From Mesostigma viride (lineage: Eukaryota; Streptophyta; Mesostigmatophyceae; Mesostigmatales; Mesostigmataceae): a DNA stretch of 64,000 nt. Position numbers and translations under genes: made by a program. The stretch lies in the NCBI GenBank assembly GCA_009746045.1, contig RPFO01001247.1, positions 7,501 to 71,500 of the forward strand, given 5' to 3'. A model generated the notes under the pieces. It saw only the letters and a list, made by a program, of their open reading frames with translations. It had not been told where the DNA came from and did no database searches. The first letter of the stretch is position 1, and every line of letters begins with the position of its first letter. Shown here in pieces: positions 1-64,000 of this stretch.

Positions 1-2535
<2,535 letters not shown>

Positions 2536-2569
2536 CATGACTGACTGACTGACTGACTGACTGACAGAT

Positions 2570-2604
<35 letters not shown>

Positions 2605-3212
2605 CATTCAGTCAGTCAGTCAGTCAGTCAATCAGTCAGTCAGTCAGTCAGTCAGTCAGTCAGTCAGTCAGTCAGTCAGTCAGTCAGTCAGTCAGTCAGT
2701 CAGTCAGTCAGTCAGTCAGTCAGTCAGTCAGTCAGTCAGTCAGTCAGTCAGTCAGTCAGTCAGTCAGTCAGTCAGTCAGTCAGTCAGTCAGTCAGTCAGT
2801 CAGTCAGTCAGTCAGTCAGTCAGTCAGTCAGTCAGTCAGTCAGTCAGTCAGTCAGTCAGTCAGTCAGTCAGTCAGTCAGTCAGTCAGTCAGTCAGTCAGT
2901 CAGTCAGTCAGTCAGTCAGTCAGTCAGTCAGTCAGTCAGTCAGTCAGTCAGTCAGTCAGTCAGTCAGTCAGTCAGTCAGTCAGTCAGTCAGTCAGTCAGT
3001 CAGTCAGTCAGTCAGTCAGTCAGTCAGTCAGTCAGTCAGTCAGTCAGTCAGTCAGTCAGTCAGTCAGTCAGTCAGTCAGTCAGTCAGTCAGTCAGTCAGT
3101 CAGTCAGTCAGTCAGTCAGTCAGTCAGTCAGTCAGTCAGTCAGTCAGTCAGTCAGTCAGTCAGTCAGTCAGTCAGTCAGTCAGTCAGTCAGTCAGTCAGT
3201 CAGTCAGTCAGT

Positions 3213-3214
<2 letters not shown>
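2536..3214. repeat. (CAGT)n block of compound tetranucleotide array
   Basis: The array opens with a short (GACT)n run, then a short (GGCA)n run at about 2570-2605, then some 600 bases of (CAGT)n with a single AATC-type interruption near 2630. It passes directly into (CAGG)n at 3215. Confidence 0.97.
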
Positions 3215-4784
<1,570 letters not shown>

Positions 4785-5236
4785 CCGACGGACGGACGGA
4801 CGGACGGACGGACGGACGGACGGACGGACGGAGGGACGGACGGACGGACGGACGGACGGACGGACGGACGGACGGACGGACGGACGGACGGACGGACGGA
4901 CGGACGGACGGACGGACGGACGGACGGACGGACGGACGGACGGACGGACGGACGGACGGACGGACGGACGGACGGACGGACGGACGGACGGACGGACGGA
5001 CGGACGGACGGACGGACGGACGGACGGACGGACGGACGGACGGACGGACGGACGGACGGACGGACGGACGGACGGACGGACGGACGGACGGACGGACGGA
5101 CGGACGGACGGACGGACGGACGGACGGACGGACGGACGGACGGACGGACGGACGGAGGGACGGACGGACGGACGGACGGACGGACGGACGGACGGACGGA
5201 CGGACGGACGGACGGACGGACGGACGGACGGACGGA
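4785..5236. repeat. (CGGA)n block of compound tetranucleotide array
   Basis: About 450 bases of CGGA repeats with two GGGA variant units (near 4831 and 5156). This is the third block of the continuous tetranucleotide array. On the minus strand it reads as Pro-Ser-Val-Arg repeats. Confidence 0.97.
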
Positions 5237-5700
5237 TAGAGCACACAGGGGATTCACGGTCGCCAAAGCACCCTGCGCCATGCGTGCACATCTGTCCATA
5301 CCTCCATGACAAGCAGCACACAAAGGGGGCAACCAGCACATGCTGTGGTTTGTGGGCTACTAGCACGGCAACCATTAGGCATCATGTAAACAAGCCGCCA
5401 TATGCAAGGGAAGAATGGTGTGCACCAGAAAACATGAAGAGCTATCTTGCCGTTGCGCACTAGGCTTCACAATGGCGACCCCTAGGCCATGGTTTATACC
5501 TGCTGTTCACTTTAGCCGATTGTTTATACCTGATGGCACTGAGAGCTGGATAAAGATCTAGATAGCGTGTACTGCCTGAGAACAGAAGCACGACCAACGG
5601 CCCCAGGGACCATCATGGGGAAAGTGGCTTAAGGCCAGCCTACAGAAATGATCAACCTAACTGCACACCCAGAATGCTCCTAACAAATTCCAGAACATGC
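5237..5700. other. Spacer downstream of the ZGRF1-like gene
   Basis: Unique sequence between the tetranucleotide array and the last supported exon of the minus-strand gene. I looked here for a further exon carrying the Asp-Asp-Leu-Trp segment that follows in ZGRF1-family proteins and found none. Confidence 0.4.
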
Positions 5701-8350
5701 TTACTTGGAGTAGGATGAAGGCTTGCCGCGGTGTGGCAGCTTGAGAAAGTAGCTCTTCTCCTGTTGCTTGGACCTTCCCCCACCATCACCGTCACCGTCG
5801 TCGCCATCTTCATCACTCCCTCGCTTGCGCTTGAAGTTGGCCCCGAACCACGGCTGCTTCTTCCTGTCTCGGAGCGACAGAGGTTCACACAATGTGACAA
5901 ACGTATCCAACGACATAAGCGCACGGAGCCATTTAGCCACCCAACCGTAGGTAAGTAAATCCCTGCTCTGGTATGGTCGTGCTTGCGGGCTGGCTTGAGA
6001 TACGCCCAACACAGTTATATCCATAACTCTAACAGTTCCACCGTCATAAAGCTCTATCGTTATCTAACAGGCACAACCTGCGCCACCATCCTGACAACTG
6101 ACCTAATGGCAGACCGCGGCATGCCTGAACAGAATAGCATCCACAGTGCTGCCATGTTGCTTCTTCCTATGATATCCTCAGTCTTTCAACCGAAGGGCAT
6201 TCCCGCCGCCCACTCACTTGAGGATCAGCTCCGCGGACTCTGGGGGCCTTTTTGCCCGTGCGGCGCCCGCCAGCACGCCCGCCACCACCAGCGCCAGCTC
6301 CTCCTCCATCGCCCCCAGGAAGGACCCCGCGTAGCCCGTGACATCACGGAATGTGTCCGGAATGACCACGGAGCGATGAGCATGCTCGAACCCACCATTG
6401 CCGTCACCGCTGCCTGGTGCAGACCGGAACGCTAGCCGAGAAAAGACATTGGACCCCCCACCCCCACCCCTGCACTATATGGCGCCGGCCGACCTGTGCC
6501 TGCCCAGGCACCAACCACCTGGGGGGCCTTGAACGCCTCTCTCCCCCTCGCGGGCGCATCCACCCCATTGGGTGCGGTGGCGAGACTGGCCAAGGCGCGG
6601 CCTACTGAGGGGGCGGTGGCCGATGAGACCCGCGCACGCTCGCCCATGAGGTGGGACGATGGCATCCCAGGGACCCTGTTCTCCCGGTCCATGTCCTCCT
6701 CATCTTCATCCCTGACTGCCACGATGTCCTCAACTCCGGAAACGGGCATAGGGTCATGCTGGGGCGTGGAGCGGCCAGCGGCCAGGGCCATGAAGCCGTT
6801 GTGACCCGACCAGGCAGCGCCGTGGAGGGAGCGGAGCTGGGGCTGGGCACCAGGAACGACAGCCGGGGCTTGCTCATGCTGGGGCTGGCTAGCACGTGGC
6901 GGGTTACCCAGGGAGGTCGCCGTGGGGAGGGGAGCCGTGGCGGCGCGGGGCGGCTGGAAGGGCTTTCGGTGGTTTCCTCCCAGGATGGAGATGATGTCAT
7001 CGACTGCAGGAGACACGCCCCATTCAGTCCATCGCAGCGGAAGACAATTGAGAGAAGCAGCTTGTGAAGGAGGGAAATCGCGTTGTCGGTTTTGCATGAC
7101 TGGCTGCCCCGTATCGGCACAAGACGGTTATATTTTAACTAAATTACAACTTGGTGCAACTTACAATAAAAAGTGGAAAAAGGATATTAATCCACACAAA
7201 CTCGCTGGCTAGTCATCCCACCAACTGCTTGCTGCGGCACAAGCGCCTGTTGTCTAAACCCACAAAAATTAAAAGGCCGTGAAGGGATACGATACACATG
7301 GTGTCATGGCACTAGAGCGAGCTGTGTCGAGCCAATGCAGGGACGCGGCTGGCCCTTCTAGCTAGGGTATGCACACATTAATACAATCAATACATTAACC
7401 AATGCATGCCGTCCCGCTGGGGATACATACACGCAATGGCTGCGACCGCAAGCATGAAAATCCAAGGGCCACATTACCGGAGCGATTGCGAGGGTTTCTC
7501 TTGGGCGCGTCGCAGGCTGGTCTACTGCGCAACGGAGCCGGCTCATCCGATGGCTGATTCCCACATGGCTCAACGTCTCCAAACGACGGGACATCTCCGA
7601 ATAATTGGATGTCCATATGGGATGTTGGCGCAGGCATAGGCATGTCGCGCCCATACTCGATCTCCTCTGGGTAAGGATCGCGGTAGCTCGGGTCTGCAGC
7701 AAAGCCTCTCACTTCACGCTGTAACATCCAAGGCTGGGGAGGGAAACATCCGTTCATTTGCCCGTTGAAACGAGAATGGAAAGGCAGACCGGGTGCGTCA
7801 GGTTGGTGAAACGTTGGTGCCATTTTCGCAGGAGCCATGAAGTGCGCCCTCTTCCTCGGCCCGCTCTCAAAGTTAGGTTTCCCAGGGCCTTGAGTAGTCA
7901 ACGGCGCGGAAATAGTGCTCTTCGCCTGGGCCGGTCCATCTGCCTGGGCCGGTTTCTGTGAAGCTGAGATATCGCCGACCAATGCCATGGCTTGGCAGAG
8001 GTGTCGTTCGAAGTCCAACATAGAGTCCACCTCTACGAGATGCTTTGTGGTCATAGACTCTACCTCCGGAGGCTCCTTGGTTGGATCCAACAACTGGACG
8101 TGGTACCTCGCCCCTGCTTCTTTCACCAGTAGCAAGCCTGATGACGAGACATTCGTCCAGTGTCGATACCAAGCAATGAAAAAAAATTCATGTTTGACAG
8201 GTGACTGGAGCTTTTCCGGTTTGAAAAGACAACATTGATACGATATCGGAAGTTAAATAAAGCAAACGCAGGTAACGTACCGTCGTGCCATTTCTTCGTC
8301 TTCTGTTTTTTCTGCGGAGTGTACACACATTCCCACTTTTTGGCTGCCAT
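5701..8350 (-). CDS. ZGRF1/Mte1-like DUF2439 protein (5 exons, no helicase seen)
   Basis: Proposed exons on the minus strand: 8350-8281, 8137-7478, 7003 to about 6494 or 6512, 6413-6218, 5863-5705. The start MAAKKWECVYTPQKKQKTKK followed by WHDG is the DUF2439 signature of ZGRF1 and yeast Mte1/Dbl2, which act with helicases at D-loops and R-loops. Phases agree across introns (1+2, 1+2, 1+2, 2+1). Exon 3 opens by restoring RSVDDIISILG, a motif typical of these proteins. Exon 4 has VVIPDTFRDVTGY and an acidic helix. Exon 5 has SYFLKLPHRG then SSYSK, matching the YYLKL-SSKYSK segment before the ZGRF1 GRF/helicase region. After SSYSK the frame meets TAA (5701-5703), which also lies in a good GTAAGC donor, so the model either ends there or continues unseen. 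The exon 3 donor is unresolved (both options are phase 1). The middle is rich in Pro, Ala and Gly. About 530 residues; family confident, exact ends less so. Confidence 0.75.
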
Positions 8351-9791
8351 CGAAGAGTCGGAGCCCGGTTTGGAAACAGGATCTTAAATATCAGACCGGC
8401 TGGTCGCGGGCAGCATGCTTTCTGCTGTCATGCTCTAATGTTAAGCTGGGTTGCTCTTTCTATCCCAAAGGCATACGTAGTTTACCGTTGCTTGAAATAC
8501 GGGACCACGCTGGCGACGGCCTACGACAGAGTCGTGATTCAACATAACTGCTATATCTATTTGACCGTTAGCCACCACTGGCACTTGAGCCCTCGACAAG
8601 AGTAGATACGGATGCAATCATGCAGAAGCGCCTTCTTCCTCCATAAACCTTCGGTAACAGTCTGGTCAAGACTTCTAAAAATTCAGTGATTCCGAAAGTG
8701 AACGATAAGGTTGCAATTAACAACTCCCCTTGCACCTTTTTCTCGGCTTTAGGCTCAAATCAAGGCAGCAAGAACGGGAGCTGGTGCTACGAGAAGGCTA
8801 CAAACTCAAATAAACTGGAATAAATAAACCATGGCGACTATTGTAGCCAGGAAAAGAAGTTTATTTGGGACACCGCTTCTAGTCAGTTGTATCAGGAAGC
8901 AGCACGACACCTTCGTGCCAATTTCCTGCGTGGGGTCGTCTGATCTCGATGTTCTATCACTGCCGTGCCAACAGCGTCAAGCCTGTTGCACAGTTTTCCG
9001 TTTAGTATGCCTGCATGAAGACGACCAGATATTCGGACATGTTATAAGTTCTCCCCTCGTCCAAGCTGTGGAAATAAGCAAGCCCACCCTGAGCCCACAG
9101 TCAGTAGCCAGCACCTACAGTAGGCGACCGAGTGGCATCAACAAAAGCGAATGGCCACAATCCTTGAGATGCACGGGAAAGGAAGAACGATGTCAAACTT
9201 GGCGCCATAATTGCTGTCACTTCTCGAAGACCAAGCCTGACGGTCCTGGGCGCCCTGCTCGCGGATTTGATGTTGTTGTTGTTGTTGTGTCCCACGCCGC
9301 ACATGGGCAGCAGAGAATCTATAGTGGCCGAGGGCCGGATATATTTAGTATCGGTGCTCGTGGATTTAGGGCCAAAGTCGGTCGGCCAGAAACTAACGGA
9401 ATACACATAGTTTTAACATCTCAGGTAATTGATGCCGTATCTCGTGTACCCTTCTGCTACGAATAAGCTGAATAACGGGGCAGACAGGGTACAACGTGGA
9501 AAGTCCTGCGGCCTTGTTTCGGGCCGTCACGGCTGCAGTTCCATGCGGGCGGTCACGGCTTGCAGTACCAGCGGCGAGGGATCCAACAAATACAAAGAAA
9601 ATCCGAAGAAAACCACAGGCTTATTATTCCGAGGCTCGTGGTGCAGCACAAGCAACAAGCAGTAGCTTTTTGAAACACAGGCACCGATGGATATTCCCAG
9701 CATTTCTGCGCAACATCGCTAGCAGAGGGGAACCGGGTTAGTGGCTATAAGGAGTGGCAAGGCTTGGTGCGCTCGCAACGCCAGGCCAATT
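8351..9791. other. Intergenic region between divergent genes
   Basis: It lies between the minus-strand start at 8350 and the plus-strand start at 9792, so it probably contains both promoters. A short (GTT)n run occurs near 9270. The longest open frame (8831-9466, plus, 211 codons) has no recognisable domain and mixed composition. I do not call it a gene. Confidence 0.5.
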
Positions 9792-12700
9792 ATGCGGGAG
9801 GCTTTGCTCGCCGCTGAGCCAGGGCAGCGCCTGATTGGGCGTTGTCGATGTGGGAGGAATGAACTTATTATAGCTATTCTCCTTCTGATAGCGGCTGCCA
9901 GTGCAGGATTGGTGGTATGGCTGACCAAGGGAGAGCCACGTGTCGCCTTCCATGATGCAGCTGTTCCGACTGAGGGATGGGCGTCCACCTCCACGTCGTT
10001 CATCCAATTGACCGACGTCCACCTCGACCTTGAATACCTGTATGTCTCTTCACCTCGTTGCTTGCTCATGCGGTTTCTGCGTTCTGGTGCACTTTGATGC
10101 AGTCGACGACAGACGGTGTGGCGTGCAGTGGTGTTTGACAGGCATCTTTAACGCCCACGCCTGCTTCCATGTACAATCCCGGGCTGGAAGCATGTCAGTC
10201 GTAGCAAAATGGTCCAACGTTTTCCAGCCGGAGTATGGCAGCACTTGTGGTGTGGTGACATTTGGGCTAGGTGCTTTGACCCAAGCGGGTGCGCTGTGCG
10301 GGCAGCGACTATTCAAACAGGGGATGCGTCATCATCAACCATGGTGACACGTAGACGTGTGCACGTCGTTACCGCTCATTCTGGTCTGCAGGGATCGCGC
10401 CAGTCCCAAGAGCAGCTGTCGGGTACACTCGGGAGCGCGCGCCCGGCGCCCCTACGGCCGCTACGGCTGTGACAGGTACACCACAGAGCAAAGCCAGTGG
10501 CGATGACTTCATTCCCGCTGCCTTGTGCACCTCTCTTCATAGTATACATAGTCAGTATGTTATCTAGTGCTAGAATACATAGTTAATATGATATAAAGTG
10601 CTGGGATACATAGTTAGTATGTTATGTAGTGCTAGACTACATAGTTAGTATGTTATATAGTGGTAGTATGCACAGTTAGTATGTTATATAGTGCTAGAAT
10701 ACATAGTTAGTATGTTATATAGTGCTAGGATACGTAGTTAGTATGTTATATATTGCTAGTATGTATAGTTAGTATGTTTTATAGTGCTAGGATACATAGT
10801 TAGTATGTTATATAGTGCTAGAATACATAGTATGTTATATAGTGCTAGAATACATAGTAAGTATGTTACATAGTGCTAGGGTAGATAGTTAGTATGTTAT
10901 ATAGTGCTAGTATGCACAGTTAGTATGTTATATAGTGCTAGGATACGTAGTGAGTGTGTTATATATTGCTAGTATGCATAGTTAGTATGTTATATAGTGC
11001 TGGGATACATACTTTTGTCCATGAGACAACCAGCACCGGCCTAAACACTGGAAGGTGTGATCACTGGAAGCTCAAGGACCAGCCCGTTCTTGGCCAGCTG
11101 TTTTCCCTCTCTGTGCGCTTGAAGATGCGGTTACAGATGGAATAATCATGGCCACCTTGAGGGAACGTCCCCTGGCCGGTTGGGGCCCACAGATGCATGT
11201 GACTTGGGCAGCCTTCCTGCACCAGATGGGGTCGCAGGTAAATGTAATAAGTAATAAAAGTAATCAAGGGCGGTGATAATGGTGGTTAAGGGCGGTAATC
11301 ACAGTAATTAAGGGTCATCTTTTTGCGGGTAGCTTGGGGTCGTCATTTGTCCAGGTATCCTCGCCGGCGGCCACTAACAATGCACACTGGCGGCCACAGA
11401 ATGAGGCCACTTTGTTTCAATGCACGTCAGTAGCGGTGACAGATGCAAGTCCGTTGCCCCGGTCGTTACCAGGGCTGTAGAGTGATGCCTTCAACCTCAT
11501 CAGTCCGCCTTTCTCTCCTGCCCTTTTTTTTTGGGGGGGGGGGGGGGGGCTGGCGGCTGTGGTTGGCCCGCTGCACGTGTAAATCTTTGTCCATCAAGCC
11601 CAGTGCAGGTCTAACGGTCCCGAGATCGGGCATGTCGCCTGTGCCTTGTCTGGTGGGTGGCAGCCCTCTGTCGCTTGTGCAGAGCACGCTGCAGGCCATG
11701 GCTTCGGCGCTGCCCCAGCCTGCGTTTATTCTGGTGACGGGCGACCTAGCGCCGCACAAGATCCATCAGGCCAGCAAGATCCAGCAGGCGATGCAGAAGG
11801 TCAGTCCCTGCGCGCGCGTGCAGGTATGCAAGTAGACACGCGAGCAAGCAAGCGATGCGGAAGGTATATGAAGACCCTGTCAGCCCCATGCCCGCGTGTG
11901 CAGGAGGTACTGGCATGAGAACAGACACACGCGGGCAATGCAGAAGGTTAAGTGCACGACGGCAGGTGTCGCATGACCATGCATGTGTATCTGCCTGCCT
12001 GCCCACCTGCCGGCCCACCTGCCTGCCCACCCGCCGGCCCACCCGCCGGCCCACCCGCCTTCCTCGTTTGCTTCGTTCATGTGTATCGCTCCTTGTGGAT
12101 GTTTTGTGTGCAGAATTCATCAATGCATCACTTGCCTCAGTGTCGCGTCAAAGTGTTGGCTCATTTGTATGAACAATGCCGCATATTGCCTCAGTGTCGC
12201 GTCAAAGTGTTGGCTCATGTGTATGAACAATGCCGCCTATTGCCTCAGTGTCGCGTCAAAGTGTTGGCTCATGTGTATGAACAATGCCCCCTATTGCGGG
12301 CTGCACGGGCATATCATCCTTGATATCATCTTTGTATTGCATTTGCCCCCTCATGCCCATGGTATATTGCCCCCTCATGCCCATGGTATATTGCCCCCTC
12401 ATGCCCATGGTATATTGCCCCCTCATGCCCATGGTATATTGCCCCCTCATGCCCATGGTATATTGCCCCCTCATGCCCATGGTATATTGCCCCCTCATGC
12501 CCATGGTATATTGCCCCCCTGTTGGTGTCCGATGCTTGCCCCCCTGTTGGTGTCGGACGCCAGGTGGACGGGTTGCTGCGGGAGAGCTTCCCCTCCACCC
12601 CCATCCTCTACGCGATCGGCAACAACGAGTTCTACCCGTACGTCTCCGCCACCATACCACCGCAGCGCGTTATTCATTTAGCAGTAGCAGCATCAACATG

Positions 12701-15700
12701 CCTCCACCACATAGCCCGTGTAGTTGCTCTCAGCACTGGTTTGGAGTGTCTACACAAAGCACGTGCGATTTGTGTTGGGCGATTGCCTGCGTTGCTATCA
12801 GACCAAGTGTGGCCAATGGTATAAGATCTCCCTGCGATACTTGGAGCACACCCTGGTTCCGTAAGCCGGTGTGACGGGCTCCCCGGCTGAGTTTTGCGTG
12901 TGCTCACAGGCTTGATGGCGTATTGGCTAGGAATACGAGATGGATCTTTCTTGTCTAGGCTTCCTTAGCGGGAAGGGGGCGATGCTGGGGAAGGATAGAT
13001 GCTGTTGCCGGGGAAGGGACAAATGCTAGAAGAAAGCGGAAATGGATGCTGCCTGTGACTCGCGTCCGCTGCTGCAGGATCTGCATGGGTGTGATGCAGC
13101 AAAAATAATGTGTAACTAGTGGCACCCGCTGGCTTCGCCCAGCCCAAAACAGGGTCCCTTTTTTTGGCAGTACTTCGCCCCGCTGCCCGCTGCCCGCAGC
13201 CCGCAGCCCGCAGCCCGCAGCCCGCTGCCCGCTGCCCGCTGCCCGCTGCCCGCTGCCCGCTGCCCGCTGGAATAGTACGGTGCTCGCTTCGCTCGCGGAT
13301 TGGTGCGCAGTACGGTGCTCGCTTCGGTCGCGGCCCGCTAGCTGGATAGTACGGTGGTCGCTTCGCTGGCGGCCCGCTGAACAGTACGGTGAGCGCTTTC
13401 CCAGCCCCAAAAAGCACTTTGGGGCGGTTCAGGGCCTGCCCGCTGCCCGCCGACTGCGTAGTCCGCGGTCCTTCCCTGCGCTCCGGAGAGGGGAACAGTA
13501 CGGTGGTCGCTTCGATCGCGGCCCGCTAGCCGGATAGTACTCCCTCTGGCCGCAACTCCTGCTTCCTTGGGTCGCTGTCTTTTCCATTGGCGGTCTGGTC
13601 GCGCGCGCTGCGTGGATTGGCGGGGAAGTCGCGATGCCCTGTATAGTGCGGGATGAGTACTACATTACCAAATTAATATATAGGATGGGGATAGAGTGCA
13701 GCATACTTTGCTACTCATTTCCCCCCCAAGTTCATCCAAAAACTCGCACATGCATACCCCTGCATTCATGTTCATGCCCTCCATTTCCCTGGCCCACTAT
13801 CTTCACTCTCCAACTGTGCGCGGTCACTGCCACTTCAGTTTTGCTGTCGGGCAACTCTTGCCGTTGTACGTGGTGTTTTGTGCTGCGTTGTTGTGGTGTT
13901 GTCCTGTGAATAGCTGCAGAACCCCCTCGGTAGCGGCCGCCTTTGAATAGCAGCTTGCGTTGTTGTGGTGTTGTCCTGTGAATAGCTGCAGAACCCCCTC
14001 GGTAGCGGCCGCCTTTGAATAGCAGCTTGCGTTGTTGTGGTGTTGTCCTGTGAATAGCCGCAGAACCCCCTCGGTAGCGGCCGCCTTTGAATAGCAGCTT
14101 GCGTTGTTGTGGTGTTGTCCTGTGAATAGCTGCAGAACCCCCTCGGTAGCGGCCGCCTTTGAATAGCGGCTTCTGAGGAATGGGGACGGTGGAATGGTGG
14201 GATGCACAAGAGGGTCAAAGCCCATCCAATCCAATCAGGGCGGCATGCTCATCACGCAGCTGGTTACTCTCCCAAAGTTTGTCGTATCGTATCCACTCTT
14301 TGTCATACCCCATACATCTGCATTACATTCTCTTTCTGTCACGGCTTGTGGCTAATGCTGTCCATCGGTGGCACCGCCCCCCTTCTCCCAATGCGCCAGC
14401 TCATATAGTGCCAGCGACCCGGACCCTAAATGGCTCGAGAAGCTTCTGCAGGGATGGCAGCTGTCGTTTGACACGGTGAGCGGCGATCTGGTTGCCAGTG
14501 AGGATGTCCGCCGCTGTCAGGGATGACGCTCTCAGGGATGTCCGTTTTGTGTCGGTTGAGACGGCTGCTGTGCGACTAAGTGAGTGATTGAACACAGAAA
14601 GCTGCTGGGTGGGGCATATGCACAGCCTGCATTAGCAATGGTTTGCGGCGTACCTGGTTGTGTGATATGGAGGAAGGTAGTACAATAGGGGGGAAGCGGA
14701 CATAGAGGCGGGCTTTGTTGTGTGATATGGAGGAAGGTAGTACAATTGGGGGGAAGCTGACATCGAGGCGTACCTGGTTGAGTGATATGGAGGAAGGTGG
14801 TACAATAGGGGGGAAGCGGACATAGAGGCGTGCTTTGGGGGAAGTTGGATGCCGTAATCGATTGTGTGCGATTTTGCAGATCCGCATGTGATGCTGTGTG
14901 TGTGCGATACGGGTCAACCCTGATGGCACGTATGGTCGTATGCACATCGATCAAAGGAGCTCCTACACTTAAAAAACATATATGTATATATATTGAGAAT
15001 GTGCCCATCTCACCTCCGTAATCTATCATTCTCAATAAATATATATTGAGAATGATAAGAAGATTATATTTGTTTTTTTAATAGCAGTATAGCAAGGAGA
15101 CAACCAGCGCAGGTATATATGTATTGCATTCCTCAACATTCGGGTCCCTTGATGACCTAGTTGAGGCGATGGGGGCCTATTCCAGCGGTGAGAGGTGGCT
15201 AACTGCCCACTTAAGTGCCAACGACCGTCCCATTCACCACGCTGGGCTTGAATGCCGTCGGAAGCATCCCACGTCCCACATCGGATGCGCGTTTCTTGTT
15301 GTGTGGTGATCAACACTGGGGTAGTTGAAGGGTGGCACTCGAGCACGCTTGATAGCAACCCATGTCCTCCCCACCGAAGCCACGAGGTGATCTAGTTAAC
15401 CGATTCGTATGCTGGCGTAGCAGGGGATGCTGCATTTATTTTCAGCCTTGTGGGTGCTCCTTGACTTTGTGAGTTGCTGAGCTGCCCGATTGAGTTTCTC
15501 GTCCCTGTGCTCATGAAGTGTGGCAGCTGCCAGCATCAGCGCAGGACACATTTCTCAAGGGGGGGTACTACCGGGTCAACGTGGAGGATCTGGGCAGGAA
15601 CCAGACGGCACCAAATGGCACCGCAGCGGATGCCAGCTTGGGTAACACAGCGGATGCCAGCATGGGGAATGCGAGCCCAGAGCCAGGGCCAATAAGGCCA

Positions 15701-18700
15701 AGCTCAGATGGGCCAATGAAGCCTGTTGCAAGCTCAGGTAGCGAAGGGACCTACGCACAGCTTGCCGCTGCCTCCACCTCCGATGGAACGTGGACATCAT
15801 CGTCCTGGAAGGCCAGGGTGAGGGGAGCGGTCGTTGAAGGGCAGGGGGGTGATGAAGGGTTACGGCTGTCAGCAGCAGGAGCAGCCGCCAACGAGGGCGG
15901 CCACGTGCCCATGGCACTGCTCATCTTGAACACGGTGCTGTACTCACTGCACGACAGCGACATCACTGACAGGGACGAAGACCCTGCAGGGCAGCTGGCC
16001 TGGCTGGAGGCGCAGCTGGCCTCGTGTGTGGCCGAGGTAAAGTTGGGCCTGGCTCGGTCAACGTGAGTCGTCCTTGTTCATACCCTTTCTCCCATTCTTT
16101 CCTCTTTCTCCACCCCCCTCCCGCTTCCTCCGCCTTTGCAACTTGGGCATTTATCTCTGCACTCGTGTGGGTAAAGGTACGTGAGTCCATGACATTGACA
16201 CGTGTATTCTGGCATAGTTTCCTTTCGGCAGCGTGTGGCTGGATCCTTGCCAGGCCCAAGGTATGGGGGCCGGGGGATAGTACTTGGTTCCTTTTCTTGT
16301 CCAAGCCTCTCTATCGCCTTTTTCGCATCGCGTTCACCTGCTGGAGGTCCAAGCTGTGCAACCAATGGGTGGCAATGGCTTCCCCTATAATGCATCAAAG
16401 CCGTTGCCCTGGCAGGCATTTGCCAGGCAGCACCTCACACTTCCAACTGGCATGCTGGTATACAATGCTTGGATGGCATGCCTGGCCGGTGGACGGCATC
16501 ATCGAAGGTAGGTGTTCGCATTGCCAGCTCGCTAGTACAGCTCTCACCGAGTCCGAATTTCGAAGGAGAGCACTGAAGGAGAGCGCCCTGGTCCTGGTGT
16601 CTTCCTACTGCTGACGGCAGCCAGCGAGACTCGTCTGCCTCGGCCTCAGCGCCATACGTTTGTCAGCAGCATGAACATGTGTCTCCAGAACTATCCCCAT
16701 CCATGCAGGAGTCGTGCCCGCATTATTTGCCCGGCCTTGGGACACATCCGCAACCACAGTGAGCGTTGCTGTTTTGGCCGTATTCAATCAGATCGTGTAA
16801 AAAGGAAGAGCATGTGTGAGTACGTGTCGTCAGCTGGCCACAAATCTGGTGGCAGGCGTGCAGTGCCACCGACACATTCCAGGTGGGGGTGTCTGATGTA
16901 GAGTAGAGTAGAGTAGAGTAGAGTAGAGTAGAGTAGAGTAGAGTAGAGTAGAGTAGAGTAGAGTAGAGTAGAGTAGAGTAGAGTAGAGTAGAGTAGAGTA
17001 GAGTAGAGTAGAGTAGAGTAGAGTAGAGTAGAGTAGAGTAGAGTAGAGTAGAGTAGAGTAGAGTAGAGTAGAGTAGAGTAGAGTAGAGTAGAGTAGAGTA
17101 GAGTAGAGTAGAGTAGAGTAGAGTAGAGTAGAGTAGAGTAGAGTAGAGTAGAGTAGAGTAGAGTAGAGTAGAGTAGAGAATATATGCCGTGTAGTCTGCC
17201 TGGCTTGTTCGCCGGTGGGTGCGGAGCGAGCCCCATTGGAATGGGTACCCAGAACTTGGCCATGCGCTGTGGGACCAAGTGTGTCAATACCTTTGTGTTT
17301 TTTGCGAAGCCAATGTGCATTTCCTCTTTTGTCAAAATTAGAAACTGCGTGCACGTCGTTGTCAACGTGGGAGTGGGTTGTGTCCCGCTACTGCAGGGGA
17401 GGAAAGCGCTGATCGCGGGCCACATCCCGCCTGGTGTCGCCAGCCACAACATGCGTGGGTCTCTCTGGAGGAGTTCCTTTGGTGAGGCTCGTCGTGGCTG
17501 TTGCTGTCGCCAGCATGCCAACTGTAATTGCTGCCGTGTCGATTCGTGCTGGTGTTTGGAGGATGAGGACTGTTTAGGGTTTAGGGTGCATTTCATTGAC
17601 GCGGCCGACCCACTCTGGGATGCCTGCCTGGATGCACGCCTGCACTGGCATGAGTTACTTGAGTGTTGAGAGCGAATGGGTAACAAATTTAAACCATCTA
17701 ATTATTAGACGGCATGATGGCATTCCCTGCCGGTGCATCCACCTGCCCCAGCTTTGTCGAGGGGGCCGCTTTGTATCCGTTCAGCCTCTCCCTTCACCAT
17801 GCATATCATTACCCCACACCACCTGTGCCTGCATGCCGCAAACCCCTATTCGCACGGCCCCCCTTCGGCGGGGGTCGCTGCCCCTGCATCTCCCCCAGCG
17901 GAGAAGTACCGCCAGCTCACCACCAAGTACGGGTCGGCCATCGTGGGACACCTGTATGGCCACCTCCACCGGGACCAGTTCCGCATCGTCCAGAGCAATC
18001 CGCCGCAGTTCCTGCGCCAGCTGGGAGCAACGCTGGCGTCCGGGGGAGACGCGCCAGCCAGCTCGGATGTGCTTGATGTGTGCGACAGGAATGTGACAGG
18101 TGGCAGCAAGGCAAGTACCAGCACAGCCGTCGCCCATGTGGCGGCAGCAGCAATGCCCCAGCGGATGCCATCCGGGCGACCTGGGAGAGTCGACACGGGT
18201 CCAGGGGCGGGCATAAACGAGGGAATACAGGACGGCGGTGGCGGTGATGACCTGCCACTTGAAGATGGGGTGGTCCTCATCGCGCCCTCCGTATCCCCCC
18301 TGCGCGACAACAACCCGGGCTTCCGCGTGTTCCACACCGATGAGGACACCAGTCAGCTCACCAACTACGACCAATACGCCACTGCCGTGGCGGTAGGTGG
18401 CTTGGCGCTCATCGTAAATGTGAAACAGGACCGTAGTGGTAGTGGATCGTGGAATGAAGGATGGCTTGCGCTCCTCCACCGTTCGTTATTGAACACTCTG
18501 GGCAGCCAATCATGTGGGGGATGTTGTGCCATACGGTGTGCTGCATGCGTTCTGGTGCTCTTTGGTAATGCTAACTATGTTTGTGCCTGGGGGCTGGGGC
18601 AAGGCAGCAAGGCAGATAAAAAAAGGGCATGTTGCGCCCGCCCGTGTGTGGGCACTGGGTTGCTAGGCGAGGGAAGATGTTCATTTCAATGTGGCCCAAA

Positions 18701-20724
18701 AGAGATAATTGAGGCGGCCAAATGCCACTTTGCCACCTCCCTTCCCTTGGCATCCGTGTGTGCTCCTTGTGTCAAGTGTGTGCCTGTGCCGATTGACACA
18801 GGTGACAGGTGGCTCTTACCATGTGCACAGTTCTTCGCACAGTTCCATGGGTGCAGTTCCTCACAAGCCTGGATAAGTTGGTCGTGACCATCGAGTGCGA
18901 GGCGTCTTTGTCTCGCCCGGCGGTTGTCGTTACGCTTTCCTGCAGCAGTTGCATGGGGCGACCATGCAGAACCGCGTGCTTGCGAAACTATTGGCTAAGT
19001 AGACTTTCATGGTAGTAACTTCATCTGTGTGGCCCGGCCTCCCCTTTCGCCCACCCCTTACGGCCAGCAGCCGTCTACCCCACCACTGCATACCAGCCAA
19101 CCTGCCGACATAGCCTCTCCTGTATGCATATGCGGTGTGGCATGGCCACCCCGCTGCCTCTCTTGCACTCAGCCAAGCAGGGCCATGGCACTCAGGGCGG
19201 ACAGCTTTTTGTAGCATGATCCATGATTACGTGCATTCTTGGCATTAGTATGTCTACTTGCAGCCTTCGATACCATGCGTTGGTGACGTTTGCGAAATCA
19301 TTCGTGCCGCAGTAGTTATCACTCGAATGAACCTGCCGGGCGCCCTGTCTGAGTACGATGCACGCTGCCTGCGTCCGTACGCATGTGTACGTGCGTGCTG
19401 GCAGGATGGCGGTGAGCCCGCGTGGCGTCTAGAGTACTCCGCAACCACCAAGTATGGGCTGGAGTCCATGGCAGCGCGGCAGTGGGCGTGCCTGGCCAAG
19501 TCATTTGTCACGCCCACGCGGCCTGCGGACGGTATGTCTATACGTGAATGGGCATGGACGCCTGCATGGCGCGGTCTGACACATGCGCATGCCGCATTCA
19601 TAGTACAGCCATGCGCAGGGGTCTGATGTATCTTTCAGGTGAAGGCCTCACAAGGCTGCCTGTTTGTTTACCAGAATCGTGTGTGCATAATGCAATTTCA
19701 ATGGCAGCGCCGGACGACCGGTGCTGACCATGTGTCGCTGCGTGGCGATGCCGGTACATGCAAGGGGAGGCTTTGGGGAGCGGGTCCGTGAGAGGTATGT
19801 TGTGCTTGTGGGAAATATATACATACATAGTGCCTGTAGGGAACACCTGCACTCGCCGGAAAAAAGTGCTGCATCGCCTCGCCTCGTTGACCAGCTCAGC
19901 GTCTTTCCAGTCATACATTAGACCGCCTCTGTTGTAGCTTGTGGGGAAAGAAATCACTTTATTCTCGACCGGTATTGTTGTCTTGGTTACTCGATCGGTG
20001 TTGTAGGTTGCCAGATAGGAATCATAATCTCTGCACCAGGATGCCCTGGATGGATGTGCATGTACCTTTACCCCATCTCGTTGCAGGCCCGTCCACCATG
20101 AGTGTCATGAGCCCAGCCCAGCCATCAACCACCAGGGCCCCATTGTCAGGGCTAGACGACCCGAGTCGAGATGTTGGTGGCGATTCGAGCTTGGAGATCC
20201 CAGCCGCCGTCACAGGCTATTGGGACGCCTGGGTGACGAGTGCCAGGCAGCTTCTGCGCTGGGGCCGTGTTGGTAGCTCGGCCCTTGGCAGCCCAGCCAC
20301 TGCTGATGAGGGTAGTGCTGAGGCTGCTCACGATGAGGGTGCTGGTTATGTTGCCGATGATGATGGCAGTTGGGGCGATAGCCCAGGCGACGATCTTATG
20401 GGCACTGTGGATTATGCCGGCGATATCATGGCAGCAGATGGGGGGCAGTGGGGTGGTGGCACGGGTGTCCAAAACCGCAGGGGGGCCCGCCGCCGCCCGC
20501 TGCTGAGCCCCGCGTTTCGCGAGTACTGTTCACTGCGCGGGGCGGAGAGTCACTATGGGATGCTGATGGACGAGCACCGGATGGGGGACTGCTGCATGTC
20601 ATGCCCCTGGAGGGCGCGGTGTGACATTGAGTGTGGCACATTCCACCACTACCGTGCCTGCATACTGGCACTCAGGCGGCTAGTACAGGGGCCGGGTGAT
20701 GCTACACGAGCAATGGACGAGTGA
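9792..20724 (+). CDS. Acid sphingomyelinase-like phosphodiesterase, type II membrane protein (10 exons)
   Basis: Exons: 9792-10039, 10392-10475, 11664-11799, 12564-12637, 14409-14475, 15545-16036, 17397-17454, 17899-18392, 19405-19531, 20087-20724. Every junction is GT-AG and phase-consistent, giving about 805 residues. It should hydrolyse phosphodiesters such as sphingomyelin or nucleotides in the lumen or outside the cell, as SMPD1/SMPDL3 proteins do. Metallophosphatase motifs appear in order: QLTDVHLD (D75, H77), VTGD (D138), GNNEFYP (N176), GHIPPG (H376) and YGHLHRD (H408, H410). Further family signatures are GRYGCDS, TFLKGGYY, LNTVLYS, DPAGQLAWLE, NNPGFRVF, WRLEY and a Cys-rich C-terminus. 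A hydrophobic segment at about residues 25-44 follows a basic N-terminus and suggests a signal anchor. Low-complexity insertions of about 100 residues interrupt the catalytic domain before LNTVLYS and after YGHLHRD. The start is the first Met before the membrane segment; it is unproven. Confidence 0.88.
10535..11010. repeat. About 31-bp AT-rich minisatellite in intron 2
   Basis: Roughly fifteen degenerate copies of a 31-bp unit built around TTAGTATGTTATATAGTGCT lie inside the second intron of the sphingomyelinase-like gene. Copies differ by substitutions and one short copy lacks about nine bases. Confidence 0.9.
12135..12296. repeat. 54-bp tandem repeat, 3 copies, intron 3
   Basis: Units begin at 12135, 12189 and 12243 (spacing exactly 54), each starting CCTCAGTGTCGCGTCAAAG. 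They lie in the third intron of the sphingomyelinase-like gene, just upstream of a second, 22-bp array. Confidence 0.93.
12343..12516. repeat. 22-bp tandem repeat, about 8 copies, intron 3
   Basis: A 22-bp unit containing CCCCCTCATGCCCATGG is repeated about eight times almost perfectly. It ends about 50 bases before the acceptor of exon 4 (12564), so the pyrimidine-rich repeat forms the upstream part of the acceptor region. Confidence 0.93.
13180..13530. repeat. GC-rich 7-bp repeat and degenerate about 47-bp repeats, intron 4
   Basis: Positions 13186-13270 alternate CCCGCAG and CCCGCTG heptamers. Positions 13270-13530 contain about five degenerate units of the type GTACGGTGCTCGCTTCG followed by CGGCCCGCT. 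All lie in the fourth intron of the sphingomyelinase-like gene. Confidence 0.85.
13884..14170. repeat. 72-bp tandem repeat, 4 copies, intron 4
   Basis: The segment TAGCTGCAGAACCCCCTCGG recurs at 13911, 13983, 14055 and 14127, an exact 72-bp period with one C/T difference. It lies in the fourth intron of the sphingomyelinase-like gene. Confidence 0.95.
14650..14840. repeat. 60-bp tandem repeat, about 3 copies, intron 5
   Basis: Three copies with exact 60-bp spacing, each containing GTGATATGGAGGAAGGT and a GGGGGGAAGC stretch, followed by a partial fourth. They lie in the fifth intron of the sphingomyelinase-like gene. Confidence 0.93.
16896..17176. repeat. (AGAGT)n pentanucleotide array, intron 6
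   Basis: About 55 uniform copies of AGAGT in the sixth intron of the sphingomyelinase-like gene. The minus strand reads LLYST repeats, which generates spurious open frames. Confidence 0.97.
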
Positions 20725-21130
20725 AATGGGCGCTTTAGCATTGATTGCCCATGCATAACCACCATGCATTAGACATGTATGGATTATATCCCCATCTAGT
20801 ACAATATGGCTGGGGAATTAATTTGATTTACACGTAACTGCGTCACGTGATGGTTGGGGCATGATGCAGATGATCTTTGTCTGTTTCGTATAAAATTATT
20901 TTTTAAATTCTTAGAAATTTTCTAAAGAGATGAGCATAGAACTCCGTGGCATGCCTATGCGCATGATGTCCATGCAAGTACTTACATGTATGGCTGCATG
21001 TATCAGGCGCCAAATGATGGATCGACTGCTGAGCCAACAAAGGGGTACCCGCCCGACATGTACTACCTGTACTCAGGTCCAACGTACTGACGCTTGATAC
21101 AGATTCGGAAATGTACATGAGGGCTCCCCA
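20725..21130. other. Downstream flank with a repeat-family hairpin
   Basis: This sequence follows the stop codon of the sphingomyelinase-like gene. At 20831-20849 is CACGTAACTGCGTCACGTG, a one-mismatch copy of the hairpin that marks retroelement ends at 50.3, 51.1 and 52.8 kb, next to AT-rich TTAATTTG sequence. This suggests a minus-oriented element end. Confidence 0.55.
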
Positions 21131-21480
21131 CGGCCCCCACGGTCCATTGGTAGAATGCAGGGTAGAAGGCCTCAGGTGGAGGTTATTGCCGGCGGTGGTC
21201 TCCATCATCACTACTTGCCATCTATCCTTGCGTACCATCTGCCTCCATGTCCCAGACAAACCATTCCCCCCTATGTCCGCGCCCTACTAGGTGCTGGAAT
21301 ACAGAGTGGTGTGCATGCAGGTGCACTTTGTGCACCGGCCCAGCGCAGGCGTAGCTTACACCCTACGCTTGCAGGAAGTAGCCAAGAATGTATTAAAAGC
21401 CGTATGCCCCTTCTCAGGGATATGTGCTACATGTACTCCCACCGGAGATCTATATGTTGTAATTTGTGCACCCTAGAACT
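21120..21480 (+). mobile_element. Degenerate retroelement 3'-end fragments
   Basis: Positions 21130-21190 resemble the reverse complement of 55125-55200 (shared GGTAGAATGCAGGGTAGAAG). Positions 21370-21450 resemble the 3' tails at 58201-58288 and 61218-61310 (GGAAGTAGC, AGAATGTAT, ATGCCCCTTCTC). I read this as truncated copies of the non-LTR elements found at the right of the window. The small overlapping open frames here are not genes. Confidence 0.6.
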
Positions 21481-21699
21481 TTGGCATGCCTGAGGCATGA
21501 GGGAAGGGGGGGTCTTTGCCCCAGCCCTCTGCATGCACACTCGGCATGGTGCTCCGTGACTCCCCATGCAACGGGTGCACGTAAGCTAGTAAGAAAGTAA
21601 GTACTTGCGTGTCATGAGCATGGGCATGCCAAGGAGTACTATATAATCTCATATTAGAAACGCGAGCACGTGTTTAATGAATTAAAATTAATTAATGAA

Positions 21700-22260
21700 T
21701 TATAGTTAAAGGAATGCGTGCTACATGACCTCCCAACGGAGTCAACTACCGTAGTGGTCAAAATCACTTTGCGACAAACCTCTTTGCGAATCGACCTCGC
21801 AAACTACTTTTCATGGGCTTCATTTTGGGTCGCAAAGTTCAAAACTTACCGCGTCGCGCCTGCGCCGTGCCGCACGCAGACAGGTAGAACGAACGCGTGG
21901 CGCCAAAACTTTCGCGCCTTTTGTCACTTGTCATGCGAAAGCCAAAGGTTTAGGCTTGTGCAGCCATGCACGTTGTCTTGGCAGAAGAGCGGGGAGGCCG
22001 GCAGGCCAGCAGGCAGTCAAGCCTGCTGGCCTATAAATTTACAACATCGAGTACCTGCCAGTTGCCACTGACCATAAACAAGTCGATGGGCTCGCAAACC
22101 TAAAACTTTGCCTTCATTTTGGGTCGCAAACTATAAATTTCACCCTGTTTTTGGGTCGCAAAGTAGGTTTGTCGCAAAGTGATTTTGACCACTACGGTAA
22201 TAATTTAACTTAATTCAATATTCTTTTATTGACATACCCACGTGATCTCTCTTTTATTTA
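21700..22260 (+). mobile_element. LINE 3'-end fragment interrupted by the MITE
   Basis: Left of the MITE the sequence reads GCGTGCTACATGACCTCCCA; right of it comes an ATAATTTAACTTAATT tail. Joined, these resemble the 3' end at 61590-61660 (GTGCTACATGATCTCCCAAC, then TTATAATTTAATTTAATT). The MITE therefore appears to have landed in an older LINE tail. Confidence 0.6.
21749..22197. mobile_element. MITE with perfect 33-bp terminal inverted repeats
   Basis: A 449-bp element starts CCGTAGTGGTCAAAATCACT at 21749 and ends with the exact reverse complement at 22197. The terminal inverted repeats (21749-21781 and 22165-22197) are 33 bp and perfect. Both ends are bordered by TA (21747-21748 and 22198-22199), consistent with a TA target-site duplication as in mariner- or PIF-type elements. 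The interior has further GGGTCGCAAA repeats and no transposase, so it is non-autonomous. Confidence 0.9.
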
Positions 22261-23536
22261 CGGGTTGTTATTATTTATTAATGACAATAGAATTCGGCAC
22301 ACGTGTGACATGCCCCTGCGCATAACACGCTTGCAAGTGACTGACTTGTGACTTGCGGATCATGTGACTTTGTTTGAAGGCATAATATGCTAGGCCAAGT
22401 CGTACCGACATGGCTCCAAGGACATAAAGCCTCAGTCGAAACTTCTTTGCATAGCTCTGCTTTTCCCGCACACTGATTGGTGAGGCGGCTGTGGATGATA
22501 TGCGCCTAGCAGGACTAGGTAGCATCAGCTAATATCTGACTGATCCTTCTTGGGGGTGTCTTGAAGAATACATTCCTGAGGGCGTTTGTGAACGCCTGGG
22601 GCAAGTACCTCAACTAAGAATGTTCACAATGGTAGCTGACCAAACGCTGCATGCATGGGCAGTTGCTAAGCAGGGTGAAAGCGCTCAGGGAGGTTGCCAC
22701 CAGCAGGTTAACTCCAGCTGTGTGTGCTATCTACACGCCCTTCAATTAGGCCGTGAAAGTGGGTCATTTTGGATTGTCATCAACCGCTTTTCGATGCCCG
22801 ATAGCACAGGACCATACCTGCAAAGACAGCAAACGACCATTGCAGTTGAATTTGAGGAGAAATTGTCTGTGAGGCAAATGCACAGGTTATCACACAACAA
22901 GCCAGACAATTAAGGGCTTTTTTACCACCAAACATAAAAGTTGCAGATAGCAATTGGCAACAAAAAGCGAATACCCGCCCCCCCACCCACCCCCACCCAC
23001 CCACCATTAGAGGGCTCCCCCCCAAAACACAAACACACACACAGACACACTTGATTCCCCTCAGAATATGGTTTGTGAGGCCACCCATAGCTGAGTGCAC
23101 TGGACATGCGGTTTAGGCATGCAGTCTGAGCCGGTGGGCCGAGGCTTTCTTAAGGAAACCAACCACCTCTTCGTAGGGACGCAACATTTAGGAGATTCTG
23201 GCCACGAGCGATAGGAGCAGGCGAGCAGCCATCAAGGTTGGAGCCAACAAAGGGTCATTGTAACAAACCTAACAAGGCCCCATGTTGACGTCCAACGCAA
23301 AGGTCTGCGCCAACACAAAGGTCCGCGCCATTTACTGCCACAATCTGGGAAAAGAGGTGCAGTGCCAACAAAGATCGGTGCAGCGCGGCATTGTGTCGCT
23401 GCTCCTTATGAATCCGGCCAATGTGAAAGCTGCGCTACCGTACTGAACGGTGCTACTATCCTGAACGGTGCTGCCATAGGGGACGGTGCTGCCATCGTGG
23501 ACGGTGCTGCCAATGTGGACTCCTCTTGCCGGTTAC
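22261..23536. other. Intergenic region with low-complexity stretches
   Basis: This lies between the repeat cluster and the 3' end of the minus-strand coiled-coil gene. It includes a (CCCA)n/(CA)n stretch at about 22976-23050, short GGTGCTGCCAT-type repeats at 23450-23520, and no supported gene. Open frames up to 106 codons show no family signature. Confidence 0.5.
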
Positions 23537-26500
23537 TCACGAGCGGTGTATGCCGCTGATAGTCTGCAGCGCGAGCGTGTAGTTGGCCGACAGCTCCGCA
23601 AACTTTGCCGCCAGCACGTCCGCCCGCTCCTTGGCCACCTCGTACTTGTCCTGTGGCACATTCAGGGATAAAGGATGAGGGCGGGGGGGGGAGAGGAAGG
23701 GAGGGAGGAAACGGGATGTGTGACAGATGCTAGTGTTAGCTTGGGGACACGGTCCTTGTATGCATTCACCTCCTTCAAGCCATGAACATTGAACATTCGT
23801 CTATAATATGGTTCTGCTTGGATGTCATTTATGACGCGCTTATTAAAACATGACATGCCGCAGCATACCTGGGTCACCGATGGGCATAGGCTGCCCATCA
23901 CACCCACACCGGCTTTAGGGTTGAGGTAGAAAAGAAAAATGAAAAGACAGGCGGATGCAGGCCGCACGTCCCACGTTCATGCATCACATGAAGTCAACCT
24001 GCTTTCACACGGCAGCTGTGAGCCTCCACTGTCCTCTTATCCTGCAAAGAAGCAGAACAACTTCACTATTGCACTGCAAAGTGAAGTGACCCAAGTTGGC
24101 ATCAACTGTCAACAACGCCAGCTTGCCTGGAAGTCCGACAGGGAATCCCTCTCCCCAGTCAAGCCGCTCTCACCCTGCTTCCCTCTCACCTTGTACAACC
24201 TTGCACAACCCCCCTCACCTTGTATGACTGCTCCTCTCCTATCGCCAAGCCCTGAGTCGCTGGCACCCGCACACTCCCTTCCTGCACCCCCTCGGTGGCC
24301 CCCGCCCTTTCGCCCTGTGGGACACCCGAGCTTGCCCGTGGAGGCGATCCCTTTGCCCCATCGTGCGCGCTCGCCTCCCGCCCTGAACCAGCCACATCCG
24401 CGGCCTCCACGGCTCCACTGGGCCCCGACGCGCCCGCCTCATGTGCGCCCTCGTCGCCAGCAGCCACGGAGGCCGTGGTTGGGCTGGGTTCGGCGGGCCG
24501 AGGAGCCGCTGCCGCCGCCTTGAGCTCTGCCACGTTGGCGCGCAGCTCCGCATTCACTGCCATGAGGCTGTTGACCTGTAAAGGGGGCAGTTGCCAGAAG
24601 TGAACAAGAGAGGGGACAGCAGCGGACACGGCACGAAACATGGCAGGGAGACCCGATCTCAGTCAGTGGAGAGGATGAAACCTGGGCATGTGCACTATTG
24701 ATTTTTAATTTTTTTTTTAATGCACACTATGCGTGGGTACGCCTAGTAAACCACAGCCCCTGCTCTGCCATACTCGCTTGAGCCATGTGAAACAAAGCCT
24801 GGGGGACTTTGGTTTGGATCGCTGGCGCACCTGCGACCATCGCGCGTGGGAAAGTTGGCCATGGGCATCGGGCAACTGGGCCTTGCAAGTTGACGACAAA
24901 CGTTGGCAGCACCGGATTGTCCCCTTGCGGCAGCGTTCCAAGGGGACGACACAGTGCTGCCAACGTTTGCCTCAGCTTGGTATGTTCCCTATTCGCCGTT
25001 TCTTGTGCTGTTCTTTTTCGTATTCCCTGTTCACTTTCACATGCCCTGCTCTCCGTCGATTGTCCTGGTTGCTGCCAGCACCACGGACGTCTTCTTGCGG
25101 CAATATAGATCACTTTCTCTTTGTGAAGCTCCCTTTGCAACCCAGTGGCCCATGAGCTCCCTTTGCAATGCTATACTCCTCAGGCCCCCACCTGCTGCTC
25201 CCACCGGTGCGCGATCTCCGACGTCTCCTGCAACCCCGCGGTGAGCCCCACATTCTCGCTGAACAGCCGCTCGATCTCCAGCGACAGCGCGTCTACCTCG
25301 GCCAGCAGCTTCTTGTTGCCGACGCCGAGCTTGTGGTTGCGGTCCTCCAACGCGTGCGCCTCGTCTTGAAGCGCCGCGCGTTCACGCTGAAGGGTCCCGG
25401 GGGGGAGACAGAGGAGTGGGGCAGGCAGGGGAAGGGGGGGTAAGCAGGGAAGGGGGGGTAAGCAGGGAAGGGGAAGGGACGCTCCAGGGAGGGCGGCACA
25501 CAGGGGATGGGGGAACGACCCGGTGGGACGCTCGGTGGAGGATTCGGTAAGGCAACCAGGTGGAGGCGTTGGGTGAGACGCGCGCCTCGCGCCGCAGGTG
25601 CAAGAGGGTGCCAAGAAGAGGGAAGAAGCATGAATGAGGCAGGGCAGCGATGTACTCCTATACTTGCGTGATCCTCCCGTACCTCGAGCGCGATGCAGCG
25701 AGACCGCAGGCTCAGCAAGTGCTCGCGCAGGTGAGGATCCGCCTTGTGGAAGATGCCGTCCTCCTCCTTGAGGGGGGACTTGGCGACCGCCTCCGCGCCG
25801 CTGTCGCCCTCTAGAGCGTTCTTGCCATCGGTCTGCATGCCGGCATCCACCAATGCTTTTGGCGGCGGTGGCGGCGGCGGTGGCGGCTCCTTTCTAACGC
25901 TCTCTCCTTGGGGGCCCCCACGGATCTGTGATGAGAGATGAAAGAGAGGTGAGGGCATCGTGATGGTGACGAATGCAAATAGCTACACAACCACTGAAGT
26001 CTTCATCGAGTTGGCCTCATCCTATTGACTTGGCAGGATAGTGCGTGAGGCGAGGGCAGCATGTGGGTGCCTGGTTTCGATACAAGGAAGAGTGCATGAT
26101 GGCAGGCACACAAGCATGCATGGGCATCACAGGAGCGCACAGTAATAGGCTAGCTGCGGCTGTGCGGAGACATGTAGACCGAGAGGGCCACACACGTCAC
26201 CTTAAACGCCTTCACGTGCGAATACCACAAGACCGATTCCTTCATGTGCGAACGGGGCCATGGGGCCATGGGGCCATGGGCGTTGCAAGCCAAGAGCACT
26301 CACCGTGATGACTGACCGTCGTGATGCAGAGAAAAGGGGGAAAAAGTCTGCCATTAGCCTGGCAACTGGTCGACAGGGAAAGCATGACATGTAATCCCCT
26401 CTGTGCCACCAGAGCAGGGAAACTGGGACAGGGACAGGAGAGCTGATCATTAAGGTATGTGTGAGGCAAAGATGCACGTACCGTGATACTATATATATAT

Positions 26501-29500
26501 AGTATGCACATACCGTGGGTGGGTCAACTATCAACGACATGCATTCTGAAGCCTTGATGCATTCTGAAGCCTTGAACCTAGCGCATGCCGAAGGAAACGG
26601 ACTGCAGGGAAGCAGAAAAACAGAAGAGCACAACTGGGAAGAATTTCGTACCGCTGCCTCCGCCATGGCCTGCGCGTCCCGCAGTTTCGCTTGCGTCGCC
26701 TGTCGTTACGAACCATGACAAACAACCAGGAGCATGCAGCCAGAGGGAAAGCAAAAATGGTTGTGCAAGTCAACCAATGGTTGTGCATGGCTGCTTGAAA
26801 GCATGGAATTTAGCAAGCCTTGAACGGATGCTGCTGGATAAGTTACGTGCATCACGGGCTGCCAGCTGGCCCATTCCTGGCCCGCAAAGGACCCCCGCAC
26901 CAATCGTTTGTCTCCCCCTCCCTTCTTCCCAGAACGCCAGGTCAAGCAGGACTTCGAAGTGCATTTGAATTTGAGCAAAAATATAGAAAAAATATGCATG
27001 CGTCATTAGCCTACCATAGCCGAGTCGTATGCCCACGGTGATCAGAAAAAGACAACAAAACAACAATCTGGGCACCAATGTAGGGAATGGATGTAGTCCC
27101 TGGGTTCAAACAGAGTTGTGCATGCGCAAATCATCCCCAAACGCGGCCTGGCCAGACCTTAAATTCCTAAAACCGTGGTCAATGCCCCCCATTTTCTCCC
27201 CCCACGCATAAACCTGCAGGCTAGGGACCCCCGTCACCCCACCCTCCCAAGCTTCCCCCCCTTCACAACACATCAAGGTTAATGCCCCCCCGACCTTCCC
27301 CCCCCCTTGGCTTGTGCCATCACCTGCACCTCTGCGGTGACCAGCTCCAGCTGGGCCTCCAAAGCACCCTTGGATGCTGCCATCTGCCCCTGCTGCTCGC
27401 CCATTGCACGCAGTTTCTCCTCCAGCCGCTGCGCGCTAGCCTCGAGCGCGCTGCGCCGCTTGCGCTCCACCTCCAGGTCCGCCATCGCCATCTGGTGCGC
27501 AGGTCCCACACATAGCATTGTCAGCGCCAATGGGATGTGAATGAGCGCCGACAATTACTTTGATGTGGACGAGTGCATGAAGCAAAGTGGCGGATTAGTG
27601 ACATGTTTTGGCGCACGTGACATTAGTTGGGACGTGTTGATTGGCTGCGACCATTCGGGGGGGAAGGCCGCCCTGATCACAGTAGTGGCCGTGGGGATCG
27701 TAGGGGCAGCGTTCAAGGATGAAATCAGTAAAAAAGGGCTACTACTTCATTACAAGCCAAACACAGGACGTCTGGCAAATATTTGCCAGTTCAAGGGAGA
27801 TCTGCACCTAACGCTGCCCGAATCACAGCCCAACTGCAGCTGCCGTGCACATGCACAAGCTCATCAAGGCAGGCAGCAGCCACTGTCCCAAGGTGCCGAG
27901 GGACGATGGCGACATGCAAGATGCTGGAGACAGCCGGGAAGAAGAACACAAAATACAACATGAAAATGTGAAGATGCCGGAGACAGCAGGAAACGAGTAC
28001 AAGCCTTCGCACCCCGAATAATCGCTTGGCAAAGGCCGGATTCAAAGGGGAATCATAGGGGGGTGCATAGGGGATTCATAGGGAATGCAAAGGGGATTCA
28101 TAGGGGGGTGCATAGGGGATTCATAGGGGATTCATAGGGGATTCAAAGGGGATTCATAGGAATTCATAGGGGGGTGCATAGGGGATTCATAGGGAATGCA
28201 AAGGGGATTCATTGGGGGAGGACTGTGTTTCAAAGAACAGGCAGCAGCGTAGAGCATTGCTCTGCGGTGTTTTGTGAGCTGGGATTTTGCGCGTCAAAGG
28301 CACGCCATCTTTACAATTAAAACAAACAACGCAGCAGCTAGTCAAGATGATGCACATATCCTTTGAGTCTCTCACGGGACGCCGGCTCTGCCTCACCTTC
28401 CGCCCACGGTGCCCTCCCTGGAGCATAGGGTGCAAGCATACGGTAGCTGGTTGTGTCATTGATATGCTGCAAGCATACGGTAGCTGGTTGTCTCATTGAT
28501 ATGCTGCAAGCATACGGTAGCTGGTTGTCTCATTGATATGCTGCAAGCATACGGTAGCTGGTTGTCTCATTGATATGCTGCAAGCCCCATGTGGTTTCGC
28601 ACATTAGGGCAACCTAGATGTACCTACGCTGCCGCCGTTTGAGCCACACACGTCGCACTCACCTTGCCGCCCTACCCTGACATCCATCCATCGCGTTCCA
28701 TTGACCGCCGACCTTGTACACTGCGCGCCCACGGTGAGGACACAACCCTTGCTCACCTTGAGGTCGGCAACCATCATCTCCCTCTCCTGCGCGTCAAACG
28801 CGACCGCTATGGCCACGCCCGCGTCCCTGCCAGGGCTGCTGCGGCCCGACTTAGTCCCGCCGGTGGAAGACCCGCCCGCCGTCACGTCCTCGGACGACAG
28901 CATCGCCTCGGACATGCGCTCCAGCTCCGACCGCATGCGCGCCGTGTCCTCCTCCGCCTGGCACGATGCAACGGAGGGAGCCGTGGGACCGCGGGGCGTG
29001 GAGCCCGGATGCAAGGGGGGGGGTTGCAGGTACGCAACGAAAGGAAGATAAGTAGCCCGCCAACATCCCATTGGTGAAGAGCTTTTCTTGCCCACAACTG
29101 TCCCACACTGTGTCGGGGTTGATGCCACCTTGTTGCGCCTGGTAACCTCCCAAGTGGGAGGTCACAAGGCGCACGTGCTTGACACTTCTCACGCGCTTGT
29201 TGCAAGTCTCACGTGCTTGACACTTGGATTATGGTGCACAAGGCGTGGGTAACAGCAACCCCACTGGCCACAAGGCCATGTCGCTCTACGAGCGATCCAC
29301 CCGGCACCGACAGGAGGTTCAGATGAAAGTCCGTGCTGGACAACAGTTAGTTGGCCTTGGATTGCCAGCCTTCTAGCACAAACGGCGTTGTGACAGGTGC
29401 CAGAAACAATGGCATGCCAACGCCAGGACGTTCAATCGCAGCCACGGAGACTTGGAAAACTAAATTCCTGCAATAGAACAGCTGCGCAACAGCAAGCCAC

Positions 29501-32500
29501 TGAGACAGATGACTGACAAACCCTGCCTTCATATCTGTGTCCGATGCTGACACATAACCTGACGGCATGCTCCCATCACCAAAACATCATATTCTGAACG
29601 CCAACTACCCTGTGCTTATAGCAATGTCACGATATGTCCCTTCCAGCCCCCTCCATCCACTCCCCCTGGACCCCCGATCGCCGCCCCTTTTCCCAACGTG
29701 GATTTCAAGTCACTGACATTACCAAGCACTGCTCCACCCCTTTTGACACGACATCAACCGATGGATCCCCCGTACCTTGCATTGCTCCTCCTCAGCCTCC
29801 CGCAGCCTCTCGGTCGCGAGACGCAGCTGCTTGGAGAGGTCGTCCTGCACAAACACACAGCACACGCAAGGCACCCAGATGCCGCCCGCGCGCACAGGGC
29901 AGCGTATGCAGACGCATGCACACACACATGGAAGGACAGCACGCACGCGCACGCACACACACACATGCGTAAGGAAAAGGGAAGACACACCCGCGAACCC
30001 GCACGCGTACATCCTCAACGTAGCCCAGCGCCAGCAGTAACGTGTGCGAGCAGTAACGTGTGCGAGCAGTAACGTGTGCGAGCAGTAACGTGTGCCCGTT
30101 AGGGGAACACCCTGTGGGGCAAGCAAGAGTGCACGGCCCTTGCCCGAACGGTTGAAAATATCACCGACACTTGCCATGCATGACGCCAACCAGCGCTATG
30201 ATCCAAATAGCAGCCTTGCAACCAGCGATAGCAAGAATGGGACGCGCCTTGCCTAACCAACGGGGCGCGCCTTGCCGAACCAACGGGGCGCGCCTTGCCT
30301 AAACTACGGGACGCGCCTTGCCTGACGGACACGTGTCATTTGCCTCACCAACGGGGCCCCAATCCACCCCTGACGTGCGGACGCAATCCCAACAATCCCC
30401 CTAACATTCTGAGAAAAGCGAAGCAGCTCCCCGAACACTACCCAAGGGGAGCAACGCATGCCTGAGCAGGGAGACAGGTGGCGATGGCCAACGGTTGGCT
30501 GCCACTGGAAGCATGTCCAAATGTCCCCGAGGCTGGAACCCAACCAAGCGGTCACGCAGCCTTGTCCGCGCGCAGCTGGAGCACAACGCGCGCACGAGCC
30601 GCCATCGCCCCTGGTAGCTGCCTCTGGGCGGACGGAGCGAGCCTTGGGTAACACCGCGGACAAGACGCGCCGCCAGGTGCGAATGCCAGCCACAGGCATA
30701 ACGGGTGGGAACGCCGGCCACAGGCATCAAACTTGGCGCGAGCCTCGCGTACCCTTGCAGCCGTCAACGCGCCGCGCTCCGCCGTGGCGACTTCCAGCGC
30801 ACGCCGAAGCTGCGCAAGCTCCTTTTGCGCCTGCACGGACGAGGAAGGCCAATCGGACGAGGAAGGGGCGTTAAGATAACTTCATCCCTGGTCCTTGACA
30901 GCACCTAGATCCGCCATCACTCCACCCACAAGAAATATGGGAGTACCTGGACACCCACGTTCCCTTCAAACAAAAAAAAATAAAGCCCTTCAAACACCAA
31001 CACGCCCATGTTCGTCCCACACAGACACAAGCCACGCAGAAACAGGGGGAAACCGGTGCCGTCCCACACCGGGAACCGTCCGCATCCACCCCATGTTCGT
31101 CCCACACAGACACAAGCCACGCAGAAACAGGGGGAAACCGGTGCCGTCCCACACCGGGAACAGTCCGCATCCACCGGAGATGACACAAGCAAAGGGCCAA
31201 CCGTACAAATCTGCCACATGTAACGGTGTAAATACCTGCTCCAGGGACCCCTGCAGGCCGGCCCTCTCCTTGTTGGCTGTGGCCAGCTCCCGCTGTACGC
31301 TGGCCATCTGCGTGCTGTGCTCCTGGGCCAACGCCCGCTCGCGCTCGGCTAGTGTGGCGGCCGCCTCCTGCTTGAGCTGCAGGCAAGCAGGAGGGCCGGT
31401 GAGCAGGCAGGAGGGCAGTTGGGCAGGCAGGCGGGGGAGGAGGAAGAAGACAGGAGAGGGGGGGGGAAAGGTTAGTGATCGGGGAGGAGAGGGGGGAAAA
31501 CGGGACAAGAAAGAAGAGCAGGCGAACTGGGTATGCAGAGGTGGGCGCGTCCGTCATTGCCGCACACACAGGTAGGTTGCACATGACTCATGCGAGGCAG
31601 CCTTTGGAAATGATACAGCAACACCCGCGGCGGACACGGGGGACCAGCTTCATGGGTGCCATCAGGCATGCATGACAACGGGAGCATCGTCCGGCGACAG
31701 GAGTGGCGGTTACAGGAGGGGGGACATCCCCCCCTACAATCGCACAAGAGTGCGCTCCCTCATCTGGCCCAGCTGTACGACACGTGGAACTTTTGGTAGC
31801 AGCTTTTAGTAGAAGCTCATAGTAGAGGCTCTTATTAAGAGATCTCACTATATAACCTCAAAGCAGAGGCTCTTATTAAGAGATCTCACTATATAACCTC
31901 AGAGCAGCAGTTCACTGATGATGATTGTACTACAGTGCTCCAGCTTCAGGCCGGTTGTTGGTATCAGCCGGTGCGATGGTTGCTTGCAACTTGCAAGAAC
32001 GCCAAGCAAATATCATGACGATGCCTGACGCCAGGTCCGGTGTCAGAATCAACAACAACAACCTGACGCCGGCCTGAAAGTTTAGACGTCTTCCTAGAAT
32101 CAACCAATACTTGGTCAGTTCTCAGACAGTTGAAAGTACAGCATGGTCAAAGCGGACTCCTGCACTAAAAATCAAGCGCCGGACCACGCTTGCGGGATCA
32201 CCAGAGCGCACTCCTTTTCCTAAAACCAGGCGCCGGACCGGCGGAAAGAGTGCACTCCTGAAACTTTTCCTTGGCGCCGCCCTCGAACATTTCGACCAGA
32301 GCGCGCTCCGTTGCCGAAATTCTGGCGCCGGATCCGTTTTCCCGGTTTTGGAAGCTTGCTCGACGTCCCGAGGATACGCGCCGGACGGGTGACGGAGTGT
32401 GCTGTTTTGCCTGGATGTCCCCCCTCCTGCGGTTACTACCAGGCCACCAGGCCGTCAGGTGCAAGTTGCTAAGCCATCAATAAAAATAGTTAATTACATT

Positions 32501-33853
32501 ACCGGTTAAACGTAACTACGATATTGAATGCAATTACAAGGCATGCCCCACCCCATGGATGCGCCATCGAGCAACCCTGCTACAACCATTAGGCTCCCCT
32601 CCAAGACAACCCTGCGCGCCCACCAATAGGCAACCGACTTAAATGGCTCCTAACACAGTACACTGACATGCGTGCCCACCACGCACCTTGGAGATGCGCC
32701 CCACTTGCTCCTTGAGCAATGCTTGCAGCCGCCCCTCGGACTCCTTGGCGTCCTTGCGGGACTTGGCGACCTCGGCCTGAAGCGCCTCCTTATCGGCACT
32801 CAGGGCTTCTCTATCCGCACGCAGACTGTTCAGCTCATCCTGCAAGCCATCTACGTGCACCTGGGCCTCCCACAACTCGAGCTGCGGATACAGGCACCAA
32901 TGCGCCGGGCCCGATCCGCACCCCCCCCCCCCCCCCCCCCGCACTCGCCAACCCCCACCTCACCCCCCACATCAACCCCATCCCCACAACGCCCGCCTCA
33001 CCCCCATCCCCCACCCCATCCCCCACCTCGAAGAGCCCACACCGTGCACAGAAGCAGTTTCAATGGGATACAAATAAGGGGCACAAATCAATGGTCACAA
33101 CGCAGGCGTGAGTTACTAGGCAAGACCATCACAAGCTCACTTGTCGGGGATGCAAGCACACACGTGATGCATGCTTACGCTAGATGATTTAAAAACACGG
33201 CACCGAACAAGAGAGGTACCGCGCTGCAGCGCGCAAAGGAGCAGAAGATGGCAACAACGATGACTGGCGTCCGTACCCGGAGCGCCTGGATATCGTCAGA
33301 CAACACAGCGGGCGCCTCGGGCCCCAGCGACCCGTGATGTTCAAACGCCTGCTCTGCATTGTGCACCTCTTCTAGCGTCTCATTTTCTTCTCGTGAAGGA
33401 GAAACACGATGTTCATGCGACACATCGGATGGCTTGGCAGGGTATACGAATTCAGGCGGTGCGATCGTTGTGCTGTCAATCCTTGAGTCTAACGGCAGGG
33501 ATGCGCTCCCGTCATCCGCAGGTACAGGAGACGGACTTCTAGAGGTCCGGGTGTATGTACGATGTTCCAGTTCCGCATCCAATGGAGTATTCATTGAACT
33601 GACGGAGTTTCCCCGACTGTGAGACGCGCTCACTGATTCCGAGTTTGAGCCAGATTTCGCGGCCTTCATCTCGCGATATTCTTGCAACTGCACGAGCAAT
33701 TCAAAGCGCAAGCACGACGATTTCTAAGATTGTAAATTGCCCGATGTTAGACATGCAATTGGCGCCATTTCACTGCTTAAGGAAAGGGCATCGACGGCTT
33801 ACTTTTCGTCTACCAGCAGACAGCTGATCTCTCTTCTTCTTGCCAGCACCCAT
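23537..33853 (-). CDS. Golgin-like coiled-coil protein (13 exons, all introns phase 0)
   Basis: Minus-strand exons: 33853-33803, 33687-33277, 32881-32687, 31376-31236, 30830-30753, 29844-29776, 28957-28757, 27491-27324, 26699-26652, 25925-25683, 25386-25192, 24575-24219, 23650-23537. Each exon is a whole number of codons with consensus GT and AG ends, giving 756 residues. The N-terminus MGAGKKKRDQLSAGRRK continues with LQEYREMKAAKS, resembling the basic K-K-L-x-E-Y-Q start of GM130-type golgins, which tether vesicles at the Golgi. Most exons encode heptad-rich coiled coil (for example DDLSKQLRLATERLREAEEE, and LSLEIERLFSENVGL in exon 11). Exon 10 has a nine-proline run and DAGMQTDG. Exon 12 has an Ala/Pro/Gly-rich linker. 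Exon 13 ends KFAELSANYTLALQTISG, then a TGA. That TGA overlaps a GTGAGT donor, but splicing there would be phase 2, unlike all the other introns. Golgin assignment is by resemblance; small exons may be missed. Confidence 0.8.
28040..28215. repeat. Irregular GGGGATTCATAG repeats, intron 7
   Basis: Mixed short units (GGGGATTCATA, GGGGGGTGCATA, GGGAATGCAAA) repeat irregularly in the seventh intron of the coiled-coil gene. A longer block of them is duplicated. Confidence 0.85.
28428..28585. repeat. 37-bp tandem repeat, 4 copies, intron 7
   Basis: CATTGATATGCTGCAAGC recurs at 28457, 28494, 28531 and 28568, an exact 37-bp period, with one G/C difference in the first copy. It lies in the seventh intron of the coiled-coil gene. 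Confidence 0.95.
30036..30095. repeat. 16-bp tandem repeat, 4 copies, intron 5
   Basis: The unit AGTAACGTGTGCGAGC is repeated four times, the last copy diverging at its end. It lies in the fifth intron of the coiled-coil gene. A separate run of CAACGGGGCGCGCCTTGCC-like units follows at 30235-30325. Confidence 0.9.
31000..31170. repeat. Long tandem duplication, intron 4
   Basis: A segment of more than 65 bases beginning CCCATGTTCGTCCCACACAG is present twice (starting near 31005 and 31092), nearly identical, inside the fourth intron of the coiled-coil gene. Confidence 0.9.
31825..31910. repeat. Duplicated CTCTTATTAAGAGATCTCAC block, intron 3
   Basis: Two tandem copies of AGAGGCTCTTATTAAGAGAT followed by CTCACTATATAACCTCA. 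The core CTCTTATTAAGAG is an imperfect palindrome. They lie in the third intron of the coiled-coil gene. Confidence 0.85.
32150..32400. repeat. Degenerate about 60-bp repeat with GCGCCGGA cores, intron 3
   Basis: Four or five loosely spaced units contain a GCGCCGGA or GGCGCCG core alternating with GAGCGCACTCC-like segments. They look like an old, diverged tandem array. They lie in the third intron of the coiled-coil gene. Confidence 0.6.
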
Positions 33854-34838
33854 CTCCAGGTTGCCCACTCTCCGCCTTTATGTCAACAACAAGTTTACAA
33901 AGGAATATAATATGCGATGCTGCTGTGCCTACGCATGCTTGTTCGCTACGCTAGGCAACGTATCCTCCCAGCCATGCCTTCACGTCCTAGGTTTGCGACT
34001 ACACTATATATACATTCGCATCATGTCGTCGCTTCATTAATAATACATCAATCTCCCATTCGTTGACCTGACAGTTTCGACCAGGCCTGCGTAATTTCTT
34101 CCTCGTGGGGCCGGCCTTGTTAGCAATACCGGAAAAGCATTGCCATAATTTTCTTTTGCGTCATTTCCTCGCCAAAGGCTGCTTTTAGGGCCCAAGTTTT
34201 TGCTGCCTGTGCGCTGCGGTTTTTTCGGGCGCAGTAGAAAAAAGTACTGTAAACTTGCCATCTGTGTTCCCTAGGTGACAACTCACCGTGCTGATGGAGC
34301 AAATCTCCTGAGGGAAAGCATCCAAGAGTCTTGACCTTGCCAAACGTGTACGGAAGGCTATTCCGGCCGCTCGTTTGAATTTGTACGCTTCTGAACTACC
34401 GGCGTGGAAATGAACTAAACTGTAACCTTGACACGGTGGCATAACCCCGCCGGTATGGTTTTGTTGGCAAACTGCGACGAGACGTTTGCCTTCCGCCAGC
34501 AAATGCCATCATGCCAATTCACTGCCAGCTTTCAGGCTTTGGTCGTGACAAGAAGGCAAGGGCCAGGAATTTTGAAACCGGGCGGGCGGACAGGACGAGG
34601 ACCGATAGCATAGTCAGTGACAAGTCTTGACCAGCACGAGACTCAGTAGTCAAATCGCAAAGCTCTGTGGCAGACGACTGTGACCCTGTGTGACTTGGCG
34701 TATCAAAAGCACGCGCGCCATTCTCGCTTAGAATGGCAAGCCAAGCTCGGTGCTGGGTTGGGAGCCATAATTCAACTGGTTTTGGAGGCATTTTAACCTC
34801 ACGGAGCCATTTGTTCCACTGGATGGGGAAGGAATGTA
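33854..34838. promoter_or_regulatory. Shared divergent intergenic region
   Basis: These 985 bases separate the start codons of the minus-strand golgin-like gene and the plus-strand GT8 gene, so both 5' flanks and promoters should be here. Minus-strand open frames at 34120-34502 look moderately coding-like (TWALKAAFGEEMTQKKIMAM) but have no consistent splice structure and no recognisable family. No core promoter element can be assigned. Confidence 0.5.
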
Positions 34839-37800
34839 ATGGCCAGCAAATGGAGACATGCCGATGTTCACGTGCTGCTAATGTTGGTTGCAACGGTAAC
34901 AATCGCTGGGGCACTGCGATGGGGACACGGACCTTATCCGCTTGGGCGCACATCCACCGGATTAGCTACTGGCCTGCGGGCAACAGAAGATACAGGTTCG
35001 ACCGGACGTCGTCGAGAAGCATACGTAACCCTTTTGTACGACGAAGAAAAGTTTCTGATGGGAGGTTAGTCAAACATCGACGTCCCAGATGAAACTCATG
35101 GAAGGGAACTTTCCTTTTAGATGTCCTGTCCACCCTTATTAGGAATTAAATCAGAGTCGGGGAAGATTTTGTGGGAACGGGTGGGTGCGTGCTTGATAAT
35201 GGGCGGGTTGTGATGGTGGGGCGGCAGCGGAATCAGCCGGGTAACATCAGGATTAATTAAGGTGGGGTCTGGTTTGGTTCTTTTTATGGGGAGGAGGAAG
35301 GGGGTGGAGCATGAGGGAAAAGATGTGTTGTAGACGTTTCAGCAAGCTAAAATACGCTTTGTGAACATGAGTTTCTTAGGAATGCCATCTCTTAACTGTG
35401 CCTTTGAGATGATTTGGTGCTTTCCCACAAAGTCTGCTGTGTGGCTGGTTACTAGGGTTAGTGGATCATATTAAATAGCAGTGCCGTTGTTTGCTAGGAT
35501 AAGACGAGATACAGTAGAAATATTGTATATGCATGCTGGTTTCTAGTGCGTATCAGGCCCTACACAGTCACACCGCGGTGCCTCTGAAGAGGACATGGAA
35601 GTTGCCATCTCGGTACACTGTGGGGATGTGTTATGATATTTCAAAATCGAGATTATACCTGTGTTTTTATCAAGAATTCCATGGGAAAAATACTTTTGCA
35701 CGCTGGGAGCCGTATCCAATCCAACCCATGAAGGTTGAGTTATTTCAGTACCATGTAATTAGTTTCTTGTGGTTCCCCGAGTCTTATGCTGCTGCTTCCA
35801 GGTTTCTCTGCCCGGTTGCCCATAAATTGTTGCCTAGTAAGTTGCCTATCTATAGTTAAATTGAAGGCAGGACTCAGGAAATCATACCTTTGCCTCTGTA
35901 CAGCCACTACAGATGCGCTTACTCCCTGGGATATATTAGCGCCGGATGGCCCTCCCCCCCTTGCACATATCCCAGGGGGTCACGGTTGCCACTGCGCCCA
36001 TGGACCTGGGCAGAAGATCATTCCTGTTGGCCTACCACCAGGGAATCCATGGACCTTGTTTCCATGGTTTGTGGGGGTTGATGATGGTTTTTTATGGCTA
36101 ATGACAGGTGGACCCAAGTCGACCCGGATGGCAGTCTCCATGGCCTACTGTAGGGTCATTGTGCCCCGTCCGCTACCTCATCTATCCTCACGTGAGGTCG
36201 TGTGACTCCCATCCACAGTGACACCTTCACGTGCCCTTCATGTGGTCTCATGGACCCTGGGCATCCTCTCATGGGGTCTTCTGGTTGTGTAAGGGGTTGA
36301 CATTTAAAGGTTCATTTTGCTCATTAATCAGCTCATGGGGCCAGGACGGTTGCTGTGGCTGTTGTAGTGGCACATGGGCTTCCTTGATTGGCACCTGACT
36401 GGGTGGGGAGTACGGTGGGAGGCATGGTTTGAAGGTTTCATAAGGCTGTTATACGCTGGCAATCTAAACGAAAACTGGGTGTATTCATATAAATAGGATT
36501 GCTGCCTACCGTTGATATGGGGTGGCCCCTATCTGCTCCTCACTGAAACGCCTAGATCATCACACTTACAGCACAACCTGCAGCCCAGACCGCGTGAGAC
36601 AGGCTTCTGGCTGCAACACGTGTGATGTGCTTCTGGCTGCAACACGTGCGACAGGCTCATGACTGCTACGCTTGTGACAGGCTGCTGACTGTAACAAGGT
36701 CCTTCTATTTCCATGCATATGTGTGTATGCGCGCGATGCGACTTTGATGTTTCCTCACCACCCGCGTCAGTGCGGGTGCTCGGCCAATCACTGCGCGAGA
36801 GCGGCACTCAGAGGGACTTGGTCGTCATCACCACATCATCATCACTCGCCACCATCTCCTTGTTGCAGGTATGCTGGTACCTGCCTCATGATATGCCTAC
36901 TATGAATGACATGCTACTATGAATGACATGCTACTATGAATGACATGCTACTATGAATGACATGCTGCTATGAATGACATGCTACTATGAATGACATGCT
37001 ACTATGAATGACATGCTACTATGAATGACATGCTACTATGAATGACATGCTACCATGAATGACATGGCCTTATTGTCATGGGCCATGACACAGGGCAGGC
37101 GTTCCCAGAGCGTCCTTTTTTCATGGTTGGGCATCTCGCACCCTGTCTCACACACGTCCACGGGACAACGTGGCGCACCTGCCATGACGGCGGGGCCCTC
37201 ACCCTGTCTCACACACGTCCACTGGACATCGTGGCTCACCTGCCATGACGGCGGGGCCCTCACCCTGTCTCACACACGTCCACTGGACAACGCGGCGCAC
37301 CTGCCATGACGGCGGGGCCCTCACCCTGTCTCACACACGTCCACTGGACAACGCGGCGCACCTGCCATGACGGCGGGGCCCTCACCCTGTCTCACACACG
37401 TCCACTGGACATCGCGGCTCACCTGCCATGACGGCGGGGCCCTCACCCTGTCTCACACACGTCCACTGGACAACGCGGCGCACCTGCCATGACGGCGGGG
37501 CCCTCACCCTGTCTCACACACGTCCACTGGACAACGCGGCGCACCTGCCATGACGGCGGGGCCCTCACCCTGTCTCACACACGTCCACTGGACAACGAGG
37601 CGCACCTGCCATGACGGCGGGGCCCTCACCCTGTCTCACACACGTCCACTGGACATCGCGGCTCACCTGCCATGACGGCGGGGCCCTCACCCTGTCTCAC
37701 ACACGTCCACTGGACAACGCGGCGCACCTGCCATGACGGCGGGGCCCTCACCCTGTCTCACACACGTCCACTGGACAACGCGGCGCACCTGCCATGTCGG

Positions 37801-40800
37801 CGGGGCCCGCGCGCATATCACTGCTACCTGCATGGGGTCAAAGACGCCATCGTTGCTTCGCACCCATGAACACTTGGCGCTCCTGTGCTAGCGTGCCTGC
37901 ATACATGCTCGCATGGGTATGGTTGCCTGCATGACCGATTGTTGCACCGCACAGTGACCGGAAAGTCATTTGTCGGCCACGGCATGTGCAAGCTGATGTT
38001 ATCGAATGCCCACAAAGATGGCCTAGATCTTATCACCATACGAAGTGGAGCCAGAAGCCCATGATCACGGACATGAGTGTCCGGGCACTTTGTTCCTCCT
38101 GCATCCCAACTTGCATCCGTGTCCATGCCAGTCTTCACGCTCCCGTCTTGCGTCCGTGTCCATGCCAGTCTTCACGCTCCCATCTTGCATCCGTGTCCAT
38201 GCCAGTCTTCACGCTCCCATCTTGCATCCGTGTCCATGCCAGTCTTCACGCTCCCGTCTTGCATCCGTGTCACAATCCTGTCTTCATGCTTTCACCTTGC
38301 ATCTGCCGGCATCCACGTCCTCTGCCATTATCCTTGCTTTCCTCCCCATTTCTGGCTGGTCCCCGACGCCATTTGTGCCACCAATGCCGTTATGATTTCC
38401 GCTGTGTCCGTGCGCGCAGGCGGACGGTTGGATCGTCAAGCGGGTGATGACGCTGCAGAACCCGAACGCGGGCCACCCGCGGCGCTTCTGGGCGGTGTAC
38501 ACCAAGCTGCTGGTGTTCAACCTGACCGAGTACGATCGAGGTGAGCGAAACGGCTTGCACAGCTACTGAGTACGACCAAGGCGAGGCAGGACACATGGTC
38601 AGCTGGCATTTGTCACTTCTGCCATTTGCCCATGTGTGATCACTGCGCAGATTGAACCCAAGCTACGTGCACCGGTAAGCATTGAGCCTCTCGGCTCTGG
38701 ATGGACACGTGGCAGCTGGCGTGTGGAGCACAAAGCATATGGTGCGCATGTACTTGTTTCAGAATGGCCACCACCGCCCACACCACCCCCCACCCTTGGA
38801 CACACACACACACACACACACTCAACGCTTCTATAAGAAGTGTTGCTATTTGATATAGTAAGAAGCGTTACTAAAAGATGGTAAGCCTGCAGACATTGTG
38901 CTGGAGTTCTTCTCAACTTGTAACAATGAGTCTTCTTTTGTTATCAAAACCGTGTTGTCCTGCCAGAGCATCAAGTGTATGTGTTCCTGATGCTCACTCC
39001 TTTATACTTCCCCTCCATTCTGTGTCCCTATTTCCTGCACACCACTGGATGCCATGTCATCCCCACCCACCCTTATTAAATTACCATACATCCCCACCAA
39101 TACCCACCAATGTCCCCACTCAACCACCCCCATCTTCCCCATCCCATCCCATCCCATCCCATCCCATCCCATCCCATCCCATCCCATCCCATCCCATCCC
39201 ATCCCATCCCATCCCATCCCATCCCATCCCATCCCATCCCATCCCATCCCATCCCATCCCATCCCATCCCATCCCATCCCATCTCATCCCATCCCATCTC
39301 ATCCCATCTCATCACATGCCCACACATCCCATCCCACCTCATCACATGCCCACACATCCCATCCCACCTCATCACATGCCCACACATCCCATCCCACCTC
39401 ATCACATGCCCGCACATCCCATCCCACCTCATCACATGCCCACACATCCCATCCCACCTCATCACATGCCCACACATCCCATCCCATCTCATCACATGCC
39501 CACACATCCCATCCCACCTCATCACATGCCCACACATCCCATCCCACCTCATCACATGCCCACACATCCCATCCCACCTCATCACATGCCCACACATCCC
39601 ATCCCACCTCATCACATGCCCACACATCCCATCCCACCTCATCACATGCCCACACATCCCATCCCACCTCATCACATGCCCACACATCCCATCCCACCTC
39701 ATCACATGCCCACACATCCCATCCCACCTCATCACATGCCCACACATCCCATCCCACCTCATCACATGCCCACACATCCCATCCCACCTCATCACATGCC
39801 CACACATCCCATCCCACCTCATCACATGCCCACACATCCCATCCCACCTCATCACATGCCCACACATCCCATCCCACCTCATCACATGCCCACACATCCC
39901 ATCCCATCTCATCACATGCCCACACATCCCATCCCACCTCATCACATGCCCACACATCCCATCCCACCTCATCACATGCCCACACATCCCATCCCACCTC
40001 ATCACATGCCCACACATCCCATCCCACCTCATCACATGCCCACACATCCCATCCCACCTCATCACATGCCCACACATCCCATCCCACCTCATCACATGCC
40101 CACACATCCCATCCCACCTCATCACATGCCCACACATCTCATCCCATCTCATCACATGCCCACACATCCCATCCCACCTCATCACATGCCCACACATCCC
40201 ATCCCACCTCATCACATGCCCACACATCCCATCCCACCTCATCACATGCCCACACATCCCATCCCACCTCATCACATGCCCACACATCCCATCCCACCTC
40301 ATCACATGCCCACACATCCCATCCCACCTCATCACATGCCCACACATCCCATCCCATCTCATCACATGCCCACACATCCCATCCCACCTCATCACATGCC
40401 CACACATCCCATCCCATCTCATCACATGCCCGCACATCCCATCCCACCTCATCACATGCCCACACATCCCATCCCACCTCATCACATGCCCACACATCCC
40501 ATCCCACCTCATCACATGCCCACACATCCCATCCCACCTCATCACATGCCCGCACATCCCATCCCATCCCATCCCATCCCATCCCATCCCATCCCATCCC
40601 ATCCCATCCCATCCCATCCCATCCCATCCCATCCCATCCCATCCCATCCCATCCCATCCCATCCCATCCCATCCCATCCCATCCCATCCCATCCCATCCC
40701 ATCTCATCCCATCCCATCTCATCCCATCTCATCACATGCCCACACATCCCATCCCACCTCATCACATGCCCACACATCCCATCCCACCTCATCACATGCC

Positions 40801-43800
40801 CACACATCCCATCCCACCTCATCACATGCCCACACATCCCATCCCATCTCATCACATGCCCACACATCCCATCCCACCTCATCACATGCCCACACATCCC
40901 ATCCCACCTCATCACATGCCCACACATCCCATCCCACCTCATCACATGCCCACACATCCCATCCCACCTCATCACATGCCCACACATCCCATCCCACCTC
41001 ATCACATGCCCACACATCCCATCCCACCTTATCACATGCCCACACATCCCATCCCACCTCATCACATGCCCACACATCCCATCCCACCTCATCACATGCC
41101 CACACATCCCATCCCACCTCATCACATGCCCACACATCCCATCCCACCTCATCACATGCCCACACATCCCATCCCACCTCATCACATGCCCACACATCCC
41201 ATCCCACCTCATCACATGCCCACACATCCCATCCCATCTCATCACATGCCCACACATCCCATCCCATCTCATCACATGCCCACACATCCCATCCCACCTC
41301 ATCACATGCCCACACATCCCATCCCACCTCATCACATGCCCACACATCCCATCCCACCTCATCACATGCCCACACATCCCATCCCACCTCATCACATGCC
41401 CACACATCCCATCCCACCTCATCACATGCCCACACATCCCATCCCACCTTATCACATGCCCACACATCCCATCCCACCTCATCACATGCCCACACATCCC
41501 ATCCCATCTCATCACATGCCCACACATCCCATCCCATCTCATCACATGCCCACACATCCCATCCCACCTCATCACATGCCCACACATCCCATCCCACCTC
41601 ATCACATGCCCACACATCCCATCCCACCTCATCACATGCCCACACATCCCATCCCACCTCATCACATGCCCACACATCCCATCCCACCTCATCACATGCC
41701 CACACATCCCATCCCATCTCATCACATGCCCACACATCCCATCCCACCTCATCACATGCCCACACATCCCATCCCACCTCATCACATGCCCACACATCCC
41801 ATCCCACCTCATCACATGCCCACACATCCCATCCCACCTCATCACATGCCCACACATCCCATCCCACCTCATCACATGCCCACACATCCCATCCCACCTC
41901 ATCACATGCCCACACATCCCATCCCACCTCATCACATGCCCACACATCCCATCCCACCTCATCACATGCCCACACATCCCATCCCACCTCATCACATGCC
42001 CACACATCCCATCCCACCTCATCACATGCCCACACATCCCATCCCACCTCATCACATGCCCACACATCCCATCCCACCTCATCACATGCCCACACATCCC
42101 ATCCCACCTCATCACATGCCCACACATCCCATCCCACCTCATCCCATCCCATCTCATCCCATCTCATCACATGCCCACACATCCCATCCCATCTCATCAC
42201 ATGCCCACACATCCCATCCCACCTCATCACATGCCCACACATCCCATCCCACCTCATCACATGCCCACACATCCCATCCCACCTCATCACATGCCCACAC
42301 ATCCCATCCCACCTCATCACATGCCCACACATCTCATCCCACCTCATCACATGCCCACACATCCCATCCCACCTCATCACATGCCCACACATCCCATCCC
42401 ACCTCATCACATGCCCACACATCTCATCCCACCTCATCACATGCCCACACATCCCATCCCATCTCATCACATGCCCACACATCCCATCCCACCTCATCAC
42501 ATGCCCACACATCCCATCCCACCTTATCACATGCCCACACATCCCATCCCACCTCATCACATGCCCACACATCCCATCCCATCTCATCACATGCCCACAC
42601 ATCCCATCCCACCTTATCACATGCCCACACATCCCATCCCACCTCATCACATGCCCACACATCCCATCCCATCTCATCACATGCCCACACATCCCATCCC
42701 ATCTCATCACATGCCCACACATCCCATCCCATCTCATCACATGCCCACACATCCCATCCCATCCCATCACATGCCCACACATCCCATCCCATCCCATCAC
42801 ATGCCCACACATCCCATGGACTCTGTCACTTTCCATCTCTCGCAGTTGTGTTTCTGGACGCCGACACGCTCGTCCTGCGCAACCTGGACGCGCTCTTCTC
42901 CTGCGCTGGCTTCTGCGCCAACTTGAAGCACTCGGACCGCTTCAACAGCGGCGTCATGGTCGTCACGCCCTCGGCCACGCTCTTCCAGGACATGATGCGC
43001 CACATGCCCACCACGGCATCATACACGGGAGGTAGGTGGGCGCCCCCCTACCCTTCCTTGTGGCTTTAGAGTCTCGCAGTCTCCCTGTGGCCATGGACCT
43101 AGCAGGCTATTCTCTTTTTTGATCATAACTTAAATTGGAAGCCACATGTGCCAGGAGCATCACTCACATTCCTCAACCATGCACCATGATTGCCCATCTC
43201 CCCCCCCCCCCCCCCTGCAGGTGACCAAGGTTTTCTCAATTCGTACTTCTCTGGCTTTGCGCGCGCACGCATGTTCCAGGAGCCTTGCCGCGCCCATCGC
43301 AGCGCCACTCTGCCCGCCGTCACTGCCATTGCCACGGGTGACAGCAGCCAGTTGTCGCACGACCTGTTTGACCTGGACAAGCTCGTTGGGGGTGACGCAC
43401 AGATGGCAGGATTATCCCATGAACAACAGGGTCCGAGGTCACGCCGATGGCCGCTACCAGGTGGCAAGGTCGCGTTGGACCTGCGGCGTGAGCGCAAGCA
43501 GAGGTTGGAAGCCACGGCGGGTGCCTACGGTGGCGACAATGTTGTGTCGGGAAGCAGACAGGAAGCACTGGAGCTTGTGATAGAGGAGGCGGAGAAGCTG
43601 GGGGAGGCTGGGGCTGGTCACATGATTCTTGATCAAGCGTCTGGAGAGCCCCACTCCGTGTTGGTAAGTGCGGCTGCAGGCGAAGTGCCAGATGAAGGCC
43701 GCAAGGGCCTTGGTCTGCAGCCAGAGGAGCTGGCAGCAAGGCACGGCCACCTGCCCAAGAGGGCATGGCGCACGCCTGGCCACACACGGCGTCCCAGGGT

Positions 43801-46800
43801 TGCAACCTGGCAGGGACGTGAAGGCCATGAGGATCTGGGGAGAGACGAGGTAGGCTCGGAGGCACCTTGTGCTCTGACCAAGATGGCCTGGGAGCGTTCT
43901 AGAGAGGGGTCACTGGCTGCAACCATCCCACGGCGTGCGGGTAGGGGTGGGTGGGGACAGAGGAAGTGGGAGGGTGGGAGGGGATTTCCCTCCGGCGGTA
44001 TCTTTGGGTCATCTGCCCATACCGTACAGACCGCCGGTACCCTTTCCCCTGGTGTGACGCACGGTCACATGGAAAGCAGCATAGCCGGGCACCCGACAGA
44101 TCCAGCGAGAGAGGGGGTCGCAGGGCAAGGGATGGACACGGAGGCGGGGGAGGATCACTCCCAGCTGATGGCGCAGGGTGCAGCAGCAGATGACGTGGAC
44201 GCGTCAGCACAGGAGGTCGCGCTACCAGCGCCAGCTGTCCGCGTGCCGTTGCACCGCCTGCCGGCTGAATTCAACGCGGACGTGGGCCTGTATCTGATAT
44301 CATCCAACAAGGTGGGTGGCCTGTGCAGTTAGCAGGGGGTCCAAAACGCTAAGTGCCAGGATGAGCGGGAATATTGATTTTGTTTCTACAGCTGGTAACT
44401 GTGGATTGCCTTGACTTTAGACACATCACCCTGACGCAAGCTTCTTGGGGTGCCCAGCATGCCCTACTTGCTCGCTGGTGATGCCATGAATGGTGCTTTC
44501 AGTATGGGTGGATCTCGTTCAACCCTGGTCTGATAACACAGTGGGTTGGCAAGTTTTTGTGCTTGGAGGTGAGAACAAATGGTTGTTTTGCTAGTGCTTT
44601 TGCTGCTGGGGACAATCACGTCAGACCCAGACATCGACAACGTTGCAAATGTCATAGTTAAAGACAGGCACAAGGAGGCAATGACTTTTGGTAACGCGGC
44701 GTATTCTACCAGGTCCTGCTGACCTGGGTGCCTGCCAGCCTGCCAGCCTGCCAGCCTGCCAGCCTGCCAGCCTGCCAGCCTGCCAGCCTGCCAGCCTGCC
44801 AGCCTGCCAGCCTGCCAGCCTGCCAGCCTGCCAGCCTGCCAGCCTGCCAGCCTGCCAGCCTGCCAGCCTGCCAGCCTGCCAGCCTGCCAGCCTGCCAGCC
44901 TGCCAGCCTGCCAGCCTGCCAGCCTGCCAGCCTGCCAGCCTGCCAGCCTGCCAGCCTGCCAGCCTGCCTCCCGGCCAGCCAACTTCCATACCCTAGCATG
45001 ATGTTGCCAGCATCCGCATTCCATGTATGCCTGCTTGCTGATGCAGCGGCCGTCTGATGCTCAACACCCGCCCACCCTCCCTTGGATGCCATCTTTGCCC
45101 AACCCTTCTTTGCTCACGCCACCGTTGCCCCCCTGCAGTTCATGCAGCCGCGGGAGAGGCTGGCCATCGTCCACTACACGCTGGGGCCGCTGAAGCCATG
45201 GCAGTGGTGGGCGCCCTGGGTGGTGGATGTTGCGAGCCAGTGGCAGGTACTTAGACCCGTGGAATACCCCTAAAGCAAGCTATGTGTGAGTCGCTGCACT
45301 GCCTGGGCAGCTTGCAGCACTCTGCGGAGCTGCTGGGCCAGTCTCCCTTTTATTCTGTCTCTTCTGCATCCCCACGCATCCCGGTCGTTGTGTTGCATGC
45401 CATGCTTACTGACGGCACCGTTCCGGAGCAGTACAAGAACGCCTTGCGTGTTGTGTTCACTTGAATTGTCACCGAATTGTGCGGCTTGGGTGGCATCTGC
45501 CATCTTAAGCACACCCTGTAATAAATACCTCTGGGTCATGTTGGTTGGTGTGGCGTGCGCGATGTCTCCCAATGTCCCGCCACTTGGTCATGTGCTTGGT
45601 CATGTGCTTGGTCATGTGCTTGGTCATGTGCTTGGTCATGTGCTTGGTCATGTGCTTGGTCATGTGCTTGGTCATGTGCTTGGTCATGTGCTTGGTCATG
45701 TGCTTGGTCATGTGCTTGGTCATGTGCTTGGTCATGTGCTTGGTCATGTGCTTGGTCATGTGCTTGGTCATGTGCTTGGTCATGTGCTTGGTCATGTGCT
45801 TGGTCATGTGCTACTTATTTTAGGTGCTTGTCATGATTCACGTACCATATTTGCTACATCGTTCACCACCTGCTGCGCATGGGGTACATTACCCATGTCC
45901 TCCACTGCCATCTCTGCTTCATTGCCACAACTGCACGTGTGTGCCCTTGCCCCACCCCAGGAGTACCGCCAGCGCCTCCCCAACCAGGACCCTGGCTCTG
46001 GCATCTTTGGCACCATGCGCCTCCGGCGGCTGTGCCTGGCACTCTTCCTCATCCCCATGGGTCTTCTGCTGGCGACCGTATGCCCCTTCCTAGCCATCGC
46101 GTGCGATTACAACCAACGCCACGGCTCGCCTTCCCTTCAAGGGTATTTCTCTCGGGTAATGCACGTGCTGCCTCATGTACATTTCGGGAAAACTGCCCTT
46201 GCCAATTTTTTTGCACCAAGACTCCAAAAACGATTTGTCACAGCGCAAGCCGCTGATTATTCACAGAACAAGGCATCCTGATCTACCTGCGGAATCTGTC
46301 TGTCTTATGTCTAGCTGCTGAACCTGTTTTGGGTCCCTGCCAACCTTTTCGCATTGCAGGTGGCTCGCCTGGCCGCATGGTTGATGGCCCGTCTCCCCCA
46401 GCCCATCAGCAAGAAGCTGCAGTGGCTGCTTTGGAGATGCCACCAGCAAGGGTACTCCCCGCTGGTCAAGGCAATAAGCCGCTTGATCAGCCAACCATGG
46501 CGCCCCCAGACCAAAGCAAAAAGCGAAGACTGGGATGCGGACCCGGCCGCCCAGTGTGCACCGGCGGGAGAACGGCTGTCGATTCGACGTCACCATAGTG
46601 CGCCAGCCACGGACGCCAACGGAAGGGAGGGCGTTGATCGGGATGGCTGTGGTGCCAGGGACCACCAGGGGGCCCGTGCAGGGTGCGGGCATGAAGTGGA
46701 GAGTTGTGCGGCCTCGGCTGCCCCTTCCAGCCACGGGCACAAGCACGGGGGGGCGGCGCCTTGGCGGTGCGGCATGCCGGCACCACCGCCAACCAAGGTG

Positions 46801-49458
46801 AGGATGGATTTGGTTGAGGAAGCCGTGCCTTACTTGGGCTAGCACCCGAAGGGGAGGCTAGTCTGAGCGGGCGACCCACACCTGGTGGCTGGTACAGGGT
46901 GTCGTGTGATGAAGCGACGTTCTTCTTTCCAACCCTTTCCATCCACAACATGTGCTGCCAATCCTGTGGGATCCTTGCTGCCATCCTTGTCCCTTTCACT
47001 CTTGTGGCCATGTCCTCACAATTGGCTCTTCTGGCCATGTCCTTCCCTTTGGCTCTTGTGGCCTTGTCCTCACCTTTGGCTCTTCTGGCCATGCCCTCAC
47101 CTTTGGCTCTTGTGGCCATGTGACCACGTTTTACGCACCCCCTGCTCCCTTCACTAATGGCGCTCAGGACGCTGCCATGACTCACGGCCTACGCGTGGCG
47201 CTCATGGACCAGTTGTCTCCTGGCTACGGGCCGCTACGGGTGGCCCACGGGTACCCCCCTTGCTGCTGCGTTGCGCTCAAGCCGACATGTGGCGGGGCGG
47301 CGGCCATCCACGGGCACCCTGGGGCTGTGTCTGGTCATGGCGGCACACACCCTGGCTGGCAACACCCGCATCTGGACGTCTACGCCATCGGGGCCATGTT
47401 TGCCAGCATTATCATCGGCCTGGGCCTACCTGCGGGAGTGCTGATACCCATTGAGGTAAGCGAGCAAGCGGCTGAGGTAAACAAGCCGTTGAGGTAAGCA
47501 AGCAAGCCGCTGAGGAAAGCAATCCATGGCAGCGTGGTCCATGTCCAGTCCCATATCTGAAGGTCTTATGTGGACATGCCTTGGCCGCTGCAGTGTGCAT
47601 TTGGCTTCCTGTTCACTTTGCAGACTCGCCAGTTGTCGTGGCTATCACAAGCGCTTGGTGATGGCTACTTGCCAATTTGGATGTGGGTGGATGCCTGCAC
47701 TGGTTGTCTCCTTGATGGGTAAACCGAGGGTACGTTGTCCATCGGCGCTGGGGGGCCCTGGTCTGGCGGGGGAAGCGTGGGGATGGTTTTGAGACCTATG
47801 ACGGCACCTGAGCGTGACGGAGAGATGCATAAATCGAAGGCAGCCGAATACGGAGCGTGATTGTCATCGGAGTAACATCACACGGAATGGATTGCACCTT
47901 GTGAGGCAGCTTATCACGGTTTTTTTTTTTCGGACGTGCGCCAGGGTCGTGGTCATTCATGGTTTGAACTTGTTGGGGGGCCAAGGTGACGATGCCGCTT
48001 TGGTGGGCCGCTGTCGAGGAACCACTCATGCTTAAGCAAAGAGCACGACCTTTGCTTGCCTGCACACCCAATACGTTTAAGCCATATTGTTGAAATGGCC
48101 AAGGCCTTATGATGCCTTTCTTCTAAGGAACCTCTCTTGTATCAGTCTAGCATGCGATGAGACACTGCTCAGTGACGTGCAAATGTTTGCCATTCGCCTC
48201 CGTGGGTGGGTGTCTTTATGCAGACGCCCCCGGCGGTCGGCTGGCTGCTGGCCACCGAATGGGGCATCACCCTTGTCTTCTTCCTCTTCGGCCGTCTCTT
48301 CTTGTGGGAGGGCATCTACCGGCCAGCAGTGGCAGGTACGCTGCTATTAGGTATGCTAATGATGGGTGCCATAATGGGTGAAGCCGTCATGGGTGCTGGT
48401 CGCGATCTAGGCCTTTCCCATCCACGCTGCGAGACGCCACTGCCCATAGCTGCATGATGCCAAGTCCGCTCATGTGTGGCGCTTTGAAGTACTCTCTTCT
48501 TCCCCTCTGCTTGCACGCCCGGTGTGATCCTTGCATCTCACATAATTCCATGTCCACATAACTCATTACATTGATTCCATTTACTCATAGCACCCATGAA
48601 AAGGAAGTGGCACAAATTGCGCCACGCCGTGGCACCGCTATGCCTGGGGAGGCCTAAGTCCGCACCTCCCTTCACACAAGAACATGTCACAGCCCCTTAC
48701 TCATCGCGACGCGTTGTTATATACTACTCTGCTGTTATATGTTTCGCTGCTACGTTGCCTGGGTGTTGCAGGAACCGGGTTCCCCATCCGCCCTACGGCT
48801 CGCCTTGCCAGTGGCGACGTGGGGCATGTCCCAAGCTTTGCATGCGCGTGCTGCCACATCCTCCACACGCTGCGCGCCCACCGCCGAGAACTGGCTGCAG
48901 TGACCAAGCGGCCGCCCCCTGTGTGGCGCACGTGCGCGTACGGCGCCATCTGTGCGCTGCTGTTTGCTTCCTGGCCGAGCTATGCGGGCTGGTTCGGTGT
49001 CCAGGATATCGCAGCCAGGTAATTTTGCTGGGGAGTCCAATGAATGGCAATATTGTCCAATGGCATTTTCGCTACACTTGAAATGGCCACAAGAGATGTG
49101 GATGTGCATGAACTGCTTGGCAGCCGAAACCAGTATCTGCTCCTGAGTGCCCAAACACTCCAGGCATGATGCAGAAAGTATAGATGACTACATGGTTTTC
49201 CTCAGAAGTCGTTTGACTTGTCACACTCTAAACTTTACGTTGCATGATGCCACCTGTGCAAACCTCATCATTTGGCTCCGCAGGCTCGCGCTGTATATTC
49301 TTGGCTTGGTGTTTCTACTGGTGTTGGCCCCCTTTTTCGGCATGGACCTGGCCCGCAAGTGGGCTGAATATGGCTGCCTGCAGCGTGACAAACCAGCAGT
49401 ATGGGACGAGGGAGCCCTGGCACCTGCCTGTGGGTGTTACCCTACTATGAGTGCGTAG
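34839..49458 (+). CDS. IPUT1/PGSIP6-like GT8 glucuronosyltransferase, multispanning (12 exons)
   Basis: Exons: 34839-35064, 36771-36868, 38420-38540, 42846-43031, 43221-44311, 45139-45246, 45961-46077, 46360-46797, 47168-47455, 48224-48335, 48772-49018, 49284-49458. All junctions are GT-AG and phase-consistent, giving about 1068 residues. In plants IPUT1 adds glucuronic acid to inositol phosphorylceramide in the Golgi, starting GIPC sphingolipids. GT8 signatures in order: AYVTLLYDEEKFLMG, VRVLGQSLRESG, WAVYTKLLVFNLTEYDR, the DxD motif in VFLDADTLVLRNLD (D153, D155), FCANLKHSDRFNSGVMVV, SYTGGDQGFLNSYF, FNADVGLYL and HYTLGPLKPWQWW. Residues about 13-26 are hydrophobic (signal anchor). The C-terminus has several hydrophobic helices, including TEWGITLVFFLFGRLFLW, which parallels the IPUT1 membrane region. 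Exon 5 is 363 codons and inserts nearly 300 low-complexity residues between ARMFQ and FNADVGLY. Exon 8 carries another such tail. The insertions roughly double the usual length. Confidence 0.9.
36890..37065. repeat. 17-bp tandem repeat, about 10 copies, intron 2
   Basis: Units of ATGACATGCTACTATGA repeat in the second intron of the GT8 gene, directly upstream of the 61-bp array. A few copies have substitutions. Confidence 0.92.
37135..37810. repeat. 61-bp minisatellite, about 11 copies, intron 2
   Basis: A GC-rich unit containing ACCTGCCATGACGGCGGGGC and CTCACACACGTCCACTGGAC repeats with a constant 61-bp period. Variant sites (ACAACGCGGCGC versus ACATCGCGGCTC) alternate between copies, suggesting duplication of multi-unit blocks. 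It lies in the second intron of the GT8 gene. Confidence 0.95.
38100..38275. repeat. About 37-bp tandem repeat, 5 copies, intron 2
   Basis: Units contain TTGCATCCGTGTCCATGCCA followed by GTCTTCACGCTCCC, with C/T variation at one site. They lie near the 3' end of the second intron of the GT8 gene. Confidence 0.92.
39137..42820. repeat. Compound (ATCCC)n and 30-bp minisatellite, 3.7 kb, intron 3
   Basis: This fills most of the 4.3-kb third intron of the GT8 gene. (ATCCC)n at 39140-39290 passes through a fixed transition segment into about 41 copies of a 30-bp unit (CATCCCATCCCACCTCATCA then CATGCCCACA). The same arrangement repeats: (ATCCC)n at 40552-40700, the same transition, about 47 copies, then a short third transition at about 42140-42165 and about 22 copies. 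The unit length is divisible by three and the sequence lacks stops, which yields meaningless open frames of up to 1385 codons on both strands. They are not genes. Confidence 0.97.
44729..44968. repeat. (CCTGCCAG)n octanucleotide array, intron 5
   Basis: About 29 near-perfect copies of CCTGCCAG in the fifth intron of the GT8 gene. Open frames on both strands (ACQPASLP and LAGWQAGR repeats) are artefacts of the repeat. Confidence 0.97.
45585..45812. repeat. 12-bp minisatellite, about 19 copies, intron 6
   Basis: Perfect tandem copies of GGTCATGTGCTT in the sixth intron of the GT8 gene, between the HYTLGPLKPW exon and the first C-terminal membrane exon. Confidence 0.97.
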
Positions 49459-50220
49459 CCCTGGGGCATGGCACTAATTGCGGCTGCACACCAGCAACTC
49501 TGCCATGTAGGATAGATAGCTGAGATATGAAACTTGTCAGTTTACCGCAAGGTACCAAGTCCTAGCTGGTCGATGCAGATGAGCCAATCACGACGTGTGC
49601 CCATACCACAGTAGGCACTAGGTGCCCAGGCTAGTCAACTTTCTATGGCCATGCATCACAATCTAGCTTCACTTCTCCTAGCGGTGCCAAAGGCAACATG
49701 ATCAAAGTTTTCTTGCATGTGTGTTAAGTCAATAATTCCATACTACTATATAAGCTAGCGACCTGATGCATGGGTAAGTTAAACCCGGCAGTAGCTAGGC
49801 GGGGAGAGGGTGGGGAGGGTGGGGGGTCGGGTATAACATGTTAATTTGTGATAAAATTATAATTGAGCATGATTGAATTACAAGCTGCAGGTTATAGCCT
49901 AGGTATAAACTATAAAGCATGCTACTGCATTGAGGGGCTGGCAGGTGTATGCACACGCTTGTGAAAGCCCATACCGTTGACCATCGATATGGCTGACATG
50001 CTTGTGCGTCTTGTCTAGCATGCCTCGCTAGGAGCACTGTATACTTATGCTTGTGGATATGGTAAAAAATATATAATATGCTTGTGTATATCAGTGTGTT
50101 ATATTATACATTAAAAGTATAATTACTTACATCGATCAGAGTGAAGGCACCCAATTAAAAATATAAACAAAGCCAACGCTGACAAGAGATACCACGACAA
50201 AATAACAGTGTGTACATACT
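49459..50220. other. Downstream flank of the GT8 gene
   Basis: Base composition becomes AT-rich after about 49.7 kb. No coding exon, RNA gene or clear repeat family is recognisable until the (TTAA)n stretch at 50220. It marks the transition into the retroelement-rich part of the window. Confidence 0.5.
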
Positions 50221-50660
50221 ATTAATTAATTAATTAATTAATCAATTAATGAATTAATTAATAAGCACGTGACTGCGTCACGTGGGTGCCAATACAGAGT
50301 AAAGGAACCTTCATCAACCCTATATACACAACGAGAAGGAGGGAGGGCGCTCTAGCTTCTCTCACTGCGGCAAGTGGGCAGGCCACAGAGCGCTCTCTCC
50401 ACAGCATGGTGCATGCCGGGGCGCAACACTGTGGGTGCAATACAACCAACTGTCTGTGCAATATACCATATAGGTAGGCTGTCAGACGCATATAGCTTAT
50501 GCTTGTGCACCCCGAGTAGGTGGCGGTTTACATCACCCCCCACCTGCAGGTTGTAGCTCAGATCGAATGTATTACAAACCATATGCCCCCTCTCAGGGCT
50601 AGATGCGTCACATAAGCTCCCAAATGAGTTAATTAAATGTACGTTCTTAATTACTTAATT
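50221..50660 (-). mobile_element. Retroelement 3' end with hairpin and (TTAA)n tail, copy 1
   Basis: Read on the minus strand, the sequence ends with the hairpin CACGTGACGCAGTCACGTG (50266-50284) followed by a TTAATT-rich tail (50221-50265). The adjoining 50285-50480 is about 90% similar to 51141-51310 and to the reverse complement of 52601-52770. Positions 50560-50630 also resemble the tail of the ORF1-only element, so pieces of two families adjoin here. Confidence 0.7.
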
Positions 50661-50662
50661 AA

Positions 50663-51070
50663 TTAATAGCTTATGCTACAAAGGTGAGGTGGGCTCAAGA
50701 CGTCGGCTAAGGCGCAAGCTGATGGCCACAAGCTAGGTGTCAGAGCTAACTGTGAAGCTACTATAACGCTGTGCGCTAATATCAATCCAAGTGCTGTAAT
50801 GCCTAAGCCATTCCATAATCGATTGCCCCCATCTAGACAACTCAGTAGCTTGAGTGCTCTATCGGGACCGCGGGGGACTAGCCCGGGGGGGCTTCCACAG
50901 TTTCTTGTTGACATAAAGGTCCCCGCCCCGCCAGTACACTTCATGGGGCTTCTCGGGGTTGGCCATGTGGCGGATGTACGTAGTCAGGCCACTGATTGCG
51001 GTGTTGCCTGCTGCTGGGCTGGCGTCACGTCGTCGTCAAGCGTACATTTAATATTATATGTTGGCTAAGT
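50663..51070 (-). mobile_element. Repeat fragment with unrecognised minus-strand coding-like segment
   Basis: Positions 50665-50760 (GGTGAGGTGGGCTCAAGACG) recur at 51335-51400. The minus strand at 50980-50800 has coding-like character (HMANPEKPHEVYWRGGDLYV, then a shift of frame to GNRLWNGLGITAL) but matches no domain I recognise. Probably the remnant of a mobile-element protein. Confidence 0.4.
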
Positions 51071-51099
51071 AAGCAAGTACTAAGTAAGTACTTGCGTGT

Positions 51100-51410
51100 C
51101 ATTAATAATTTAATTATTAAGCACGTGACTGCGTCACGTGGACGTGCCAATACAGAGTAAAGGAACCTTCAACCCTATATACACAGCGAGAAGGAGGGAT
51201 CGAGGGCGCCCCAGCTTCTCTCACTGCCGCAAGTGGGCAGGCCACAGAGCGATTTCTCCACAGCATGATGCATGCCGGGGCGCAACACTGTGGGTGCAAT
51301 ACAATGCAATACCATGCATAGGTAGGCTGACGCTTATGCTACAAGGTGGGGTGGGCTCAAGACGTCGGCGAAGGCGCAAGCTGATGACCACAAGGTGCGT
51401 GTCATGGGCA
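51100..51410 (-). mobile_element. Retroelement 3' end with hairpin, copy 2
   Basis: CACGTGACTGCGTCACGTG lies at 51122-51140, next to an AATTATTAA stretch. It is followed on the plus strand by the unit shared with 50285-50480 and then by the segment shared with 50665-50760. Here both shared segments are adjacent, so this copy preserves the original order better than copy 1. Confidence 0.7.
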
Positions 51411-51414
51411 CTGC

Positions 51415-51570
51415 AGTGAACGCCAATACGCCGTATAATACGGTAAATACGCCGTATTATACAATACGGCGGGGTTTGGCGTACTAACGTACTAGAAATA
51501 CGGCGTATTGCGTTCTCAACGCCAATACGGCGCATAATACGTATTTTTCGCGTATTATACGGCGCCCGGC
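51415..51570. repeat. Cluster of CGTATTATACG-type palindromes
   Basis: Repeated AATACGGCGTAT, CGTATTATAC and GCCGTATTATACAATACGGC segments, many self-complementary. A second cluster of the same motif lies at 52995-53100. The cluster could be a diverged palindromic repeat or an element terminus. Confidence 0.6.
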
Positions 51571-52600
51571 TCCGGAATTTGGCGCCAGAGCTAGTTTTGG
51601 CGTTGCTGACCTAGGCAGGTACGCAGCCTGAACCGTACTTGGGGAGTACGGGCCTACGGTTGGTCCCGCTTGTCATCTCTGCCAGTTGACGGCGTGGGTA
51701 AACGATGGCAAAACGAGACCGACTTGCATAAATATGATAGTTGACCTCCGCGGCCATGGAGGTGCAGAAATCTGACTGGTATGGGAGCATGGCTTGACAT
51801 TTTGAACTGCAATTTTGCAGGCATGATCCATAGGTCCTAAACAGCGTATATCATTGGCAGGCAACGCCTGGGTGTGCGCAGATATGTCTCGACCCTATGC
51901 TCGGTGCAGCAACCTCGTTTGATCAGCGACCAGGTCGGTCGCCGTGCATGTGCTAACTGTTACTAGGCGGGAAATAAGTCGATACGTTTGTACGCGGATA
52001 GATGTGTAAAATATATTGCTGACATGTTTTATTGGCGACGACGGCCAGGAAAGCGGCTCGCAGCTACATCGATGAGGTGGGCATCCGGCTAGCTCCAGCA
52101 AGGAAGGTAATTAATCTGCGGTTTTGATCTGGTATGTGCTATCCTGTTCACGTTTTATTGCATACTGTATCAAGGTTTTGGGTCGAATCGTATACCTATC
52201 AATAAGTTCATGGTTGTAATAAGGAATTAGTTCAATTAGCAATCTATATACCATGCAGTGGATGAGTATCACACTTCATGACCTTTATGTAAACAACAAA
52301 CTGTCGACACCCCCTAGGGCTCCCCCAGAATAGATTCTAGCCAGCTGTCTAGAAGAGGGCAATCGACATAGCTTTTTCATTATAGCATGACTTGCCATGT
52401 ATTTCTCGAGCATAGTATACTGATCTAGCCCCAACGGCTTAGAGTAGCCCCAACGGTTTTTTAGAGTGGCATGAACGCAATCACATTAGCCCAGCCATGG
52501 CTCAGCGTGGCCATTTGCTTATGCCTTAGCAGACGCCCGTTGAGACCACTTCACCTTTCTTGTACAGCATCAGCTATGCTTCAGCCTACCTCTGGTATCG
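51571..52600. other. Region between palindrome and hairpin repeats
   Basis: No gene is supported. There is a short duplication of TAGCCCCAACGG at 52427 and 52447. Open frames are below 80 codons and have no family features. Confidence 0.4.
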
Positions 52601-52822
52601 TTAATAATGGTTGTCCCACAGTGATGCGCCCCGGCCCCGTGATGTGGATAGAGCGCTCGATGTGGCCTGCCCACCGACTGGTGGGCGGTGGCAGTGAGAG
52701 AAGCTAGGGCGCCCTCCCTCCCTCTCATTGTGTACAGGGGTTGAAGGTTCCTCTACTTTGTATTGGCACCCACGTGACGCAGTCACGTGATAATTAACTA
52801 ATTAATTAATTAATTACACTTC
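52601..52822 (+). mobile_element. Retroelement 3' end with hairpin and (TTAA)n tail, copy 3
   Basis: This is the inverted counterpart of copies 1 and 2. It is read on the plus strand with CACGTGACGCAGTCACGTG at 52771-52789, followed by TAATTAACTAATTAATTAAT. It confirms that the hairpin sits just before the AT tail and gives the orientation of the family. Confidence 0.75.
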
Positions 52823-52994
52823 ATACAATTGATGAGACAACCAAGTGAGTGTCAAACGGCTACCGGCGACCTCTACGTGCATTGTATTGTTTTTCATCAA
52901 GATTGAGACATTAGCTAGAGTTTTTGAGAGGCACGCCCATGGGATAAACACCTTAGAATATTTTATCCTAATTGAAAATCCACTTTTCCGGTCA

Positions 52995-53100
52995 AAAAAC
53001 CACTTTTTTTTTTTTGGCGTATAATACGCGTATAATACGCGTATAATACGGCAATACGCAATACGCCGAGGTTTTGCCGTATTGCCGTATTGCCGTACTG
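52995..53100. repeat. Second CGTATAATACG palindrome cluster
   Basis: Three tandem GCGTATAATAC units followed by GGCAATACGCAATACGCC and TTGCCGTATTGCCGTA. It is related in motif to 51415-51570. Confidence 0.65.
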
Positions 53101-53110
53101 GCTCACACTG

Positions 53111-55079
53111 GGGCACTGGCATGCCACGGAGTACTATGCTAGTCTCATTAGAAAAATAATTACTGCATGATACACCGGCGAAAGTTACAAATATATATCG
53201 ATCGTCTGCATCATGCCCCAACCATATAGTCACTAGAGGGGCCGGGATATAATGAATCCTCATCTGAGCTGTATTGTCCATCTTCCCAGTAAAAGTCCTA
53301 AATTTAGGACCAAGTGGAATTAAAAAATATATATGCAAACATTAAAATTTGACCCTGGCATTCGTGCCCATGACAGATAACACACTTTTTTAGTTTCTAT
53401 CAAAAACCTGGGGTCAAATAATTACATTTAGTGCATGAATGGGCCCTGCCACCTGCCAGACCTCAAAGCGCGAATTTGGCCAAAATGTGGGTTTTAGGAC
53501 CATTAGGACCAATTATTGTCAACGCATGACCATGCTATCCACACGGTCCCTTGAGCATCTTACAAGCGCTAGGGGACCCTACGAGGCCTTGGGATGGCGG
53601 GGCAGCGTATAACAAGGCCATACCCTGCTGTGGCTGCCTCTATATATACGCGTGATTAACGGTGTCACAGATGGTGCAGGTAATGCAATATAGGGTTGCA
53701 TGGTTGCTGAGGTTGCCCGGCTTGAACATGGCCCACCCCTTGCAGTAAACTTTCTCTAAGCATATGCCAAACCTTCTTTGACATCACGGACATGCTGGCC
53801 ACCACCCAGCGATGAAAAAACATTGCATTTGCATTGCAACTAACACATGAATGCAGCCAAATCAAGTTACAAAACAACGTTGTGCTAACATGCAACGCTT
53901 TGTGAGCGAATTCAGGGTGCATGTAACACGTAAACCATACTGTATATACTGTCTGAGAACACCCTGAACGACTGCAGGCCATAGGACAATGGTTTATAAC
54001 TAACACATGAGTAAAACTGCTCTTACGCATGTGTGTTTTAGCTGCAGCGGACGACGAAGATAGAGACGTAAAAAATTGTATGACGTAAACCAACTATGTG
54101 TGACAGTTATGTGCACAGAGAGCGTCCCCTCTTTTTAGGCATAGCTGGCTGACTCAAAACACCACGACAGCGTTGCCAGTTACACTCATGATCTAGGACA
54201 ACCCGGCACTTACCTGCTACTTACGTCGCCTCATTCCAGATGGTTGCAAAAAAGTCGCTGAAATCCGCAGCGAGGTCAGCTTTCCGAGAGCTGAGCGCAC
54301 CAAAGCTGGCCAACCGGTTCGACAATGATATAAACCACGCTTGTGCTGCGTTCTAGGTCCAAGAAATACCGAAAGTGAAGACCTATAAGGTGCGCTCGCT
54401 GCCCAGCCTGAACGTCCCTAAAACATGGTCGACAATGGAAATCGGGCAAGAATATCACGGCCCAGGCGCTCCCATGTCAAATACTCCGTTTCTAAACTCC
54501 AGACTATAATAAAAATCGTCCACAAAAATTTCCTGGCTTGATTCGCACCACCATTGCTAATACACTAACATGTTTGTGCCAAAATCGACCCTCCGCGAGC
54601 AGGCGATCTGCGACCCATTTGTGTTGTGCCGCTGTGATACAGCGCTACACATAAAAACTTGCGCAGAAAATATTCACAGCCTTTAAGCATAACTAACAAC
54701 CTTTCGTTTTTGCTACTGGGCGCCCGAAATGATAAACGCACGTGAAAACGCCGGCCACGATTGTCAGGTCGCCATATCCACCTCACTTCATTCCCGCACC
54801 CACTTTTTCGCTCCAAAATCGGTTATATTTTTGGTCGAGGTACCTACTTTCCCGCCATTATACCCGGTACCCGGGTACGGAATCCGGGTACCATGTGCCG
54901 GTACCACGGGTCGGGTACATCATGCCGGGTACGGTCCACATGGGGTACGGTCCATATAGTGAACCCCCCCCCCCGGTACCTCGGTTATAGTGACCACTAG
55001 GACGATTTAGGACAAAGTCCTAAATTTAGGACCGTGGGATGATTAACAGTATACCTCTACTGTAATGGCAGACGAGGCC
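53111..55079. other. AT-rich non-coding region with paired palindromes
   Basis: No gene is supported. The perfect palindrome GTCCTAAATTTAGGAC occurs at 53295-53310 and 55017-55032. Positions 54838-54985 contain many GGTACC and CGGGTAC motifs next to a poly-C run. Open frames up to 174 codons (minus, 52814-53338) show no recognisable motif. Confidence 0.5.
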
Positions 55080-56295
55080 GCTGTCAGTACGTAGCGGCTA
55101 ATATCCTCAGGGGCAATACTAGCCAATTATAACCTTCACCTGCGGACTTCTACCCTGCATTCTACCAATGGCCGGGCCGCGGGGGCCGTGGGGAGACAAC
55201 AGGAGCATGCCCTGCACTGCATGCATGGAACTTAGGTGCTTATCGCAGACGGCAGCCCATTTCTCGATCCTTGTTGTTGTCTATCATGCGGGCGCGGAGC
55301 TATACAGATAATCCCAGAAGCCCTGCATCCTCAAGCACTTGTGTCACAACATAGGTCCGGGTTGTGCCGCGTCAGTACGTGCGGGGCGCGCGCAAGTTAA
55401 TTTGCCAGTGGGTTGTGACGGGACGTACCAAGGGACCCTGCCGTAGGAGGAGGTGTCTACCTGCAGTTGGCCAGTCCTAAGCCCGCCCCGGGCAGGGCCC
55501 ATGCACTATGGCCACATCGGTATTGACCTGGCCGGTCTGTGTGGGCAAGATCGATGGTCGGCAAAGAGGACCGCTCTTGGTGGCGCCGGGACGCCGAGGA
55601 TGTGACGTACGGAGCATTCGAGTGACTGTGCCCGTGTGCCGTCAAGCTGCTTGCTCAGGGCCTGGTCCAGGGTCCACGCCTCGCAGCCGTAAAGGAGGAG
55701 TGCTGAGGACAAGGGCCTTGAACAGAATGTGCTTGCGCCGCTCACCCAGGTATATAGCGATCGACAGGTCCAGAACCTGTCTGGAGGCGGCGGCTCAGGG
55801 CTGCCCAGCCAGGCCTAGCTAGCCAAATGCGGCCGGTGTTGATATCGTCGGCCGAGGGGCCAGCCAGCTGCATGCATGCTGGCCAAGGGTGGGGCTGCCG
55901 TCCAGCAGGAGGACTCAGGGTGGGTGGGGTGGTCCCAGCGGGGAAGCCGATCGCCTGGCGCCATGATGACCTCCGTTTTCATGTTGATCATAAGCCCGAT
56001 TGATGCACCTCCCGCGCTTGAATCCAGTGACAAGCTATCTAGCCAGAGTTGGGCGGATCGACTCCGGGGTCTCCATGCCTGATGAGAGTCGTGTCATCAG
56101 CGTAGATCAGGTCGCTCAGTCGGTAGGGTGCATGGGTCAAACCCGCTCGGTACGTATGCATGTAGTAGCTGGCGTACGCCGTGATCTCCATCACCGGCGG
56201 GCGCCCCTCCACCAGCCGGGGAATTAATCGGGCTTCAGTGCACACCTCATAATAATATATAGTCCACCAATATTATATGATGATTAGATATATGC
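55080..56295 (-). mobile_element. LINE A, 3' part: reverse-transcriptase C-terminal half
   Basis: The minus strand carries the RT catalytic motif in SDLIYADDTTLI (about 56140-56090). Beyond it come KTEVIMAPG and, in shifted frames, LLLYGCEAWTLDQALSKQLD (about 55700-55630), the thumb-region signature common in LINE polymerases. Frameshifts and stops show it is dead. It is the continuation of 58326-60600, from which it is separated by a 2.0-kb insertion with a target-site duplication. Positions 55125-55200 are shared in inverted form with 21130-21190 and probably belong to its 3' untranslated region. Confidence 0.8.
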
Positions 56296-56451
56296 ATGGA
56301 TGGGGAGACGAGCCACGAGCCACGAGCCACGAGGTAGCCATGGCTGACGGCGGAGCTCATAACTTTCACGTTTGAGCACCGAATTTAGCCGTGAATATCA
56401 CAATCGACGCACATGCTGATATAATTTTCCGCAGCTATTACGCAATATCCG

Positions 56452-57849
56452 ATGAGCAAACGCTTATCGACGCAACGCAGCCTGGCGGCTGCGCTCGGCA
56501 ATGAAAATACGTCTGCAGCTCCGGCTGCAGCTTCGCCATCAGGCCCGGCAGGCAGTGATGACACTAGTCGCGCACTGGTGGTCGTCCAGCACCCTCCCGG
56601 GCTTCCTGCCTCGCCCTCAGCCTCGCCTGAGCCAAAACGCAGCCGCCCAACCAAACCGAGCTGGTCTGAGCGCGACTTTGACGTTGACGGGTTATTTTCC
56701 ACCTTCGACGATGCCAGACCCATGCAGCTTTTTCGACATGCCACCCATCAAGATACTGGAGCTCGTGTTTTATGGGTCATACGCCTCCATTTTCGACCTG
56801 TGCAAGCGCCTTCAACGCCTTTGCCGCCTCCGCACTGGACCTGACGGCCGGTTTACTCACCGACAACATGCTGAGAACCTGGCCAGCTGGTCTCGCCCCC
56901 GTCTTCAGCTCGCCGCCCTCTTTTCCATCCTTCAGCGCTCTGTCACGGACCTCTGGACCCCCTCCCCCTTGTACGTCCGAATCCACCTTCCTCCTCCACC
57001 TCCAAGAAACCATCTCACAGCACGTGAAGCCCCTAGCTGCAGATGTGGCAGCTGTGGGTCGCACGCTGGCTGCTGAGCTCCCCACCATCCCCACCGCCAC
57101 CGCCACCCTCCTCGCCTCCACCCCCCCCGGCCCCTCCGCCTCCACCGACTCCATCACCGCCCAGCTCCGCGACATTGACCAGCGTCTTAAGGATAATGCC
57201 ATCGCTATCGAGGTCCTGCAGAACACCGCGGGCCTCACCGCCCAGGCGGTGAAGGACATTGCCGCCTCTGCTGGCCTGGCCGGCGATGCTCCTCCCATTA
57301 CGACCTGGGCGGACATGCTTAAGCAGCACACCACCTCCACCACTGACCTCCGCCGTCGCAGCCCAGCTCCAGCGGCAGACGCTCGACCTCCGCGAGGAGG
57401 CCGAGCTCGCCAAGCGCAGCCTCAACGTCATTGTCAAGAACTTCGACATGGAGGAAGGCGAGAATTCCGAGAAGTTTACGCGTGCGTTTGAGAGAGAAAT
57501 CCTTGGTCGCATGGGTCTTAATGGTGAGATCGACCTGGTCGCCCACCGCCTTCCCCGCGCGCGGGGTAAGGCAGGGCCGCCCCCGCTCCTTCTCACCTTT
57601 AAGAACCCGGCGGACAAGATTTCTTTTCTCCGACGCCGCAAGCGGCTCGAGAAGACTCTCTTCACCCTTGACGACGACTTGACCCTGGCGCAGCAACAAC
57701 GGCGACGGGAGCTATGGCCGACCTACCTCCAGCTCCGGCAGACCAAGACGGGCCAGCCCGTGTACTGGAAGGGGGCGGCCATCTACGTCGGCCACAAGCC
57801 CTGGCAGGCGACCCCCGCGGCCCCCGCGACTCCAGACGCCCCAGCTTAG
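56452..57849 (+). pseudogene. LINE ORF1-like RNA-binding protein, frameshifted
   Basis: It starts MSKRLSTQRSLAAALG, with a Pro/Ser-rich N-terminal region in one frame to about 56800. It continues in a second frame (about 56800-57330) with helix-rich sequence (ITAQLRDIDQRLKDNAIAIE), and returns to the first frame to the stop at 57847-57849. The last part (LAKRSLNVIVKNFDMEEGEN, IDLVAHRLPRARGK, LLLTFKNPADKISFLRR, WKGAAIYVGHKPW) has the coiled-coil plus RRM-like plus C-terminal layout of L1-type ORF1 proteins, which bind element RNA. Two frame changes suggest inactivation, though unnoticed introns or sequence errors could also explain them. No nuclease or polymerase domain is present. Confidence 0.75.
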
Positions 57850-58312
57850 GGGAATACAGCAGTAGTAGTGTAGAATAGATAGACCGTGGCCATGTACCTG
57901 TACGCCTCCTAGAGGCACTACTATCCCAGCTAAGCCACGCGCTTTATTTAATCATGTACATGTGTGCCTATGATGAGCCACCCTCCAGATGATGCCTAGC
58001 TTTATTTAGTCATGTTGTGCCCAAGTGCAGGGAGTAACTCTCTATAGCTGCTGAGACGCCCTGCCCTAGCTTTTTTGTATAGCTATGCTGATCTTCCCCC
58101 CCATGACAGGCTCCCCCTTCGCTGGGCATAGCTTGAAGATCATGGGGATGCAAGTGCCCTGGTGCACCTAGAGCAAGGGTCCTTTACATTCCCACCCTTG
58201 CAGGAAGTAGCTTAGAATGTATGATAGGCCATATGCCCCTTCTCTGGGCTATGTGCTATTATTATACATATACTCCCAACGGAGTTATGTTCCTAATTAA
58301 TTAATTAATTAA
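57850..58312 (+). other. 3' untranslated region and tail of the ORF1-only element
   Basis: From AGGGGAATACAGCAGTAGTA after the stop codon to the TTAATTAATTAATTAA tail. It aligns along its length with 60870-61331 in the truncated copy. The terminal segment with ATGCCCCTTCTCTGGGCTAT and CTCCCAACGGAGTTATG also recurs in degraded form at 21370-21450 and 50560-50630. Confidence 0.8.
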
Positions 58313-58325
58313 ATGGATGGGGAGA

Positions 58326-60600
58326 GCACAAAGCCCTGGTAGCCGGCACACCCCGGTACGTGTGCAAGGGGAATGCCAGAGTGACGCCGTCAGACAGCGG
58401 TACGGACCTGGGCTTGGGATATCGACCCTTCATATAGAACTGGCGGATGATCTCAACAATAATAATATACGATGGGACACGTGGAACAGGTGGAGGACGG
58501 CACATATAGCCCATTAGGGCGTCCCATATACTGATGACCGTATCGATTATGCCTTGGCCGGTGTATACCACGAAGATTGATCAATAATAGCATGCAATGA
58601 TAAGAGGCCGGGGGCCACTGAGGCGGTCCACCACTTCCTCGATCAGGCGGCGCGCAGTCATGGTGACCATAAGAAGACATATTGCGACCAACACGGAAGC
58701 CCATCTGGGACTCACCTAATAATTGGTTGGGAATCGAGGCTGGCACGCATGCGGTTCAGCAGGAGACGCATGCATGAAGACTAGTCAGCGCGCAGCTTTC
58801 AATATGGAGGCATACGCCGTGGTAGTTGCCGGTATCCTCGGTGCATGGATCGACCCCTTGCCCTTGTAGTAGAGCATGACCCGGACAGCGGTCTTCCAAT
58901 ACATCGGCGGGGAGCCTGGCCATGCATCTCGTAGAATCTGGTTGCAAACGGCCCGGAGGAAAGGCTCAAGCTCAGGTGATCAAGCTCAGGTGATGAAGCT
59001 CAGGTGATCATGCAAGCTCAGGTGACCTAGCTCCGGTGAAATATTGTCCACGTAATCCCATCATGGCAGCATCGCCGGCGCATCGCCAGTTGCGGACTGG
59101 GTGGAGATGGCAGCAGCCTATTCGGGCCGTGGGGTCTGCCACTCATCGCGGGGCCGGGCTGTCGATCCATCAGGAGGCCGGAGAGCGGTGGGACCAGGTA
59201 GCCCGTTTCTCCGGTGGGCACTGGTCAGACTGTGGGGGCTCAATAAGTCCGCCGCCGCATGCAGGGCGTGCAGCGGCAGCGGGCCGGTCGAGCGGGGGGG
59301 GTGGGCCAGGAGCCCCCCGGATAGATTGTAGTTTGGCGCCTGGGAGCTGAACCAAAGCTAGCTCCGAAGGCGTTCACTGGGGGTGCCTGGGATGTCGATC
59401 AGCCCTTTGCGTTTCCCGGCGTCCGGTGAGACGGTCGAGAGGTAACCACCATGCCACCTTGTGCTGCATGGTTGGCGGCTGCATGCACGAGTGGCGATTG
59501 ATCTAGCTCGGCGGCAAGTGTCTCCATGTACCTCGATCGGCGTGTGCGGCATGCAGTGCATGCATGCTTGGCGGTAAGCCGCTCTGGTATGGCTGGTACA
59601 CAGATCTTCCCCCGGCCGGCGCGCGGCGGCCGGCGGGCCAGCCTGCACTAGCGCCAGCCGGACGGCGACCACCCGGGCCGATAGTCGCGCAGGTATATAT
59701 AAAAAAAATATAATTACTTACAGCAGAGTGAAATCACTCAAACCAAAGCAAACACCCAGCTATAAACCTATATACAGAGCCATGTCATTTGAAGCTCTAT
59801 ACTACGATAAGACCAATGGAAACTCCTATAATGGGAGGAACCTAATAGCCCTGCATGCTGCACCGCAAAATCAGCCCGCGTACGGCGGAGCATTCGATGT
59901 CAGCCATGGCCCGAGTCAGCGCCATGCACCGACAAGCGCTGACGCCAATATGACGTCCAGGTCCGCGCCGACCATGGGGCCCGCTGGCCCTCCAGGTCCA
60001 GCCGGTCCTCCCGGAGCCGGCCACACTCCTTGAAGAAGGCGGAGGTCAGGGGCCCCATGCATGGCCCCAAACTCCTCCAGGACAAAGGGCACCACACGAT
60101 GGTGCAGGTATATTATATATAGAGGGGCTGGGCGGGTGTGGGTTTGCTCAGGGGAGCAGTTGAAAGCCAAGATCCACGTTTCGCATGAACCGCAGTTCGT
60201 AGTAGGGTGCATGGCGTGAGATCCAGGCCGCATCCGGCATCCAGGTGGGCAGCCACAATAAAATAACTGAAGGCAGACCTGATTGCGTCGCGGCGCGTCT
60301 CCAGTCCTCGGACGTACCACTTGGTCCCGGCGCCCGGCCGCGGATGGGGCGTAGGCAGGTTCAATCTGACAGGGCGTGGGCGTACGTGGGCTGCGCGCGC
60401 TCGGGGGCCTGAAGACGTAGGCGCAAGGTTGCGGTGACCATGCGGTGATCCGATGCGAGTTGCGACACTTGGGGTGGTCAGCTAGCGTACAGGCATCGAT
60501 GATTTTGCAGAAGAATGCCAGCCGACACTTGCGCACAAGTATGTAGTCCAGGCCGCCAGCCAGTGCGGCATATATCCTGACCTGTCCTGGCCCCAATTAT
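58326..60600 (-). mobile_element. LINE A, 5' part: endonuclease and RT N-terminal half
   Basis: From high to low coordinates on the minus strand: an endonuclease-like end (GGLDYILVRKC, then IDACTLADHPKCRNSHRITA) at about 60580-60400; a linker with ARRPGEDLCTSHTRAAYRQA (about 59640-59560); RT segments LLQGQGV and ESQMGFRVGRNMSS (about 58870-58680); then FVVYTGQGIIDTVISIWDAL and QFYMKGRYPKPRSV (58580-58400), ending near YQGFVLSPS, where the ORF1-only element interrupts. Numerous frameshifts and stops are present. The order EN then RT is typical of APE-type LINEs. No intact gene remains. The upstream boundary near 60600-60700 is uncertain. Confidence 0.75.
58970..59035. repeat. AAGCTCAGGTGATC short tandem repeat
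   Basis: Four or five copies of an approximately 15-bp unit with GCTCAGGTGAT lie within the degenerate LINE A sequence. It is a local expansion, not a protein feature. Confidence 0.8.
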
Positions 60601-60712
60601 TCCTAGAAAGTTGAAAGATGGGTAAACCTGCCATGAACTATGCACAGCAGTTGCTGGCCGACCTAGCTAGTGGTCCCAGCTAACAACAAAGTTTGAACAC
60701 CGCATTTCCTCC

Positions 60713-61331
60713 CGCGACGGGAGCTATGGCCGACCTACCTCCAGCTCCGGCAGACCAAGGCGGGCCAGCCGGTGTACTGGAAGGGGGCGGCCATCTACGT
60801 CGGCCACAAGCCCTGGCACGCGCCCCCCTCGATCGACCACCGCGGCCCCAGCGACTCCAGAAGCCCCAGCCTAGGGGAATACAGCAGCAGTAGTGTAGAA
60901 TAGTTAGACAGTGGCCTTGTACATGCCCGCCTACTCCAGGCACTATACCAGCTTTAATAGGCCTAGCCTTATTAGTCATGTACATGTGTGCCTATGATAA
61001 GCCACCCTCCAGATGATGCCTAGCTTTATTTAATTATGCAGTGCCCATGCAGGGAGTCACTCCCTGCTGAGAAGCCATGCCCTAGCTCTTGTATAGCTAT
61101 GCTGATCTTCCCCACCTATGACGGGCTCCCCTTAGCTGGGAGTTGCCCGAGACTCTGGGTGGTGCAGGTGCCCTAGTGCACCTTAGTAGAGCAAGCGTTG
61201 TCTACATTCCCACCCTAAGTTGCAGGAAGTAGCTTAGAATGTATTATATAGGCCATATGCCCCTTCTCTGGGCTATGTGCTACATATACTCCCAACGGAG
61301 TTATGTTCCTAATTAAATAATTAATTAATTA
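60713..61331 (+). mobile_element. 5'-truncated copy of the ORF1-only element, 9-bp target-site duplication
   Basis: From GCGACGGGAGCTATGG onward this is about 90% identical to 57706-58312, covering the last codons of ORF1, the 3' untranslated region and a TTAATT tail. It is flanked by ATTTCCTCC at 60704-60712 and 61332-61340. Truncation at the 5' end plus a short duplication is the hallmark of target-primed reverse transcription. Confidence 0.88.
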
Positions 61332-61374
61332 ATTTCCTCCTCTCTCTTGCATGCCTAGCAGGACTGCTATGCAG

Positions 61375-61680
61375 AATAAGACTTGAGCTAGGTGGCAGAC
61401 GATTGTCCAGGCTAGCTCACACGCCAGCGCCCCTGCATGTGGGCAAGCCCCCCCCCCCCCAGGAGGAAGGGGCGCTTTGCGCCTGAGTAGAGTAGATAGG
61501 ATTTTCTAGACTATAGAGCTCGAAAACTAACTAAGATCTTAGAGTTAGCTTAGTTAGGTTTCGCGGCCTCGCCCACCTCCATCCATCAAGCAAGGGAATA
61601 CGTGCTACATGATCTCCCAACGTGTACATACATGGAGTCATGTTATAATTTAATTTAATTAATGTAGTCCAAGCAAGCAC
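61375..61680 (+). mobile_element. Truncated LINE B 3' end, plus orientation
   Basis: Shared with the reverse complement of about 62270-62520: a GATTGTCCAGGCT segment, CACACGCCAGC, a poly-C/GGAAGGGGCG segment, GATTTTCTAGACTA, GCCCACCTCCATCCATC and CATGATCTCCCAACG, ending in TTTAATTTAATT. It contains only the 3' part, as expected of a truncated insertion. Confidence 0.75.
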
Positions 61681-62205
61681 ACCGCCGACGGGGGAGTACC
61701 GAGCCCGGCAGCCGCCCTGCATGCGGGGCCCACAAAGGTCACTAGTAGCTGAGCGCATCAGGCCCGGCTTAGCAAACAACGTATTGGCAGCTAGCTGTCA
61801 AGTCACCCTCTGAGTGAGTAGTGGCTCAAGGAGGGGGGCATTTCTATCGATCGGTTAGGCACGGCGCGCACATGCGCATGCAGCCCCCGCGGCCCACGGG
61901 CAGGGTCGCATTGGCACAATCCACCAAGATCTGGTGACGATGTATTTCGACGTGGGATCTGCTGTCGCTCAAGCTAGTCGAGCAAATGGTTGAAAAACGC
62001 TTCGCGGTCTTCGGCAGGGTGCCCAGCGTGTGGGGCATATAGCCGACAATGACCGAGAGCATAGTTCTCTCACTTCATAATGGGGCCCGGCCGTCCTTCA
62101 GTCAAGGGAGCGAAAAGTGCACTGAAGGATCCAATTAGAGCAATTGACAAGCTACCACCTCGCGTCTGCCATATTACAATCGAGGACACCTCGGATGAGG
62201 ATCAG
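61681..62205. other. Spacer between two converging LINE B tails
   Basis: About 500 bases between the tail of the plus-strand fragment and the AT-rich tail of the minus-strand LINE B. No coding or RNA feature is recognised. It may be original genomic sequence between two insertions. Confidence 0.45.
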
Positions 62206-63600
62206 TATTATACATTTATTAAAATTTATAATTACTTAACTAAATTAAATTAATTAAATAAAATTAAAAATTAAATTATAACATGTCTCCGTTGGGAGAT
62301 CACGTAGCACATATTCCTTGCTGGATGGATGGAGGTGGGCAAAGCCGCGTAATCGAACGAACCTAACTCTAATAGATCTATCTAGTCTAGAAAAATCCTA
62401 ACTACACTACTCAGCAAAACGCCCTTTCCGCTTGGGGGGAGGGGGCTTCAGTGCCCACAGGGGCTGGCGTGTGAGCCTGGACAATCTTCTGCCACCGCTT
62501 CTTGTTCTGCATGGCCGGCAGTCCAAAGAAGAGAGAGGGAGTAAATGCGGTGGTCGAACTGAGCTGGGACCACTAGGTCGGCCAGCAAGTCGGCCAGCAA
62601 CATGCATCTGGATGTAGTTCATGGCAGGCTCAGTACCTAGCTTTCTAGGAATGTCCTTGGGGCCAGCTAGGCCAGGTCAGGATGTGCCGCCCTGGTTGGC
62701 CATTGAAGCCGCTGGGGGCCGGCCAGACCAAGGGCGGTGTCGACCTGCATGACTGGTGCGAGCAAGATGTCAGTCCTACAAATGCTATCCTACGCTGCCT
62801 AATCTCGTCCGAAATGCGAGGCATACCCTGATACAAAGACTCTAATGACCTATGCTTGGAAAACCCTACATTCAGGACCTGTCGGAGCATCCTGTAAACC
62901 GTGCCGTCTAGCTTAGCCCCCAGTGTGTCCGTGAGTGTCCATGCCTCGGCGCCATACGTAAGCACCGTGAGGACGAGGACCTTGAAGAGCATGCGCTTAC
63001 GGTGCTCGCCCATGCAGGCCCTTCGAGCGCCAGTAGGTGTTGAGCGGACGGAGCCGGGCCCAGGCCAGGCCGATGCGGATGTCCACATCGTCGGCGGTGT
63101 CGGGGAGCATGCTCCCTAACAGCTAGTTTGAAGCGATCACGGAACGGGACCTCCGCCGGTCCCGTCGAGCAGGCGCGGCAGCGGTGGGCGACTGGAGGCC
63201 CCAATCATGCACCATCGCCTCAGTTTTGACACTAATCTCCAACCCCACCGCCGGCCCTTGCGCCTCCAAGCCCAGACAGTCCAGCCAGGTCTGAATGTGC
63301 TCGAGGCGCGATATGAGGGTGGTGTCATCCACATAAATCAGGTCGGCCAGGCGGTAGCCAGTGCCACCCCCGCCGTGCTCGCGCTCGTTAAGAATGTCCA
63401 AGCCGGGCTCGAACCCCTTAAGAGAAGTAAAGCGCGCATGTGCATGCCCGGCCCGGCCATGCATGACGTGATCCACGACAATAGTGAACAGATATTATGG
63501 GGACAGGACACAACCTTGCCACACCCCGTGGTGAAGGGGGAATGGTGGGGTGATGCCTTCCGCAGTCCGCACTACTGCCTGTTTCTTACTTATGTATTGT
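62206..63600 (-). mobile_element. LINE B: reverse-transcriptase remnant with 3' UTR and AT tail
   Basis: The minus strand reads GVWQGCVLSP (about 63530), VDHVMHGRAGHAHARF, then LADLIYVDDTTLISRL (about 63350-63300, RT catalytic motif). In other frames follow MLFKVLVLTVLTYGAEAWTL (about 62985-62930) and LGAKLDGTVYRMLRQVLNV, the polymerase thumb region. Downstream come the 3' untranslated segment shared with 61375-61680 and a tail at about 62210-62280 rich in TTAAATTAATTAAATAAAAT. Frameshifts show it is dead. It differs from LINE A (YADD versus YVDD, and different 3' ends), so two subfamilies are present. Confidence 0.8.
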
Positions 63601-64000
63601 ATGTATTCCCATCCAGTGACTAAAATTCAACGAGACAACCTGCGCTGGGCCAGAAATCTGGAGAATCCAGACCATGGTAGCTTGAGCCTGCGCCGGTATC
63701 GATATTTTCCACGTTTTCGAGTATAACCCCATCTAGCTAGTGACTACCGCACCTCACCTTTGTAGCATAAGCTATGCGGCGAAAGTTGGTGCGAGAGGTC
63801 CCCAGTTCGATTCCGGTCGGATTCATTTGCAGATCGCGTTTTTCCGCGTTTTCCGCGGACCGGCACTGAACGCAAATGGTTTTCACCTTTGCGGCGTGCC
63901 TGATCAGAATATACGCTGGGCTGATTTCGATAGTACCGGCTACGCCCCCTTCTAATAAAGGAGGTTCCAGCCGTGTTCAGCCCGTCTCACGTTGCGAGAC
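63601..64000. other. Repeat-derived end of window
   Basis: Positions 63748-63775 (CCTCACCTTTGTAGCATAAG) recur in reverse at 50665-50690 and in a diverged form at 51326-51350. AGTTCGATTCCGG at 63804-63816 resembles a pol III B box, as in tRNA-derived SINEs, but no full tRNA can be folded by eye. No gene is supported. Confidence 0.4.

Follow-up and report, generated by a model that had tools for sequence, protein, structure and literature searches.

An ORF1-only retroelement family of Mesostigma viride that seems to have spread recently by borrowing the copying enzyme of elements with the same tail end

The 64-kb window (the whole stretch of DNA analysed) contains a non-LTR element, E1, which is inserted in an oppositely oriented LINE, LINE A, and is accompanied by several related insertions (Table 1). 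The 13 bp sequence ATGGATGGGGAGA occurs exactly twice in the window, with starts at 56296 and 58313, one at each edge of E1. In 300 first-order resamplings of the E1 end regions (two regions of 200 bp) the longest common word was never longer than 11. An earlier note, made from the sequence alone, described an ORF1-only element within an opposing LINE, flanked by a 13-bp target-site duplication, and this description is confirmed, as are the length of 2004 bp, the 3′ UTR and the (TTAA)n terminus given for E1. The insertion lies inside the reverse transcriptase (RT) motif QGxVLSP of LINE A. When E1 and one copy of the repeat are dropped, a continuous minus-strand frame, GYQGFVLSPSMHI...VDYIL, runs over the junction and on through the RT motif; thus the claim that excision aligns the two RT halves of LINE A also holds. 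The restored YQGFVLSP of LINE A pairs with WQGCVLSP of X′, a second LINE of the window, and its order relative to the downstream YADD and YGxEAWTL motifs agrees. The summed tblastx E value of LINE A against X′ is 3e-17, mainly from the YADD and YGxEAWTL parts.

The ORF1-like gene ascribed to E1 is present and of ORF1 type, but it is split over three frame pieces and is not one ORF. Neither an endonuclease (EN) nor an RT was found in the three ORF pieces by Pfam or on reading the three plus-strand frames of E1, in agreement with the polymerase-less element that had been proposed. Additional insertions lie nearby, where 60541–61671 forms a three-deep nest: LINE A (minus strand) carries X (plus strand), which carries E2 (plus strand), with a short duplication at each junction. 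The empty site of E2 is visible in the paralogous X′ sequence at 62252–62700. Long simple or minisatellite arrays, open in several frames, occupy 1–1750, 3204–5375, 16830–17350 and 38878–43035 of the window, the last ending at a weak Glyco_transf_8 match (42830–43066, E 0.0099).

Table 1. Features of the E family and associated LINEs in the window
Feature	Position	Strand	Evidence or remarks
F21, related 3′ UTR fragment	21315-21447	+	74% to E1
F50, 162-bp 3′-end fragment of a third, E-related family	50504-50665	+	12-bp duplication, ATAGCTTATGCT, at 50492-50503 / 50666-50677
LINE A, RT 3′ half (YADD motif), interrupted by E1	55129-56295	-	
Left target-site duplication of E1, ATGGATGGGGAGA	56296-56308	.	
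E1, ORF1-only non-LTR element (5′ UTR, ORF1, 3′ UTR, TTAA tail)	56309-58312	+	target-site duplication; genomic matches
E1 5′ UTR, 143 nt, begins with CGAGCCA tandem repeats	56309-56451	+	stops in all three frames
E1 ORF1, three frame pieces (roughly 56452-56770, 56772-57360, 57360-57849)	56452-57849	+	
RRM and subsequent C-terminal part of E1 ORF1p	57418-57801	+	AlphaFold model, Foldseek/VIA matches
E1 3′ UTR and tail, ~460 nt	57850-58312	+	83% to E2 (gaps counted, common stretch)
E1 3′ stem-loop CTCCCAACGGAG	58273-58284	+	
Right target-site duplication of E1, ATGGATGGGGAGA	58313-58325	.	
LINE A, RT 5′ half and endonuclease-like C-terminal part	58326-60540	-	endonuclease-like part by motif only; no Pfam match
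X, 3′ part of X′-type LINE within LINE A, host of E2	60551-61661	+	10-bp duplication, ATGTAGTCCA, at 60541-60550 and 61662-61671
E2, 5′-truncated E copy within X: ORF1 C-terminus, then 3′ UTR	60713-61331	+	9-bp duplication, ATTTCCTCC, at 60704-60712 and 61332-61340
X′, 5′-truncated LINE with RT motifs and common 3′ stem-loop (62287-62298)	62252-63582	-	

The assembly to which the window belongs (440 Mb, 2243 contigs) was searched with E1, giving 7125 first-look candidates, of which the best 40 were scored and 103 matches listed; because only these 40 were scored, the sample is biased to close relatives of E1. At least 31 near-full-length places, E1 included, were found among these best 40 of 7125, extending from position ~1 to ~2002 of the element. 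Their matches start at element positions 1–28, so that the 5′ ends coincide near 56309 as the earlier note had anticipated. One place was left out for incomplete sequence and 30 were examined. In 30/30, exactly 59 nt separate a motif late in ORF1 from the beginning of the 3′ UTR, and thus no EN-RT gene is inserted in any. An EN-RT gene between ORF1 and the 3′ UTR, the arrangement that had been named as pointing to an internal deletion, was accordingly not found in the 30 near-full-length places. Full-length copies consistently lack ORF2 in this sample (30/30, from the best 40 of 7125 candidates) and in two older members. The older member at L053:754-2747 is full-length, 82% identical to a young copy, and has ORF1 followed by the 3′ UTR. 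Likewise, L052:5970-7948 is full-length with ORF1 then 3′ UTR, as in the young copies; its identity is 88% in the first 344 nt and 73% in the ORF1 part.

Of the 30 copies, 26 are flanked by exact repeats of 10–13 bp, one by a repeat of 8 bp and three by repeats of 5–6 bp; as a control, 28 of 870 mismatched left/right end pairs from different copies reach 10 bp. The 26 end repeats are mutually different and 18 begin with AT, which indicates independent insertions. Mean identity to the rest of the set is 99.35–99.65 % for each of the 28 distinct copies besides E1 (E1 included in the set; gaps excluded). For E1 it is 96.3 % with gaps excluded and 93–94 % with gaps counted. At 96.3 % against ~99.5 % for the others, E1 is a relative of greater age and the others form a very recent burst. 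The tails of the young copies are (CAATT)n. The number of CGAGCCA repeats at the 5′ edge differs between copies. At the 5′ junctions of L003, L007, L008, L012, L021 and L028, ~10–30 nt of unrelated filler precedes the CGAGCCA repeats; lying between the target-site duplication and the repeats, it looks like the product of an unusual 5′ end-joining step. In L006, L016, L034, L035 and L041, E copies adjoin other E copies, the matches breaking at element positions 1569, 1726, 1944, 1766 and 1327, which gives the impression that the 3′ third of E is a favoured insertion target.

E1 ORF1 is predicted to encode an RRM-type protein (AlphaFold model, pLDDT 59, low confidence). Both ORF1p models are of low confidence (pLDDT 56 and 59). 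In the models a helix precedes the RRM-like part and a helix-strand-strand unit comes after it. The top five PDB fold matches to the low-confidence model are all human LINE-1 ORF1p (Foldseek and VIA), with 14–22 % aligned identity in the top five rows of either list. VIA alignments reach the RRM only, and scores are 4.6 for L1 ORF1p against 4.0 for cellular RRMs; rows within 1 Z count as tied, so these two are not separated. Resemblance of the C-terminal domain comes only from the longer Foldseek alignment, at high rmsd. Thus the likeness to LINE-1 ORF1p would consist of the RRM fold and, by Foldseek, the order of RRM and C-terminal domain, and the differences are the low aligned identity, the lack of a Pfam match and the lack of ORF2. 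No Pfam match to the L1 ORF1 family was obtained in any ORF1 piece tried.

Over 145 codons of the RRM and C-terminal domain, dN/dS is 0.22 (E1 vs L009), 0.45 (E1 vs L053) and 0.41 (L053 vs L009), and comparisons with L052 over 74 codons give 0.36–0.45; the figures of 0.22–0.45 are given without a significance test. Between E1 and E2, 7 of 148 coding sites differ, as opposed to 52 of 440 UTR sites (p 0.011). None of the 30 near-full-length copies (best 40 of 7125 candidates) has an ORF1 that is unbroken from its start codon, and 26 stop alike at codon 260–261, after a homopolymer frame change. The homopolymer of this shared break (L002–L031) sits between the N-terminal and RRM parts. Two copies, L005 and L040, are in one frame through the shared break point, each being broken or truncated elsewhere. 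Given the stop common to 26/30, whole ORF1p is perhaps not made by the amplified copies, unless the tract was misassembled; a slippage site, a defective master and an assembly error are all possible origins of the break.

The 3′ end of E is GTGCTACATATACTCCCAACGGAGTTATGTT plus tail and that of X′-type LINEs is GTGCTACATGATCTCCCAACGGAGNCATGTTATAATTT plus tail. The common sequence comprises the last ~60 nt only, and the tails differ: E ends in (TTAA)n or (CAATT)n, X′ mostly in (AATTT)n. Ten flanking regions (80.7 kb) were taken from five sites picked as apparent insertions into X′-type LINEs; the two older E members, L053 and L052, come from these regions. In 144.7 kb, made up of the window and these ten regions, the 12-mer CTCCCAACGGAG was counted 17 times, four of them within the window itself, against 0.016 expected from dinucleotide content, a count that is inflated because the flanks were picked beside E insertions seemingly in X′ LINEs. 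Of six 3′ ends that were folded, four form the stem-loop, and the other two, F50 and X, have it in altered form. Of 12 X′ loci (one being the window’s own), 7 fit the pattern of the stem-loop and the other 5 deviate from it by a single base. The 3′ ends thus combine a conserved stem-loop with short repeats behind it, as do stringent-type LINE 3′ ends.

The two halves of an X′ copy split by a young E insertion match RVT_1 at E 3.4e-11 and 7.6e-8. In another X′ copy RVT_1 is matched at 9.7e-10, two further RT-region pieces having no Pfam match (one of three positive). A motif, SSDHRLVRTTIRL, that may belong to an apurinic-type endonuclease lies upstream of the RT in L060, with no Pfam match there. 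The genome search with X′ yielded 9478 first-look candidates, of which the best 40 were scored; nearly all matches begin at query position 416 or later, and no copy with a complete 5′ part was found among these scored loci. The partner LINE with the same 3′ end that the earlier note had asked for is therefore found in part: RT-bearing LINEs with the common stem-loop exist, but none is a complete partner and the identity covers ~60 nt. A separate element at L057:5545-7977 (minus strand) has an 811-aa open frame with RVT_2 (8.9e-42) and integrase core (6e-10) matches and is an LTR retrotransposon, presumably of Copia type.

Several known systems are similar to the E family in part. HAL1 is spread by the enzyme of L1, and its tail is poly(A). 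HAL1 (half-L1) of mammals is described as non-autonomous, encoding only ORF1p, and as derived from L1 with several origins within mammals (PMC5753468). E resembles it in having ORF1 without EN-RT (30/30 places) and multiple full-length copies with target-site duplications. It differs in its TTAA or CAATT repeat tails and conserved 3′ stem-loop in place of poly(A); additionally, E shares just the ~60 nt 3′ end with the RT-bearing X′, and no complete L1 was found in this comparison. The half-LINE (HAL1-like) resemblance first proposed for E1 is thus supported and extends to a family, being ORF1-only in the 30 places and the two older copies. E is not filed as HAL1 because its tail differs, no ORF1 of the 30 copies is unbroken, and descent from one L1 is no more than possible.

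HeT-A of Drosophila has an ORF1 (Gag) and no RT and is moved in trans; it is not known to form target-site duplications. Unlike HeT-A, which is telomeric with its own type of Gag, E has an RRM-type ORF1p, dispersed insertions and duplications. HeT-A is described as a telomere element (PMC11698117). In Chlamydomonas, SINEX-3_CR is reported to share ~80 nt of 3′ end with the RT-bearing L1-1_CR, and a 3′ stem-loop has been proposed as a mark of ‘stringent’ recognition in a plant L1 lineage (PMC3747384). E likewise shares its 3′ end with an RT-bearing LINE, and unlike SINEs it is 2 kb long and has an ORF1. SINEs are not known to carry a protein gene, and E has an ORF1 with dN/dS below 0.5 between older and younger copies. 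E combines the gene content of a half-LINE with a SINE-like common 3′ stem-loop.

E1 is very probably an old copy of a non-autonomous half-LINE family that encodes an L1-type ORF1 only and is moved in trans by LINEs recognising the common 3′ end. The best reading of the family is as a half-LINE convergent on mammalian HAL1. E RNA would be transcribed and, judging from the fold, may be coated by ORF1p, encoded either by the same element or by a related one. The EN-RT of an autonomous LINE would recognise the E 3′ stem-loop in trans, as the shared sequence suggests, nick the target and prime reverse transcription there. Such target-primed copying would leave target-site duplications of 9–13 bp and copies that are anchored at the 3′ end, sometimes truncated at the 5′ end, and furnished with a repeat tail. 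The observed anatomy comprises duplicated insertion sites, 3′-anchored tailed copies, some 5′ truncation and amplification without ORF2. On sequence comparison, the leading candidate for the source of the enzyme is X′, either this LINE family itself or a relative whose 3′ end has the same stem-loop.

It is quite conceivable that the ORF1-only layout is right and that the donor was a LINE other than X′, such as one that has the complete 3′ UTR of E. The brevity of the sequence common to E and X′ and their differing tail repeats favour such a donor, and F21 and F50 suggest further families with E-like 3′ UTRs; however, X′ is very abundant in its first-look candidates, has the stem-loop and, of RT-bearing families with this 3′ end, is the one that was examined. 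A division of labour, in which ORF1p and EN-RT sit on two co-amplified families (E and X′) with a common 3′ stem-loop for recognition, is improbable, the more so as no unbroken ORF1 was seen in the 30 copies; under such a split E would supply ORF1p to ORF1-less LINEs and neither would move well alone. The young copies could also be SINE-like passengers without an ORF1p of their own, the ORF being a relic. The absence of any unbroken ORF1 in the 30 copies and the one break common to 26 would fit passengers, but the dN/dS values between older and younger copies, the slower change of coding than of UTR sequence and the two copies that read through the shared break point (though broken or truncated elsewhere) make a relic rather unlikely.

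Two other origins account less well for the data. That a processed copy of a cellular gene for an RNA-binding protein gained its 3′ end from a LINE, forming a chimeric retrogene or SINE-like family, is decidedly improbable, as the best fold matches are to L1 ORF1p, ahead of the listed cellular RRMs (on a low-confidence model), and the predicted RRM-like part has the helix before it and the helix-strand-strand after it. That E1 is just one ordinary two-ORF LINE that suffered an internal deletion would suit its broken and decayed state, yet the same layout recurs in the two older copies and at 30 places, of which 26 have end repeats of their own, leaving this origin scarcely credible. The trans-mobilised half-LINE family is thus preferred.

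The mammalian case involves relaxed recognition of poly(A) tails, and for this reason it is hard to tell there why ORF1p is kept. Half-LINEs that keep ORF1 and not the polymerase have been described from mammals (PMC5753468). In E the same outcome is seen in an unrelated eukaryotic genome, with a sequence-specific 3′ end, copies of differing age and a very young burst. With the specific 3′ end and the copies of different age, two questions can be put to the test: does ORF1p act in cis on the RNA that encodes it, and does a polymerase-less element benefit at all from retaining ORF1p?
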